Below are positions 1 through 50,771 of a stretch of DNA of 50,771 nt, one piece after another. The stretch's first letter is position 1. Each line of letters starts with the position of its first letter. The notes under the pieces were generated by a model. That model did not search any database. It was given only the letters and a program-made list of their open reading frames with translations, and was not told where the DNA came from. The position numbers and the translations under genes were made by a program. The stretch is from positions 1 to 50,771 of the IMG/VR virus record IMGVR_UViG_3300036851_000433; one strand, 5' to 3'. The stretch is from a virus.

Positions 1-1
1 C

Positions 2-202
2 GGCGAGGAGCAGCGGGTGCTCGCCAAGGTGCTGGACGACACCATCAGGAAGATCGAGCTGGGGGCGGTGAAGGAGCCGAAAGCGAAGGCTGCAACGGGA
101 CTTGATGACCTTGTACAGGCGTTGCGACTGGAAGGGCCGCTGTGTCGTGAGGCGGCCGACGTGATCGTGCAGTTGCGCGAGATGCGGGAGAAACAGGTAT
201 GA
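2..202 (+). CDS. Hypothetical protein, 5' end outside the window
   Basis: The frame is open from the first complete codon at the left edge, so the gene probably begins upstream; a GTG at 17 is the first start codon visible. The readable part is helical and charged and ends at a TGA that overlaps the ATG of the next gene (ATGA), which indicates translational coupling. I do not recognise a family. It is the first of five tightly packed plus-strand genes ending at 3257. Confidence 0.6.
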   Translation, partial: GEEQRVLAKVLDDTIRKIELGAVKEPKAKAATGLDDLVQALRLEGPLCREAADVIVQLREMREKQV

Positions 203-1137
203 CGCCACTGAGCACGCTTGAAGGCATGGCCAGTGCAGAGGGGCACTCCGCCCTCGTTGAGTGGATTGATTGGGAGTTCTGGGAGGACGCGAAGGTCCTG
301 CTCAAGACAGCCGTTCACTTCGATTTCCGGATGGGAGCGCCGTTGGCCGAGCACGTCGATTGGGGAGCGGAGCTGTTTGACAAGGGCGTGTTCCGGCTGC
401 CGTTCACGACGGTCTACTACACGTCACCAGCACTGCCGGACGCGGCCATGGTCGCACGCTACGACAAAGCGACCGGGCCGATGGCGCAGGAATTAACGAT
501 TCTGATCTTCGACTACATGCCGAAGATGGACCGCATGAGGGAGGGACCGAGCGCATCGCTGCGCTTCTGGGGTTCGTCATGGGAGGAGGCCCAGTGCCAG
601 TTGCGGCACTGGTGCCATCTACCAGACGGCATAGACCCTTTCTGGCAAGCGCCACGAATGCCGCTTAAGGATTTCCTCAAGTGGGAGGAGTGGGGTCCGG
701 ATGATGTCAAGAGGCATCCGGTCACGGCGAGTTTGCCGATGGAGGGGCAACGCACCCTCATCAAGGCGATCCCGTTCGTGATGGGAGCAACGGCGATGCT
801 TGCGTCGAAGGACGTAGAGCAGCAGATCGAGCGGCCATCAACACGCCTCAACGAGAAGCGTGCGCGCAGGGGCGAGCAGCCGCTTCCGGAGCGGCGGATC
901 GTGACCGTCAGGCTTCATGCCCGCGCTGCCTACGAGCAGGCAATGGAAGATCACAAGGCCGGACGCATGTCGGTGCGCATGCACCTGCGCCGGGGGCACT
1001 TCCGCACGATCTACCAGGGCACCGAGAAGGAGCGAGTGATCCCGGTCGCGCCCTGCGTCGTGAACGCGGGCGAGGGCGGGGAGGCGATCGCGAAAGCCTA
1101 CAGGGTTCACGGCAACAAGGTGGAGGCGCAGTCATGA
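199..1137 (+). CDS. Conserved-looking phage protein of unknown function (312 aa)
   Basis: The start is fixed by a 4-base ATGA overlap with the preceding gene. The C-terminal third (about residues 240-310) carries an Arg/His-rich stretch reading RMHLRRGHFRTIYQG, followed by a predicted beta strand. From memory, similar RRGH endings occur in uncharacterised phage proteins of Alphaproteobacteria; I know no function for them. The N-terminal part is rich in Trp and acidic residues and has no membrane segment or signal peptide. Its end overlaps the next start by 4 bases, so it is part of the same message. Confidence 0.75.
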   Translation: MTPLSTLEGMASAEGHSALVEWIDWEFWEDAKVLLKTAVHFDFRMGAPLAEHVDWGAELFDKGVFRLPFTTVYYTSPALPDAAMVARYDKATGPMAQELTILIFDYMPKMDRMREGPSASLRFWGSSWEEAQCQLRHWCHLPDGIDPFWQAPRMPLKDFLKWEEWGPDDVKRHPVTASLPMEGQRTLIKAIPFVMGATAMLASKDVEQQIERPSTRLNEKRARRGEQPLPERRIVTVRLHARAAYEQAMEDHKAGRMSVRMHLRRGHFRTIYQGTEKERVIPVAPCVVNAGEGGEAIAKAYRVHGNKVEAQS

Positions 1138-1547
1138 GCGTAGAGCATCTGCAGGAGATCGCAGCTGACGAGCTGATGCTGAAGCGGTTCGTGAAGGCGA
1201 TGGTGCTCCAGTGCTTCAGGGATACGGAGGCGCTGGAGAACCTTCATGCGGGGCGCTACCCAAGCTCGAAGGCCGGCGACTATTCCGACGTGAAGGTTGT
1301 GTCGCCCTTTGGAGAAATACCATGGGAGCGGCTGTCGCGCTTCAGCGACGATGAGATGCGCGTCCTCATGATCGAGGTGGTTGACCGCTGCTACGGCTTT
1401 CTCGAAGCGGTTCTGTCGAGCCCGGAGGCCGGCACGCTGGTCGCGGAACTTAAGAAGCACGATCCGTGTCCGCAATGGAAGGAGCCGAGCATGCAGCGGC
1501 TGTTTGCGAGGCACCTGCGGAAGGCACCCGAGGAGTCCAATGCCTGA
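1134..1547 (+). CDS. Hypothetical protein (137 aa)
   Basis: A mostly helical, soluble protein coupled to the previous gene by ATGA and to the next one by an 8-base overlap. No motif that I recognise. Length, codon use and tight packing support a real gene of the same early or middle operon. Confidence 0.7.
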   Translation: MSVEHLQEIAADELMLKRFVKAMVLQCFRDTEALENLHAGRYPSSKAGDYSDVKVVSPFGEIPWERLSRFSDDEMRVLMIEVVDRCYGFLEAVLSSPEAGTLVAELKKHDPCPQWKEPSMQRLFARHLRKAPEESNA

Positions 1548-2499
1548 GACTGCACAGCCAGCCCAAGGGGAAGGCTGGCAACCCCTCCCTCCTCTCCAGA
1601 TAGAGTCCTGGGGCAAGCCATTGCGGGCGGCCTTCGAGATCTTCGCCCCCCAGGCCTTGTGCATATTCACCGCGGTGCAGCCCGCATCGACCGCCCTCCT
1701 CGCCCCGTGCAAGACCCTGCCACCCGTGCCCCGGATCGGCCACAACAGCGGCTCCGTGCAGACGGTTTGGTCCACGAAGGTGGAATCCTGGCGGGGGGGC
1801 AATCCCATCCACTGGCAGGACGTGCATGGGGCAGGGGACCGACCCGGCTACGTCGACCACAAGGGCTGCTGGCCCGTCCGGTTGGGCTACACGGACAAGC
1901 AGAATATCAACCCGACGCCGCCCAAAGACCCTTACGTGGAGTACGTGCTGAGGAAGCGGGTCTGGACGCTTGGGTCTGGATACGGCGCCACGGAAGTGGG
2001 TGGGATCGTGACCGCCGCACTTGCGGAGGAGGTGGCGCGGATGCCGAACCGCCGGACGGTACTGCGCGAGCCCTACCTCGACGGTGGCTGGATATTCGAG
2101 GAGGAGCGGCGCGAGGGAGGCCGATACCTCTTCGAGCAGCACTACGTGCTCCCCGAGGCCAGGAAGCGGGGCATCAAGGTGTGGTCGGAGGATGGCCTGC
2201 GCAGGTTCCTGGATGCAGCCATCCAGCGGTCCAAGCAGGAATACAAGGGCCGCGCGCGGGAGTTCTTCAACGAGGTGTGCGCAGCCATACTGAAGGAGGA
2301 GGCGGAGGCCGAGGCCAGCCGGCATGCCCTGCAGCCACGGCAGATGACGGCGCTGGGAGAGCCGCTACGGCCGGCCTACGCCGTGACAACCGAACGGGCC
2401 GCGCCGGCGCGGGGATACTCCGTCAAGAAGGCGGTGTACGAGCCTGAGATCGCGCGGCAGATCGAGGAGAAGCGGCGGGCGAAGGGGCTCGGGGGGTAG
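1540..2499 (+). CDS. Hypothetical protein with IGHNSG motif (319 aa)
   Basis: The frame is open farther upstream, but the ATG at 1540 is preferred because it leaves a short 8-base overlap with the preceding gene. Around residue 65 the protein contains PRIGHNSGS. The IGHNS motif recurs in small phage and regulatory proteins of Alphaproteobacteria (established from memory, role unknown), and it is the best host hint in the window. The middle and C-terminal parts are Arg/Glu-rich and helical. No enzyme motif is visible. Confidence 0.65.
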   Translation: MPETAQPAQGEGWQPLPPLQIESWGKPLRAAFEIFAPQALCIFTAVQPASTALLAPCKTLPPVPRIGHNSGSVQTVWSTKVESWRGGNPIHWQDVHGAGDRPGYVDHKGCWPVRLGYTDKQNINPTPPKDPYVEYVLRKRVWTLGSGYGATEVGGIVTAALAEEVARMPNRRTVLREPYLDGGWIFEEERREGGRYLFEQHYVLPEARKRGIKVWSEDGLRRFLDAAIQRSKQEYKGRAREFFNEVCAAILKEEAEAEASRHALQPRQMTALGEPLRPAYAVTTERAAPARGYSVKKAVYEPEIARQIEEKRRAKGLGG

Positions 2500-2507
2500 G
2501 CGGGAGC

Positions 2508-3257
2508 ATGTCGTCCGATCGCATCGACTACTACCCGATCCGCATCTCCCCCGGCAGGCCGGTATGGGAGGTGGACTGGTGGGTCAGGGTGAAGCTCGGC
2601 CTCTCCACCATCAAGCCCCCCATCGAGTACCGCTGGCGCAATGCCAGCGGTCGCAAGAACGCGCCGCCCAAGGGCAAGGTAGCGGTGCCCGCCAAGCCGT
2701 CGAAGCCGGTCGCGGCCATGACGCTGTGGCGCCGGGAGCGCACCGGGGAGGCTCTGGAGCGGGCCGTGGCCGCCAACCCGGAGGAGGAGCAGGAAACCAA
2801 GAGGTCCAAGGGCAAGGACAAGTCGCAGGGCCGATCGGGGCACAAGGTGAGGCGGCCGACGGCCATCGTGCCCTGCTACATCTATCCGGGCTTCGAGCGC
2901 GGGTGCGGTTGGGAGGACTACCGGGCCTTGAAGACGCTCTCGGACGACCTGGGCTGGGGTATCCAGGGGCTGCCGCAATATTGGGACCCGCAGACGCAGG
3001 ACTACGCCTACTACGCCCTGAGCCCGGCCCAGGTCCGCTGGCTGGAGGAGGTCACGGAAGGGGATGGGCTGCGAGCCAGGACGCAGGTGCACAAGTCGCT
3101 CGGGCCCGGCGATGCGGTGAAGATCACGCAGGAGGCCTGGGCGGGCCACGAGGGCAAGTTCGTGCGCGTGGACCGGGATTACGCCAAAGTGCTGATCCAC
3201 ATCTTCGGGAGCCTGCAGATCGTGTCGGTGCCGCTGGGCGCGGTGGAGCGGGCGTGA
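2508..3257 (+). CDS. NusG-like transcription elongation factor (NGN-like plus KOW domain)
   Basis: 249 aa. The last 50 residues match the NusG C-terminal KOW domain closely: GDAVKITQEAWAGHEGKF, then VLIHIFGSLQIVSVPL, corresponding to the family pattern G-D-x-V-x-[IV]-x-x-G-x-[WF]-x-G-x-x-G and an [IV]-F-G-R-x-T-x-V-x-[LV] strand. Upstream, around residues 118-195, PCYIYPGFERG and ALSPAQVRWL resemble the second half of an NGN domain. A basic low-complexity insert (Lys/Arg/Pro/Glu, about residues 45-120) separates it from the N-terminus. NusG-family proteins bind RNA polymerase and control pausing, termination or antitermination. Its place immediately before the late region, next to a terminator, suggests it lets polymerase read the very long structural operon. 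The canonical Arg of FGR is Ser here. Inference: a phage NusG paralogue. Confidence 0.65.
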   Translation: MSSDRIDYYPIRISPGRPVWEVDWWVRVKLGLSTIKPPIEYRWRNASGRKNAPPKGKVAVPAKPSKPVAAMTLWRRERTGEALERAVAANPEEEQETKRSKGKDKSQGRSGHKVRRPTAIVPCYIYPGFERGCGWEDYRALKTLSDDLGWGIQGLPQYWDPQTQDYAYYALSPAQVRWLEEVTEGDGLRARTQVHKSLGPGDAVKITQEAWAGHEGKFVRVDRDYAKVLIHIFGSLQIVSVPLGAVERA

Positions 3258-3301
3258 GGCCGGCGCGAATGCGAGATCTCGCGTCACCTCACATCACCCC
3301 C

Positions 3302-3331
3302 TTGCGCGAAGCGAATCGAATAGGCTATACG
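3302..3331 (+). promoter_or_regulatory. Sigma70-like promoter candidate
   Basis: TTGCGC (3302-3307), 18-base spacer, TATACG (3326-3331). The same core GGCTATACGA recurs at the promoter in front of the ribbon-helix-helix gene at 48.9 kb. It would transcribe the non-coding region and the terminase genes, unless stopped at the terminator at 3569. Confidence 0.4.
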
Positions 3332-3568
3332 ATATGGGACCTCGCCCGCTACGGGCGAACCGCCTCACGTCGTATCGCGTCGCGCCCTGTTGTGCTGATA
3401 AGCCAGATGCAGAAGGGGAGGTGACGTTCCCCAGTGCGCGAAAGAGCCGGGGAAGACCGTACCGGCGTGACGCGGATTTTGCATCTTGAGCGACGCTGAG
3501 CACAAGCCCGGAGCCCCCGCCATGAAGTGACCCGACCAGCGTCAGGCGTTTGGAGATTGCCCCCAGAG

Positions 3569-3599
3569 AGCCACCCCAGTCGGGTGGCTTTCGCGTTTC
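3569..3599 (+). terminator. Intrinsic terminator
   Basis: Perfect 8-bp stem AGCCACCC/GGGTGGCT (3569-3576 and 3582-3589) with a 5-base loop, followed by the T-rich run TTCGCGTTTC. It lies between the left operon and terS, so it would separate them unless antitermination occurs. Confidence 0.7.
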
Positions 3600-3614
3600 T
3601 AAAGGCTTAGGGCA

Positions 3615-3748
3615 GAGAGCAGCGCGCCGCCGCCTTCGGCGCGGTGGGCGCACCCGGAACCCCTTTGTCCTGACACGGCCCCTCCCCGAGCGCGGCGGGT
3701 GATCGCTCACAGTCGCAGTTCGCGCCAAGGCGGCGGCGCGCTGCTCTC
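3615..3748. repeat. Long inverted repeat, 22-bp perfect arms plus a 6-bp extension
   Basis: Left arm 3615-3636 begins GAGAGCAGCGCGCCGCCGCC; the right arm 3727-3748 is its exact reverse complement over 22 bases. After one unpaired C (3637), GGCGCG (3638-3643) pairs with CGCGCC (3721-3726). About 77 bases lie between the extended arms. I see no target-site duplication, so it is not obviously a transposable element. It could be a terminase recognition or packaging site, or an mRNA hairpin ahead of terS. Confidence 0.75.
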
Positions 3749-3783
3749 ACCTCTCGTCTTCTGACAGGCTCCCTTATCATCCC

Positions 3784-4674
3784 ATGGCCAAACGCAACGA
3801 CGGCAGCGCCAAGCTGCGCTCAAAGAAGCAGGAGGCCTTCGCCCGGAAAGTGGCCCTTGAGGGGTGCGGGATCTCGGAGGCCTACCGCGCATCGCGCGAC
3901 TGCAAGGGGATGAAGGCAACGACGGTCAACGCCAACGCCAAGCGCGAGATGAAAGCGACTCCGGTCCGACTCCGTATTGAGTGGTTGCAGGAGAACGGCG
4001 ACCCGGATGCGCCGGTGGTATCGGCTGCAGCGGCAGAACTGACTCCGAAACAGTACGCCTTCTGCCGCTTCTACGTGGAGAAGTCCAACGCTTCGGAGGC
4101 CTACCGCCTGGCCTACGACGTCTCGCCGGCCACGAAGCCCGAGACCGTGCACCGCAAGGCGGCCGAAGTGCTGGCGAACGGCAAGGTGGCGGCACGCATC
4201 GCTGAATTATTCGTCGCCCTGCAGAAGCGCCACGAGGGCATCGTGGACAGGCTAAGCGCGGAATACGAGAAGCTCGCTTTCTTCGACATCTCCCAGGCGA
4301 TCCAGTGGGGCGAGACGGTGGTGGTGCGCGATCCGGGCTCGGGCGAGATCGTCTCGGAAGCCCAGAGCGTCCAGATCCGGGCCTCCAAGGACATGCCGCC
4401 CGACATCAAGGCGGCGATCTCATCCATCGAGCAGACCAAGGATGGCTGCCTCAAGGTGCGTTTCCACGACAAGACGGGGGCACTCGACAGCCTTGCCAGG
4501 ATGCACAACCTCTTCAAGAACGTGCACGAGCACACCGGCAAGGGCGGCGGGCCGATCCAGCACCAGCGTATCGAAAGCCTGTCCGACGACGAGCTCGACG
4601 ATCTGATCAGGCGTGAAAAGGAAGCGCTCGCGGTTGTCCAGAGTGGGCAGGCAAATGGTGTTGCACGCCATTGA
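3784..4674 (+). CDS. terS: Terminase small subunit with two Terminase_2-type HTH repeats
   Basis: 296 aa. Residues about 80-140 (LTPKQYAFCRFYVEK, ASEAYRLAYD, then VHRKAAEVLANGKVAARI) match the DNA-binding helix-turn-helix region of Terminase_2 family small subunits. Residues 12-70 carry a second, more diverged copy (KKQEAFARKVALEGCGISEA, then ANAKREMKATPVRLRI). Small subunits form rings that recognise the packaging site and regulate the large subunit; a tandem double HTH is longer than the usual single domain. The C-terminus is acidic and probably contacts the large subunit. It overlaps the next gene, the large terminase. The ATG at 3784 has only a weak ribosome-binding site. Confidence 0.85.
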   Translation: MAKRNDGSAKLRSKKQEAFARKVALEGCGISEAYRASRDCKGMKATTVNANAKREMKATPVRLRIEWLQENGDPDAPVVSAAAAELTPKQYAFCRFYVEKSNASEAYRLAYDVSPATKPETVHRKAAEVLANGKVAARIAELFVALQKRHEGIVDRLSAEYEKLAFFDISQAIQWGETVVVRDPGSGEIVSEAQSVQIRASKDMPPDIKAAISSIEQTKDGCLKVRFHDKTGALDSLARMHNLFKNVHEHTGKGGGPIQHQRIESLSDDELDDLIRREKEALAVVQSGQANGVARH

Positions 4675-6391
4675 TCAGGCAGGCGATCTGCGCCGCCGCA
4701 AGGAGCTTCTCGCCAAGGCCGTCCAGGAGCAGCGCAAGCGGGCCGAACGGCGTCATTTCGAGGGCGACCTGAGCGCGTTCGTTCGCGCGTCGTGGCCGGC
4801 AATCGATAGTGCGAGCTACCAGGACAGCTGGGCACTGGACGCGCTGTGCGATCACCTGACCGCAGTCACGCGCGGGCACATCAGCCGGCTGCTCATCAAC
4901 TTCCCGCCCCGGTGCGGCAAGAGCAACATTGCCTCGATCTGCTGGCCGGCATGGACGTGGGCGCAGGAGCAGCGGTCCTTCCTGTCCGGTGCGCAAGTCA
5001 GATTCCTATGCGGCTCCTACAACCACACGCTGTCGCTCCAGCACAGCAACAAGACGCGCCGTCTGCTCGGCTCGCCGTTCTACCAGCAGCACTGGGGCGA
5101 GCGGTTCGGCCTGATGGGGGACCAGAACGCCAAGCACCAGTACGACAACACGCGTGGCGGGAGCCGCATCGCCACCTCGGTGGGCGGCACCCTGATCGGT
5201 CTTGGCGGCGATGTCATCCTGGTAGACGACCCGCACAACACGGAGGAGGTCGAGAGCGAGGCGGACCGCGCGACGGTTCTGCGCTGGTGGAAGGAAATCA
5301 GCTCCACACGCCTGAACGATCCCAAGCAGTCGGCCATCGTGGTGGTGATGCAGCGTCTGCATGAGGAGGACGTGACCGGCGCCATCCTGAAGGAGCCCGG
5401 TGACGACTGGACCCATCTGATGCTGCCGATGAAGCATGATCCGGCACGGCATTGCGTGACGGTGCTGAAGCGGGATGAGAACGGGGAGCCGGAGCAAGTC
5501 TGGGAAGATCCGCGCGAGGAAGACAAGGAGTTGATGTGGCCGGAGCGCTACGGGCCGAAAGAGGTCACGGCGCTTGAGACCAAGCTCGGGCCCTATCTGG
5601 CCTCGGGGCGTCTGCAGCAGTCCCCGGAGCCGGCCAGCGGAGGCATCCTCAAGCGCGACTGGTGGGGCGCCTACGAGCTCCCCATCGGCGGCAAGCCCCG
5701 CCACCCGTTCCAGTTCGTCATCGCCTCCCTGGACCCCGCCTTCACCGCCAAGCAGGAGAACGACCCGTCAGGTTTCACGGTCTGGGCCACCTACCTGGAC
5801 CGGCACGGCGACGTGAAGATCCTCCTCCTTCACGCCTGGAAGAAGTGGCTGGAGCTCCACGGCCAGATGGTGGACCAGCTGCCCAACGAGCCCAACAAGG
5901 CCTACGTGAGGCGGGCTTCCCCGCAGTGGGGCCTGGTGGAGTGGGTCGGCTACGAGTGCAAGCGCCTCAAGGTCCACACGCTGCTGGTGGAGAACAAGGC
6001 CTCCGGCCATTCCGTGGCCCAGGAGATCGTGCGGCTCTACCACGACAAGGCGTGGACGACGCGGCTGATCGACCCCGGCGCCCAGGACAAGCGGGCGCGG
6101 GCGTTCTCGATCCAGCATCTGTTCTCATCGGGGATGGTCGAGGCGCCGGCGAGCGCGGACGGCGACATGCTCGTGTACCGCGAGTGGGCGCAGATGGTGA
6201 TTGACGAATGCGCCAAGTTCCGCGGGCTTGCCGGCGAGGAGGACAACCTGGTGGACAGTGCCACGCAGGCGCTCAGGTTCCTCCGCGACAGCGGCCTCGC
6301 CATCCGCCGCGAGGAGCGCGAGACGGCCGAGGAGATGCGGGCGCGGCACAAGCCGCAGCAGGATTCGGTCGCTCAGGACTATTTCAGCTGA
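4655..6391 (+). CDS. terL: Terminase large subunit (ATPase-nuclease)
   Basis: 578 aa from ATG 4655; an in-frame GTG at 4613 would add 14 residues and lengthen the overlap with terS. ATPase: deviant Walker A NFPPRCGKS at about residues 82-90, of the PPRxGKS type common in terminases, and Walker B VILVDDPH at about 187-194. RNase H-like nuclease: ASLDPAF (about 360), LLVENKASG (about 443-451) and DNLVDSATQAL (about 529) supply the three acidic metal-binding positions. It powers DNA translocation into the procapsid and cuts genome ends, docking on the portal encoded at 7454. Confidence 0.93.
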   Translation: MVLHAIDQAGDLRRRKELLAKAVQEQRKRAERRHFEGDLSAFVRASWPAIDSASYQDSWALDALCDHLTAVTRGHISRLLINFPPRCGKSNIASICWPAWTWAQEQRSFLSGAQVRFLCGSYNHTLSLQHSNKTRRLLGSPFYQQHWGERFGLMGDQNAKHQYDNTRGGSRIATSVGGTLIGLGGDVILVDDPHNTEEVESEADRATVLRWWKEISSTRLNDPKQSAIVVVMQRLHEEDVTGAILKEPGDDWTHLMLPMKHDPARHCVTVLKRDENGEPEQVWEDPREEDKELMWPERYGPKEVTALETKLGPYLASGRLQQSPEPASGGILKRDWWGAYELPIGGKPRHPFQFVIASLDPAFTAKQENDPSGFTVWATYLDRHGDVKILLLHAWKKWLELHGQMVDQLPNEPNKAYVRRASPQWGLVEWVGYECKRLKVHTLLVENKASGHSVAQEIVRLYHDKAWTTRLIDPGAQDKRARAFSIQHLFSSGMVEAPASADGDMLVYREWAQMVIDECAKFRGLAGEEDNLVDSATQALRFLRDSGLAIRREERETAEEMRARHKPQQDSVAQDYFS

Positions 6392-6403
6392 TTGGACGTT
6401 GCG

Positions 6404-6511
6404 TCATTGTCGCGTCTGCAGTGCGCGAAGGAGCGCATAGGTGCCGACGACCGACATTAGGCCGATGGCGAACATGGTCGCGCATTCTCCGATCAGGGCC
6501 AGCCACCACAT
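6404..6511 (-). CDS. Small single-span membrane protein (35 aa)
   Basis: The product is MWWLALIGECATMFAIGLMS followed by VVGTYALLRALQTRQ: one clear membrane helix with a basic cytoplasmic-type tail. The ATG lies 3 bases after the stop of the minus-strand gene at 6515-6883, with a GGGGATGG purine stretch in front, so the two genes look translationally coupled. It is shorter than most gene finders accept. Its role is unknown; a holin-like or exclusion protein is possible but unsupported. Confidence 0.45.
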   Translation of the reverse strand: MWWLALIGECATMFAIGLMSVVGTYALLRALQTRQ

Positions 6512-6514
6512 CGC

Positions 6515-6883
6515 CTACCATCCCCAGGAGAAGTCTTGTTCCTGTTGTGGGGCGACGAGATTGGCGCATGTGGCCGCGTCGCGAATGCGACCGTCGGCGA
6601 TGCGTCGAAGAACGAGGCCGCTCAAATGCTGCATCGCCTGCTGCCGGTCCGAAGCACTGTCGAAATGGCCGGCCATCATCACTTGGGCCGTGAGCCAATC
6701 GGCCGAAATGACCGCAGGACGTTTGCGTTGAGCGCGCGCGAACTGCTTGTGGAGTGCGACTTGCTGGGCACATTGGCGCTCGTAGGCTGCGATTTCCTCT
6801 GAGGTCAGAGGTCGGCCGGTGATCTCGTCCGTGTAGCTGCCTTCTACCTTGAGGCGCGCCAATCCAAACTGCGTATCTGACAT
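6515..6883 (-). CDS. Hypothetical protein, minus-strand insert (122 aa)
   Basis: A helical soluble protein with the stretch DEITGRPLTSEEIAAYERQC, transcribed against the surrounding packaging genes. The start ATG at 6883 lies 17 bases from the divergent plus-strand ATG at 6901. A longer frame exists upstream, but it would run into that gene. No family recognised. With the small membrane protein after it, it forms a two-gene minus-strand cassette between terL and portal. Confidence 0.6.
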   Translation of the reverse strand: MSDTQFGLARLKVEGSYTDEITGRPLTSEEIAAYERQCAQQVALHKQFARAQRKRPAVISADWLTAQVMMAGHFDSASDRQQAMQHLSGLVLRRIADGRIRDAATCANLVAPQQEQDFSWGW

Positions 6884-6900
6884 CAACGAAGGTCTCCGAA

Positions 6901-7149
6901 ATGCCAGCCGACACCACACCCCTCAACCTGACCCCATCCGATATCATCGGCGCCGTCAAGCAGGGGTGCGAGGAAATGCATGGATACCTCTCCCGCACCC
7001 CTGTTTTGGAGGTAGATGGAGGGGTATGCCAGGCGCACCTGGACCGGCTGGCGGCCATGATCGGCATGGTGGCGCCGGCGAGGGTGCGGTCGAACGGAGA
7101 GGATGCGGGTGCATCCGACCAGACGGGGCGCGAGGCGCGGGCGGGCTAG
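6901..7149 (+). CDS. Hypothetical protein (82 aa)
   Basis: Starts after GAAGG with 8-base spacing. The N-terminal half reads as an amphipathic helical protein (PSDIIGAVKQGCEEMHGYL) and the last 20 residues are low complexity. Its TAG stop shares the palindrome CTAG with the stop of the convergent gene at 7146-7418. Function unknown. Confidence 0.45.
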   Translation: MPADTTPLNLTPSDIIGAVKQGCEEMHGYLSRTPVLEVDGGVCQAHLDRLAAMIGMVAPARVRSNGEDAGASDQTGREARAG

Positions 7150-7418
7150 CGCTTCACGGGCGCGGTCGCGTCGACCCCATCCCATTGAGGGGGCTTCCAC
7201 CCATCGGTGAAATGCATGGACCAGCAGTCCGGGTGAATAAACGGCGCCCCGCACGTCGCGCATGGCGGCTTGTGGATCGAACCCACTCCGGGAACGTCGA
7301 CTTGGCGCCAGTTCCCGAAAGCGTTGCCCCACTCTTCGTCACCAAGCGCAACATCACGTAGCGCCTCGCCGATCACATGCCCGTTCGTGCAGGTAATGAG
7401 GTCGCCTTTCTTGATCAT
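7146..7418 (-). CDS. Hypothetical small protein with a CxxC motif (90 aa)
   Basis: Contains ITCTNGHVIG near the N-terminus and PPCATCGAPFIHPDC near the middle, so several Cys and His residues could bind a metal. The ATG follows AGGAGGG with almost no spacing, and an in-frame TAG four codons upstream leaves no alternative start. That crowding is odd but suggests a strong ribosome-binding site. It is antisense to the flanking packaging genes. Confidence 0.55.
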   Translation of the reverse strand: MIKKGDLITCTNGHVIGEALRDVALGDEEWGNAFGNWRQVDVPGVGSIHKPPCATCGAPFIHPDCWSMHFTDGWKPPQWDGVDATAPVKR

Positions 7419-7453
7419 CCCTCCTGTCTACCAGAAGGCCGCGTAAAGCGCCA

Positions 7454-10180
7454 ATGCTCCCCACCTCCGACACCACGCCGGCCGCGCCCAAGAAGCGCGG
7501 CAAGGGCAAGCGCGCACGCGGCAGGGCCAACGGTGGGGCCAACGGCGGTAGCATCGCTTCGTCGCAGGTCCTGCCCAGCCTCATCCCGCCGTTCGCGGCC
7601 GGCAGCATCGAGATCGAGGTACCGCAGGAGGACCCGCAGTCCCAGGAGGTGGCCGACGGCGTCTCCGTCAACCCCGTCACCGGCGCCGTCACCATCGAGA
7701 GCGAGGACGGCTCCGTCACCGTCGATCCCACCGGCGCATCGCTGTGGCAGAAGCCGGAGGACGGCGACGAGCGCCACGACGAGAACCTGGCGCTGCGGAT
7801 CGACCCCATCGAGCTCGCCCGCATCGCGGAGGAACTGCTCGACGCCATCGCCGCCGACAAGCGCGACCGCGCCCAGTGGGAGCAGATGCGCGCCAAGGCC
7901 ATCGAGATGCTGGGCCTGAAGCTGGAGGATCCCAAGCCCGACGTGTCGGGCTCGGCGTCGGGGCCCGCAACCAGCATGGTGCGCGACCCCATCCTGCTGG
8001 AGGCGGTGGAGCGGTTCCGCGCCAACGCCTATGCGGAATTGTGCCCCGCCCGCGGTCCCGTCAAGGTGGTCAACTGGGGCAGCGAGACGGCGGCCACCGA
8101 CGACCTGGCGCGCGGGCTGCAGAAGGACCTCAACTACTACCTCACGACGATCGCCTCGGAATACTACCCAGACACCAACTACATGCTGTGGTGGACGGGG
8201 CTGGCATCGGGGACCTTCAAGAAGGTCTACAAGTGCCCGTTGAGGCGCCGCCCGGTCTCGGAATACGTGGACGGCACGCACCTGATCGTGCCCTCCAACG
8301 CCACCGACTTGAAGAACGCCGGCCGCGTCACGCACGAGATCTCCATGCGCCGCGCGGTCATGAAGCGCATGCAGATCCTGGGCGTCTACCGCGACCTCAA
8401 CCTGGCCGAGCCGATGCCGGCCACACCCGGCGTGGTGGACGCCAAGAAGGCGGCCATCGAAGGCAAGGTGGCGCAGCCGCAGCGCCCGGAGGACCAGGAC
8501 TACACGGTCTACGAGTCCTACTGCGAACTGGACATCAAGGGCTTCGAGCACACGCAGAAGGGCCCCCGTGGTCAAGCGAAGGCCACCGGCCTGCCGCTGC
8601 CCTACCGGGTCGCCATCGACGAGGGCTCGCGCCAGATCCTGGAGATCCGGCGCAACTGGGAGGAGGACGACGAGGACTTCACGGCCGACATCCCCATCGT
8701 GCTGTTCCCCTACTCGATGGGCCTCTCGCGCATCTACGGGTCGGGCCTGGGGCAGATGGGCGGCAACATGGCGGCGGCGCTGACCGCGCTGCTGCGCATC
8801 TCCATCGACAACGGCATGTTCGCGAATTTTCCGGGGTTCCTGTACTCTGAGGACATGGGCGGCGGTGCCGCGGGCCGGCAGATGGACAACCATTTCCGCG
8901 TCCCCCCTGGCGGCGGGGCCGGCATCAAGACCGGCGGCATGCCCATCGGCAACGTGGTCATGGGCCTGCCCTACAAGGACATCTCGCAAGCCGTCGTCGC
9001 CCTCATCGAGCAGACCCGCGGTGTCGGGCAGCGCCTGCTGGGGACCGGCGAGATCCCCGTCGGCGAAGGCCGACAGGACGCCCCCGTCGGCACCACGCTG
9101 GCCCTGATCGAGCAGGCCACCAAGATCCTGGCCGGCGTGCACAAGATGCTGCACACGGCCCAGTCGGAGGAGTTCCGCCTCCTCTTGAAGCTGTTCCGCG
9201 CCGACCCCGATGCGCTGTGGCGCGGCAACCGCCGGCCGGCGCTTGGGGTGGACAAGGTCGAGCGCGTCGCCAAGTTCAAGCAGGCGCTGGACGAATACCT
9301 GATCGTGCCGATGGCCGACCCCAATGTGCCCAGCGAGATGCACCGCATCCTCAAGGCGATGGCGGTCAAGCAGCTCACCATGGGCAATCCCAAGTACGAC
9401 GATATCGCCGTCGACCGGCGCGTCGCCCAGGTGCTGCAGATCGACGACTTCGACACGCTCCTCGCCAAGGCGCCGATGCAGCCCCCGCCCGAGGCGCAGG
9501 CGGCGATGGCCGCCTTGCAGATCGAGGCCAAGAAGGTCGCCATCAAGGAGGGCGAGCTCGGCATCAGGAAGCTGCAGGCCATCCTCAAGGCCGTATCCGA
9601 CGACAAGGACCGCAAGAGCCGCGAGAGCATCGAGGCCGTCAGGATCGCAGCGCAGGCTGCCGCCGCCCAGGACAGCAGCGACGCTGCCGCTGCAGGGTCC
9701 GCGGCCGGCGATGCGGTCGACCCGGTGCGCCTGGCGCAGCAGGCAGCGGACGTCCAGAACAAGGCGCGCAAGCTCGACCTCGACGAGGTGCGCACCCTGA
9801 TGGACGCCCACAACCGCCACGCCGACCGCAAGGCGCGCCAGTCGGAGAAGGCGATGGACATCGCCGCCAGGCTGGCGACGCACCCCGACTCCAACGCCAT
9901 CGTCGATGAGCAGCTTCAGCAGATGGCGCCCTTCCTGCAGCCGCAGGGTGAAGGAACGGGGATGGGTGCCGGGGGCTCTGTCGGCGGTGGGTCGGGGCAT
10001 GGGGCAGAGGCCGATGGCTCCGACCCCGATGCCGACGATATCGCCGACACGCTGCAGCTTGCCATGAAGATCGCAGCGGCGCTGCGCGAGGTCGAGAGGC
10101 CGCCGTTGCCGCCGGGCGCCGGGTTCGTGCACCCGATGGGCATTGCAGGGTTTGCAGGACAGCCGGGGGCGCTGCAGTGA
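7454..10180 (+). CDS. Portal protein (P22-like, 908 aa)
   Basis: Portal rings form the DNA entry vertex and dock terminase and tail. The first 35 residues are basic and low complexity. Residues about 140-200 read SGPATSMVRDPILLEAVERF then RANAYAELCPARGPVKV, typical of the large portal family of podoviruses with P22-like portals. The core continues through PIVLFPYSMGLSRIYGSGLG and a long central helical region (LIEQTRGVGQRLLGTGEIPV). From about residue 650 on there are long Ala/Lys/Glu helices and then a Gly-rich tail, consistent with the barrel of long portals. It follows the terminase genes, as expected. Confidence 0.85.
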   Translation: MLPTSDTTPAAPKKRGKGKRARGRANGGANGGSIASSQVLPSLIPPFAAGSIEIEVPQEDPQSQEVADGVSVNPVTGAVTIESEDGSVTVDPTGASLWQKPEDGDERHDENLALRIDPIELARIAEELLDAIAADKRDRAQWEQMRAKAIEMLGLKLEDPKPDVSGSASGPATSMVRDPILLEAVERFRANAYAELCPARGPVKVVNWGSETAATDDLARGLQKDLNYYLTTIASEYYPDTNYMLWWTGLASGTFKKVYKCPLRRRPVSEYVDGTHLIVPSNATDLKNAGRVTHEISMRRAVMKRMQILGVYRDLNLAEPMPATPGVVDAKKAAIEGKVAQPQRPEDQDYTVYESYCELDIKGFEHTQKGPRGQAKATGLPLPYRVAIDEGSRQILEIRRNWEEDDEDFTADIPIVLFPYSMGLSRIYGSGLGQMGGNMAAALTALLRISIDNGMFANFPGFLYSEDMGGGAAGRQMDNHFRVPPGGGAGIKTGGMPIGNVVMGLPYKDISQAVVALIEQTRGVGQRLLGTGEIPVGEGRQDAPVGTTLALIEQATKILAGVHKMLHTAQSEEFRLLLKLFRADPDALWRGNRRPALGVDKVERVAKFKQALDEYLIVPMADPNVPSEMHRILKAMAVKQLTMGNPKYDDIAVDRRVAQVLQIDDFDTLLAKAPMQPPPEAQAAMAALQIEAKKVAIKEGELGIRKLQAILKAVSDDKDRKSRESIEAVRIAAQAAAAQDSSDAAAAGSAAGDAVDPVRLAQQAADVQNKARKLDLDEVRTLMDAHNRHADRKARQSEKAMDIAARLATHPDSNAIVDEQLQQMAPFLQPQGEGTGMGAGGSVGGGSGHGAEADGSDPDADDIADTLQLAMKIAAALREVERPPLPPGAGFVHPMGIAGFAGQPGALQ

Positions 10181-10275
10181 AGCTCGGCCAACCGTCAGCT
10201 GCTGACTGAAGCGTTGCAATCGTGCGAGTCGAAGCTGGGCCATCTGCCCTCACCCCCCTCTTGGAAGGCTCCGTC

Positions 10276-10872
10276 ATGTCCATGAAGTCCATCGCCCGCC
10301 CCGGCTCGGAGGGCAACACGCGCCTCCTGCAGAAGTACGGCGGCGGTTCCTCCCCGCCCCGCCAGTCCTATGCTCCGGGCTACGCCAACGGCGGTGCGGT
10401 GAAGGCCTACGCCGACGGCGGCTCCGCTGGCATGGGGGCCGGCATGGTTACCGACATGGACGCCCCGTCCGGCATGCCGGCTGCCAGGCGGCTCGACCGC
10501 CCCGGCAAGAAGAAGGGCAAGGGCGACAAGGGCAAGAAGGGCACCAACGTCAACGTCATCGTCATGCCGAAGGAGGGGGGCGCTGCCCCGCCCGCGCTGG
10601 CGCTGCCGCCGATCCCGCCCGGTGCGATCCCGCCGATGCCGCCAGGTCCCCCGGCCATGGGTGCCGGCATGCCGCCGATGCCGCCTCCGGGGGCCGGCGG
10701 TCCGCCCATGATGCCGCCGATGCGGGCGCGGGGTGGGCGCGTCGCCAAGCGCGAGGACGGCGGCTCCATCATGGAGAGTAAAGGCGGCAAGGTCACGTAC
10801 AACAGCGGCGGGTCATGCGGACCGGGCAGCGGCAAGAGCCGCCTCGACAAGATGGCCAAGGCCAAGGCCTGA
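10276..10872 (+). CDS. Gly/Pro/Lys-rich virion-region protein with YADGG motifs (198 aa)
   Basis: The ATG at 10276 is chosen over an upstream in-frame GTG because GAAGG precedes it by 7 bases. The protein contains GYANGGAVKAYADGG (about residues 36-50), a Lys/Gly block, a Pro/Gly/Met-rich middle, and GGRVAKREDGGS plus SKGGKVTYNSGG near the end. It is low complexity and probably disordered. Small GGxV-rich proteins sit beside portal genes in other podovirus-like genomes (recalled, function unknown). It shares the YADGG motif with many later virion proteins here. Confidence 0.65.
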   Translation: MSMKSIARPGSEGNTRLLQKYGGGSSPPRQSYAPGYANGGAVKAYADGGSAGMGAGMVTDMDAPSGMPAARRLDRPGKKKGKGDKGKKGTNVNVIVMPKEGGAAPPALALPPIPPGAIPPMPPGPPAMGAGMPPMPPPGAGGPPMMPPMRARGGRVAKREDGGSIMESKGGKVTYNSGGSCGPGSGKSRLDKMAKAKA

Positions 10873-10877
10873 TCCCC

Positions 10878-11102
10878 ATGGCGCGCGATACCGACAAGGC
10901 TGCGGCTGCGGACTATGCGCGGCCGCTGGAGCAGACGCCGCGCGTCCCCGAGCTGTGCGGCAACTGCCGGCACTGGCGCAGCCATACCGGCAACCCGTCG
11001 TTCGGCCAGTGCCTGCTGAGCATGCGGGGGCTGCCGTCGCCGCTGGTCACGCCGGACAGGTCCTCGTGTTCGCAGTGGACGGTGGCGGAGCGGTTCCTCT
11101 GA
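10878..11102 (+). CDS. Small putative zinc-binding protein (74 aa)
   Basis: LCGNCRHWRSHTGNPSFGQC followed by SSCSQW gives four well-spaced cysteines (CxxC, C, C), the usual layout of small phage zinc-ribbon-like proteins. The start follows the previous stop by 5 bases, and the TGA overlaps the ATG of the next gene by one base. Function unknown. Confidence 0.65.
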   Translation: MARDTDKAAAADYARPLEQTPRVPELCGNCRHWRSHTGNPSFGQCLLSMRGLPSPLVTPDRSSCSQWTVAERFL

Positions 11103-11371
11103 TGGCCACCTACGATAGCCGCTTCGCCCAGGTCCTCGCTGCGCTGCTGGCCGAGGACCTCACCGCCGCCCACAACGCCCTGGGCTCAGGCTCCCTGATC
11201 CAGCGCGAGGACGCCGCAGCCACGGGCATGAGCTGCGCCGGCTACATGGGCGAGATCCGGGGCCTCAGGCGGGCCTTGCAGCGCATCGCGCACGCCCAAG
11301 AAGAACTGTCCGGCAAATCCAAGCCGCCGTCTCGGACGGGGCCATCTTCACACGAGAGGGACCAGGACTAG
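11102..11371 (+). CDS. Hypothetical protein (89 aa)
   Basis: Starts at the ATG that overlaps the preceding TGA (TGATG). Mostly helical (FAQVLAALLAEDLTAAHNAL, then GEIRGLRRALQRIAHAQEEL) with a disordered tail. The frame is open for a long way upstream, but the overlap decides the start. Head-region position; role unknown. Confidence 0.55.
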   Translation: MATYDSRFAQVLAALLAEDLTAAHNALGSGSLIQREDAAATGMSCAGYMGEIRGLRRALQRIAHAQEELSGKSKPPSRTGPSSHERDQD

Positions 11372-11376
11372 ATCAC

Positions 11377-12048
11377 ATGACGCAAGCCGCAACATCAACC
11401 GCATCCACCGCACGGCGCACACGCAGCAAGGCCAACGGGCGGCCGCCGCCGGGTGCGAGAGCCGCCGCGCAAACGCTCTCCGTCTCGGAGCCGAAGGCCA
11501 TTGATCTATCGGGGATTGCCGGCATCATGAAGCCCGGCGCCGTCACGCGCCTCGACAGCAAGCCCGCCTTGCAGGCGTGGGTTTCCACCCCCATCAAGCG
11601 CAAGCTCAGCCTGCGCACCCCGGCGGGAAAACGCAACAACGTCCGCGTCACCTTCCAGCACAAGTCCGATCCCAGGCAGGACCTGCTGGAGCGCATCGGC
11701 CCGCTGCCGGCGGGCATCGTCCAGTTCTCGCGCATCCTGGTCGCGGTCTATCAGCCGCCCGTGGTCGAGAAGACCGACGCCGGGCTGTTCCTCACCCCGG
11801 CCATGCAGGATGATGACCTGGAGGAGTTCCTGTGGCAGGGCAAGGTGGGGCTGATCGTGGCCATGGGTGCCCAGGCCTACGTCGACGATGAGGCCACCAG
11901 GTTCCACGGGGTTGCCAACAGGGTCGGCGACTGGGTGTGGTTCCGGCCATCGAGCGGCGAGGCCTGTGACGTCAACGGGGTGTTCTGCCGCGTCTTCTCG
12001 GAAGGCGGCATCTACGGGCCGATCCCGCACCCGGACTACGTGTGGTGA
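11377..12048 (+). CDS. GroES-like co-chaperonin-fold protein
   Basis: 223 aa. The C-terminal half (about residues 115-215) follows the GroES pattern: RILVAVYQPPVVEKTDAGLF with a downstream LTPAM, then QGKVGLIVAMG and GDWVWFRPSSG, parallel to the family's RVLVKR, KTAGGIxLP, GxVxAVG and GDxVxF segments. The N-terminal 100 residues are a basic, extended addition. GroES-like phage proteins such as T4 gp31 cap host GroEL while capsid protein folds. Its place between portal and scaffold/capsid supports head assembly. Homology is judged by eye, so this is moderately secure. Confidence 0.6.
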   Translation: MTQAATSTASTARRTRSKANGRPPPGARAAAQTLSVSEPKAIDLSGIAGIMKPGAVTRLDSKPALQAWVSTPIKRKLSLRTPAGKRNNVRVTFQHKSDPRQDLLERIGPLPAGIVQFSRILVAVYQPPVVEKTDAGLFLTPAMQDDDLEEFLWQGKVGLIVAMGAQAYVDDEATRFHGVANRVGDWVWFRPSSGEACDVNGVFCRVFSEGGIYGPIPHPDYVW

Positions 12049-12053
12049 CGGCC

Positions 12054-12425
12054 ATGGTCGATCACATCGCCAGAATCGCCGACGCCATCGAGCGCATCGC
12101 CTCGCACCTGGAGCAGCAGTCCGCACAGTCCAGGCAGCACATCGAGAAGGACGAGAGGTTCGAGCGCAGCCGCAAGAGGCTGCTGCAGCTGCTCGACAGA
12201 GACAAGCGCTTCGGCGGCCTCGTCGACCGTGCCATGTCCTGCCCGGAGCTGGGCATGGATATCATCATCGCCCTAGCCGAGCGCCCCGACCCTCTTGTCG
12301 TTCTCAACGAGATCGTCACCAAGTCCAGCGTCGCGCGCAGGCTCGCTTGGATGGACGAGCCCGGGTTAGCCGCCGAGATGCAGTGCATCGAGCAGCGGCT
12401 GTCGCTCATCGCCGTCGCAAGGTAG
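12054..12425 (+). CDS. Helical protein, possible head-assembly accessory (123 aa)
   Basis: An in-frame GTG at 12042 overlaps the previous stop; ATG 12054 is the more conventional start. The N-terminal half is a predicted coiled coil (IARIADAIERIASHLEQQSA). The second half reads CPELGMDIIIALAERPDPLV then VARRLAWMDEPGLAAEM, which resembles the C-terminal helical segment of some phage scaffold-type proteins. It lies directly before the scaffold candidate. Confidence 0.55.
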   Translation: MVDHIARIADAIERIASHLEQQSAQSRQHIEKDERFERSRKRLLQLLDRDKRFGGLVDRAMSCPELGMDIIIALAERPDPLVVLNEIVTKSSVARRLAWMDEPGLAAEMQCIEQRLSLIAVAR

Positions 12426-12510
12426 CGGAACTACCGCCGCCCTCCCCTCTCCGCCTTTCATCGCGCCACGTCGCTGTGGCGACTCTCAACTCCGTTATGG
12501 AAATGGACCC

Positions 12511-13719
12511 ATGACCATCGACGACACCGCCATCGACGTAGCCATCGACGACATCGCGCTGGGCCACGATGCCGACGGCCTGCCCAAGACTGTACCTGCC
12601 GGCAAGACGGCAGATCCCGGCAAGACCCAGGCCGCCAAGGACGCCGGCGGCAAGCGCAAGGCCGAGCCCCGCCAGCCCACGCTGGCCGAACTGGAGGCCG
12701 CGCGGCGCGATCGCGACGCAAGTGCGCGCGCGGCCGTTGCAGCCCAGGCCGATGCGGATGCATCCCGGACCCGCGCCGACGCTGAGGCCAAGGCCCGCGG
12801 CGAGGCGGAAGGCGCGCTCCTCAAGACGCGCGGTCAGGCGCTGAACGAATACTACTCCCGCGTCTCCAGCGAGTTCTCGCAGATCACCGGCGCGATCAGC
12901 GCCACCCAGGCCCTGGCCTCCTCCGCTGAAGCTGCCCTCCAGGCGGCCATGGCCGATGAGCAGGCCACCCCGCAGGACCGGGCCACCCGCGTCGCCAAGG
13001 CGCAGCGGGAACTGTCCCGCGCCGAGGCCGAGCTGGTGCAGCTGGAAGCCGGCAAGCCCGCCGCCGAGCGTGCCGTGCAGGAGGCCAAGTGGTACCTGCA
13101 GGAGGAGGACCGCGCCAACACGGCTCTGGCGGACGCCCGCAGCAAAGCCGCTGCGGCAGCCGACGCCGATGCCGATGGTGCCGGCAAGCCCGCCGGCGCC
13201 AAGCCCGCAGGGCAGGCCAAGACCCCGGAGCAGTGGATCGACGGCATCCGTTCAACCGTCGGGGCTAAGGTCGCCGATTGGCTCTCCGATCACAAGGAGT
13301 ACGTGACCGACCCCAAGCTCAACGCCAAGGTCATCGCCTTCGCGCAGCACGCCGCCGTGGTGGAGGAGGCGCAACTCAACTCCGATGAGTTCATCGAGCA
13401 GCTCAACGCCAAGTTCTTCCCCGATGCGGACGAAGACGGGGACGGCGGTGGCGATGGCCACCAGGTGGAGGAGGTGCGCGAGCAGGTTCCGAAGCGCCAA
13501 GCCTCCGCCACGCCGGCGGCACCCGTGTCGCGGTCGGCCGGCTACTTCTCATCGCGCAACCCCAATGCGGCCAAGATCAAGCTCTCCCCCGTGCTGGCCA
13601 ACCTGGCGCGCGAGATGGGCATGACGCCTGAGGAGTACGCCATCAGCGCGCGCAAGCAGATCCTGGATGGCAAGCTGCCGAAGAACTTCCTCGACGGCGA
13701 CTACGTGCCCCTGACTTGA
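12511..13719 (+). CDS. Probable scaffolding protein (402 aa)
   Basis: Position between portal and capsid, acidic N-terminus, and very long Ala/Glu/Arg/Asp heptad-like helices (about residues 60-230) are the usual signs of an internal scaffold, which organises capsid subunits and then leaves. The C-terminal third becomes ordered (NAAKIKLSPVLANLAREMGM, then EEYAISARKQILDGKLP), like the short capsid-binding helix-loop-helix end of scaffolds. No protease motif is visible in it. Confidence 0.65.
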   Translation: MTIDDTAIDVAIDDIALGHDADGLPKTVPAGKTADPGKTQAAKDAGGKRKAEPRQPTLAELEAARRDRDASARAAVAAQADADASRTRADAEAKARGEAEGALLKTRGQALNEYYSRVSSEFSQITGAISATQALASSAEAALQAAMADEQATPQDRATRVAKAQRELSRAEAELVQLEAGKPAAERAVQEAKWYLQEEDRANTALADARSKAAAAADADADGAGKPAGAKPAGQAKTPEQWIDGIRSTVGAKVADWLSDHKEYVTDPKLNAKVIAFAQHAAVVEEAQLNSDEFIEQLNAKFFPDADEDGDGGGDGHQVEEVREQVPKRQASATPAAPVSRSAGYFSSRNPNAAKIKLSPVLANLAREMGMTPEEYAISARKQILDGKLPKNFLDGDYVPLT

Positions 13720-13836
13720 GCCCAGTGACCTGAGCCCCGCTCCGGTACGTGATCTCGGTACCCAGGCCTAGTCGCCCGGCCAGCTGCGTGAGCCCGGCTG
13801 CATTGAACCCCCACACCTAAAGGACGCACTGCGAAC

Positions 13837-14448
13837 ATGACCGCCACCGCACCCGACGCACCGACCGCTCCCGCATCTGCGGCCCGCCAGGCAGGCAGGA
13901 CCCAGATCGCACGCACGGCAACCCGAGCCGAGCCCGAGGCGCGCACGCCCGACAGGTCGCTGGGCGACCGCGGCCCCATCGTCAGCCGTTCGGGCAAGGC
14001 TACCAGCTTGCGCATCACCGGCGACATCGACCCGTTCTTCGTCCCCCCCGAGGTCGTCCCCGACGGCTGGACCTACGAGTGGAAGACCAAGACCGTCTAC
14101 AACTGGGAGCACGTGCAGCACCAGGTCTCTCTCAGCATGAACGGCTGGGAGCCGGTGCCGGCAGAGCGCCACGACGGCATGTTCATGCCGATCGGGCATG
14201 ACGGACCCATCGAGCGGGGCGGCATGATCCTGATGGAGCGTGACGACCGCCTGACCGCGCAAAGCCGCGAGATCGACCGCCGCAAGGCCATGGACCCGGT
14301 GGTTGCCTCCCGCCAGATGGCGGGGCTGATGCCGCCGTCCGATGTCGTCGACTTCTCTCACAGTGCGGCGCAGCGCGTCACCGGCGTCAAGGTCGACCGC
14401 CAGGCGCGCGTGTCTGACGCGAAGTATCAATACGCCATCGACGAATAG
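13837..14448 (+). CDS. Head-region structural protein, GWTYEWK family (203 aa)
   Basis: After a disordered 60-residue N-terminus comes DPFFVPPEVVPDGWTYEWKT, then HQVSLSMNGWEPVPAERHDG and MILMERDDRLTA. From memory, this IPP-x-G-W-x-Y-x-W plus GWxPVPA pattern is a recurrent uncharacterised protein in podovirus-like head modules. It sits between scaffold and coat proteins. Its last 22 bases overlap the convergent minus-strand gene. Confidence 0.6.
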   Translation: MTATAPDAPTAPASAARQAGRTQIARTATRAEPEARTPDRSLGDRGPIVSRSGKATSLRITGDIDPFFVPPEVVPDGWTYEWKTKTVYNWEHVQHQVSLSMNGWEPVPAERHDGMFMPIGHDGPIERGGMILMERDDRLTAQSREIDRRKAMDPVVASRQMAGLMPPSDVVDFSHSAAQRVTGVKVDRQARVSDAKYQYAIDE

Positions 14449-14741
14449 GTACGCGCCAGATCGCCCGGCTGCCCTGGCAGTTCGGAGCCCAAGGTTTTAA
14501 GCGCGGCAGCAAGGGACGCCCACTCCTGATTATCGTGGGTTTGATCGTGGTGGCGATCCATAACTGCGCCAGAGGCCTTCGCCACGCGCTGCAACAGTAG
14601 AATCTGGTCTGCCGCCGCTCTGAGCAATACCGGCAGCGGCGGCAATCGCGATTGCCCCGTATCACCGTCAGCAGCCGCCAGCAGGTCTTCTATCAGTCTG
14701 TCGGCGATGAGGTTGGCCGACATGGTCACTTGAGTCGTCAT
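14427..14741 (-). CDS. Hypothetical protein, minus-strand insert in the head module (104 aa)
   Basis: Helical protein with SANLIADRLIEDLLAAADG and VLLRAAADQILLLQRVAKAS. The ATG at 14741 follows AAAGGCAGG. It overlaps the end of the convergent structural gene by 22 bases. A possible tiny gene upstream (14738-14842) overlaps its start by ATGA. Function unknown. Confidence 0.55.
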   Translation of the reverse strand: MTTQVTMSANLIADRLIEDLLAAADGDTGQSRLPPLPVLLRAAADQILLLQRVAKASGAVMDRHHDQTHDNQEWASLAAALKTLGSELPGQPGDLARTYSSMAY

Positions 14742-14842
14742 GGTACCTGCCTTTCGTGAGGACGGGTGGCGCCCATGTACCACAAGCAATCGCATTCAAT
14801 CCAGTAAGTGGAGTACCGGCGCGCGACGCGCCAGGAAAGCAT
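14738..14842 (-). CDS. Possible 34-aa Trp/Tyr-rich peptide
   Basis: The product MLSWRVARRYSTYWIECDCL continues WYMGATRPHERQ and ends with an ATGA overlap into the gene at 14427-14741. Aromatic and Cys content is unusually high for random sequence, and the overlap matches the style of other coupled genes here. I see no good ribosome-binding site. Confidence 0.3.
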   Translation of the reverse strand: MLSWRVARRYSTYWIECDCLWYMGATRPHERQVP

Positions 14843-15083
14843 CCCGACGCCGGCGGAGCCGGCTGCGTAACGGTGAAAGCCAAAGATCGGGGTTCGCGAC
14901 GCGCTGATGATGGCGCGTCTCAACATGCCCGCCCCATGCCCCTCCCTCAAGGGAGCGGCCGGCGGGCAGCGCAGACGCGCTGTGAAGAAAGCGCATTCCA
15001 ACCCTTGGCGTCTCTCCCGCCCGGCCCCCATGGACATCCCATGAGTCCGGTACGGCGGCGCCTCAATCCCAAGTGAGACAGCA
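14742..15083. other. Hairpin-rich, largely non-coding stretch before the first coat-type gene
   Basis: Apart from the possible 34-aa peptide, no gene is supported. Hairpins seen: ACGCCGGC/GCCGGC(t)GCGT around 14847-14869, GACGCGC/GCGCGTC (14898-14904 and 14913-14919), and CTCCC/GGGAG (14942-14955). They could set mRNA stability or partial termination ahead of the capsid genes. Confidence 0.45.
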
Positions 15084-15692
15084 ATGGCAAACACCAACGC
15101 ACCCTTCGGGCTGCGCTACATCGGCATGGCCGGTGGCGCTGCGCCCAATGCCGCCCTTCAGACCCTGAAGAACGGCATCCTGTCCAGCAACACGACCAAG
15201 ATCTACTCGGGCGATCTCATCAAGATCGTCGCGGCCGGGCGGATCGAGCAGTGGGCTGCGACGAACCTCGCCGCTCAGCTCTGGGGCGTGTTCAGGGGCT
15301 GCTCGTTCGCCTCGCAGGCGCGTTCGGAGAAGAGGTTCTCCAAGATCTGGCCCGGTGCCGACGCCGTGGCGGGCACGGTCGATGCCCAATTCTATCCGGG
15401 CGTCGGTGCGCTGCCCACGGAGTTCGTGATCCAGACCGACGCGACGGGCATCGACATCTCCGCCATCGGCGCCAATGCGGATGTAACGGTGGGCGCCGGC
15501 AACGACGCGTCCGGCTTCTCCGGCATGGTTCTCAATGCCACTACCAGCATTGGAGACCAGGCGACGAAGCCGCTCCGCATCGTGGATCTGTGGGCGAACC
15601 GCGCTCCCGCTGGCAGTCCCGGCACCGAGGCTGGCGCCTTCAACTGGGCAGTCGTCCGGCTCAACACCGCTGCAGCTGGTGGCATCGCGTAA
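15084..15692 (+). CDS. Virion coat or decoration-type protein (202 aa)
   Basis: The N-terminus MANTNAPFGLRYIG matches a widespread phage structural family that begins MANxNAPxGxRP (recalled). The rest is beta-rich, with LWGVFRGCSF and a GNDASGFSGM loop, and ends Ala/Gly-rich. Proteins of this family are found in virions, often as abundant head-associated proteins. The capsid fold itself is assigned to the gene at 16132. Confidence 0.65.
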   Translation: MANTNAPFGLRYIGMAGGAAPNAALQTLKNGILSSNTTKIYSGDLIKIVAAGRIEQWAATNLAAQLWGVFRGCSFASQARSEKRFSKIWPGADAVAGTVDAQFYPGVGALPTEFVIQTDATGIDISAIGANADVTVGAGNDASGFSGMVLNATTSIGDQATKPLRIVDLWANRAPAGSPGTEAGAFNWAVVRLNTAAAGGIA

Positions 15693-15704
15693 CGGAGAGA
15701 AACA

Positions 15705-16079
15705 ATGACAACAGTCGTTGATCCCTCTGGGACGCCGGTGCCCGTCTACAACCGTGGCGGGACAACCATCGCATCTCTTGCGGCGGCCGGGTCGACTCAG
15801 GGCGATGCGGCGCAGATCCAGCATGTGGCTGGGTACACTGTGGTGCTTGTGACCGTGACGGACACCGCCCGCGCAATCGAGCTGCCGGCGGGAGCAGAGG
15901 TAGGGGATGTGGTGGAAGTCCACATCGCAAGTACTGCCGGCACAGGTGTGCTCATCTTCCCGCCGAATGGCGAGAGCCTGCTGACAGGAAACACATCAGC
16001 CACGGTAGGTCAATCGAGTGGTGGCCTGCTGTTCAGGAAGGTCGGTCAGACCTCTTGGGCAGTGAGCTACAGCGCCTAA
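15705..16079 (+). CDS. Putative head decoration or head-fibre protein (124 aa)
   Basis: A small beta-strand protein: VPVYNRGGTTIASLAAAGST, then VVLVTVTDTARAIELPAG, GDVVEVHIA and GVLIFPPNGESL. The sequence N-R-G-G-T-T followed by an Ala/Gly/Ser linker and a valine-rich sandwich resembles small phage head-fibre or decoration proteins. It lies between two coat-type genes. Confidence 0.5.
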   Translation: MTTVVDPSGTPVPVYNRGGTTIASLAAAGSTQGDAAQIQHVAGYTVVLVTVTDTARAIELPAGAEVGDVVEVHIASTAGTGVLIFPPNGESLLTGNTSATVGQSSGGLLFRKVGQTSWAVSYSA

Positions 16080-16131
16080 AGGCCAATCCCAAACAGAGGA
16101 CGGCCGCCGCTGGCGCGCCGCATGACACCCC

Positions 16132-17067
16132 ATGGCTATCAATCTCGCACAGATCGAGGCGCTGCTGCGCCCCGGGCTCGCCAAGGTGGAGGGCGAGTAC
16201 AAGAACATCCCCACCCAGTACCGCAAGGTCTTCAAGGTCAAGCAGTCCACGCAGACCATCGAGCGCACCGCGCACATGGCCTACATGGGGCTGGCCCAGC
16301 TCAAGCAGGAAGGCGGCGCGACCCCGTTCGACAACGCCGCCGGCCAGCGCTGGGTCTACAACGCGGAGACCTTTGAGGTGGGCTTGGGGGTGGCCTTCAC
16401 CCGCAAGGCCATCCGCGACAACCTCTACAAGGGTTCGTTCAACCCGACCCAGTTCCAGTCCGCCGCCATGGGGCTCCCCAAGGCCTTCAAGGAGTTCTGG
16501 GAGGTCCAGAGCTTCTCCGTGCTCAACACCGGCACCACCTTCGACGCCAACGTCGTGGGCGACGGCCAGGCACTGTTCTCCACCGCCCATCCGGTGGACA
16601 ACGCCACCTGGGCCAACCGGTTCTCGACCGACCTCGACTTGAACGAGTCGAGCCTGATCCAGGCCATCAAGAACATCCGCACCAACTGGGTGGACGAGCG
16701 GGGCAACAAGATCATGGGGCGGCCCAAGGAGACCGAGCCGCTCCTGGTGCCCATCCACCTCATGGACGTGGCGGAGCGCATCACCAAGACGGAATTGCGC
16801 CCCGGCACCGCCAACAACGACGTGAACGCGCTGCGCTCCATGGAGGGGGGGATCAAGGGCTACATGGCCTGCGACTATCTCACCTCCAACTTCGCCTGGT
16901 TCGTGCTGACGCAGAACGACGGCCTCACCTTCTGGGAGCGCGACCCGTTCGAGACCGACATGTGGGTCGACAACTCCACCGACAACCTGCTGGTCAAGGG
17001 CTACCAGAGGGCGCAGCCCACGCACGACAACGCGCGCGCGGGCTACGGGTCGTTCCCGTCGGCGTAA
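16132..17067 (+). CDS. Major capsid protein (Mu gpT-like)
   Basis: 311 aa. Early helical segment (LAQIEALLRPGLAKVEGEYK), then EVGLGVAFTRKAIRDNLYKG, the characteristic GQALFSTAHPVDNATWANRF and the E-loop/P-domain-like ERGNKIMGRPKETEPLLVPI with a distal GSFPSA end. The LFSTAHP segment and overall length fit the Mu-like gpT major head subunit family (HK97 fold). It lies after portal and scaffold and is followed by a stem-loop, as expected for the most abundant late product. No delta-domain or maturation protease is obvious. Confidence 0.82.
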   Translation: MAINLAQIEALLRPGLAKVEGEYKNIPTQYRKVFKVKQSTQTIERTAHMAYMGLAQLKQEGGATPFDNAAGQRWVYNAETFEVGLGVAFTRKAIRDNLYKGSFNPTQFQSAAMGLPKAFKEFWEVQSFSVLNTGTTFDANVVGDGQALFSTAHPVDNATWANRFSTDLDLNESSLIQAIKNIRTNWVDERGNKIMGRPKETEPLLVPIHLMDVAERITKTELRPGTANNDVNALRSMEGGIKGYMACDYLTSNFAWFVLTQNDGLTFWERDPFETDMWVDNSTDNLLVKGYQRAQPTHDNARAGYGSFPSA

Positions 17068-17088
17068 CCCTCGAGGCAACGCGGCTGC

Positions 17089-17116
17089 GGCGCCCGGTTC
17101 CTTGTGACCGGGTGCC
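17089..17116 (+). terminator. Stem-loop after the major capsid gene
   Basis: GGCGCCCGGT (17089-17098) pairs with ACCGGGTGCC (17107-17116) through 10 bp with one G-U, loop of 8. No T-run follows, so it is more likely an attenuator or mRNA-stabilising hairpin than a full terminator. Confidence 0.5.
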
Positions 17117-17169
17117 GACATGCCGGCGCGGTCTCATCATCTTCAATGGATAAGGAGGGCTGACGCCCC

Positions 17170-17871
17170 ATGCCTACCACCAACTTCCCCAACGGAGTGA
17201 CGAACGCCGCCGAGTCTAGCGCTCTTGGCAGCTTTGGCGCGCCGGACCCGAGCAAGTTCCACCAGTTTTTCGACGATTTCGACACCTACCAGTTAACGGA
17301 GTGGACCCAGACCCTCAACACCGGCACGATCGCGCGGGGCGATCAAGATGGTGGCGTGGTCATTCTCACTACGGTCACCACCACAGACAATGCCTTTACC
17401 GGCCAGCAGCATACCGCGCAGACCTTCCTCGGCGAACTCACCAAGAAGCTCTGGTTCAAGTCGCGCTTCAAGTTGAGCGATGCGATCGAGACGGACGGCA
17501 TCATCGGCCTCTACGTCACCGATACGGACCCCGTGGCGACGCTACCGACCGACGGCATCTTCTTCATGAAGGACGACGGCGACGCGCTCCTCGATTTCCA
17601 CGTTCGCAACGGCGGCGTGTCGTCCTCGCTCACGGGCATCGCGACGCTGGTCAACGACACCTTCGTCGAGGTGGCGTTCTATTACGACAAGACCGCTGTC
17701 CTTGCCTACGTCAACGGCATCCGCGTCGGCAGCCTGCCGCTGGCGAATTTTCCGTCGGGCGATCTCATGCGCGTGTCCATGGGCGTACAGAACGGTAGCG
17801 CGGTCGGGACGCGTGTCATGACGGTCGACCACATCTTTGTGGCCAAGCAGCGCGACGCGGAGATCGCCTGA
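17170..17871 (+). CDS. Capsid-associated lectin-like structural protein (233 aa)
   Basis: Starts TNFPNGVTNAAESSALGSF and continues FHQFFDDFDTYQLTEWTQTL, then beta-rich strands with LWFKSRFKLSDAIETDGIIG and DGIFFMKDDGDALLDFHVRN. This layout is known to me from many podovirus-like genomes directly after the capsid gene and suggests a concanavalin-A-like jelly roll. It may decorate the capsid. The ATG follows AAGGAGG but with a long spacing (about 15 bases). Confidence 0.62.
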   Translation: MPTTNFPNGVTNAAESSALGSFGAPDPSKFHQFFDDFDTYQLTEWTQTLNTGTIARGDQDGGVVILTTVTTTDNAFTGQQHTAQTFLGELTKKLWFKSRFKLSDAIETDGIIGLYVTDTDPVATLPTDGIFFMKDDGDALLDFHVRNGGVSSSLTGIATLVNDTFVEVAFYYDKTAVLAYVNGIRVGSLPLANFPSGDLMRVSMGVQNGSAVGTRVMTVDHIFVAKQRDAEIA

Positions 17872-17875
17872 GCTT

Positions 17876-17899
17876 GAGGGCGGCGCATCTGCCGCCCTC
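17876..17899 (+). terminator. Perfect GC-rich stem-loop
   Basis: GAGGGCGGC (17876-17884) and GCCGCCCTC (17891-17899) form a perfect 9-bp stem with the loop GCATCT, 5 bases after a stop codon. It lacks a strong T-run, so termination may be partial. Confidence 0.5.
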
Positions 17900-17942
17900 G
17901 TCCTCCCCCACCCCTTACACCGCGCGACAAAGGTTCACGCCC

Positions 17943-18131
17943 ATGAAAGCCCGCACCTCCAACAGGCCTTCCTGCAATACCCGCGCCGGCTACGCCTACG
18001 GTGGCATCGTGGAGACCAAGATCCGCGACATCGGCGGCGTAAAGGCCCGCCCCTACGGCCACAACCCCAACGTCATCGACGACGCCATGCGCGGCGACGA
18101 GGGCACCATGACCAAGAAGGGCGGGAAGTAA
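17943..18131 (+). CDS. Small basic protein with GYAYGG motif (62 aa)
   Basis: Residues 15-30 read AGYAYGGIVETKIRDIGGV, then ARPYGHNPNVIDDAMRGDEG and a Lys/Gly end. It belongs to the set of Gly-Gly motif proteins here. It is short, with no transmembrane segment. The ATG at 17943 is chosen from the low-complexity upstream frame. Role unknown; coexpressed with virion genes. Confidence 0.55.
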   Translation: MKARTSNRPSCNTRAGYAYGGIVETKIRDIGGVKARPYGHNPNVIDDAMRGDEGTMTKKGGK

Positions 18132-18134
18132 GCC

Positions 18135-19103
18135 ATGGGCCTCCCCATCACCGTATCCGTCGGACCGTTGGCCGCGGCCTCAGCCACCGGCATCTCTCTC
18201 TCCCAGGCGGCCGCCGGCGCTCAGCACCTCGTGCTGAACGGCGCCTTCGCCAGCGTCGATGCCGATGCGGTGGCACTGGCCCAGGCGGTGGCCGGGGCGG
18301 GCAACCTCACGCTCAACGGCGTCACCGTCAACGGCGGGGTGGCCCGCCTGGGCGCCCAGCGGCGCGTCTACATCACCTCGGCCGGCAACGATTCTGGCAT
18401 CACCTTCACGGTGACGGGGACCATCTTTTCCCTCAGCGGCCCGGCGGCCGTCGTCGAGACCGTGACCGGTGCCAATGCCGGCGTGGTCTCCACCTCCAAA
18501 GTGTTCGACACCGTCACGCAGGTGGCGGCCAGCGGCGCCGCGGCCGGCGACGTGTCGGTCGGCATGCATGGCGGTACGATCGGCGCCACGCTCGACAAGG
18601 CCCGGCGCGTTTCCATCGACTCGGACGGCAACGACAGCGGCATCACCTTCACGGTGGCCGGCACCGACGGCAACGGCAATCCGATCACCGAGACCATCGC
18701 CGGCGGCAACGCCACCGCGGTGGCAACGGCCCTCGACTTCAAGACCGTCACCTCCATCCTCACCTCCGGTGCGGTGGCCACCACGGTGGAGGTCGGCACC
18801 AACGCCGTCGCCGCCTCCCGCTGGGTGCGGTTCGACGAACTCGCCGGCAACGCCCAGGTGCACGGTCAATGCGTTGTGGACGGCACCGTCACCTACGACG
18901 TTGAGTACACGCTCGATGATCCCAACTCGATCGGCAACCCGGTGGCAGAAGAGGACGTGACTTGGTTCGATCATGCGGATTTCACGGCGCAGATGGCAAG
19001 CAAGACCGGCATCTTCCAGGTCGCACCCGTCTTCGCCCGCGTGACGCTCAACACTGGGACGGGGTCCGTCCGCGGCACCTTCGTGCAGTCGTATCTGCTC
19101 TGA
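18135..19103 (+). CDS. Beta-rich virion protein with a tandem internal repeat (322 aa)
   Basis: Two copies of one beta-sandwich-like unit: residues about 76-145 (RRVYITSAGNDSGITFTVTG) and about 155-225 (RRVSIDSDGNDSGITFTVAG), each followed by xxETxxGxNAxxV and a VTxxxxSGA strand. The C-terminal 90 residues differ (DVEYTLDDPNSIGNPV). No catalytic motif. Its position after head proteins suggests a head-tail or surface structural protein. Confidence 0.65.
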   Translation: MGLPITVSVGPLAAASATGISLSQAAAGAQHLVLNGAFASVDADAVALAQAVAGAGNLTLNGVTVNGGVARLGAQRRVYITSAGNDSGITFTVTGTIFSLSGPAAVVETVTGANAGVVSTSKVFDTVTQVAASGAAAGDVSVGMHGGTIGATLDKARRVSIDSDGNDSGITFTVAGTDGNGNPITETIAGGNATAVATALDFKTVTSILTSGAVATTVEVGTNAVAASRWVRFDELAGNAQVHGQCVVDGTVTYDVEYTLDDPNSIGNPVAEEDVTWFDHADFTAQMASKTGIFQVAPVFARVTLNTGTGSVRGTFVQSYLL

Positions 19104-19191
19104 CGGCTCCAACCGCCATCGTTAGAACGCGACAGGGGGTGGCGCGGACCGCTTGGCTCCGCCGACCTCTTGATGTGCTCGGGGGAGTGTG

Positions 19192-19887
19192 ATGACCGCC
19201 AGCAGCACTTATGACTTCGGGCCCGCCGCCTCCGGCCTGATGCTCACCGCGTTCGGCCGCATCGGCCGCAAGCCGGCCGAGCTGACCGCAGAGCACCTGA
19301 GAACGGCCGACATCGAGTCCAACCTGGTCCAGGTGCAGATCTCGTCGAAACAGCCGAACCTGTGGAAGTCCGGACTCTACACGCAGGTGCTCACCCCAGG
19401 CACCGCCACCTACGCCCTCCCTGCCCGCATGATCGCCATCCAGTCGGCGTTCATCACCATCACCTCCGGCAGTGTATCGCGTGACCGCATCATCTGGCCG
19501 CTCTCGACTACCGAATATGCCGCCCTCCCCGACAAGGCCAAGCAGGCACCCCCCACCTCTTACTGGTACGACCGCCAGATCACGCCGCAGATCACCATGT
19601 GGCCGGTCCCCGACGCTCCCGCGGGCACCACCTACACCTTGAAGCTGCGCATCCTGTCCCAGCCGCAGGACGTGAGCCTCAAGAGCGGGCTTACCGTCGA
19701 CGCACCGTACCGCTGGCTCGACTTCTTCGTCGCCGGGCTCTCGCACAGGCTCTCGCGCCACTACGCGCGCGACCTGGAACCGCTGCGCAAGGTGGACGCC
19801 AAGGAGGCCTGGGACGAGGCTGCAGCCGAGGACCAGGAGCGGGTGGCGATGCACATCACGCCGCAATTGTCCGGCTATTACCGCTAG
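19192..19887 (+). CDS. Head-tail adaptor / tail tubular A-like protein (231 aa)
   Basis: The ATG at 19192 follows GGGGGAG with 5-base spacing; a GTG one codon earlier is less likely. The sequence pattern (FGRIGRKPAELTAEHLRTAD, NLWKSGLYTQ, PLSTTEYAALPDKAKQAPPT, SYWYDRQITPQITMWPVPDA) corresponds to podoviral connector proteins that sit under the portal. The family call is by recall of the NLW...DR...WPxPD layout. Confidence 0.6.
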   Translation: MTASSTYDFGPAASGLMLTAFGRIGRKPAELTAEHLRTADIESNLVQVQISSKQPNLWKSGLYTQVLTPGTATYALPARMIAIQSAFITITSGSVSRDRIIWPLSTTEYAALPDKAKQAPPTSYWYDRQITPQITMWPVPDAPAGTTYTLKLRILSQPQDVSLKSGLTVDAPYRWLDFFVAGLSHRLSRHYARDLEPLRKVDAKEAWDEAAAEDQERVAMHITPQLSGYYR

Positions 19888-19894
19888 GCGCTCC

Positions 19895-19978
19895 ATGCCC
19901 ATCTCCGCCCCCATGGTGCGCCCAATGACCGATATCTCCGACCTGGCTCTGTGGCTGCAAGCCGGCGTGATGGTGTAG
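19895..19978 (+). CDS. Possible 27-aa peptide
   Basis: A short reading frame between two structural genes: MPISAPMVRPMTDISDLALW followed by LQAGVMV. It lies 7 bases after one stop and 4 before the next start. Nothing else supports it. Confidence 0.25.
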   Translation: MPISAPMVRPMTDISDLALWLQAGVMV

Positions 19979-19982
19979 TCCG

Positions 19983-20708
19983 ATGGCCACCATCTCCATT
20001 GTCGACAGCGACCAAAGCGGCGCCGACCTCACTACGTATACGTATGCGCTGACGGTCACAGGCAACCCCAGCACCAACTACCTGGTCGGTTTCGGCGGGC
20101 GTGCTGTGGCTGCCGGCCGGACGGCCAACGGCGGCGTGACGGTGGATGGTGCAGCCGCGACGCTGGTGCACCATCATACCGTCAACGCCGGCGGCACCAG
20201 CGATTGCCTGGGCGTCTATAGGATTGCTGCCGCCGACCTGCCGAATCCATCCGCCACCGAACTGACGGTCGAGACGACATTCTCGGGTGCCATGATCCGC
20301 GCCGGTGTCGCCATCGCCGAGACCGATGCCGACATTGAGGCTGCGGCAACGGCGGGCACGGATGCCGCCGCCGATACCGACCTCGTCATGAACGTGAACC
20401 TCAACACCGCCGACGGCGGCGTCATCCTCGCGCTGTTCATAGCGGCGCAGTCCGGCGCCGCGAACGGCAACTGGGGCAGCTATGTCGCCCTCACCGAGGG
20501 CGCCGACCGCAATATCGAGAACGGCACCATGTTCGCCGCAGCGGCTGCCTCGAACGTGGCGGCCGGCACGCCGCTCACTGTATCGTCGACATTCGCCCCT
20601 GCCGGCGGCCAGACAGCGTCCGCCCTGGTTGGACTGGCCGTGGCGTTCGCGCCGGCGCCCGCGTTCCAGCCCGCCTGGGCCGCCGGCTCCAATCAGGTGA
20701 TCCAATGA
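19983..20708 (+). CDS. Beta-rich virion protein (241 aa)
   Basis: Ala/Thr/Gly/Val-rich sequence with alternating strand pattern (YTYALTVTGNPSTNYLVGFG, then ELTVETTFSGAMIRAGVAIA and GLAVAFAPAPAFQPAW). Typical of phage decoration or tail-associated beta proteins. Its stop overlaps the ATG of the next gene by 4 bases. No specific family recognised. Confidence 0.5.
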   Translation: MATISIVDSDQSGADLTTYTYALTVTGNPSTNYLVGFGGRAVAAGRTANGGVTVDGAAATLVHHHTVNAGGTSDCLGVYRIAAADLPNPSATELTVETTFSGAMIRAGVAIAETDADIEAAATAGTDAAADTDLVMNVNLNTADGGVILALFIAAQSGAANGNWGSYVALTEGADRNIENGTMFAAAAASNVAAGTPLTVSSTFAPAGGQTASALVGLAVAFAPAPAFQPAWAAGSNQVIQ

Positions 20709-21289
20709 AGCGCAACGTTGCCGGACAGACCGTTGCCGCAAAACTTGTGAGCCGCACGGATGGCTCCCCGATCGCGGTGGGCACGGTGGTCGTGTCGATC
20801 ACCGGCGACAACGGCACCCGCACGACGGGCAGCGTGGGCAGCGGCAACGCCGTGCACAAGGGCGGAGGCCTGTGGACCTACGCGCCGAGCCAGGCCGAGA
20901 CGGACTTCGACCATATCGCCTTCGATTTCGACGTGGCGACAGCTGTCCCTGTGACGGTGCAGGTCTACACGACCTTCCCGCAGACGGGAGACAGCTTCGC
21001 GCGCATCGGGGCAAATGGCGCTGATCTCACATCGTTGGCGTCGCAATCGAGCGTCGATGCCGTGCCGACAGCTGCCGAGAATGCGGCTGGCCTGCTCGAC
21101 CTGACCGATGGGGTCGAAACCGGCCTCACGGTGCGACAGCATCACCGCCTGACGGCCGCCGTCGCCTACGGCAAGAGCACGGCCCTGGGAGGAACAGTCA
21201 CCTACCGCAACACCGGCGACACCAAGGACCGCGTGGAGGCCACGGCCAACGCCGGCAGCCGCAGCGCCGTCACCCTGGACGCGACCTGA
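20705..21289 (+). CDS. Virion structural protein with common phage C-terminal domain (194 aa)
   Basis: The N-terminal Ig-like part reads GTVVVSITGDNGTRTTGSVG. The C-terminus (DGVETGLTVRQHHRLTAAVA, TVTYRNTGDTKDRVEATANA, then SAVTLDAT) matches a frequently seen C-terminal domain of phage tail-module proteins with the pattern DGVExGxTLRQAxRxxxAxxxGK...R-D...K-x-R-x-x-x-T. Coupled to the preceding gene by ATGA. Confidence 0.6.
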   Translation: MKRNVAGQTVAAKLVSRTDGSPIAVGTVVVSITGDNGTRTTGSVGSGNAVHKGGGLWTYAPSQAETDFDHIAFDFDVATAVPVTVQVYTTFPQTGDSFARIGANGADLTSLASQSSVDAVPTAAENAAGLLDLTDGVETGLTVRQHHRLTAAVAYGKSTALGGTVTYRNTGDTKDRVEATANAGSRSAVTLDAT

Positions 21290-21308
21290 GCCGGGGACCT
21301 GCTCCGTC

Positions 21309-22028
21309 ATGGCTTACCGCAACCGCCCCAAGAACTCGCCCGTAGACCCCGAGGACCCGCGCGCTGAAGGTCAGTGCGACCGCTGCGGCATGCTGTGGCC
21401 ACTGCACAAGCTCACCTGGCAGATGGCCTACCGGGGCTTCAACCCGCAGAGTCTGGGAATACTTGTCTGTCCCACGCACCTGGACCCGTTGAACATCCTC
21501 GATGCGCCGCTGATCCTTCCGCCGGACCCCGAGCCGGTCTTCAACGAGCGCTCGCCCACCTATTCGATTGACGAGGCAGGACCGGCGCAGAGCCTGATTG
21601 CCACCATCGTCACCGACGAGGTGGTGATCGGGACGGACTTCTATATCGACCTCTACGACGGGGACCCTGAGACGACAGGGGAGAGCGTGCTCGAGGACCT
21701 GACGGGCTCCGCAATCCGCACCAACCATGCCGCCAGCATGGGCGCCCCGGTCAGCCTTCTGTCGGCCAACACGGCGGCCATCGAGATCACCGAACTGGCG
21801 CCGCAGAGCGCGCGCGTCACTCACGTGGCGGTGTTCGATGCGGCCTTTGAGGGAAGCCTGGTCATGAGCGCACCGCTCGCCAACCCGCAGACCGTGACGA
21901 TGTTCAACGGGGCGATGTTCGAGGTCGGCGCGCTCAAAGTGAAGCTGGCGCCGATCCTGGGCGACGGCGACTACTTCTCCGACGACTACTTCGCCACGGA
22001 TTACTTCGCCACCGACTACTTCGCCTGA
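21309..22028 (+). CDS. Virion protein with N-terminal zinc-finger-like motif and DYFATDYFA tail (239 aa)
   Basis: Residues 22-60 hold CDRCGMLWPLHKLTWQMAYR and ILVCPTHLD, a CxxC...CxxH layout likely to bind zinc. The middle is beta-rich (EVVIGTDFYIDLYDGDPETT, ITELAPQSARVTHVAVFDA). The last 19 residues are a repetitive aromatic-acidic tail, DYFSDDYFATDYFATDYFA. Zinc motif and tail both recur in phage tail-module proteins by recall; no function is established. Confidence 0.6.
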   Translation: MAYRNRPKNSPVDPEDPRAEGQCDRCGMLWPLHKLTWQMAYRGFNPQSLGILVCPTHLDPLNILDAPLILPPDPEPVFNERSPTYSIDEAGPAQSLIATIVTDEVVIGTDFYIDLYDGDPETTGESVLEDLTGSAIRTNHAASMGAPVSLLSANTAAIEITELAPQSARVTHVAVFDAAFEGSLVMSAPLANPQTVTMFNGAMFEVGALKVKLAPILGDGDYFSDDYFATDYFATDYFA

Positions 22029-22054
22029 CGCACCCGCACATTGAGCGAGCATCC

Positions 22055-22282
22055 ATGACCGCTGCACCGCCATCTACTGGTAAGCCCATCACACTGCCCA
22101 CCCAGCTGGGCATGGAGAGGGTCGGCGCCGCCCGCTATGCGGTGTGGCGCCGCTTCGAGGTGGCGGGGGAGTTCCACGCCCGGCACATCGAGTGCGCCAA
22201 CCCGGCCTATGGGTTCGCGCAGCTGCATGCGTGGGAGGCCGGTATCCGGCTTGACGCAGCGCGGGCGCGGGCGGCGTCATGA
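22055..22282 (+). CDS. Hypothetical small protein (75 aa)
   Basis: Soluble, with RYAVWRRFEVAGEFHARHIE and an Ala/Arg-rich helical end. The stop overlaps the next ATG by 4 bases, which supports translation. No family recognised. Confidence 0.5.
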   Translation: MTAAPPSTGKPITLPTQLGMERVGAARYAVWRRFEVAGEFHARHIECANPAYGFAQLHAWEAGIRLDAARARAAS

Positions 22283-23010
22283 GTCTCACCTACCCGACGT
22301 ACGTCGGCGCGCTCGCGGAACTGTGCGTCGTCGCGCCCGACAACGCCAACTTCCTGACCGCTGTGCCGCTCGCCATCGACTATGCGGAAGGGCGGATCTC
22401 CCGCGAGCTCGACATGCTGTCGGCGCAGGTGCGGGATTCGTCCGCCGCGTTCACGGGCAACAACCGCAACCTGACGCTCCCCACCTCCATCGGCCGGTTC
22501 CAGGTGGTGGACGGCATCAACGCCGTCACCCCGGCCGCGACCGAGCCGGACAGCGGGGTGCGCGTTCCCTTGACGCCCGTGAGCCGCGACGTGCTGGACA
22601 TGATCTATCCCAGCAGCTCAGGCGCCGGGGTGCCGTCCATGTTCGCCTACCTCTCCCAGTCCGACGTGGCGGGACAGGCGCATATCATCGTGGGGCCGTG
22701 GCCAGACGCCGCCTACCGGGTGGAGGTGATCGGCAAGGTGATCCCGCCGGCCCTGTCCCAGAGCAACTCCACCACGTTCCTGTCCACGTACCTGCCCGAT
22801 CTGTTCCTGGCGGGGAGCATGGTGTTCATGTGCGGTTGGATGAAGAACTGGGGGAGTCAAAGCGATGATCCCAGGTCCGCGCTCTCATGGGAGCAGCAGT
22901 ACACGACGCTACGGGAGAGTGCGGGCACGTGGGAGGCGCGAAAGAGATTCGCCGGGGCGTCGTGGACGCCCAAGCAGCCCGAGCCGACAGCCGTTCCGCA
23001 GCGGGGATGA
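22279..23010 (+). CDS. Phage adaptor protein (head completion / tail connector)
   Basis: 243 aa. The sequence AIDYAEGRISRELDMLSAQV, then LPTSIGRFQVVDGINAVTPA, HIIVGPWPDAAYRVEVIGKV and LPDLFLAGSMVFMCGWMKNW follows the layout of phage adaptor proteins that bridge portal and tail, with an ordered helical N-terminus, a central beta domain and an aromatic helix. Coupled to the preceding gene by ATGA and followed immediately by a small start at 23007. Confidence 0.65.
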   Translation: MSLTYPTYVGALAELCVVAPDNANFLTAVPLAIDYAEGRISRELDMLSAQVRDSSAAFTGNNRNLTLPTSIGRFQVVDGINAVTPAATEPDSGVRVPLTPVSRDVLDMIYPSSSGAGVPSMFAYLSQSDVAGQAHIIVGPWPDAAYRVEVIGKVIPPALSQSNSTTFLSTYLPDLFLAGSMVFMCGWMKNWGSQSDDPRSALSWEQQYTTLRESAGTWEARKRFAGASWTPKQPEPTAVPQRG

Positions 23011-23462
23011 CAATGATCAACGATCCTGCCGTGGTGATCGAGGACGATGCGGACGGCAGCGTGACCGTCGTCCCGCCGTTCCCGGCGCTCAATTCGTCCG
23101 AGGTGGTGGTTGCGTTCCGAGGTCCCGAAGGGCCGCCTCTAAGCGTTCGATGGCTTTCCGGGCAAGATTTTGATCCATGGCAATCTGGACCGGCGCGCCG
23201 CTTCTGGTGGAAAACTCAATCACTGCTGCGCCGTCTGCGGTCCCTGTTCTGCAATCGATCGCGCGGTGAGCTTCCACGACTGCAAGCGGTTGCCCCGGTA
23301 TCAGCTGTTGCATCCTCGCCGCTGCCGCACCGGCATGCACGATGGTCTGTACCAGCGTGGAGACGGTTTGGAAGACGCATCTCAGCGTCTCTTGCGATCC
23401 GTCGTCCATCTCCAGATCAATCTCAATCGCATGCCCAGCCTCAATGGCGTTGGTGCGAATGA
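23007..23462 (+). CDS. Questionable plus-strand gene, probably only the first ~28 codons natural
   Basis: Starts ATGACAATG overlapping the previous TGA and begins MTMINDPAVVIEDDADGSVT followed by VVPPFPAL, which looks like real protein. From about 23089 onward it runs antisense to a convincing minus-strand gene and becomes Arg/Ser/Trp-rich. It may be a short gene truncated by insertion of the minus-strand pair. Confidence 0.3.
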   Translation: MTMINDPAVVIEDDADGSVTVVPPFPALNSSEVVVAFRGPEGPPLSVRWLSGQDFDPWQSGPARRFWWKTQSLLRRLRSLFCNRSRGELPRLQAVAPVSAVASSPLPHRHARWSVPAWRRFGRRISASLAIRRPSPDQSQSHAQPQWRWCE

Positions 23463-23481
23463 CTCGCTTGATGGTTCTCAT
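23089..23481 (-). CDS. Hypothetical protein downstream of an RHH regulator (130 aa)
   Basis: A well-formed mixed alpha/beta sequence: AIEIDLEMDDGSQETLRCVF, then VVEAHRAIDCRTGTADGAAV and APVQIAMDQNLARKAIERLE. Its start overlaps the stop of the RHH gene by ATGA, making a two-gene minus-strand operon inside the tail module. Length and order would fit an antitoxin-effector pair, but I recognise no toxin motif. Confidence 0.6.
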   Translation of the reverse strand: MRTIKRVIRTNAIEAGHAIEIDLEMDDGSQETLRCVFQTVSTLVQTIVHAGAAAARMQQLIPGQPLAVVEAHRAIDCRTGTADGAAVIEFSTRSGAPVQIAMDQNLARKAIERLEAALRDLGTQPPPRTN

Positions 23482-23651
23482 GCCTTGGTACTCCTACGCT
23501 TGGACTGTTTCTCAACCCGCCCCACGTGCTCCTCCAGGGCGAAAATGACGTAGGTGGAGACCGACCGCCGCTCTGCGGCGGCCAGCCGCTCCAGTGCGGC
23601 CTTCAGCTCCTTGGTGATGCGGAAGGACAGGGTTTGCGTTCGGGCGGTCAT
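23478..23651 (-). CDS. Ribbon-helix-helix (Arc/CopG-type) DNA-binding protein (57 aa)
   Basis: TQTLSFRITKELKAALERLA then ERRSVSTYVIFALEEHV is the RHH pattern: an N-terminal beta strand that inserts in the major groove, helix A, and an S-x-S-x-Y/x helix B. The ATG at 23651 is chosen because the longer upstream frame is low complexity and covers the likely promoter. It probably represses its own two-gene operon, which ends in the tail module. Confidence 0.72.
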   Translation of the reverse strand: MTARTQTLSFRITKELKAALERLAAAERRSVSTYVIFALEEHVGRVEKQSKRRSTKA

Positions 23652-23695
23652 GATCTGGCGGTCCGGCTGGTGACGGCGATGCTCGCGCGTTCTCT

Positions 23696-23723
23696 TACAT
23701 AGTGAGCGCAACGAAAAGCGCAA
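23696..23723 (-). promoter_or_regulatory. Sigma70-like promoter for the minus-strand RHH operon
   Basis: On the minus strand: TTGCGC (23723-23718), 16-base spacer, TATGTA (23701-23696), about 45 bases before the RHH start. The same -10 hexamer TATGTA is used by the promoter at 33.04 kb. Confidence 0.45.
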
Positions 23724-23747
23724 GGACGAAAGGCTCAACCCCGCGCC

Positions 23748-24902
23748 ATGCCCGTAACGATCAACAAGGGCCTCTCGGTCCAGACCAGCGGATCGAATCC
23801 GGGGATGTGGGGCGCTGGGTCCTCAGAGGCCCTGAACGAGGGCGTGTTCGAGCCGCTCGACGATATCCTGGGCGGCCTCAACACCGTCGCGCTCACCTCC
23901 TCCAATGTCGATCTGACCCAGGCCCAGGGCTGGCGCCTGATCCAGAGGCTGACGGGCGCGCTGCTGGCCAACGTCACCGTCACCAGCCCCAACATCGGCT
24001 TCAACCTCATCGAGAACGCCACCACGGGGAACTTCACCGTGACGTGGCGGTTTACGGGGGGCGTGGGGGGAACGGTGGTGGTGCCGCAGGGCACGCGGGC
24101 GCTGGTCTTCGCCGACGCCACCAACGGGGTGCGCTTTGCTACCCAGGCCCTCGCCAACGAGGCGCTGATCCTCTCGCGGAGCGCCAACGACACCAACGAA
24201 TACGAGGTGCTGTCGCTACGGTCGGGGAACGGGTCGGGCAACAAGGGCTCGGACCGGATCGTGGGCTCCGGGTCCAACGCGGTGGCCGAGCGGCGGCGCT
24301 ATATCGGCTCGACCGAGATCGAGCGGCTGACCACGTCGCTGGCCTTGATGAATATCCTGTTCGGGGTCGGGGGCAGCATCCGGCTGAGCCCGAGCGGGTT
24401 CCTGGACCTGACGGAGATAGCCGCGCCGGCGAATCCATCGGCCAACGTGGCGCGCTTCGGCGTTGTGGATGAGGGCGGCACGACTAACGCCACATGGCGC
24501 GACTCGGCTGGCGTCGTCAGCGGTCTCAGGGTCGCCTCGGCTGCAGAGATGGAGGCGGCAACTTCGCTGCTACGCCATGTGCCGCCGGGACGGCAGCACT
24601 TCCATCCGGGGCACCCGAAGGCGTGGGGGCGAGCGGCGGGCGACGGGACGCTGGTGTCGGGTTCCTACAACGTCGCCTCGGTCGTGCGGAACTCGACTGG
24701 CAACTACACGGTGGCGCTCACCAACGCCATGGCCAATACAAATTATGTTGCGAAAGCCGATGTTGCCGAGGCGACAAACAACCGGTCGGCTGCGGCGGCT
24801 GTCGCAACGACATCAACCTTTACCGTGATCACGTCCCAGAACACGACTGGGAACCTGATCGATGCGGCGTTTAGCTTTGAGGTGTTCGGTGACATGCCGT
24901 AG
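23748..24902 (+). CDS. Tail fibre / receptor-binding protein (384 aa)
   Basis: An N-terminal phage-binding part is followed by strand repeats (ANVTVTSPNIGFNLIENATT), a neck ending at AAEMEAATSLLRHVPPGR, and a tip domain: HPGHPKAWGRAAGDGTLVSG, NVASVVRNSTGNYTVALTNA, MANTNYVAKA. The tip pattern HPGHPKAW, SYNVxS, GxYTVxxxxAMxxxNY is a recurring receptor-contact domain in fibres (recall). Its last 90 bases overlap a convergent minus-strand gene. Confidence 0.7.
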   Translation: MPVTINKGLSVQTSGSNPGMWGAGSSEALNEGVFEPLDDILGGLNTVALTSSNVDLTQAQGWRLIQRLTGALLANVTVTSPNIGFNLIENATTGNFTVTWRFTGGVGGTVVVPQGTRALVFADATNGVRFATQALANEALILSRSANDTNEYEVLSLRSGNGSGNKGSDRIVGSGSNAVAERRRYIGSTEIERLTTSLALMNILFGVGGSIRLSPSGFLDLTEIAAPANPSANVARFGVVDEGGTTNATWRDSAGVVSGLRVASAAEMEAATSLLRHVPPGRQHFHPGHPKAWGRAAGDGTLVSGSYNVASVVRNSTGNYTVALTNAMANTNYVAKADVAEATNNRSAAAAVATTSTFTVITSQNTTGNLIDAAFSFEVFGDMP

Positions 24903-25037
24903 TCCACGCTCTCGTGCCAGCGTCTCGGAGATGAGAGCTAGTCCGCATTTGGTGCACTCGGAAGCACCTTCGGCGATGTCACGGTGGTGGCGGCGGTGCA
25001 TGAGCCTGCACCAATTGGCCTTCAGGTCTTCAATCAT
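24813..25037 (-). CDS. Small Cys/His-rich protein (74 aa)
   Basis: Contains WCRLMHRRHHRDIAEGASEC then TKCGLAL, a C...H...CxxC arrangement that could bind zinc and resembles small RLMH-type phage proteins (recall). The ATG at 25037 has GAAGG 10 bases upstream; a GTG at 25079 is possible. Its 3' end overlaps the fibre gene by 90 bases in antisense. Confidence 0.5.
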   Translation of the reverse strand: MIEDLKANWCRLMHRRHHRDIAEGASECTKCGLALISETLARERGLRHVTEHLKAKRRIDQVPSRVLGRDHGKG

Positions 25038-25152
25038 CTGAGCAAGGCCTTCTGACAAATAACTCTCCCACCACACCACGCCGTCCCCGCCACAGTCAAG
25101 CGCAAGTCAGCCGACCTGACGCAGGCCCGTCCACAGGGGTTCGTTTCCGCCC

Positions 25153-25188
25153 ATGCCCATGCAGAACCCTACGCCGACGAGCCGTTAA
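25153..25188 (+). pseudogene. 11-codon stub resembling the start of the tail hub gene
   Basis: The reading MPMQNPTPTSR stop shares the 13-base start ATGCCCATGCAGA with the 929-aa gene at 26100 (MPMQTLRL). The stub and the real start flank the ClpP-like minus-strand gene, as if that gene had been inserted at the gene's 5' end with a copied flank. Confidence 0.35.
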
Positions 25189-25322
25189 AAGTGGCCCGAT
25201 GTCCACGCACAGCGGACGGCGTGAACCATCCTCAAAGCTTGTCGTGACAGTGCTTGCAGCCGGCTGTTAGGCTCCAAAAAGGAGCAATGGGAGGGATTGT
25301 GATGCTTACCGGTCCGAACGCG

Positions 25323-25877
25323 CTAGCGCTTGAATACCAGGCTATGTATCGGGACTCCCTTGGGAATTTGAGGCTCGCTCACGGCATTGACGAGGCCGAC
25401 GGATGCCGCCCAAGCTGCGTCTTTGGTCCTGGCTTCCGTGAAAAGCTGGACGACATCCCCGGACTGCAAGGATGTGTGCTTGCCGATGATGTCGGCGATC
25501 CTCTTGTGGTCCGCCTCAATCGAGTTGAGGCGCTCCCGTAGGAGCTTGTCATCCAGCCTGAGCTGGCCGTTCAGGTCGAAGCCGACGCCGTGGAACATGA
25601 AGGTTGACTGAGGGCAGGCATAGCGCTCGGCCCCCGCAAGAAAAACGACGTTGCCGATCGAGTCCACATTCCCGACGTTGTGGGTGACGATCTTCACTGG
25701 CAGCGCGCGGAGCGTATTGTAGATCGTGCACCCGTGCATCACGGAGCCGCCGGGTGTTGAAAGGAAGATATGGATCTCAGTGGCGCCCTGATTGCACAGG
25801 GTAGCCAGCGTCGCGATCAGACTCTCCGTCGTATTCGGATTGATCTCCGCAGAGAACGAGACGTAGTGGACGCTCAT
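25323..25877 (-). CDS. ClpP-like serine protease (184 aa)
   Basis: From ATG 25877 (AGGA 9 bases upstream). The ClpP/crotonase fold is recognisable: IHIFLSTPGGSVMHGCTIYN (residues 35-54, the glycine-rich handle region), GNVDSIGNVVFLAGAERYAC (69-88) with Ser73 in the nucleophile position, and STFMFHGVG (91-99) with His96. The C-terminal Asp of the triad is uncertain: Asp153 lies nearby but not at the usual spacing from GLVNAV. It lacks a signal peptide. It is antisense to and far from the capsid genes, so a role as prohead protease is unlikely; it looks like a host-derived moron. A 222-base divergent gap separates it from the hub gene. Confidence 0.75.
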   Translation of the reverse strand: MSVHYVSFSAEINPNTTESLIATLATLCNQGATEIHIFLSTPGGSVMHGCTIYNTLRALPVKIVTHNVGNVDSIGNVVFLAGAERYACPQSTFMFHGVGFDLNGQLRLDDKLLRERLNSIEADHKRIADIIGKHTSLQSGDVVQLFTEARTKDAAWAASVGLVNAVSEPQIPKGVPIHSLVFKR

Positions 25878-25967
25878 CGCGACTGATCCTTTGGCCTGTT
25901 GGCTGAGTGGAAACTGCCTTACCCGAAATCTGGGGTTGAGCCCAACGGTCCCGACCGGCCCGGTGCC

Positions 25968-25995
25968 GGGTTTGTGGGAGAATTTCCACAAACCC
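25968..25995. promoter_or_regulatory. Perfect 10-bp inverted repeat in the divergent gap
   Basis: GGGTTTGTGG (25968-25977), 8-base centre GAGAATTT, CCACAAACCC (25986-25995). No T-run follows on either strand, so an operator between the ClpP-like gene and the hub gene is more likely than a terminator. Confidence 0.5.
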
Positions 25996-26099
25996 TCGCT
26001 CTCGGCTCCGGCGAGTCAGCGTGTCCCGCGTTCTACGATTGTTCCATGCGCAACACAAGGCGGCCGGTGGGCTGGTCCACTGCCTGATCCACGCACCCC

Positions 26100-28889
26100 A
26101 TGCCCATGCAGACCCTGCGCCTGCGCCCCGGCGTCAATGCCGAGCTGACACCGTCATTGGTGGAAGCCGGCATCGCCGAGTCGCGGCTGATCCGCTTCCG
26201 GGCCGGGCTGCCGGAGAAGCTCGGCGGCTGGCGGCGGTTCTACAACAACGCGGTCGGGGGAGTGCCCAAGGCGCTGCATGCCTGGCTGGACCTCAACGAG
26301 GTGAAGCGCCTGGCGGTGGGATCGACCGAGATCCTGGGGGCCATCTCGGGGACCCAGGGCTCGAGGGTGCTGACCGACCTCACCCCGCAGACCAGGGCCT
26401 CGGGGCTCGATTCGGGCAACGACCGCTTCACCAAGGTGCTGCTGCACTTCGATGGGGCGGATGCGTCCACCACCATCACGGACTCCAACCGGGGAGGATC
26501 GGCGCACACGTGGACGGCGGCCGGTAACGCCCAGATCGACACGGCGCAGAGCAAGTTCGGTGGGGCGTCGGGGCTGTTCGATGGTACCGGCGACTGGATC
26601 ACGACGCCGGACAGCGCGGATTTCGCGCTGGGGGCTGGGGATTGGACGGTCGACCTCTGGTTTAACTGCAATGCGGCTGGCGGCACGGTTGAGCGGTTGG
26701 CGGGACAGTGCGACTCCACACCCACCGATGCATCGTCCTCATTTCGCATATTGAGAACCGCAGGCAATCTCATTGCTGCGTCAACGCAAGTCGGCTCTAC
26801 ATCATTCGCGGTTACAGGCACCACTCAGTTTACGAATGCCGTCAACACTGGCTGGCATCACATGGCATTTGTTAGGACCGGCGACATACTCAGGCTGTTT
26901 ATCGACGGCGTGCAGGAAGGTGGGGATGTTGCGATAACTGGCACCGTCAACGACAGTTCGAATGCTCTACGTGTCGGCACAACTGGAGAGGTAACGACCG
27001 ACCCCTGGACCGGCTGGATCGACGAGTTCCGCCTGTCCGTAGGGGTGGCACGCTGGACGGAGAACTTCACCCCTCCCAGCGTCGGCTACTACGCCCCCAC
27101 CTTCTCCACCACCAACCTCTCCCCCAACGTCGTCATCGAGGACCTGACCCTTTCAGGCGCCATCACCGAGTTCGACTCGGTGGAGTTCAAGACCCCCATC
27201 TCGGTGGGCGGGCTGATCCTGTCGGGCGTCTATCCGGTCGCCCTGACGCTCGGGGCCAACACCTTCCGCATCGTCGCGGGCGCCAACGCCACGGCCACCG
27301 TCAACGACGGCGGGGCGGTGCCGGTGTTCGATTCCACCTCGGGGACCGCGGCCATCGCCGTGACGCTGGAGGACCACGCCCTGTCGCTGGGGGGCAAGAT
27401 CAACTTCCCCATCTCCACCACGGTGGGCGGGGTGCCTGTCTTCGGCACCTACGCCGCGACCGCGGTCGGCAGTGTCGACGAGTTCACCATCGCCGGGGCG
27501 ACGCTGGCGGGCTCCACCGAGACGGTGGCCATGAACGACGGGGAGCCCTACCTCGTCTATCACATCGCCATCGGCCCGGTGCCTGCGGCCACGGGCTACA
27601 GCATCGGCGCCTATTCGGAGGGGACATATTCCATCGGCGCGGCCGTGGCGGCCCAGACGGGAGATCCCATCGATGCGCCGGACTGGAGCCTCGACAACTG
27701 GGGCGAGATCCTGCTGGCCAACCCGGAGGGCATGGGCCTCTACCAGTGGCAGCCCAACACGGGGCTGCAGAACGCGCGGCTGATCTCGGGCAACGGGGCA
27801 CCATCGCAGTGCACGGCCGCGTTCGTGTCGATGCAGACGCAGATGCTGATCGCACTGGGGGCAACGGATGCGATCGGCATCGGCAACGACCGCGACCCAC
27901 TCCTGGTGAAGTGGACCGACACGGGGGATTTCACGGACTTCCAGCCGGGCGTCGCTTCGCTTGCAGGCTCGCGGCGCCTCTCGACGGGCTCGCAGATCGT
28001 GGGCGGCATGGCCTCCACCAACCAGGAGCTGATCTGGACCGATCTTGGCCTGTGGGCCATGTCCTTCCTGGGCTCGCTCGCGGCCGGGGTGTGGGGGTTC
28101 AACGAGATCGGCTTCAACTGCGGGCTGATGGGCAAGCATGCCAGGGTGCGGCTCGGCTCCAATGTCTACTGGATGGGCCAGTCCAACTTCTTCGTGCTGA
28201 CGGGGTCCGGGGTGGCGGTGATCCCCTGCACCGTGTGGGATGCGGTGTTCCAGGACATCAACCGGGAGATCGACGCGGAGTATCTCGCCGCCACGGGCGT
28301 GGAGCGGCCGTATGCGGCCAAGTCGTTCGCGTGGGCCAACACGCCGTTCAACGAGGTGTTCTTCTTCTTCCCGCGCGCCTCCACCGGGGCGACCGAGCCG
28401 GACTATTACGTCAAACTCAACGTCGCTGAGGGTTGGGATCACGGCCCGCTCGCTCGCTCCGCCGGCATCGACCAGTCCATCGTCGGCATGCCCATCTCGG
28501 CGTCGCCGGCTGGCGTCATCTACGAGCACGAGACGGCGCGCGATGACGACGGGCAGCCGATCACGGCGTACATCGAGTCCGGATGGTTCCCCATCGCAGA
28601 AGGGGAGTATAAGGTCTTCCTCGATTGGGTCCTGCCTGACATGAAGTGGTCAGAGCGCGGCGGGTCTGAGAATGCCAACGTGACCATCCAGTTCTACAGC
28701 CGCGACTATCCCGGCGATGAGGATGGTGAGCGGACCTACGGGCCGTTCACCGTAACGAAGGCGACGAAATTCATCTCCCCGCGGCTGAGGGGTCGGCTTG
28801 CGAAGATCCGGGTGGGGAGCAGCGATGTGGGGTCGTTCTGGCGGCTCGGTGCGATCCGCTACAGAGCGGCGCCGGACGGGAAGAACTGA
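26100..28889 (+). CDS. Large tail hub / stabilisation-type protein with inserted LamG domain (929 aa)
   Basis: The N-terminus (LRPGVNAELTPSLVEAGIAE, SRLIRFRAGLPEKLGGW) is characteristic of podoviral tail-hub or DNA-stabilisation proteins, as is the C-terminal part with WTDLGLWAMSFLGSLAAGVW and GFNEIGFNCGLMG. Between about residues 110 and 310 lies a LamG/concanavalin-like domain (VLLHFDGADASTTITDSNRG, GASGLFDGTGDWITTPDSAD, TVDLWFN, WHHMAFVRTGDILRLFIDG), a carbohydrate-binding fold. The DNA of this segment is visibly poorer in GC than its surroundings, so the domain may be a late acquisition. It probably contributes to host binding at the tail. Confidence 0.7.
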   Translation: MPMQTLRLRPGVNAELTPSLVEAGIAESRLIRFRAGLPEKLGGWRRFYNNAVGGVPKALHAWLDLNEVKRLAVGSTEILGAISGTQGSRVLTDLTPQTRASGLDSGNDRFTKVLLHFDGADASTTITDSNRGGSAHTWTAAGNAQIDTAQSKFGGASGLFDGTGDWITTPDSADFALGAGDWTVDLWFNCNAAGGTVERLAGQCDSTPTDASSSFRILRTAGNLIAASTQVGSTSFAVTGTTQFTNAVNTGWHHMAFVRTGDILRLFIDGVQEGGDVAITGTVNDSSNALRVGTTGEVTTDPWTGWIDEFRLSVGVARWTENFTPPSVGYYAPTFSTTNLSPNVVIEDLTLSGAITEFDSVEFKTPISVGGLILSGVYPVALTLGANTFRIVAGANATATVNDGGAVPVFDSTSGTAAIAVTLEDHALSLGGKINFPISTTVGGVPVFGTYAATAVGSVDEFTIAGATLAGSTETVAMNDGEPYLVYHIAIGPVPAATGYSIGAYSEGTYSIGAAVAAQTGDPIDAPDWSLDNWGEILLANPEGMGLYQWQPNTGLQNARLISGNGAPSQCTAAFVSMQTQMLIALGATDAIGIGNDRDPLLVKWTDTGDFTDFQPGVASLAGSRRLSTGSQIVGGMASTNQELIWTDLGLWAMSFLGSLAAGVWGFNEIGFNCGLMGKHARVRLGSNVYWMGQSNFFVLTGSGVAVIPCTVWDAVFQDINREIDAEYLAATGVERPYAAKSFAWANTPFNEVFFFFPRASTGATEPDYYVKLNVAEGWDHGPLARSAGIDQSIVGMPISASPAGVIYEHETARDDDGQPITAYIESGWFPIAEGEYKVFLDWVLPDMKWSERGGSENANVTIQFYSRDYPGDEDGERTYGPFTVTKATKFISPRLRGRLAKIRVGSSDVGSFWRLGAIRYRAAPDGKN

Positions 28890-28901
28890 GGGGGCGCGGC
28901 G

Positions 28902-29741
28902 ATGGCGACACCTCTGGCTGTGCTCCAGCTTGCGCGGCGGTATGCGGATGGCGGGAGTGCGCCGCCGCTTGTGGATGACATCACGCTGGCCGGTGGCAGC
29001 ATCACGAGGGATCGGCGTCCGAGCGTCGGCCCGCTGCCGCCGCCATCGAGCGGTCAGCAGTTAGCGACTTGGCTCGCATCGCGGGGCTGGCCCCGGTGGC
29101 AGGCCGACCGCATCGGCCTGGCTGCCGGCTTCACGCCGATGGCTGCCGGATACGACGCGGGGCAAGCGGCTGGGCGAGGCGACTGGCCAGGGGCTGGGCT
29201 AGCGGCTTTTGGCGCGCTCCCGGCCGCTCGCCTCCCAGCCAGCCTCAGAGCTACGGCACGGCATCGGTTTCACGATCTCAACGATGCCCAATTGAATGAC
29301 CTGAGCCGCTGGCTGACGGGCTCCTATCACGATCTTCGTCGCGGCGTGCACGGCCTGCCAGAGGATGTAGCACAATCCGCTTTGCGCGTGTGGCCAGATG
29401 ATTTTGGTCTCCGCCTGGATAACGCCATCTATGGCCCAGGGCGCTACGCTTCTCACTCAAGAAGTCGGGTCGAAGGTGATGTGGGCACTCCGCTTGGCGG
29501 GACATCCGCCTACCGCATCCGCGATATTGAGGATCCACAGGCCGTCTTTGAAGCGCTTGACCACGCTCGCTACGCGAGCAGGGATTGGCTCGATGCTGAC
29601 AGGCTAACGCTTCTGGGCGAGCGAAGCTCCTCCGCGCGCATGCTCGACGCCGGGACCGATCTCGGCGAGTTTTTGTTTAGGCACCCGTTAGTAATCCAGC
29701 AATGGCGTGTCGGGAGGTCGGGTGCAGACTGGCGGCGCTGA
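28902..29741 (+). CDS. YADGG-family protein with variable C-terminus, copy 1 (279 aa)
   Basis: Residues 1-17 (MATPLAVLQLARRYADGG) and a following block of about 90 residues (LATWLASRGWPRWQADRIGL, GAGLAAFGALPAARLP) are shared with the gene at 37733 and, in the first part, 38759. Codons differ at many synonymous sites, so the similarity is old and kept at protein level. After about residue 115 the sequence is unrelated to the paralogues, less GC-rich, and of unknown function (RFHDLNDAQLNDLSRWLTGS, DDFGLRLDNAIYGPGRY). It lies immediately downstream of the tail hub. Confidence 0.65.
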   Translation: MATPLAVLQLARRYADGGSAPPLVDDITLAGGSITRDRRPSVGPLPPPSSGQQLATWLASRGWPRWQADRIGLAAGFTPMAAGYDAGQAAGRGDWPGAGLAAFGALPAARLPASLRATARHRFHDLNDAQLNDLSRWLTGSYHDLRRGVHGLPEDVAQSALRVWPDDFGLRLDNAIYGPGRYASHSRSRVEGDVGTPLGGTSAYRIRDIEDPQAVFEALDHARYASRDWLDADRLTLLGERSSSARMLDAGTDLGEFLFRHPLVIQQWRVGRSGADWRR

Positions 29742-29742
29742 C

Positions 29743-30186
29743 TCATTCGAGCGCCTGCAACGCCAGCACAATCAGCCGCGGATACCGAAACCCGCGCCCT
29801 TGCTCGATCCCTTCGATGGTGCGCGCCGGAATGCCTAGCACGGTTTCAGCTAACTGAACGCTGGTGTCGGTCTTGACCCGCCAGTCCTTGAGCAGGTTGG
29901 CCAGCTCGGCCTTGTCCGTTTCCGTGCTGGCAAGGTCCAACTCCGGTGGGTCGTTTGGGTCTGCTCCCGCCTCTTTCAGGGCCGCGCGGATTTTCCGGTT
30001 GTCGAGCGTCCGCAGAGCGCCGCGCGCGTACATGGCATAGCTGCCGGTGCTTGAGTTGTGCATGAGGAGCCCGCGCTCACCGTCGCTGGGATGCTCCACC
30101 TGTCCCACCAGGACGTGCCCCCTGGGAAGGGGAAAACGTGTCGCAAGCATGCGTTGAATGGGCGAGAGGGTCAGGTCGATAAGCAT
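29743..30186 (-). CDS. HTH transcriptional regulator (147 aa)
   Basis: The C-terminal third (LANLLKDWRVKTDTSVQLAE then TVLGIPARTIEGIEQGRGF) is an XRE-type helix-turn-helix: helix 2 around QLAETVLG and recognition helix around ARTIEGIEQGR. The N-terminal part is beta-rich (GHVLVGQVEHPSDGERGLLM, YARGALRTLDN). It is read from its own promoter at 30224-30252, which contains three CGCGTAG half-sites, so autorepression is likely. It ends 2 bases from the stop of the plus-strand gene before it. Confidence 0.7.
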   Translation of the reverse strand: MLIDLTLSPIQRMLATRFPLPRGHVLVGQVEHPSDGERGLLMHNSSTGSYAMYARGALRTLDNRKIRAALKEAGADPNDPPELDLASTETDKAELANLLKDWRVKTDTSVQLAETVLGIPARTIEGIEQGRGFRYPRLIVLALQALE

Positions 30187-30223
30187 CGGTCGGCTCCATG
30201 AGATTTAGCAGTATCGCAGTCAA

Positions 30224-30252
30224 TATATACGCGCGTCGCGTAGTCTTGTCTA
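30224..30252 (-). promoter_or_regulatory. Sigma70-like promoter of the HTH regulator
   Basis: On the minus strand: TAGACA (30252-30247), 17-base spacer, TATATA (30229-30224), about 38 bases before the ATG at 30186. Best-fitting promoter in the window. Confidence 0.6.
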
Positions 30253-30266
30253 CGCGCAACGCGTAG
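30237..30266. promoter_or_regulatory. Operator cluster of three CGCGTAG half-sites
   Basis: CGCGTAG at 30237-30243, its reverse complement CTACGCG at 30250-30256, and CGCGTAG again at 30260-30266. The cluster covers the -35 and spacer of the minus-strand promoter and lies 20 bases before the next plus-strand gene, so it could control both directions. Confidence 0.6.
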
Positions 30267-30285
30267 ATAAAGCGGAGAACCGCGA

Positions 30286-30492
30286 ATGTACCCTGCAGCG
30301 CCGGTAGGCCCGACTGGAGCCCCGGTCCAGTCCATCGCCTCGGCCACCGCCTCACAGGTGAAGGACACCGAACGGGGACTGCTGAACCAGCTGGTGGGGA
30401 AGATGGTGGACGACGTAGGGACGCAGAGCGCGGCGCTGGTGACGGCGCTGGAGGCGCTCGCGGCCGCGATCGAAGCCAAGGTGTCGGTGTGA
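30286..30492 (+). CDS. Small helical tail-module protein (68 aa)
   Basis: The helix LLNQLVGKMVDDVGTQSAAL then VTALEALAAAIEAK is paralogous to the N-terminal part of the next gene (TQVVGKLLEALQGGSADLIT then AIEAVTAAV). Collagen-like GPTGAP at the start. Coupled to the next gene by GTGA. Possibly a chaperone or stalk segment for the tip protein. Confidence 0.55.
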   Translation: MYPAAPVGPTGAPVQSIASATASQVKDTERGLLNQLVGKMVDDVGTQSAALVTALEALAAAIEAKVSV

Positions 30493-31067
30493 ATGCGCTC
30501 GATCCCCAGCTTGCGGGCGCGACCGTCTCCACCACTGAGGCGACCAACGCCAAGATGCTCACGCAGGTGGTGGGCAAGCTGCTGGAGGCCCTGCAGGGGG
30601 GCAGCGCGGACCTGATAACGGCGATTGAGGCGGTGACGGCGGCGGTCGGGGCGTTGCCCATTTACGAACAGGGCACGTGGACGCCGGCGCTCACATTCGC
30701 CACGCCGGGAAATCTCGTAGTCGCCTACAGCGTGCAGGCCGGCGAATACGTGCGGTTGGGCAATCTGGTCATCGCCCAGTTCCTAATCACCACCTCCACA
30801 TTTACACATACCACTGCAAGTGGCGACGCGCGGATCACCGGTCTCCCGTTCACGAACGGAGCATTGACCAGGCGCGGTCCGCTGTCTTGGCAGAGGATTA
30901 CGAAGGCGGGCTACACCGATATCGCTGCAGCGCTCACGGCAGGCGCGAACATCCTGATTCTCCAAGCGTCTGGGAGCACCTTGGATGTCAGTCAGGTAAC
31001 TGCTGCCGATATGCCGACCAGTGGGGTCGTGATCCTTGCAGGCACCATCGTCTACCGTACAGCATGA
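30489..31067 (+). CDS. Tail tip / receptor-binding protein (192 aa)
   Basis: GTG start inside a GTGA overlap. The N-terminal helix resembles the preceding small protein. The C-terminal domain EQGTWTPALTF, YSVQAGEYVRLGNLVIAQF, SGDARITGLPF is the well-known phage and pyocin tip domain (pattern G-T-W-T-P, Y-x-x-Q-x-G-x-Y-x-x-x-G-x-x-V, I-x-G-L-P-F). Likely contacts the cell surface. Confidence 0.68.
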   Translation: MNALDPQLAGATVSTTEATNAKMLTQVVGKLLEALQGGSADLITAIEAVTAAVGALPIYEQGTWTPALTFATPGNLVVAYSVQAGEYVRLGNLVIAQFLITTSTFTHTTASGDARITGLPFTNGALTRRGPLSWQRITKAGYTDIAAALTAGANILILQASGSTLDVSQVTAADMPTSGVVILAGTIVYRTA

Positions 31068-31074
31068 ACCACCC

Positions 31075-31146
31075 ATGTCCTTCATAGACCGCCTCATCGC
31101 CATCGAATCCGGCGGCAACCCGTGGGTGTGGAACCGCCATGTCTGA
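31075..31146 (+). pseudogene. 23-codon start of a lytic-transglycosylase-like gene
   Basis: Reads MSFIDRLIAIESGGNPWVWN followed by RHV and a stop. IDRLIxIESGGNP is the catalytic-Glu opening of SLT-type transglycosylases. It stops where the tail-lysozyme gene starts (8-base overlap ATGTCTGA). It may be the stub left when the SLT gene was replaced, or a coupling leader peptide. Confidence 0.4.
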
Positions 31147-32647
31147 CATGGACCGCATCACGCTCGGCCGCCGCGTCTACGATTACTTCGTGGCGCGCGG
31201 GCTCGCGCCGCATCAGGCTGCAGCCTTCGCCGGCAACTGGGCATGGGAAGGCGGTGGACGCACGGACCTCGTCAATCCCGGCGACAACTGGCGCAATTCC
31301 CCCCGCGCGCCGCACTCCATCGGTCCGGGCCAGTGGAACGACCGCTCGCCGGCGCTGGTCACGTTCGCGCGCCGGCGTGGGGTGGATATCCCGGAAGGGG
31401 ATCTTCGCGATGTCGGCTATGCCCGCGATGTCGCCCGCCGCGTGCCCCTCGACGCCTACCTCGACTTCGCGTGGGATGAGATGCAGGGCCCCGAGGCCCG
31501 CGCGCTCCGCGCCGTCAGCGCCGCACCGGACCTGCGCACGGCGACGGCCGGCGCCATCGGCTATCACCGGCCGGCCGGGTTCACGTGGGCCAATCCCTAT
31601 GGCGGTCATGGATTCGAGGACCGCCTCGGGTTGGCGGAGCGCATTCTCGGAGCGGGTCGCGATGTTGAGCCGGCTGCTGCGGCGACCGTGGTGGCATCGG
31701 CGCCTGCCGCGCGCCCGCTGCCTCCCGCCACCGCATCCGCCCTGACCGGCATGCCGGCGATCCCCGCCGGCATCGCCGCGGAGATGGGAGCTCCCGGCGC
31801 CGGGGATGCCCAAGGCGGCCCACAAGACGGCTCGCGGGGACTGCAAGGCCCAGGGATGCAGGGGGTGGGCCGGTATCTCGCCGGCATGCTTGGCGGGGCA
31901 GGGCGCGGCGGCGAGGCGGATGAGGGCCAGCGCGACGTGCTGGGGTCCCAGCTGCAGCGCCAGCAGGTCGCCTTGACGGATCTGACGGCGCAGCTGCTTC
32001 GCCCCCAGAGGTACTATCGTGACGGTGGCCGTGTCGATGGCGAGGATGCGCGGCGCATCGCTGTCGCGCTCAGGATCGCCGCCAGGAAGACCGACACCAG
32101 CCCCTCCGACGCCGCAAAGGAGTCGGGGCGATACGCCAAGGGCACCTTCTCCTGGCACGGACTGAAGATCGCGATTGAGAACCCCAAGGGGTCCACCCGG
32201 TCGGGCGTGGACAAGGGCGGCAAGCGCTGGTCGGTGAAGATGCCGGCCACGTACGGGTTCGTGCGCGGGACGGAGGGGTTCGACGGCGACGCGGTCGATG
32301 TCTACGTCGGCCCCGACCATGCGTCGTCCAAGGTGTTCGTCATCGACCAGGTCGAGGCCGACACCGGCAAGTTCGACGAGCACAAGTGCTGCCTGTCCTA
32401 TGCGAGCAAGGAGGCGGCGCTCGCCGACTATCGCAAGGCGTTCTCCGACGGCAAGGCGGATCGGCGCATCGGTGCCGTCACCGAGATGGGCGTGGACGCG
32501 TTCAAGGCGTGGCTGAAGTCGCCCGCCAAGACGGGAAAGCCGGCTGGCCGGATCGCACCGCGGCGCTATGCCGATGGTGGGTCGGTGCGGCCCATCGGGA
32601 TTTCCGCGCTCGACGTTGCGCGGGCCTATGCAGGGTATGGCATCTGA
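31139..32647 (+). CDS. Tail lysozyme fused to an InPase-like polyvalent-protein domain (502 aa)
   Basis: Residues about 8-180 match the phage tail lysozyme domain: YDYFVARGLAPHQAAAFAGN, then SIGPGQWNDRSPALVTFARR and LDAYLDFAWDEMQGPEARAL, ending NPYGGHGFEDRLGLAERIL. An Ala/Pro/Gly linker leads to RYYRDGGRVDGEDARRIAVA. Residues about 318-465 match the inorganic-pyrophosphatase-like (InPase) domain of phage polyvalent proteins: SPSDAAKESGRYAKGTFSW, KIAIENPKGSTRSGVDKGG, YGFVRGTEGFDGDAVDVYVG, TGKFDEHKCCLSY. The end again carries RRYADGGSVRP and ALDVARAYAGYG. Virion-borne peptidoglycan opening plus a cytoplasmic effector in one chain suggests the C-terminal part enters the cell with the DNA. Confidence 0.78.
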   Translation: MSDMDRITLGRRVYDYFVARGLAPHQAAAFAGNWAWEGGGRTDLVNPGDNWRNSPRAPHSIGPGQWNDRSPALVTFARRRGVDIPEGDLRDVGYARDVARRVPLDAYLDFAWDEMQGPEARALRAVSAAPDLRTATAGAIGYHRPAGFTWANPYGGHGFEDRLGLAERILGAGRDVEPAAAATVVASAPAARPLPPATASALTGMPAIPAGIAAEMGAPGAGDAQGGPQDGSRGLQGPGMQGVGRYLAGMLGGAGRGGEADEGQRDVLGSQLQRQQVALTDLTAQLLRPQRYYRDGGRVDGEDARRIAVALRIAARKTDTSPSDAAKESGRYAKGTFSWHGLKIAIENPKGSTRSGVDKGGKRWSVKMPATYGFVRGTEGFDGDAVDVYVGPDHASSKVFVIDQVEADTGKFDEHKCCLSYASKEAALADYRKAFSDGKADRRIGAVTEMGVDAFKAWLKSPAKTGKPAGRIAPRRYADGGSVRPIGISALDVARAYAGYGI

Positions 32648-32664
32648 CAGGAAGGAAAAGAGAC

Positions 32665-32817
32665 ATGCGTAAGCTGGCGAGGAAGATCATCCTGTGGGCC
32701 TTGAAGCCTCAGTTCAATGACAGTCTGGGCAAAGTTACGGCGATCTTCGATCCTGAGCCCCTTGTAGCTCATGGCGGAGTTGGTCGAGGAAGCCGTCCAG
32801 GTGCGCTGACACCATAG
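32665..32817 (+). CDS. Small protein, 3' half antisense to another gene (50 aa)
   Basis: Good ribosome-binding site (GGAAGG) before the ATG at 32665. MRKLARKIILWALKPQFNDS then LGKVTAIFDPEPL looks natural; the rest runs antisense to the minus-strand gene at 32735. Possibly a gene truncated by that insertion. Confidence 0.4.
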   Translation: MRKLARKIILWALKPQFNDSLGKVTAIFDPEPLVAHGGVGRGSRPGALTP

Positions 32818-33010
32818 TCCAGGCGATCTCTGCCTCCGGCGTACCGTCCTTGCGGATGCCGGCTTCGAGGCGGCCACTGAAGCGTTGTGCCCAAGCGTCG
32901 AACGTTGCGACCGGATCAGCGGTGTCCAAGAACGTGTCGCGGAACAGCGCCCGGACGAGAGCCTCCAGCACCACCACTTTCGCTGTCAGCAGACTGAAAT
33001 CGTTGGCCAC
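32735..33010 (-). CDS. Hypothetical protein, single-gene minus-strand moron (91 aa)
   Basis: GTG start at 33010 chosen for GGGAG with 6-base spacing. Helical soluble protein: FSLLTAKVVVLEALVRALFR, then AWAQRFSGRLEAGIRKDGTP and DGFLDQLRHELQ. It has a strong own promoter (33043-33071). No family recognised. It is one of the isolated genes that oppose the late operon. Confidence 0.62.
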   Translation of the reverse strand: MANDFSLLTAKVVVLEALVRALFRDTFLDTADPVATFDAWAQRFSGRLEAGIRKDGTPEAEIAWTMVSAHLDGFLDQLRHELQGAQDRRSP

Positions 33011-33042
33011 CGGCAACTCCCAACGCAACGCACGCCGCGTGG

Positions 33043-33071
33043 TACATACCAAGAACGCGCTGCGGTTTCAA
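33043..33071 (-). promoter_or_regulatory. Sigma70-like promoter for the minus-strand gene at 32735-33010
   Basis: On the minus strand: TTGAAA (33071-33066), 17-base spacer, TATGTA (33048-33043). 32 bases lie between the -10 and the GTG start. Confidence 0.6.
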
Positions 33072-33081
33072 GGAACGCCCC

Positions 33082-35259
33082 ATGCCACTCCTACCGGGAA
33101 AGAAGAACGTGGGACGCAACACTGGCGAGCTGATGGGGAGTGGCCGGGGCCAGCGGCAGGCCGTGGCGATCGCGCTCGATGTGGCACGACGGCGTGGGAA
33201 GTCTGGCCCTCCTGCATCGAACGGCCGGGCCCATGGCGGACGAGTCCTCGATATGCGGGGCGGGGGAGCCGTGCGGGGGTATCAGGACGGGGGAGAGCCG
33301 GAGGCGCCGCTGAGCGACGGGCCTGTTCCTATGCGGCCTGTGCCGCCGGAGTTCGAGCCGGTCTCCCGGTTTGGCGACACCTTCAGCAACCCCTACAGGT
33401 ACGGGTCCGTCGACTACGCAGAGATGGGCCGGCATTCTCCCGGCGGCCGTCCGCCGCTGGATACACCGGTCACCGACTACTTCCTCGGTGAGGACTCGGA
33501 CCGCCCGGGGCTGCGCGCGGCCGAGAGGGTCATGCGCGACATGGGCCGGGGCGTCGTCATGGGCGGGCCTGAAATGGTTGCTGCCGGCCTTGGCAATCTT
33601 GAAGGGGCTGTCGATGAGGGCAGCGTTTCCAGAGGCGCAGGTGCTCTCGGGCAGATCGGCCTTGGCGCAGTAAGTCCGGTGCTGCCGGCGCTGCGGCCGT
33701 TCCAGCGGGCGTTCGCTGCGCGGCCGGTGGCCACCTCGGTCGGAACGGGGGCAACGTTCGGCGGTGCGTCCGTGTTGGCGGAGCCGGGGTCAGCTTCGGC
33801 GCAGGCGCCAGCGGCAGCACCCGACACCGAGCGGGCCAGGACCCTGGCCACCGAGGTATCGCAGCTCGGCCAGCAGGCGGAGGCGGCACGGCAGCTTCGA
33901 GAGAGAAACCGGCCGGCCGGTGTCGGCACCCCGTCGGCCAAGCATACCCAGTTCCACGATGCCGACGCAGAATATAGGCGTCTTATCGGCGAGCAGAATG
34001 CAGCGCGGGTTCTGCTCAAGGCCGAGATGGACAAGGGCACCCCGGAGTACCGGGCGCGCGAGGCGGCACAGGGCGACCGTGAGCGCCAGGTGCGCGAGGC
34101 CGTTGCGGCCCGGGACAAGCTGCTTGGTGAGGCACCCAGGCCGTTCCAGCAGGAGTTCGGCGCGACCGGGCGCCAATGGCCGCTTGCACCGGTCGTGCTC
34201 GGCGGCCTGACCGGCTTGGCCCTCGCCCTTCCGGGGACGATCTCGCAGCGCGCGAACTTGAGCCGGTGGAATCGCGCCTTGTCAGAGGCCCAGGGCATTC
34301 CCCATCCGAGCGTGATGCAGCGGCTCACTGGGCGCGCGCCGGGACCGGTAGCGCCGGAGCGGCAGGCCACCGCCATGGAGACCGCGCGCCGCTACGCCGA
34401 GCGTGACTATTCGCCAGGATACCTCGCTGGGTATGGGCTCCCCGTGGGCCTTGGTGCCGTCGAAGGGGCGGGCTCCGTCTTCCTGCCGAACTACTACAAC
34501 ATGACGAACCTGCCGTCGGAGAATCCGGAGTGGACGGCACTTCAGGCCGAGTACAGGAATCTGCCCGAGGGCCATCCACGCCGGGAGCAACTGAAACGGA
34601 TGCTCGAGGATGAAACCACGCTGACGCGGCGGAACCTGCGGCAGCAGCAGGCGGAAGAGTTCTTCTCGACCGGCCGCTGGATGCCGGCCATGGGTGGCGC
34701 GGCAGCAGAGGGTGCCACCATGGGAGCGATCGGCGCGACAGCAGGGCGGCTGGCACGTCCCTATGGATCGACGTGGAACCGGATGCGCGACGAGACGCAC
34801 GCTATTGTAGATCCGCGACCGCCGCCAGGACCGCGTGGGCCAGAACCGACAGGACCGTCAGGGGGAGCAGGATCGTCGTCCCCCACGCCGCCACCCCCAG
34901 CAGAACTGGGTTTGGCAAGGCTGCCACTCCCAGAGGGAGGACCAGGATCAGGAACGCCGCCGCGAGGCCCATCAGGACCAACGTCCACCGGTACAGGACC
35001 GCGGCCCATTGAGCCGCTCGACAATCCGCCGGTGCCGACTGGTGCATCATCGCCTCCCGTCATTGTGCGCGGCACAGATCGCCTGGGCCGACGCTATCAC
35101 TATGATCCGGCGACCGGGCACCGCACGTCTGGACCGCGCAAGCCGAACCCCGACGACGGCAACCGTGACGGGGGCGCCATCAACCGGCGCCGCGGCGGGG
35201 TGGTGGAGAGAGCGCTCGCCGTCGCGCGCAAGTACGCCGACGGCGGGGCTGTCTGGTAA
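33082..35259 (+). CDS. Internal virion-type protein with YADGG motifs at both ends (725 aa)
   Basis: The N-terminus MPLLPGKKNVGRNTGELMGS then RQAVAIALDVARRRGK carries an AIALxxAR helix. It is followed by RAHGGRVLDMRGGGAVRGYQ and DGG. The middle has membrane-prone stretches (LAPVVLGGLTGLALALPGTI; GAAAEGATMGAIGATAGRLA) and coiled coils, usual for ejected internal proteins. Residues 575-660 are a Pro/Gly/Ser-rich linker that overlaps a well-signalled antisense gene. The end is RRRGGVVERALAVARKYADG plus GAVW. No enzymatic motif seen. Confidence 0.6.
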   Translation: MPLLPGKKNVGRNTGELMGSGRGQRQAVAIALDVARRRGKSGPPASNGRAHGGRVLDMRGGGAVRGYQDGGEPEAPLSDGPVPMRPVPPEFEPVSRFGDTFSNPYRYGSVDYAEMGRHSPGGRPPLDTPVTDYFLGEDSDRPGLRAAERVMRDMGRGVVMGGPEMVAAGLGNLEGAVDEGSVSRGAGALGQIGLGAVSPVLPALRPFQRAFAARPVATSVGTGATFGGASVLAEPGSASAQAPAAAPDTERARTLATEVSQLGQQAEAARQLRERNRPAGVGTPSAKHTQFHDADAEYRRLIGEQNAARVLLKAEMDKGTPEYRAREAAQGDRERQVREAVAARDKLLGEAPRPFQQEFGATGRQWPLAPVVLGGLTGLALALPGTISQRANLSRWNRALSEAQGIPHPSVMQRLTGRAPGPVAPERQATAMETARRYAERDYSPGYLAGYGLPVGLGAVEGAGSVFLPNYYNMTNLPSENPEWTALQAEYRNLPEGHPRREQLKRMLEDETTLTRRNLRQQQAEEFFSTGRWMPAMGGAAAEGATMGAIGATAGRLARPYGSTWNRMRDETHAIVDPRPPPGPRGPEPTGPSGGAGSSSPTPPPPAELGLARLPLPEGGPGSGTPPRGPSGPTSTGTGPRPIEPLDNPPVPTGASSPPVIVRGTDRLGRRYHYDPATGHRTSGPRKPNPDDGNRDGGAINRRRGGVVERALAVARKYADGGAVW
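34802..35047 (-). CDS. Antisense two-span membrane protein nested in a plus-strand gene (81 aa)
   Basis: Opposite the proline-rich linker of the 725-aa gene. The start ATG at 35047 follows GGGAGG with 5-base spacing; ATG 35050 is also possible. Two membrane helices: YRWTLVLMGLAAAFLILVLP and WGTTILLPLTVLSVLAHAVL, joined by a short loop, with a soluble Arg/Gln N-terminus. Holin-like or exclusion roles are possible but unproven. The hydrophobicity may partly be a by-product of the sense-strand Pro/Gly bias. Confidence 0.45.
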   Translation of the reverse strand: MHQSAPADCRAAQWAAVLYRWTLVLMGLAAAFLILVLPLGVAALPNPVLLGVAAWGTTILLPLTVLSVLAHAVLAAVADLQ

Positions 35260-35260
35260 A

Positions 35261-35575
35261 CTACGCACAGGCTTTTCCTCCTGACAGAATCTGCCCGGCA
35301 TCGACAAAGGCAGAGAGACTGCGCCGATCAGCGGCCAGGTCTGGAGGTGGCGACGCCGATTGCGGGTTGGATGCAATGCCTGGATACAGGGTGCGGTCGA
35401 ATGCATTGCTGATCCAGGCGGCGACCATGGTGAGCGCAATACCTAGCGCAAGACCAACGATGGCTCCGTGCAAGCCGCCGAGCAACGCACCAAGGATCAG
35501 CCCTGCGAAGACATTCAAGCCGGGGATGAGCATCAGCGCCACAGCGCCGAAAATCGCGATTTGAACTATGTCCAT
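35261..35575 (-). CDS. Small membrane protein (104 aa)
   Basis: ATG at 35575 with GGGAG 8 bases upstream. Two hydrophobic segments: IAIFGAVALMLIPGLNVFAG and GAIVGLALGIALTMVAAWIS, then a soluble tail (about 40 residues). Own promoter at 35600-35629. It ends 2 bases past the 725-aa gene. Holin, antiholin or exclusion protein are all possible; nothing decides. Confidence 0.65.
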   Translation of the reverse strand: MDIVQIAIFGAVALMLIPGLNVFAGLILGALLGGLHGAIVGLALGIALTMVAAWISNAFDRTLYPGIASNPQSASPPPDLAADRRSLSAFVDAGQILSGGKACA

Positions 35576-35599
35576 AAAGGCCACTCCCTCACTCTGCGT

Positions 35600-35629
35600 A
35601 ATGTAGGTGCGACACTCCCCTTCCTGCAA
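35600..35629 (-). promoter_or_regulatory. Sigma70-like promoter for the membrane protein gene
   Basis: On the minus strand: TTGCAG (35629-35624), 18-base spacer, TACATT (35605-35600), 24 bases before the ATG. Confidence 0.4.
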
Positions 35630-35656
35630 CCCTGAACGTAAGCGGAACCACATCAC

Positions 35657-36004
35657 ATGACCGCCATCACCCCGGCTCGCGTTCTAGCCGCCGCCTCTCT
35701 TGCCTTCGCCGCCGAAAACGCCGGAGTGGGTCTGCTCAACGATCCTGAGCGCTTCGATCGTGAGTTCGGGCGGGGCGCCTTCGCCCAGACGGAGAGCGAT
35801 GTCCTCGATCTTGCTCGCGGATTCGTCGAGCGATTTGCGGACACAAGCCTCAAGCGCGGGCGACATGCGAGCGAGATTGCGGCACAGATGCGTGATGATC
35901 GTGAGATGGGCGAGGCTGTAGCCCTGCAGGTTGTCGCCCGGCCTGTCGTCCATGACGTTTCTCCAACGCAGTACCACCAAGTGACAAGGAGCCCCAAGGC
36001 ATGA
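35657..36004 (+). CDS. Questionable plus-strand gene opposite a better minus-strand gene
   Basis: Starts MTAITPARVLAAASLAFAAE with only a weak ribosome-binding site. From codon 10 it is antisense to the convincing gene at 35684-35953. Its first 12 bases (ATGACCGCCATC) are repeated at 36001, the next plus-strand start. Either a stub or non-coding. Confidence 0.25.
   Translation: MTAITPARVLAAASLAFAAENAGVGLLNDPERFDREFGRGAFAQTESDVLDLARGFVERFADTSLKRGRHASEIAAQMRDDREMGEAVALQVVARPVVHDVSPTQYHQVTRSPKA
35684..35953 (-). CDS. Hypothetical helical protein (89 aa)
   Basis: ATG at 35953 with GGAG 9 bases upstream. GYSLAHLTIITHLCRNLARM, then LEACVRKSLDESASKIEDIA and ELTIEALRIVEQ are well-formed amphipathic helices. 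Soluble. No family recognised. One of three consecutive minus-strand single genes (35.3-36.5 kb). Confidence 0.6.
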   Translation of the reverse strand: MDDRPGDNLQGYSLAHLTIITHLCRNLARMSPALEACVRKSLDESASKIEDIALRLGEGAPPELTIEALRIVEQTHSGVFGGEGKRGGG

Positions 36005-36327
36005 CCGCCATCGCCTCGCCCGCCAACGATCCCATTCTCCTTGAGGCCGTTCTGCGCGGTCACCTTGCCGGGGTCTTTGCAGACCTACCGCCGTTCCCGT
36101 CGCAGTTCACGCTAACTGCTCTGCTTGGGCCGAACGGTGAGCTCCACGTCGAAGACGATGCGCTTGATGTCTCTGGCGCCCCCATCGTCGATGCACAAGG
36201 CGAACCCAGGCGGGGTGAAATTGATGTCGAGGCTGGGCTTGCCGATGCAGACGCCCTTCTCGAACGCTTCCGCAAATGCCGCCGGCCTGATGAGGTCCTG
36301 TTTACGAGTGTTCGTCTTGACGAGTAG
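36001..36327 (+). CDS. Plus-strand small gene, C-terminal part antisense to another gene (108 aa)
   Basis: A strong AAGGAG lies 9 bases before the ATG. MTAIASPANDPILLEAVLRG then HLAGVFADLPPFPSQF looks natural; from 36112 on it overlaps a convincing minus-strand gene. The start is supported, the full length is not. Confidence 0.38.
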   Translation: MTAIASPANDPILLEAVLRGHLAGVFADLPPFPSQFTLTALLGPNGELHVEDDALDVSGAPIVDAQGEPRRGEIDVEAGLADADALLERFRKCRRPDEVLFTSVRLDE

Positions 36328-36501
36328 GTTCGTCAGCATCTGGCCCATGCTGAATAGGATGCCGGTCTCAGTCTGCCGGAACACGGGCGTGTCAGCCTGA
36401 GCGCCGTCGATCCGAACAGCCGATCCGTCGCGAAGCTCTACATCGGCGCCCAGAATTCGGTTGGATACGTCGAATGCGACGCGTGTCCATTGATCCTTCA
36501 C
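36112..36501 (-). CDS. Hypothetical alpha/beta protein, minus-strand moron (129 aa)
   Basis: GTG at 36501 chosen because GGAG precedes it by 8 bases. Sequence is well formed: VAFDVSNRILGADVELRDGS, VFRQTETGILFSMGQMLTNL, and RIVFDVELTVRP at the end. A longer upstream frame is Arg/Cys-rich and not believable. Function unknown. Confidence 0.62.
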   Translation of the reverse strand: MKDQWTRVAFDVSNRILGADVELRDGSAVRIDGAQADTPVFRQTETGILFSMGQMLTNLLVKTNTRKQDLIRPAAFAEAFEKGVCIGKPSLDINFTPPGFALCIDDGGARDIKRIVFDVELTVRPKQSS

Positions 36502-36596
36502 GGCAACGACTCCTCTTACGCGCAGAACAAAACGCGCACACCCGTAGCACGCTCGGCACCTGAGCCTCAATCCAATCGGCGTGGGACCTTTCACCG

Positions 36597-37727
36597 ATGC
36601 CCTACACTGCACCCGACCGGCCCTATTCGTTTCCCATCTCGGAATACACCACGCCCGATGAGATGCGTCAGGAGCGTGTCTCGCAAGCGCTGGGGTGGGA
36701 TACGACGCAGCCGTCGGCACGGTTCAGAGAAACGCTCGTTCGGCATCTACCGGCTATGTTGGGGTTCATCGGCCCCCGCGTGTCCGTTGCTCCTCGTGTT
36801 GCGCCGGGAAGCCCGACGCCTACGCCTCCCGTGGATAGGTTTGGTGGCGACCCGAGAGTAACGGCGATGCTGCAACGACTGCAACAGAACGGTCGGCCGA
36901 CGCAGGGCCAGCGCGACCTCTACGAATTGACGCCGGCAACCAATCCGCACGAAGCGCGTGCGGTGATGATGGATGACAGCCATCGCTCGATGCTCGATCC
37001 CGTGCGCAGCCAGCGTTTCTGGGATGCGCCTGACCTTCATTCTGCGAGGCCGTCGTCGGTGCCGCCGTCCAATGCCCCGCAGATCGGTCCGACACAGCCG
37101 CAGCGCGACTTCCATGCACTCAATCCAAACACCTCGCCTGAGGTGGCCTTTGGGCGTCGCGCGTCTGACCCGGTGCAGCATGCTCGTTATTGGCGGGGTC
37201 TGCGCGAGATGAACCCGAGCCGAGATCCACTCTTTGGAGGGACCTTCGAGAACCTGCCGCGCCCGCCGAACAACAGGCTGCATGCCGACGGCGGAGCGGT
37301 CGGCCAGGCCCTCTCCATCGCCCGCCGCTATGCCCAGGGCGGCACCGTGGAAGGTCCGATTCTCGGCCCCACAGGGGGGCGCGAGGACGCCATCCCCATC
37401 TCCGTCGCGAGCGGCAGCTACGTCGTACCTGCGGACGTTGTAGCGGCCTGCGGCGACGGCAACACGCTGGCGGGCATGAAGACGCTGGAGCGGATGATGG
37501 GCGGCTCTGTCCGGTCATCCGGTGTTGCTGGTGCGCCCATGGCCTCCGGCGGCGCCGTGCCGATCCGCATCAGTGACGGGGAGTACGTCGTGTCGCCTGA
37601 GCAGGTGGCCCAGATCGGCGGCGGGGACATGGCACAGGGCCACCGTGCCCTGGATGCCTTCGTGCGAAGATCGCGGGCGGAGCACGTCAAGAAGCTGAAA
37701 AGCCTCCCCGGACCTGTGAAGGGGTAG
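36597..37727 (+). CDS. Virion-region protein with YAQGG motif and duplicated C-terminal unit (376 aa)
   Basis: The N-terminal 220 residues are Pro/Arg-rich. Then LHADGGAVGQALSIARRYAQ plus GG. The C-terminus contains two versions of one unit: DAIPISVASGSYVVPADVVA followed by GDGNTLAGMKTLERMM (about residues 263-303), and AVPIRISDGEYVVSPEQVAQ followed by GGGDMAQGHRALDAFV (about 322-358). This GSYVxPAD / GEYVxxPEQV pair is a conserved phage family by recall, role unknown. The last residues are KKLKSLPGPVKG. Confidence 0.62.
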   Translation: MPYTAPDRPYSFPISEYTTPDEMRQERVSQALGWDTTQPSARFRETLVRHLPAMLGFIGPRVSVAPRVAPGSPTPTPPVDRFGGDPRVTAMLQRLQQNGRPTQGQRDLYELTPATNPHEARAVMMDDSHRSMLDPVRSQRFWDAPDLHSARPSSVPPSNAPQIGPTQPQRDFHALNPNTSPEVAFGRRASDPVQHARYWRGLREMNPSRDPLFGGTFENLPRPPNNRLHADGGAVGQALSIARRYAQGGTVEGPILGPTGGREDAIPISVASGSYVVPADVVAACGDGNTLAGMKTLERMMGGSVRSSGVAGAPMASGGAVPIRISDGEYVVSPEQVAQIGGGDMAQGHRALDAFVRRSRAEHVKKLKSLPGPVKG

Positions 37728-37732
37728 AGGCG

Positions 37733-38659
37733 ATGGCAACGCCACTCGCCGTACTGCAACTCGCGCGGCACTACGCCGACGGCGGGCGTGTCGGGCCTCC
37801 GCTGCCGCACACGACGCTGACGGGCGATCCTGTGCGGGTGGACCGGCCGCACATGGGGCCGCTCCCGGATGAGCCGCCGAGCCAGAGGCGGTTCACGGAC
37901 TGGCTCGCCTCGCGCGGGATGCCGGCCGGCATGGCGCGATCGATTGGGTCCTGGGCGCCGTGGACGCCGTGGGGTGGGGCGTATGACGCGCCGTCAGTGA
38001 TCGGGCATGGGATTGAGGAAGGCAACCCGGTGGCCGTGGGGCTCGGGGCGCTGGCGGCGCTGCCGTTTGGAGCGCGAGTCGCCAGATTGCCATCCGGTCG
38101 AGGAGGCGGGTATAGTGGAGCTATGGGTCAGACCCTGTACCATGGCGGTCGCGATATCGGTGACGAGGGCGTTCTCAGACGAGGAAACGCGGGCTATCCG
38201 GGGTCCGGTCAAGACTCAGGCGCTATCTTCCTGACGCCCAGCCGCGAGTACGCCGAACAATATGTCAGACCTACCAGGGGTGCCCTTTATGAAGCGCGAT
38301 TGAATCCCGATGCTGAGCGTATTTTTGACGCCGCCAACCCCCAGCACCTTCAGGATCTGCGCGCCGCTTATGAGCGCGCATTCAGGCGCGGCGATTACGA
38401 CAGCCTGGATGACGCGCTCGCTGACCATGGGCAGGCCGCTGCAGCAATAAGGCATAGTCTCGCCCACGGTGCCCCTGATTGGGCGACTCTGTCCCAGTAT
38501 CTCCAAGAGGTAAGGGACGCCGGGTTCTCTGGCGCCAGGTTCGTCGAACGCCCTGGCGCAATCAGCAGGTTGCCGGATGGCTCCTGGGATGTCAGCGGCG
38601 CTCCCGTCTACTCATATGGCATGTTCAACGATGTGCCGGTGCGGAGAGTGACCCGCTAA
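37733..38659 (+). CDS. YADGG-family protein with ADP-ribosyltransferase-like C-terminus, copy 2 (308 aa)
   Basis: Residues 1-115 parallel the gene at 28902: MATPLAVLQLARHYADGG, then RFTDWLASRGMPAGMARSIG and VAVGLGALAALPFGARVARL. From about residue 130 a different domain starts: MGQTLYHGGRDIGDEG, GAIFLTPSREYAEQYVRPTR, GALYEARLNPDAERIFDAAN. The order Y-H-G, then a strand with xFLTPSxEYAxxY, then LYExxL resembles ADP-ribosyltransferase-like domains of polymorphic toxins and phage polyvalent proteins. His137 and Tyr residues are present; the catalytic Glu is not certain. GC content falls in this half. Inference: a virion-delivered effector. Confidence 0.6.
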   Translation: MATPLAVLQLARHYADGGRVGPPLPHTTLTGDPVRVDRPHMGPLPDEPPSQRRFTDWLASRGMPAGMARSIGSWAPWTPWGGAYDAPSVIGHGIEEGNPVAVGLGALAALPFGARVARLPSGRGGGYSGAMGQTLYHGGRDIGDEGVLRRGNAGYPGSGQDSGAIFLTPSREYAEQYVRPTRGALYEARLNPDAERIFDAANPQHLQDLRAAYERAFRRGDYDSLDDALADHGQAAAAIRHSLAHGAPDWATLSQYLQEVRDAGFSGARFVERPGAISRLPDGSWDVSGAPVYSYGMFNDVPVRRVTR

Positions 38660-38758
38660 GCGCCGCTCCGATAGCCGCCGTTCCGATGGCCGGATGTGCT
38701 GCAGCATCCTCCCTCATGGGCGAACGCCCGCAATAGTCCGTGAAGGGGTATAAGGCTC

Positions 38759-39211
38759 ATGGCCCCTCTCTCCGCCCTCCAGCTTGCCCGGCACTATGCC
38801 GCCGGCAGCGCCCCGCCGCCGCTGCCGCCCGATATCACCAATCCCCGAAGCGAGTGGGCCGAGCGCATCACCCGGCGGCAGGTGCCGGAGCCACCCATCT
38901 ATCCCATGTCCCCATGGATGCCGCGCATGCCGGACACGGCAGTCCACGGACGGGTGATCGATCCCGACGAGATGAGGCGGACCCAGGAACTGGCGCGGGA
39001 CTACCCAACCGAGATGACGGAGAGCGGGGACTTCTTCGCGCTTATGCCGCCGCCTCGCGAGGCGCCGCCCGTGTCGTCGTCCGGCGGATGGGAGACCACG
39101 GTCACCCCTGAGCAGCCATCGGGATGGACGACAGAGGTGCGGCCCTACGCCGACGGCGGGACGCCAGCGCGCCCGGCGCGAGGGGCCGGCTACGCCTTCG
39201 AGAACGGATAA
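38759..39211 (+). CDS. YADGG-family protein, copy 3, likely 5' part of a broken gene (150 aa)
   Basis: Starts MAPLSALQLARHYAAGSAPP, the third copy of the shared N-terminus, and later contains VRPYADGGTPARPARG. Its stop at 39209-39211 coincides with a shift into the frame of the next gene: in that frame, coding (DNPVIDFIRQ) runs on before the next ATG. Removing one G at 39206-39207 would fuse both into a protein of about 300 aa, the size of copies 1 and 2. A 3' remnant of the previous gene (GTGAAGGGGTA) sits just upstream. Confidence 0.55.
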   Translation: MAPLSALQLARHYAAGSAPPPLPPDITNPRSEWAERITRRQVPEPPIYPMSPWMPRMPDTAVHGRVIDPDEMRRTQELARDYPTEMTESGDFFALMPPPREAPPVSSSGGWETTVTPEQPSGWTTEVRPYADGGTPARPARGAGYAFENG

Positions 39212-39236
39212 CCCGGTCATCGACTTCATCCGGCAG

Positions 39237-39665
39237 ATGAACAGGGGCGATCTGCCGTGGCAGCAATCCATGTCGGCCTGGTTCCGGGAGCACCCGACGG
39301 TGCGAGAGTTTGCCGGGCGTGCCCTCACCGAGCTGCCTCTGGCGCTGCGGTCTCCGCTGGGAGCGCGGATCGGCAACGACGCGGTATGGGCGGCGCGGGT
39401 GCCCTCGGGCGTAACTGGCGGGCTTCCCAATCCTCGCCTGTACGTAAGGGATGCCGCGGGCAAGGTTCGCGAGACACGACCTGATGAGTTCATCAATTCA
39501 AGCGCCGGCATAGCTCGGTACCACCCGCTGCAAAGCAGATTGGGAACGCGCGCACCTGAAGACGGCTACCTGACGCACGCCAACCGCAATGCGCCGGCCT
39601 CCAATCTCAGGACGCCGGGCGAACGCAGATGGTGGCTCGACCGCATCCCAGGCGGCCGCGACTGA
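39237..39665 (+). CDS. Downstream part of the frameshifted YADGG-family copy 3 (142 aa)
   Basis: Readable from ATG 39237 (LPWQQSMSAWFREHPTVREF, RVPSGVTGGLPNPRLYVRDA), but the same frame is coding-like from about 39207. No catalytic motif recognised. It may be translated by reinitiation, or the split may be a sequence error. Confidence 0.5.
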   Translation: MNRGDLPWQQSMSAWFREHPTVREFAGRALTELPLALRSPLGARIGNDAVWAARVPSGVTGGLPNPRLYVRDAAGKVRETRPDEFINSSAGIARYHPLQSRLGTRAPEDGYLTHANRNAPASNLRTPGERRWWLDRIPGGRD

Positions 39666-39700
39666 CCGTCGGTTCCCCAAGGGAAAGAGTCCAAGCTCCG

Positions 39701-40246
39701 ATGCACGGCCTCACCGCCGATCACCCCGGCATGTCCCCACACGTGCGCTTTGCAGGCCTCTGCGACGAGGAAGGCCTGATCGCCATGGTGCGGGAGCTGC
39801 ACACCGAATCCGGCTTGCGGGACGGGAGCGACAGGCCGCTTCCGCTCAACGAGGCCAAGGTGCGCGCCACCGTGCGGAGAGCCATCCTCCCGCGTCGCAG
39901 AGACCCGGACGGCGATGCGGGCCACGCCGCCATCGGCGTGATTGGATCTGTGGGACAGATCGAGGGCTCGGTCTATCTCTCCGTAGAGACCACCTGGTAC
40001 AGCGAGGCGCCGTTCCTGACCGAGATCTGGAACTACGTTCCCCTGCCCTACCGCCGGTCTGAGAACGCCAAGACGCTCATCGCTTTCTCGAAAGCGGTGG
40101 CTTCGACGCTTGGGCTTCCCCTTGTCATGGGCGTCATGAGCACCGAGCGCCAGCCGGCGAAGCTCAGGTTCTATGAGCGGAACCTGGGATGCCGCCCGTT
40201 GGGCGCATTCTATCTCTGGAACCCCACCACCGACGGAACCGCATAG
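39701..40246 (+). CDS. GNAT-like acetyltransferase (181 aa)
   Basis: Starts at ATG 39701 (or ATG 39731). VRFAGLCDEEGLIAMVRELH forms the first strand and helix; AIGVIGSVGQIEGSVYLSVE the central strands; EIWNYVPLPYRRSENAKTLI holds the position of the acetyl-CoA-binding loop; FYERNLGCRPLGAFYLW is the typical last helix and strand. GNAT-fold proteins of this type are common in phage tail modules. The substrate is unknown. Confidence 0.62.
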   Translation: MHGLTADHPGMSPHVRFAGLCDEEGLIAMVRELHTESGLRDGSDRPLPLNEAKVRATVRRAILPRRRDPDGDAGHAAIGVIGSVGQIEGSVYLSVETTWYSEAPFLTEIWNYVPLPYRRSENAKTLIAFSKAVASTLGLPLVMGVMSTERQPAKLRFYERNLGCRPLGAFYLWNPTTDGTA

Positions 40247-40249
40247 GCC

Positions 40250-43200
40250 ATGGGCGTCCTCAAAAATCTTTTCAGCACCGAGCAAAAACAGAAGTCCTCC
40301 CAGCAGAGCACCCAGTCCGGGACGTCGCAGAGCAATCTGTTCGACGATCCCCGGTTCCAGGAGGCGCTGTCGGGCTACTTCGGCCAGTTCAGCCCGACCA
40401 ACCTGGCGGGCATCTCCGACCCCAACGCCTACCAGACGGGGGCCGCGGGGAACCAGGCGCTGGCGACCACCGGCTTGCTGCCGGCCATGCATGTGGCCAA
40501 CACGGTCGGCACCGAGGGGCTGACGCCGGCGGCGATCGCGGCGCAGATGTCGCCCTACATCTCCTCCGTGGTCAACCCCACCATCGAGGCGCAGGGGCTG
40601 CAGAACAGGCAGGCCATCTCCACGCTGCGCGGCAACCAGGCCACGCGCGGCGCGCTCGGCAACACCACGGGATCGGAGGCGGCCTATATGGCCGGCGTGC
40701 AGCCCGCACAGCAGGCGCAGATCGCAGGGCTCTACAATCAGGGCTTCGACCGGGCGACGCAGACGGCGCTGCAGGAGATCCAGGCCAAGCTGGGCGCGGC
40801 GACCACCGCAGGCTCCCTCACCGGGGTCGGCACGCAGGCCAACCAGGGCCTGTTCGGGATGGGCCAGCAGCTGTGGCAGAACCAATTGGCGCCCTACACG
40901 CTCGCGGGCCAGTTCTCGCAAGGGCTGACGCCGTTCCTGCAGGCGGCGGGCATGAACACCCAGGCGGAAGCCCAGGGCACGGGCAACTCGACCTCGACCT
41001 CGTCGCCGGGGGCGGGCCTTGTCGGCGCCAATCTGCTGGGTTCCTGGCTCATGTCGGATGCGCGCCTGAAGGACAACATCACCCCGGTCGGCGCCACCTT
41101 CGACGGCCTCCCCATCTACAGCTTCAACTTTCCCGGACAGCCGACCCAGATCGGCCTGATGGCGCAGGACGTGGAGAGCCGCACGCCGGAGGCGGTCGGC
41201 GAGGTGGACGGGCTGAAGGCGGTGGACTACGACCGTGCCACCGCACCTGCAGCGGCCATGCGGCCCTACCGCGGCGAGGCCTTCAATGCCGGCGGCGCGG
41301 TCACGGACCTGCAGCCGGGTGCGGACGGGGTGTGGGGCACGCCGCCGGCCAGCATCGGCGAGGAGCAGCGCGGCGGCGCTCCGGCTTCTGCCGACGACGG
41401 CGACGACTTCACCCGCAAGGTGGTGACGGCCTTCCGCGCCTTCCGCGAGATGCGGCGCGAGGGCGGCCGCGTGGGACGGGGCCGGGATGGTGGCGAGGGC
41501 GGTGTCGAGCCGGCCGGGCGTCCCGGCTTCAACGTCGGCGGCGCTCCGTTCTGGCCGCTGGCCAGCAACCCGTACGCGGCTCCGTCCGGCGGGTGGGCTG
41601 CACCGGAGGCATTGACCCCGTTCTCGGGATCGATCCTCGAGGGCTCCGATATGGCCGCAGGACCGAGCAACGTACCCGATTCGTGGATGCCCGTGGTTGA
41701 AAAGGGGGCGGCCGGCACGCAAAAGCGAGGTTGGCAGAAGGCGATGGGCTCCGCGCTCACGAAGCTCGGCAGCTCGAGCGACGGGGCGAGCCAGCGCAAC
41801 TACGCCGCCGACGGGCTCACCTCGCAGATGGCAAGCCTCGGGCAGTTCGCGCAAGGCCTGGTGCAGCCGCCCCGCTACGACGACGGCGGGAGCGTATTCC
41901 CGATGGGTGCCTTCGCGGGCTCGCGTTGGGAAGATCTGCTGCTGCAGCCGCGCTATCGCGGTGGCCGGCAGGACGCTTCGGATGGCGGCGGGCTCGCGCC
42001 TTGGGAGCACATATACTGGTACAACCGCGGCACCGATGGTTTGCCGCGTGTCTACCCTGGATCGGGTGGCGGCGACCCGCAACTGGGTCCGGCATTGCTG
42101 CCCCCACCGCCGCGAGGGTCGACGATCGGCAACGCGAGCCCCGTCGTCTCCTGGAACCGCTCGCCCTGGATGGGCGGTCCGGAAGCGTCATGGCCGCGCT
42201 CGGACCCCTTGGGCGTGCTCGATCCTTACCAGGGCTCGCATGGGGCGGGGACGATCGCAGCCGCGGATCTCCCGCCGACGCTCATGCGCGATGAGTTCCC
42301 CGAGAGCGCGACGGACGTGCCGCGGTCCGTCACGGACGATCCATGGCGCGCCTTTACCTCTCCGGCGCGGGAGCTCCCGCCGGGAAGGGGGGAGGCCCTG
42401 CCGACCGTCGATTGGGGCGCCACGCCGGCCGAGCGGGCAGCGCAAGGGGGTAGCGACGCACCCCAGGTCGATGGCGACGCCGTCGTGCGGGGAGCGGAGA
42501 CCGCAGCTGCGGCACGTCCGGGGCCCGACTGGCGCGACAGCCTGGGGCCGTTGGGGGCGCTGATCCCAAGGTATGATCAGGGCCTGCTCGCGGGGGAAGC
42601 CCCGACGTGGCAGCAGCGGCTCGGCATGGCGCTCCTGTCGGTCGGTCCCATGGCCGGCGCGGGGCAGGCCCTCTTGGCGCAGTACCAGGAGCGCACCAAG
42701 GAGCGGGCGGCCGAGCAGCAGGCCGGCCAGCTCGCCGCGCAGATCGCGCACCAGAACGCCGTCCTGGCCGAGACGCGCCGGCAGCACGATATCCAGGCGG
42801 TGCCTGACGTGATCCGGTCGCTGGAGGCGGCGGGGTATGTGAAGGGTACGCCGGAGTTCCAGGAGGCGCTGCGCAAGATCCTGACCAGGGACCGCACGGA
42901 GAGTGCCGGCACCGTCGCGCTGGCCCAGGCCGGCGTCAAGGAGCTGACCCAGCGCACCAATGCAGTGGAGTCGGGCCAGGCGCAACTGGGCCTCATCAAC
43001 CAGATCGAGGCGCTGGCCACCAACCCCAACGTGCCGCAGGGGCGCCTGGCCAACTGGGAGCTCGAAGGCCGGCGCATCGCCAGCGCGCTGTTCCCCGGCT
43101 TCAACACCGAGGGCATCCGCGAGGGCGAGGCGCTGCGCGCGCTCTCCAACCGCATCACGCTGTCCTTGCGGCAGACCGGGGACGGGGCGGGCATGCCGGG

Positions 43201-43684
43201 CGCCATGTCGGACGCCGACCGCAACTTCCTGCAGCAGTCGGCGCCCAACCTCACCAACACCCGCGAAGGCAACATGCTCCTGCTGCGCATCATGCGCGAG
43301 ACGGAGCAGTACCGCTTGAGGTCGAATACGGAGGCCATCCGCTATTTGCGGGAAAGCCCTGCTGCCTTCGGCGGGCTCGCCGACCACATGGGCCAATGGA
43401 TGCAGGCCAATCCGATGTCTGCGGTGGTGCCCACGCACGCGGCAACGCGCGAGGAGGCGGCCAGGGTGCTGGGCAGCGAGGGTGGACGGCAAGGGGCGCC
43501 CGCTGCGCAGCGTGGGGCCGGGTCGGCAGCAGCCGATGCAAGCCTCCCCGTGCTCACGCCCGACCAGGCGGAGCGCCTTCCGCCCGGTGAGCGCTTCCGC
43601 GGCACCGACGGCATCGCGCGCCGCGTTCCCTATCCGCCCGCGCCTGCCGCAACCTCTATCGGTGACATAGGACCAGCACCCTGA
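40250..43684 (+). CDS. Giant internal virion protein with central S74-type chaperone/autoprotease domain (1144 aa)
   Basis: Residues 1-260: Gln/Gly/Ala-rich ejection-protein-like region (LFDDPRFQEALSGYFGQFSP). Residues 268-330: MSDARLKDNITPVGATFDGL, PIYSFNFPG, IGLMAQDVESRTPEAVGEVD, VDYDRA. This is the S74 intramolecular chaperone pattern (S-D-x-R-L-K, Y-x-F, G-x-M-A-Q-D-V, P-E-A-V, V-D-Y), which cuts just before its conserved Ser. Further on come AFNAGGAV, FNVGGAP and RYDDGGSV of the GG-motif set. The rest is long helical segments, with LRITLS-like coils near residue 970 (SNRITLSLRQTGDGAGMPGA). The S74 domain is normally at a C-terminus; here 810 residues follow it. Its stop overlaps the next ATG. 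Confidence 0.7.
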   Translation: MGVLKNLFSTEQKQKSSQQSTQSGTSQSNLFDDPRFQEALSGYFGQFSPTNLAGISDPNAYQTGAAGNQALATTGLLPAMHVANTVGTEGLTPAAIAAQMSPYISSVVNPTIEAQGLQNRQAISTLRGNQATRGALGNTTGSEAAYMAGVQPAQQAQIAGLYNQGFDRATQTALQEIQAKLGAATTAGSLTGVGTQANQGLFGMGQQLWQNQLAPYTLAGQFSQGLTPFLQAAGMNTQAEAQGTGNSTSTSSPGAGLVGANLLGSWLMSDARLKDNITPVGATFDGLPIYSFNFPGQPTQIGLMAQDVESRTPEAVGEVDGLKAVDYDRATAPAAAMRPYRGEAFNAGGAVTDLQPGADGVWGTPPASIGEEQRGGAPASADDGDDFTRKVVTAFRAFREMRREGGRVGRGRDGGEGGVEPAGRPGFNVGGAPFWPLASNPYAAPSGGWAAPEALTPFSGSILEGSDMAAGPSNVPDSWMPVVEKGAAGTQKRGWQKAMGSALTKLGSSSDGASQRNYAADGLTSQMASLGQFAQGLVQPPRYDDGGSVFPMGAFAGSRWEDLLLQPRYRGGRQDASDGGGLAPWEHIYWYNRGTDGLPRVYPGSGGGDPQLGPALLPPPPRGSTIGNASPVVSWNRSPWMGGPEASWPRSDPLGVLDPYQGSHGAGTIAAADLPPTLMRDEFPESATDVPRSVTDDPWRAFTSPARELPPGRGEALPTVDWGATPAERAAQGGSDAPQVDGDAVVRGAETAAAARPGPDWRDSLGPLGALIPRYDQGLLAGEAPTWQQRLGMALLSVGPMAGAGQALLAQYQERTKERAAEQQAGQLAAQIAHQNAVLAETRRQHDIQAVPDVIRSLEAAGYVKGTPEFQEALRKILTRDRTESAGTVALAQAGVKELTQRTNAVESGQAQLGLINQIEALATNPNVPQGRLANWELEGRRIASALFPGFNTEGIREGEALRALSNRITLSLRQTGDGAGMPGAMSDADRNFLQQSAPNLTNTREGNMLLLRIMRETEQYRLRSNTEAIRYLRESPAAFGGLADHMGQWMQANPMSAVVPTHAATREEAARVLGSEGGRQGAPAAQRGAGSAAADASLPVLTPDQAERLPPGERFRGTDGIARRVPYPPAPAATSIGDIGPAP

Positions 43685-46365
43685 TGGCCGACGATTACAG
43701 CAAATTCGTCACGGACGAAGCCCCGCCGCTCGCTCCTGGCACGGCAGGCCCCCCCGCTATCGTCCCGGAGCGGCCGGCCGACCCCGCCTACGCGAAGTTC
43801 GAGCAGGTGTCGGAGCCGACGGGTCCGGGCCTCCTGGAGTCCTTCGGCCGCGGCACTCTTGCCGGGGGTGTGGCCGGCTTCGAGGATGAGTTGGGCCTTG
43901 CCTCCCGTGAGCGGCAGACCGCCGCGCGGGAGGCCAACCCCTGGACCTACTTCTTCGGGGAGATGGGCGGGACCATCGTGCCGATGGTGGCGACGGGCGG
44001 GGCCGGCGCGCTCGCACGCGGGGCAGGGCTCGGCGCACGCGCCGTGCGCGCGGTTGCAGGCGCCTTCACGCCGGGGCCCATGAACACCGTCCGGCAGGCG
44101 GCCACGCAGGGCGCCAAGCTGGGGGCCACCTACGGAACGCTCTCCGGTGCCGGCCATAGCGAGGGCGAGACGCTGCTGGAACGGGGCGCCGACGCCCTCA
44201 AGGGCGGCGCCGCCGGCACGGTGCTGGGCGCGCCGATCGGGGCGGCCGGCTATGGCGCCTCGCGCGCGGTCGGAGCCGTCCTCAACCGTGTGCTCCCCGA
44301 GCTGTCCCAGGTGCGCGCCGCAGCGAAGGCCCCGGAGTTGCAGGGCATCCGTGACGCCCTGCGGGAGATGGGCTACGACCGCTACACCATCGACGACCTG
44401 GCCAGACTGAAGACAAACCTCTCCGACCCTGCCCAGGCGGCCCGCTACGAGGGGCTCAACCTGATCGAGGCCTTGGAGGCGCGCCCCGTCGCGCCGCATC
44501 CCGCCACGGGCGAGCCGCGCCCTCCCATTGTCACCAGCCCGAACTTGAGGAGCTGGGCACAGGACGTGGCCAACACGCCGGGCGCCGGGCGCCACCAGGC
44601 GGTGGAGGCCTACGCCACGCGGCGAGCGGAGATGCCGGCGGCCCTGCAAGGTGACGTGAACCGGTTGTTCGGCCAGGCGCTGCGACCGCGCGCAGCCGAC
44701 GACGAGGCGCTTCCGGCCCTCATCGATGCCGCCTTTGGCAGCGGCAGCCCGGAAGCGGCTGCGACCGCCCAGGCGGCCCGCAAGGGCGCGCTGGGACGCC
44801 GCTACGACCGCATGCGCGATCAGCCGCTGGTGCTGAGCGAGAGCATCGGACCGCAGATCCAGGCGCTGCCCGTCTTCCAGAGGGCGATGGACTACGCGGC
44901 GCAGAACGATGCCATCAGGATGCCGGCCAGCAGCATCGACGATCTCGGGCTGTGGGTCAGGAATGCGGCGACCGGGTTCATGGAGCGGGCGCCTCCGGGC
45001 GGGCAGGTGAGCGGTGTCCCCGGCCAGCTGTGGTCCAAGAATACGATCGGGGTCAACAGCCTCACCCTGTCGCCCAACAACATCCTGGACATCCACCATG
45101 CGCTGGTGATGAACGCCAAGATCCCGCCCACGGGCGTCGCCACTCCGGAGACGGTGATGGCGGGCAAGCTCAAGGCGTGGTGGTCGGCCTGGGCGGATAA
45201 GCAATTGGGCGGACACAAGGGTCTGCGCACCGAGTACGCCCGCTTCAAGCAGATGATGGAGGCCCAGGACCTGGCCGCGACGCTTCCCCTCAACAGGGGT
45301 GGCCCCGATCACCAGGCGCTGCAATTCCTCAACCGCGTCGGCCAGAGCCGCGAGGAGGTCGGGCGGCGGCTGCAGCAGCACATCGCCCAGTACGATGCCG
45401 CCATGGCCCGCTTCCAGGCGGGCCAGATCAAGACGCAGCCCAAGCCCACCAATCTCAACAAGGGCATCCTGGAGATCGAGGGCTACGACGACATTCTCGG
45501 CGCCTTCCGCCGCAGCTGGGGGGAATCCATCAAGGCGGAGATGGCGCGCACCGGCGATGTCAACTCCATCGTCCGCCCCGCCCTCACCCCGGAGGGACAG
45601 CGCCGCATCCTCGCCATCCTGGGGCCGGCGGACGGCCGGCAGTTCATCGGGCAGCTCATGCACTACGAGGCCCGCAATCAGGGCATGGCGCTGGGCCTTT
45701 CGGCGGGCGGCGCCGACAACGCGGCACTGCGGTTCTTCCACAACGCCCTGCGCGACGGACGCACCGATGTGGCGGACACCTTCCGCCGCGCCTGGGGCGA
45801 GCGCATCAACCAGGAGATCTCAACCGCCACCAACGACAACATCGGCGCGATCGTGCGCAACCTCCTGACCCAGGAGGGCAAGCGGCGCATCACGACTGTC
45901 CTGGGCCGGGACCGCGGCATGGAGTTCATCGAGTCGCTCTACAACAAGCGCCGGCAGATGGACCTGGGCCAGACGCTGTTCGGAGGCCCGGACACGGCCT
46001 ACAAGCTGCAGCGGATGGGCAAGCAGAAGGCGCTGATGGATGCCGCGCACGGCATGATGACGCTGTCGCCGGGGCGAACCTATGGAGCGTTGCGCGAGCT
46101 GGGCTCCGCAGCCTGGCAGCAGCGGCGTGCAGACCTCTCCAACCAGCTGCTCGCCGTGCAGGGTAGGCCGGAGGTCTCCCGCGTCATCGACGCCATCCTT
46201 GCTAGGCACCAGCTGGCGAGGACGGGTCACCCGCTCACGGTGACGCCGGGGAAGTGGGCGATTGGACCCTATGCGGAGGCGCAGGTCGGAGATCTCACGT
46301 CGCGTGGGCAGCCGCGGCCCTACGACCGGCAGCAACCGCCGCTCATGCTGCCCTATCGGCCTTGA
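43684..46365 (+). CDS. Giant internal virion / DNA ejection protein (893 aa)
   Basis: Residues 60-200 carry the layout FGEMGGTIVPMVATGGAGAL, ARGAGLGARAVRAVAGAF and KGGAAGTVLGAPIGAAGYGA: long Gly/Ala membrane-penetrating segments typical of proteins ejected with DNA into the envelope. A repeat occurs near the C-terminus: FRRSWGESIKAEM...VRPALTPEGQRRI (about residues 610-645) and FRRAWGERINQEI...VRNLLTQEGKRRI (about 700-735), each followed by a LGxxxxxxFI strand. No peptidase motif seen. It is the last plus-strand structural gene. Confidence 0.68.
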   Translation: MADDYSKFVTDEAPPLAPGTAGPPAIVPERPADPAYAKFEQVSEPTGPGLLESFGRGTLAGGVAGFEDELGLASRERQTAAREANPWTYFFGEMGGTIVPMVATGGAGALARGAGLGARAVRAVAGAFTPGPMNTVRQAATQGAKLGATYGTLSGAGHSEGETLLERGADALKGGAAGTVLGAPIGAAGYGASRAVGAVLNRVLPELSQVRAAAKAPELQGIRDALREMGYDRYTIDDLARLKTNLSDPAQAARYEGLNLIEALEARPVAPHPATGEPRPPIVTSPNLRSWAQDVANTPGAGRHQAVEAYATRRAEMPAALQGDVNRLFGQALRPRAADDEALPALIDAAFGSGSPEAAATAQAARKGALGRRYDRMRDQPLVLSESIGPQIQALPVFQRAMDYAAQNDAIRMPASSIDDLGLWVRNAATGFMERAPPGGQVSGVPGQLWSKNTIGVNSLTLSPNNILDIHHALVMNAKIPPTGVATPETVMAGKLKAWWSAWADKQLGGHKGLRTEYARFKQMMEAQDLAATLPLNRGGPDHQALQFLNRVGQSREEVGRRLQQHIAQYDAAMARFQAGQIKTQPKPTNLNKGILEIEGYDDILGAFRRSWGESIKAEMARTGDVNSIVRPALTPEGQRRILAILGPADGRQFIGQLMHYEARNQGMALGLSAGGADNAALRFFHNALRDGRTDVADTFRRAWGERINQEISTATNDNIGAIVRNLLTQEGKRRITTVLGRDRGMEFIESLYNKRRQMDLGQTLFGGPDTAYKLQRMGKQKALMDAAHGMMTLSPGRTYGALRELGSAAWQQRRADLSNQLLAVQGRPEVSRVIDAILARHQLARTGHPLTVTPGKWAIGPYAEAQVGDLTSRGQPRPYDRQQPPLMLPYRP

Positions 46366-46693
46366 GCAGCTTCCACAGCGCCACCACGAAATCCCGCACC
46401 AGCAGCCACCCCGCAAACCCCACCGGCACAACCACGCCAGCCATGAACACCGCAAACAGGTAGTCGTCCCATCTGGGGGGCCAGGGAAGGCCCTTGGCGA
46501 TGCCGGCGATGGTGAACAGGATAATGCCGACGATCACGGTGGGGATGTAGCCGAGCATGGCGGAACCGAAGGCGCGGCCGTCGAATTGGATGCGGAGGCC
46601 GGAGAGCGACTGCCGGAAGGACCGAGCGCGCGCCGTCGGTGGCGGCTGCGGCGTTGGCGCTTCTGGGTCTGCGGACCAGATGTCCTGAGACAT
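46343..46693 (-). CDS. Small membrane protein (116 aa)
   Basis: After a Pro-rich soluble N-terminus come two membrane spans: IPTVIVGIILFTIAGIAKGL and LFAVFMAGVVVPVGFAGWLL, and a positively charged end. It begins 6 bases after the stop of the gene at 46700, so it is in that operon. Its end overlaps the giant ejection gene by 23 bases in antisense. Holin-like topology; not proven. Confidence 0.6.
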   Translation of the reverse strand: MSQDIWSADPEAPTPQPPPTARARSFRQSLSGLRIQFDGRAFGSAMLGYIPTVIVGIILFTIAGIAKGLPWPPRWDDYLFAVFMAGVVVPVGFAGWLLVRDFVVALWKLLKADRAA

Positions 46694-46699
46694 GCGGGG

Positions 46700-47137
46700 C
46701 TACGGCTGCGCGGTAATCGGCATCGACGGCTTGCCGTAGTTGCTTGGCGCCGCTCCAGACTGGATGGCGCGGATCAGGTCGCGGACGAACTGCCGCCAGA
46801 CCTCCTTCTGCTCCTCTGTGTAGTGCGAGGAGCCATCCGGGCCTGCCAGCCACTCGCCGCCGTTGTTGCCCAAGGCACAGCGGATGGCGAAAGCCTCGAT
46901 CAGCGCCGCGTCGTCGATCTCGATGACGGCGTTGGTCAGGGATGCCTCGTTGAGGTCGGTGTCGACCAGCAGCAGGAATGTGCCCACGAGCTGCCACAGC
47001 TTGTCGGTGCGGTTCCCAAAGCCGGTCGCCCGCACTTCGTCGATCAGGCGCGGCGCTTCTGTCCGGCACCACGCGATCAGATCTGCATGGTTCTCTACGG
47101 GGTGATCGCAGGCCTGCAGTGCGACGCCATCGGTCAT
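46700..47137 (-). CDS. Hypothetical protein (145 aa)
   Basis: ATG 47137 with AAAGG 7 bases upstream. Helical soluble protein with ENHADLIAWCRTEAPRLIDE, then LLLVDTDLNEASLTNAVIEI. No family recognised. Confidence 0.62.
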   Translation of the reverse strand: MTDGVALQACDHPVENHADLIAWCRTEAPRLIDEVRATGFGNRTDKLWQLVGTFLLLVDTDLNEASLTNAVIEIDDAALIEAFAIRCALGNNGGEWLAGPDGSSHYTEEQKEVWRQFVRDLIRAIQSGAAPSNYGKPSMPITAQP

Positions 47138-47193
47138 TGCGAAGCCTTTTCGGAGGGGTGCGGAGCTTGTCGAGCGCGGCCATGACCTGGTCG

Positions 47194-47430
47194 CTAGTCG
47201 TCCAGCATATCCGCCAGCTTCCTGAGCACCTCGGCCGGGGTGGCGCCTTCGGCGCCGATGATCGGCGTGCCGTCATTGAGGTCAGCCCAGCGGTCCTTCT
47301 GTCCGAGCCAGAGCTCGCGCTCCTTGTCGTAGAGCAGGTAGAACTCCAACGACTCCGGTCCTCGGCGCAAAATCCTGATGCGCTGGCAGACGTGGAGCCG
47401 CTCCATCCTGAGCGGTGTCGCGTCCGTCAT
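47194..47430 (-). CDS. Hypothetical protein (78 aa)
   Basis: Mixed alpha/beta: VCQRIRILRRGPESLEFYLL, then EGATPAEVLRKLADMLDD at the end. Lies 4 bases after the stop of the upstream gene. No family recognised. Confidence 0.6.
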   Translation of the reverse strand: MTDATPLRMERLHVCQRIRILRRGPESLEFYLLYDKERELWLGQKDRWADLNDGTPIIGAEGATPAEVLRKLADMLDD

Positions 47431-47434
47431 TGGG

Positions 47435-47794
47435 CTATCTCCCGGTCCAGATCTGCATGACGGCGATGGCCGCCGTCACGATGACGCCGGAGATCCCCGC
47501 CCCCAGCGCGACCACCGTGAGGAGCTGCGCCGAGATGTGCTTCACCAGACGGGTTTCGAGCGCGCTCAGCTGAGCCGCGAGGCGCCCGTCCATCGCACCG
47601 ATGCGGCCACTCAGCCGCTCCTCGACGGCGTTGAGGCGGCCACCAAGTCGTTCTTCGACGGCAAGCAGGTCAGCCTTGGTGGCGACGCCGTCCTGCACGG
47701 CACGATTGAGGGCCTGGGCGTGCACCTTGGCCTGCTGCGGGCTAACGCCCGCACCCTGCAGCTCTTCGGCGTAGCGGAGGGTGTCGACGGTCAT
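47435..47794 (-). CDS. Coiled-coil protein with C-terminal membrane anchor (119 aa)
   Basis: YAEELQGAGVSPQQAKVHAQ, then ATKADLLAVEERLGGRLNAV, VEERLSGRI-type heptads and the span LLTVVALGAGISGVIVTAAI. Architecture resembles the DUF1640/CCDC90-like family found in bacteria and phages. Coupled by ATGA to the gene upstream. Confidence 0.65.
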   Translation of the reverse strand: MTVDTLRYAEELQGAGVSPQQAKVHAQALNRAVQDGVATKADLLAVEERLGGRLNAVEERLSGRIGAMDGRLAAQLSALETRLVKHISAQLLTVVALGAGISGVIVTAAIAVMQIWTGR

Positions 47795-48009
47795 TTGCCG
47801 TCCTTCGGTGCGTCCAGCTTGACCAGGATGCGGTCGAGCACCTCGTCGAAATGCTTGATGACGCGCTTCTCGCTGGCGCTCACCACGGCTTTGATCCGCG
47901 TCTCGGATTCAACGACGATCTCCGAGACGGCGCGGATGATGTTCTTCTCAGTCTGCGACGCCTTTTCCAGCGCGGAGACACGGCGATCAAGGTCTTCGAT
48001 AGTGGTCAT
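47791..48009 (-). CDS. Coiled-coil protein, paralogue of 50260-50538 (72 aa)
   Basis: MTTIEDLDRRVSALEKASQT then EKNIIRAVSEIVVESETRIK. The N-terminal 40 residues are nearly the same as those of the 50260 gene. It starts at ATG 48009 after GGAG at 11 bases. Likely oligomerises and pairs with the anchored coiled-coil protein that follows. Confidence 0.65.
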   Translation of the reverse strand: MTTIEDLDRRVSALEKASQTEKNIIRAVSEIVVESETRIKAVVSASEKRVIKHFDEVLDRILVKLDAPKDGK

Positions 48010-48139
48010 GGTCCTAGATACTCCGTCATGGTGAGAGTCGGCAACCGCCGCAGTGCAGAAAGAGGGGGACGGGGCGCGCATCCGGGAAGCAGGACCGGGT
48101 GCCGGATTGGGGAAGCGCGCGCCCCGTGGGGAACAGATG

Positions 48140-48373
48140 TCAGCCGTTGAGGCGCTCGCCGGCGCCGAGCCAGTCGACCAGCCCGGCGGCCAGCCGTGCA
48201 GGCGCCATCCCGCGCTCCTCCAGCTGCTCCAGGAGGTCGGCTACGGCGTCCGCTTCGCTTGCTCCTGTTCCGATGGGCGAGCCGGGGCCGTCGTAGGTGG
48301 AGTCATCGACTGCGGACCAGTCGAACTGGCGGGCCGGGATGGGCGGCGGATCGTAGCTGGTGACGATGTTCAT
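48140..48373 (-). CDS. Small conserved-type phage protein (77 aa)
   Basis: MNIVTSYDPPPIPARQFDWS then AVDDSTYDG, with GASEADAVADLLEQLEE: a TSYDxPPIPxRxxDWxA...A-I-x-D-L pattern I have seen in accessory genes of Rhizobiales phages. Function unknown. Confidence 0.6.
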   Translation of the reverse strand: MNIVTSYDPPPIPARQFDWSAVDDSTYDGPGSPIGTGASEADAVADLLEQLEERGMAPARLAAGLVDWLGAGERLNG

Positions 48374-48421
48374 GGGGGGCCTCGCGCAGCGATTAAGCGA
48401 TTGACAGGCGGTGGTGGGTCG

Positions 48422-48799
48422 TCATGCCGCCACGTCGAGCACGATCTCAACCTCATCGGCGCGCCGCTCCCCCTTGAGCAGCGCCAGCGTTGCGGCGTTC
48501 TCCCGGCGCACCGCTTCGAGGCAGTCCCAGATCTCGCGCACGTGCCGGTGCTCGCCGGCGATGCCGCCGGCATGGGCCACCCATCCCTGGGCATTGCGGA
48601 TGCGCCGCTCAAGCTCCCGGAGGCGCGGGGCCATCATGCGGGCGATGAGGCACCGCAGGAGGGCGGCGTAGCGGTCCTGGCGGGTCTGCCAGCGGCCGTT
48701 GCGGAAGATGCGCTGGTCGCGGTCCAGGTCGCGGAAGCGCAGGCCCTGGACCTTGGCGATGCGGGCGAAGGCGGTGGAGTCGGTCTGTTCGAGGTTCAT
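48422..48799 (-). CDS. Hypothetical Arg-rich helical protein (125 aa)
   Basis: ATG at 48799 with GGGGAGA 7 bases upstream; longer upstream frames cross the operators and are rejected. Arg-rich (RDLDRDQRIFRNGRWQTRQD) with helical CLIARMMAPRLRELERRIRN. Divergent from the RHH gene, with shared operators between them. Confidence 0.6.
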   Translation of the reverse strand: MNLEQTDSTAFARIAKVQGLRFRDLDRDQRIFRNGRWQTRQDRYAALLRCLIARMMAPRLRELERRIRNAQGWVAHAGGIAGEHRHVREIWDCLEAVRRENAATLALLKGERRADEVEIVLDVAA

Positions 48800-48822
48800 G
48801 GCGGCGTCTCCCCGTGGGTGTG

Positions 48823-48852
48823 AAATAGGCTGACCCATTGATACGCTGTCTA
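48823..48852 (-). promoter_or_regulatory. Weak leftward promoter candidate overlapping the operator
   Basis: On the minus strand: TAGACA (48852-48847), 18-base spacer, CTATTT (48828-48823). The -35 lies inside the palindrome at 48848-48863. Confidence 0.35.
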
Positions 48853-48863
48853 TCACGATAGAC
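48848..48863. promoter_or_regulatory. Perfect 16-bp palindromic operator
   Basis: GTCTATCACGATAGAC (GTCTATC, AC, GATAGAC). It overlaps the leftward -35 element and shares its CTATCAC half-site with the second operator. Confidence 0.6.
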
Positions 48864-48884
48864 AATAGGCAATCCACAGCTGGG

Positions 48885-48904
48885 CTATCACGGGTGCGTG
48901 ATAG
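48885..48904. promoter_or_regulatory. Second operator, CTATCAC / GTGATAG
   Basis: CTATCAC (48885-48891), 6-base spacer, GTGATAG (48898-48904), just upstream of the rightward -35 element. Repeated half-sites fit cooperative binding by an RHH dimer pair. Confidence 0.58.
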
Positions 48905-48907
48905 ACG

Positions 48908-48936
48908 TTCACGGGTGCGGCCAAGTGGGCTATACG
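48908..48936 (+). promoter_or_regulatory. Sigma70-like promoter of the RHH gene
   Basis: TTCACG (48908-48913), 17-base spacer, TATACG (48931-48936). The ATG at 48944 is about where transcription should start, so the mRNA may be leaderless or nearly so. The core GGCTATACGA also occurs at 3322-3331. Confidence 0.55.
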
Positions 48937-48943
48937 AGGCCCC

Positions 48944-49126
48944 ATGGATGCAACGCGCCAGCGGCGACAGATCAACGTGCGCACGGATGCCGAGCTTGAC
49001 GAGGCGGTCGCCGCCTTGCAGCGGGCGGCCCCGGGCGCCAAGGTGCCGTCCCAGTCCGACGTGATCCGCAAGGCCGTGTTCGAGGCGCACGAGCGGCTGC
49101 GGCGACAAGCGGAGCGGCGGAAGTAG
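48944..49126 (+). CDS. Ribbon-helix-helix transcriptional regulator (60 aa)
   Basis: RQINVRTDAELDEAVAALQR then VPSQSDVIRKAVFEAHERL: strand, helix A, turn and helix B of an RHH repressor (the SQSDVIRKAV helix is a classic antitoxin/Arc form). Two palindromes and a promoter lie directly upstream, so autoregulation and control of the divergent gene at 48422 are likely. Differs from the RHH protein at 23.5 kb. Confidence 0.75.
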   Translation: MDATRQRRQINVRTDAELDEAVAALQRAAPGAKVPSQSDVIRKAVFEAHERLRRQAERRK

Positions 49127-49133
49127 GGGCGCC

Positions 49134-49388
49134 ATGGGCGATCACCGCATCAGCCTCAAGGTCGAGTTCGAGATGCACGGCCACAAGGCCAAGATCGACC
49201 AGTGGGTCAACTACACGCCGGATTACGCGGATGGCATCGCCGAGTGGCTGCGCGATCAGATCGAGAAGGGCATGGACAACTACCTGGAGGCGGAGTTCGA
49301 GGCGGACATTCTCCGCAAGTCTGAGATCGAAGCGGCGGAGCGCGCGGAGCTTGAACGCCTGAAGGCGAAATACGCACCGAAGGAATAA
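49134..49388 (+). CDS. Hypothetical protein (84 aa)
   Basis: A soluble strand-then-helix protein: ISLKVEFEMHGHKAKIDQWV and GIAEWLRDQIEKGMDNYLEA, ending in an acidic helix. Follows the RHH gene by 7 bases, so probably in its operon. No family recognised. Confidence 0.62.
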   Translation: MGDHRISLKVEFEMHGHKAKIDQWVNYTPDYADGIAEWLRDQIEKGMDNYLEAEFEADILRKSEIEAAERAELERLKAKYAPKE

Positions 49389-49399
49389 GGGAACCGACC

Positions 49400-50143
49400 A
49401 TGACCCAAGACGAAGCCCTCTCCATCGCCGACAAGGTCCTGGCCCTCATCAACGGGCAGCCCAGGACGCCGTCACGTGAGGAGATTGCCGAGTTGCTGAT
49501 GTGTGCCCGGCCGGATCGCCAGGGCACGTTCAACCCCACGGCTGGCTTCCATCTTGCCGAGTTGGAACGTAATGGCCTCTACGCGCGTCTGGCGGCGAAG
49601 GGCGAGCCCAAGTCGAAGGAGGCACAAGGAGCGGAGTGGGCCGATGCGCTGCTGCAGCTCCAGATGCACGGATCGGTTTTTCTACGCCGGAGTGCCGATG
49701 GCACGTCGCGGATGGTCCAGCCCGAAGAATACTTGCAGATGGCCAAGATGCGCGGCGAGCGCGTCTATATGGACGACCAGGGCAGGCCCTATCGCTACGA
49801 CGGGTCCATCTTCATGGACCCGCAGGGCTTGAAGGTCATTGCTCCACCGGAAGTGCGGGAGAAGGCGGAGCGCGATTGTGGTACGGGTGCTGCTGAGGCT
49901 CTGAACAAGGGCCTCGCCATGCTGGCGGACGCGGAAGAACTGCAGAGCGCGCCGGTGTTCGGGCGCTGCGACGATTCCGAGTTGGCACAGTACGCGATCC
50001 CGCCGACCCATCTGGTGAAGTGGCGTGTAGCCGCGGCGGCGCTCATCGCCCGCCCAGATCGAGCAAGGCGGCCCCTTCCGCGACGAGGTGGGCAACGACC
50101 TCGCCTTGAACGTCCACTACATCGCGCTACGCGGTCTGCTTGA
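49400..50143 (+). CDS. Hypothetical protein, C-terminus probably frameshifted (247 aa as read)
   Basis: Helical N-terminus (DEALSIADKVLALINGQPRT), beta-rich middle, then HLVKWRVAAAALIARP. Past residue 218 the reading becomes Arg/Pro-rich, while the +1 frame gives the natural-looking QIEQGGPFRDEVGNDLALNV to a stop at 50183. Removing one C from CCC at 50053-50055 restores a 260-aa protein. Assembly error, mutation or programmed shift are all possible. It has a good start with AAGG 9 bases upstream. Confidence 0.6.
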   Translation: MTQDEALSIADKVLALINGQPRTPSREEIAELLMCARPDRQGTFNPTAGFHLAELERNGLYARLAAKGEPKSKEAQGAEWADALLQLQMHGSVFLRRSADGTSRMVQPEEYLQMAKMRGERVYMDDQGRPYRYDGSIFMDPQGLKVIAPPEVREKAERDCGTGAAEALNKGLAMLADAEELQSAPVFGRCDDSELAQYAIPPTHLVKWRVAAAALIARPDRARRPLPRRGGQRPRLERPLHRATRSA

Positions 50144-50263
50144 TCAGGATCGCGCCCCGGCTACGCCTTCGGCGGGTTCGTAAGCCTGTCGAGAGCGGGC
50201 CTTACCGCACCGCATGACCGACAGCAGCACCGCCATGATGGCTGTCATCAGGGCCAGACTCAC
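50144..50263 (-). CDS. Small single-span membrane protein (39 aa)
   Basis: GTG start inside a GTGA overlap with the gene at 50260-50538. VSLALMTAIMAVLLSVMRCG is one hydrophobic helix followed by an Arg/Lys-rich tail. It parallels the membrane-anchored partner that follows the paralogous coiled-coil gene at 47791. Its 3' part is antisense to the frameshifted end of the gene at 49400. Confidence 0.42.
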   Translation of the reverse strand: MSLALMTAIMAVLLSVMRCGKARSRQAYEPAEGVAGARS

Positions 50264-50538
50264 TTCGGCGGGTTGTGCAGCCCGTCGAGCTTTTCCATCA
50301 GCTTGTCGAAGCGGTCGTTGAGGAGGTCGGTGAAGCGCTTCTCGACGCCGCCGATCCTGTCGTCGAGCCGCTGCGTCTCCACCTTCATCTCGATCCGCAA
50401 TTGGGTGATATCCACCTTCGTGCGATGCTCCGCTTCGGAGACGATCTCCGAGACGGCGCGGATGATGTTCTTCTCGGTCTCCGCCGCTGCCTCCAAGGCA
50501 GAGACGCGGCGGTCGAGATCTTCGATGGTCGTGGTCAT
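50260..50538 (-). CDS. Coiled-coil protein, paralogue of 47791-48009 (92 aa)
   Basis: MTTTIEDLDRRVSALEAAAE then EKNIIRAVSEIVSEAEHRTK match the other copy nearly residue for residue for 40 positions, after which the sequences diverge (DRIGGVEKRFTDLLNDRFDK). The region upstream, including part of the preceding gene's end, is also duplicated. Confidence 0.65.
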   Translation of the reverse strand: MTTTIEDLDRRVSALEAAAETEKNIIRAVSEIVSEAEHRTKVDITQLRIEMKVETQRLDDRIGGVEKRFTDLLNDRFDKLMEKLDGLHNPPK

Positions 50539-50541
50539 AGC

Positions 50542-50643
50542 CTATAGGTACTCCTTCACTGTGAGATTCGGCAACAGCCCCTGGTCTTGTGCGGGCGGCT
50601 CCTCCGCCCACAGCTTCCAGCCGTCAGTGCCCACGGTCGCCAC
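50542..50643 (-). CDS. Small protein (33 aa)
   Basis: GTG at 50643. VATVGTDGWKLWAEEPPAQD then QGLLPNLTVKEYL. A degraded copy of its end (LPTLTMTEYLGP) lies before the paralogue at 48009, which suggests the whole block was duplicated. It overlaps the end of the gene upstream. Confidence 0.5.
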   Translation of the reverse strand: MATVGTDGWKLWAEEPPAQDQGLLPNLTVKEYL

Positions 50644-50771
50644 GCTGCAGGGGCGTCAGGACACCGGACCTTGGCGGCGGAGGGCGCCCCGCTTCGATGC
50701 CCCAGTGCCGGCACAGATAGGCAAACCGCTGGCGCTGCACCGGGCTCATCCTCGCGATGTCGTCCTCCGTG
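50624..50771 (-). CDS. Hypothetical protein, 5' end outside the window
   Basis: Open frame from the right edge reading TEDDIARMSPVQRQRFAYLC then RHWGIEAGRPPPP, to a TGA at 50624-50626. Helical and basic; start codon lies beyond the window. Confidence 0.5.
   Translation of the reverse strand, partial: TEDDIARMSPVQRQRFAYLCRHWGIEAGRPPPPRSGVLTPLQRGDRGH

Follow-up and report, generated by a model that had tools for sequence, protein, structure and literature searches.

What does a long, almost perfect inverted repeat do directly in front of the small terminase gene of a phage? In the 50,771-nucleotide stretch of viral DNA analyzed here as a whole (a linear IMG/VR record, hereafter called the window), such a repeat occupies positions 3615-3748 and precedes a late module that comprises terS, terL, the portal gene, the gene of a phage tail lysozyme protein and those of other virion proteins. 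The first gene of the late operon is terS (3784-4674; Terminase_2, PF03592, E 5e-21), the family profile of which matches SF6 G1P (3zqp, E 1.5e-9), and it is followed by terL (4655-6391; phrog_38, E 5e-80). Both lie on the plus strand, as do the leader elements and the upstream gene described below. The N-terminal 80 residues of TerS (3784-4029) resemble a diverged tandem copy of its HTH domain, although the internal repeat is weak (E 2e-4), and this N-terminal extension is common to the relatives L004/L186, L221, L222, and L224. Further into the window, a single protein (31139-32647) harbors both phage tail lysozyme and InPase (pyrophosphatase-like) domains. Two 105-nt stretches near the end of the window (47902-48006 and 50428-50532, 80% alike) were considered as a DGR, a reading that was rejected because their mismatches are not adenine-specific.

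The outer arms of the repeat, 3615-3636 and 3727-3748, are 22 nt each, complementary at 22 of 22 positions, and separated by 90 nt. Directly past a bulged C at 3637, an inner helix pairs GGCGCG (3638-3643) with CGCGCC (3721-3726), giving 28 bp in total, just as the original prediction had described it (22 perfect base pairs and six more after a one-base bulge). The prediction had also held this to be far beyond chance and had placed the repeat about 35 bases before terS, and both statements were borne out. Across 200 dinucleotide shuffles of the whole window, perfect repeats reached 18 bp at most, the analytic expectation for a 22-bp repeat within 300 bp is approximately 8e-6, and the runner-up among perfect repeats with arms at most 300 bp apart in the whole 50.8-kb window is of 12 bp. 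The 3' end of the stem lies 35 nt from the terS ATG (3784), so that the initiation region remains outside the helix. When folded as RNA, the segment 3600-3760 reaches -97.2 kcal/mol (z -5.8), and the pairing probability of the stem is 0.97-1.0 within the leader. The apical loop, of about 77-90 nt, is no better folded than shuffled sequences, either in the window (z +0.74) or in the relative L224 (z -0.78). A Rho-independent terminator was rejected as an identity for this hairpin, given the length of its loop, the sequence that follows it (ACCTCTCGTCTT), and the absence of any call by the terminator scan. No Rfam family reached its gathering threshold, the best sub-threshold score being that of sX9 on the minus strand (21.5 of 44 bits).

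The repeat occupies the end of a 529-nt gap (3255-3783) between terS and P0006 (2508-3254), which encodes a KOW/NusG-like putative transcription antiterminator of 249 aa. This protein matches phrog_6386, "transcription antiterminator," with an E value of 4.5e-9 over its C-terminal KOW part, while a Pfam search returned no match and its N-terminal domain has diverged. Since phrog_6386 also matches the host NusG in most genomes, the family is that of NusG itself, and we infer the phage role. As in the antitermination leaders of NusG paralogs, an adjacent NusG-family gene with a KOW domain is present. P0006 may antiterminate at the 3255-3783 leader.

Within the gap, a promoter-like block, the leader proper, a terminator-like stem, and the repeat succeed one another. 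The putative late promoter, TTGCGC-17-CTATAC (3302-3330), is part of the block CTTGCGCGAxGCGAATCGxATAGGCTATACG, which is conserved in L224; an E. coli-type consensus scan did not call it. Farther downstream, the block GATAAGCCAGATGCAG (3397-3412) is identical in L224. The surrounding segment, 3389-3505, has a fold z of -3.64 in the window vs. merely -0.55 for its L224 counterpart, in which GATAAGCCAGATGCAG is retained, and a one-sequence covariance model of this segment found no convincing homologs. The terminator-like stem-loop GAGAGCCACCC/GGGTGGCTTTC (3566-3592; stem 3566-3576/3582-3592, z -3.2) has the counterpart AAAGCCGCCC/GGGCGGCTTT in L224 (z -2.9). It had been predicted that the repeat follows the T-run of a terminator. 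The stem is a good one, and the repeat begins 14 nt past the end of the tail at 3600, but the T-run itself is not a real one: the T-rich tail is weak (TTTCGCGTTTCT), and a consensus terminator scan does not call the stem-loop.

Whether the repeat acts through its sequence or through its pairing was addressed by comparison with relatives. A scan with the TerS profile yielded three full-length relatives with upstream DNA, L221, L222, and L224. Among them, L224 shares the tandem-domain TerS and encodes, directly upstream of the leader, a homolog of P0006 (45% of aligned residues). An alignment of its leader with window positions 3207-3670 spans 504 columns, of which 61.5% are identical (E 9e-24). 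The promoter block, GATAAGCCAGATGCAG, the terminator stem, and two apical motifs are all kept. Motif A, CGGTGGGCGCACC (3642-3654), is identical in L224, with its core GTGGGCGCACC at 3644 in the window and at 1541 in L224, and motif B, GGTGATCGxxCACAGTC (3698-3714), is conserved, starting at 3698 and 1625, respectively. At the corresponding place after the terminator hairpin, L224 also has a repeat with 22-nt arms, AGGCCCCCCGCGCTGCCACCCC ... GGGGTGGCAGCGCCGGGGGCCT, of which 21 of 22 positions are paired. Between the two phages, 11 of the 22 outer pairs are identical and 10 have changed on both sides with pairing intact; there are no one-sided changes, and a single pair is broken (C-C in L224). 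Two of the six pairs of the inner helix are likewise compensated. When the 3' arm of either phage was slid by 1-4 nt, at most 14 positions could pair, against 22 and 21 in register. This two-sided compensation, together with the register control, indicates that selection acts on pairing. The outer helix is thus conserved as pairing alone, while in sequence the element is best conserved at its apical motifs, and the helix is kept as expected of an RNA helix.

The arms therefore co-vary, as the original prediction had proposed to examine among relatives, in the sole relative found to have the leader, and for this reason the covariation is that of a single pair of sequences. A search with the L224 leader gave no match in phages, plasmids, and 357 alphaproteobacterial genomes; these genomes are a sample searched without a positive control, and absence is not demonstrated thereby. 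A DNA cruciform would also keep its pairing, but the conserved promoter-leader-terminator context of the element runs in the sense direction. On these sequence grounds, the repeat appears to work through pairing, most simply as RNA, and the compensatory changes, by showing that pairing matters, shift the experiments to be done from packaging to transcript mapping. The position of the element in L224 points the same way. There, the hairpin is followed by another late gene, the start of which probably lies some 50 nt away, and terS is reached only 1.58 kb downstream, beyond other genes. In both phages the hairpin thus precedes the first late ORF, though the ORF differs, and the element travels with the NusG-like gene and the leader rather than with terS.

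The reading that we favor, at a probability of roughly 55%, is that the repeat is transcribed into the 5' leader of the late mRNA and folds there into a hairpin, most likely cut by RNase III, in a control region linked to the NusG-like protein. Transcription would start near 3337, from the promoter just 3' of the NusG-like gene, and produce a leader of about 430 nt. The terminator-like stem-loop at 3566-3592 would presumably be overridden by the NusG-like protein, after which the 22+6-bp helix with its conserved apical part would form immediately before the first late gene. Host RNase III could then cut this long, regular helix, so that the late mRNA would be released from the antitermination leader with a defined 5' end some 35-60 nt before the start codon. 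The hairpin would thereby be a working part of a late-gene switch, as its preserved pairing suggests. Cleavage of the 3615-3748 helix is plausible in view of its size, since it offers at least about 22 bp of uninterrupted dsRNA and the minimum target size of RNase III is 22 nt (PMC5371410). The RNAs of phages lambda, T7, and T3 are targets of this enzyme, and the paper on the N leader is among the references of the same source (PMC5371410). The RNase III-type hairpin that had been one of the proposals for this site is thus favored by the L224 covariation and by the 22-nt size, whereas the other proposals, a terminase recognition site or a genome end, are disfavored for the reasons given below. 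Several points weigh against the favored reading: perfect long helices also have other origins, a single relative has the leader, the T-run is poor, the apical fold is unremarkable, and rhizobial phages with a similar gene order lack the hairpin. These are phiLM21, RHph_TM3_3_3, and RHph_N28_2, in which NusG-like antiterminator genes are annotated upstream of the terminase, at the early/late boundary, a placement that speaks for the reading, and in which no comparable hairpin was found.

The same RNA could serve without being cut. The NusG-like protein, or another factor, might bind the hairpin at CGGTGGGCGCACC and GGTGATCGxxCACAGTC for late antitermination or for translation of the first late gene. 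This is possible, if rather doubtful. Sequence conservation that is highest at the apical motifs, with the outer helix kept as pairing alone, argues for it, as does the adjacent NusG-like gene, and LoaP, which is a NusG paralog and promotes antitermination (PMC12691694), is a precedent for a protein of this kind. However, the hairpin lies downstream of the terminator-like stem and is therefore made after that termination decision; the upstream block at 3397-3412 is a better loading candidate, and the apical part shows no unusual structure. It is unlikely, too, that the 5' stem merely stabilizes the late mRNA, with neither cleavage nor specific binding. A stable stem with its end 35 nt short of the start codon, leaving the initiation region free, would suit that role, which would leave unexplained the conserved apical motifs and the leader of about 430 nt 5' of the stem.

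At the DNA level, the arms might be TerS binding sites that bracket a cut site, as TerS oligomers do at SPP1 pacC. The location before terS and the relatedness of the TerS profile to SF6 G1P speak in favor of a packaging site. The pac of SPP1 overlaps with the late promoter, the RBS, and the beginning of gene 1 (PMC6316719), and TerS oligomers bracket it (PMC4856287). The window element resembles this pacL-pacC-pacR arrangement in that it lies just upstream of a related terS and that two elements bracket a central stretch. In contrast, the repeats of SPP1 pac are direct ones, and the left and right binding sites are unrelated and share no identity, while the repeat here is inverted, co-varying, and untied from terS in L224. 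Pairing that is kept while the arm sequence diverges argues against a sequence-specific terminase site, and also against transposon ends. Moreover, about 1.6 kb separate the L224 element from terS, and near the terS of L221 and L222 there is no comparable repeat, so that among these three relatives the repeat is not conserved with its cognate TerS. A packaging site is accordingly improbable. Even less probable by far is a small mobile element (MITE) of the Correia/NEMIS kind. With 134 bp and 22-bp arms, the repeat is similar in length and arm length to NEMIS (107/155 bp, 24-bp TIR), the transcripts of which form hairpins that are RNase III substrates (PMC2229807). Unlike these elements, it is present in a single copy, has no target duplication, and does not conserve its arm sequence. 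No copy was detected elsewhere in the window or in the plasmids and phages searched, nor in a sample of 289 alphaproteobacterial genomes for the element alone, nor in a sample of 369 gammaproteobacterial and 193 Anaeromyxobacter-phylum genomes for the whole leader, and the flanks GGGCA and ACCTC form no direct repeat that would indicate target-site duplication. As a homologous element with co-varying arms sits at the orthologous place in L224, the mobile-element reading is largely refuted.

The wider set of relatives was examined for hairpins before terS. L221 and L222 lack not only the repeat but also the leader, and a profile search found no NusG-like gene in them. The TerL relatives L006-L170 have TerS proteins and leaders unrelated to those of the window. 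Upstream of terS, a fold z below -3.5 occurred in 9 of 141 TerL relatives vs. 5 of 117 control stretches, with no clear overall enrichment. In a stem scan, 7 of 147 loci had a long hairpin that ended 8-45 nt before terS, vs. 1 of 490 other long ORFs; the gap-matched comparison is weak (3/34 vs. 2/188), and an independent set of 79 TerS relatives showed no pre-terS hairpin at the stem-scan threshold. The idea that a pre-terS hairpin is a general hallmark of packaging was rejected on these grounds. The cases themselves look mixed: L123 has a terminator with a T-run, the hairpin of L165 is a palindrome akin to a dispersed repeat, and L008, L147, and L168 have no T-run. Since these hairpins look like terminators, palindromic repeats, or others, they do not support a common packaging function. 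Repeats near terS are thus not automatically packaging sites: hairpins recur before this gene among TerL relatives, and their causes look different. Pattern matches in L005 and L187 were discarded as coincidences in coding DNA.

Other features were noted in these contigs. In a Rickettsiales contig, L165:3438-3511 is a 27-bp-arm palindrome resembling a dispersed bacterial repeat, 22 nt before terS. The TerL genes L008:5168-7795 and L006:2558-5413 (875 and 951 aa vs. 578 aa) appear to be interrupted by an intein-like insertion just ahead of the DDPHN/DDAHN motif. Two related contigs (L060:864-1135 and L065:946-1222) have near-identical palindromic blocks, GGGGTACCCCCTTTT, upstream of their terminase genes, inverted relative to each other and spaced by about 240 bp, and palindromes resembling ParB sites lie upstream of the terminase in L069:2441-2613 (GTTTCACGTGAAACA) and in L007 near 4922 (GTTTCACGTGCAACA).

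What was a bare inverted repeat has thus become a testable regulatory module. More speculatively, the locus might represent a new class of late-operon control leader, in which a NusG-like protein, a dedicated promoter, a terminator, and a co-varying hairpin with apical motifs act together, the hairpin being released as a separate structured RNA or bound by the NusG-like factor. Known systems offer partial parallels. The leaders of the LoaP/RfaH type also combine a NusG-paralog gene with a long leader that has a terminator-like stem, but here the hairpin follows the terminator, its sequence is unrelated to anything found, and factor binding is hypothetical. The intergenic RNase III sites of T7 and T3 are hairpins directly before genes in polycistronic phage RNA. 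The present hairpin shares this position 5' of a gene, and differs in being a single site of 22+6 bp with an apical loop of about 77 nt in a dedicated leader. In the N leader of phage lambda, a long hairpin between the antitermination signals and the first gene is cut by RNase III. The likeness lies in the long leader hairpin before the first gene, whereas the operon here is a late one, for packaging, with a NusG-like regulator, a longer helix free of interruptions, and unrelated apical motifs, and cleavage is one that we infer. If the favored reading is correct, a KOW/NusG-like factor and a leader with a promoter, a terminator, and a selected helix would constitute an alternative to the late-gene switch of lambda Q.
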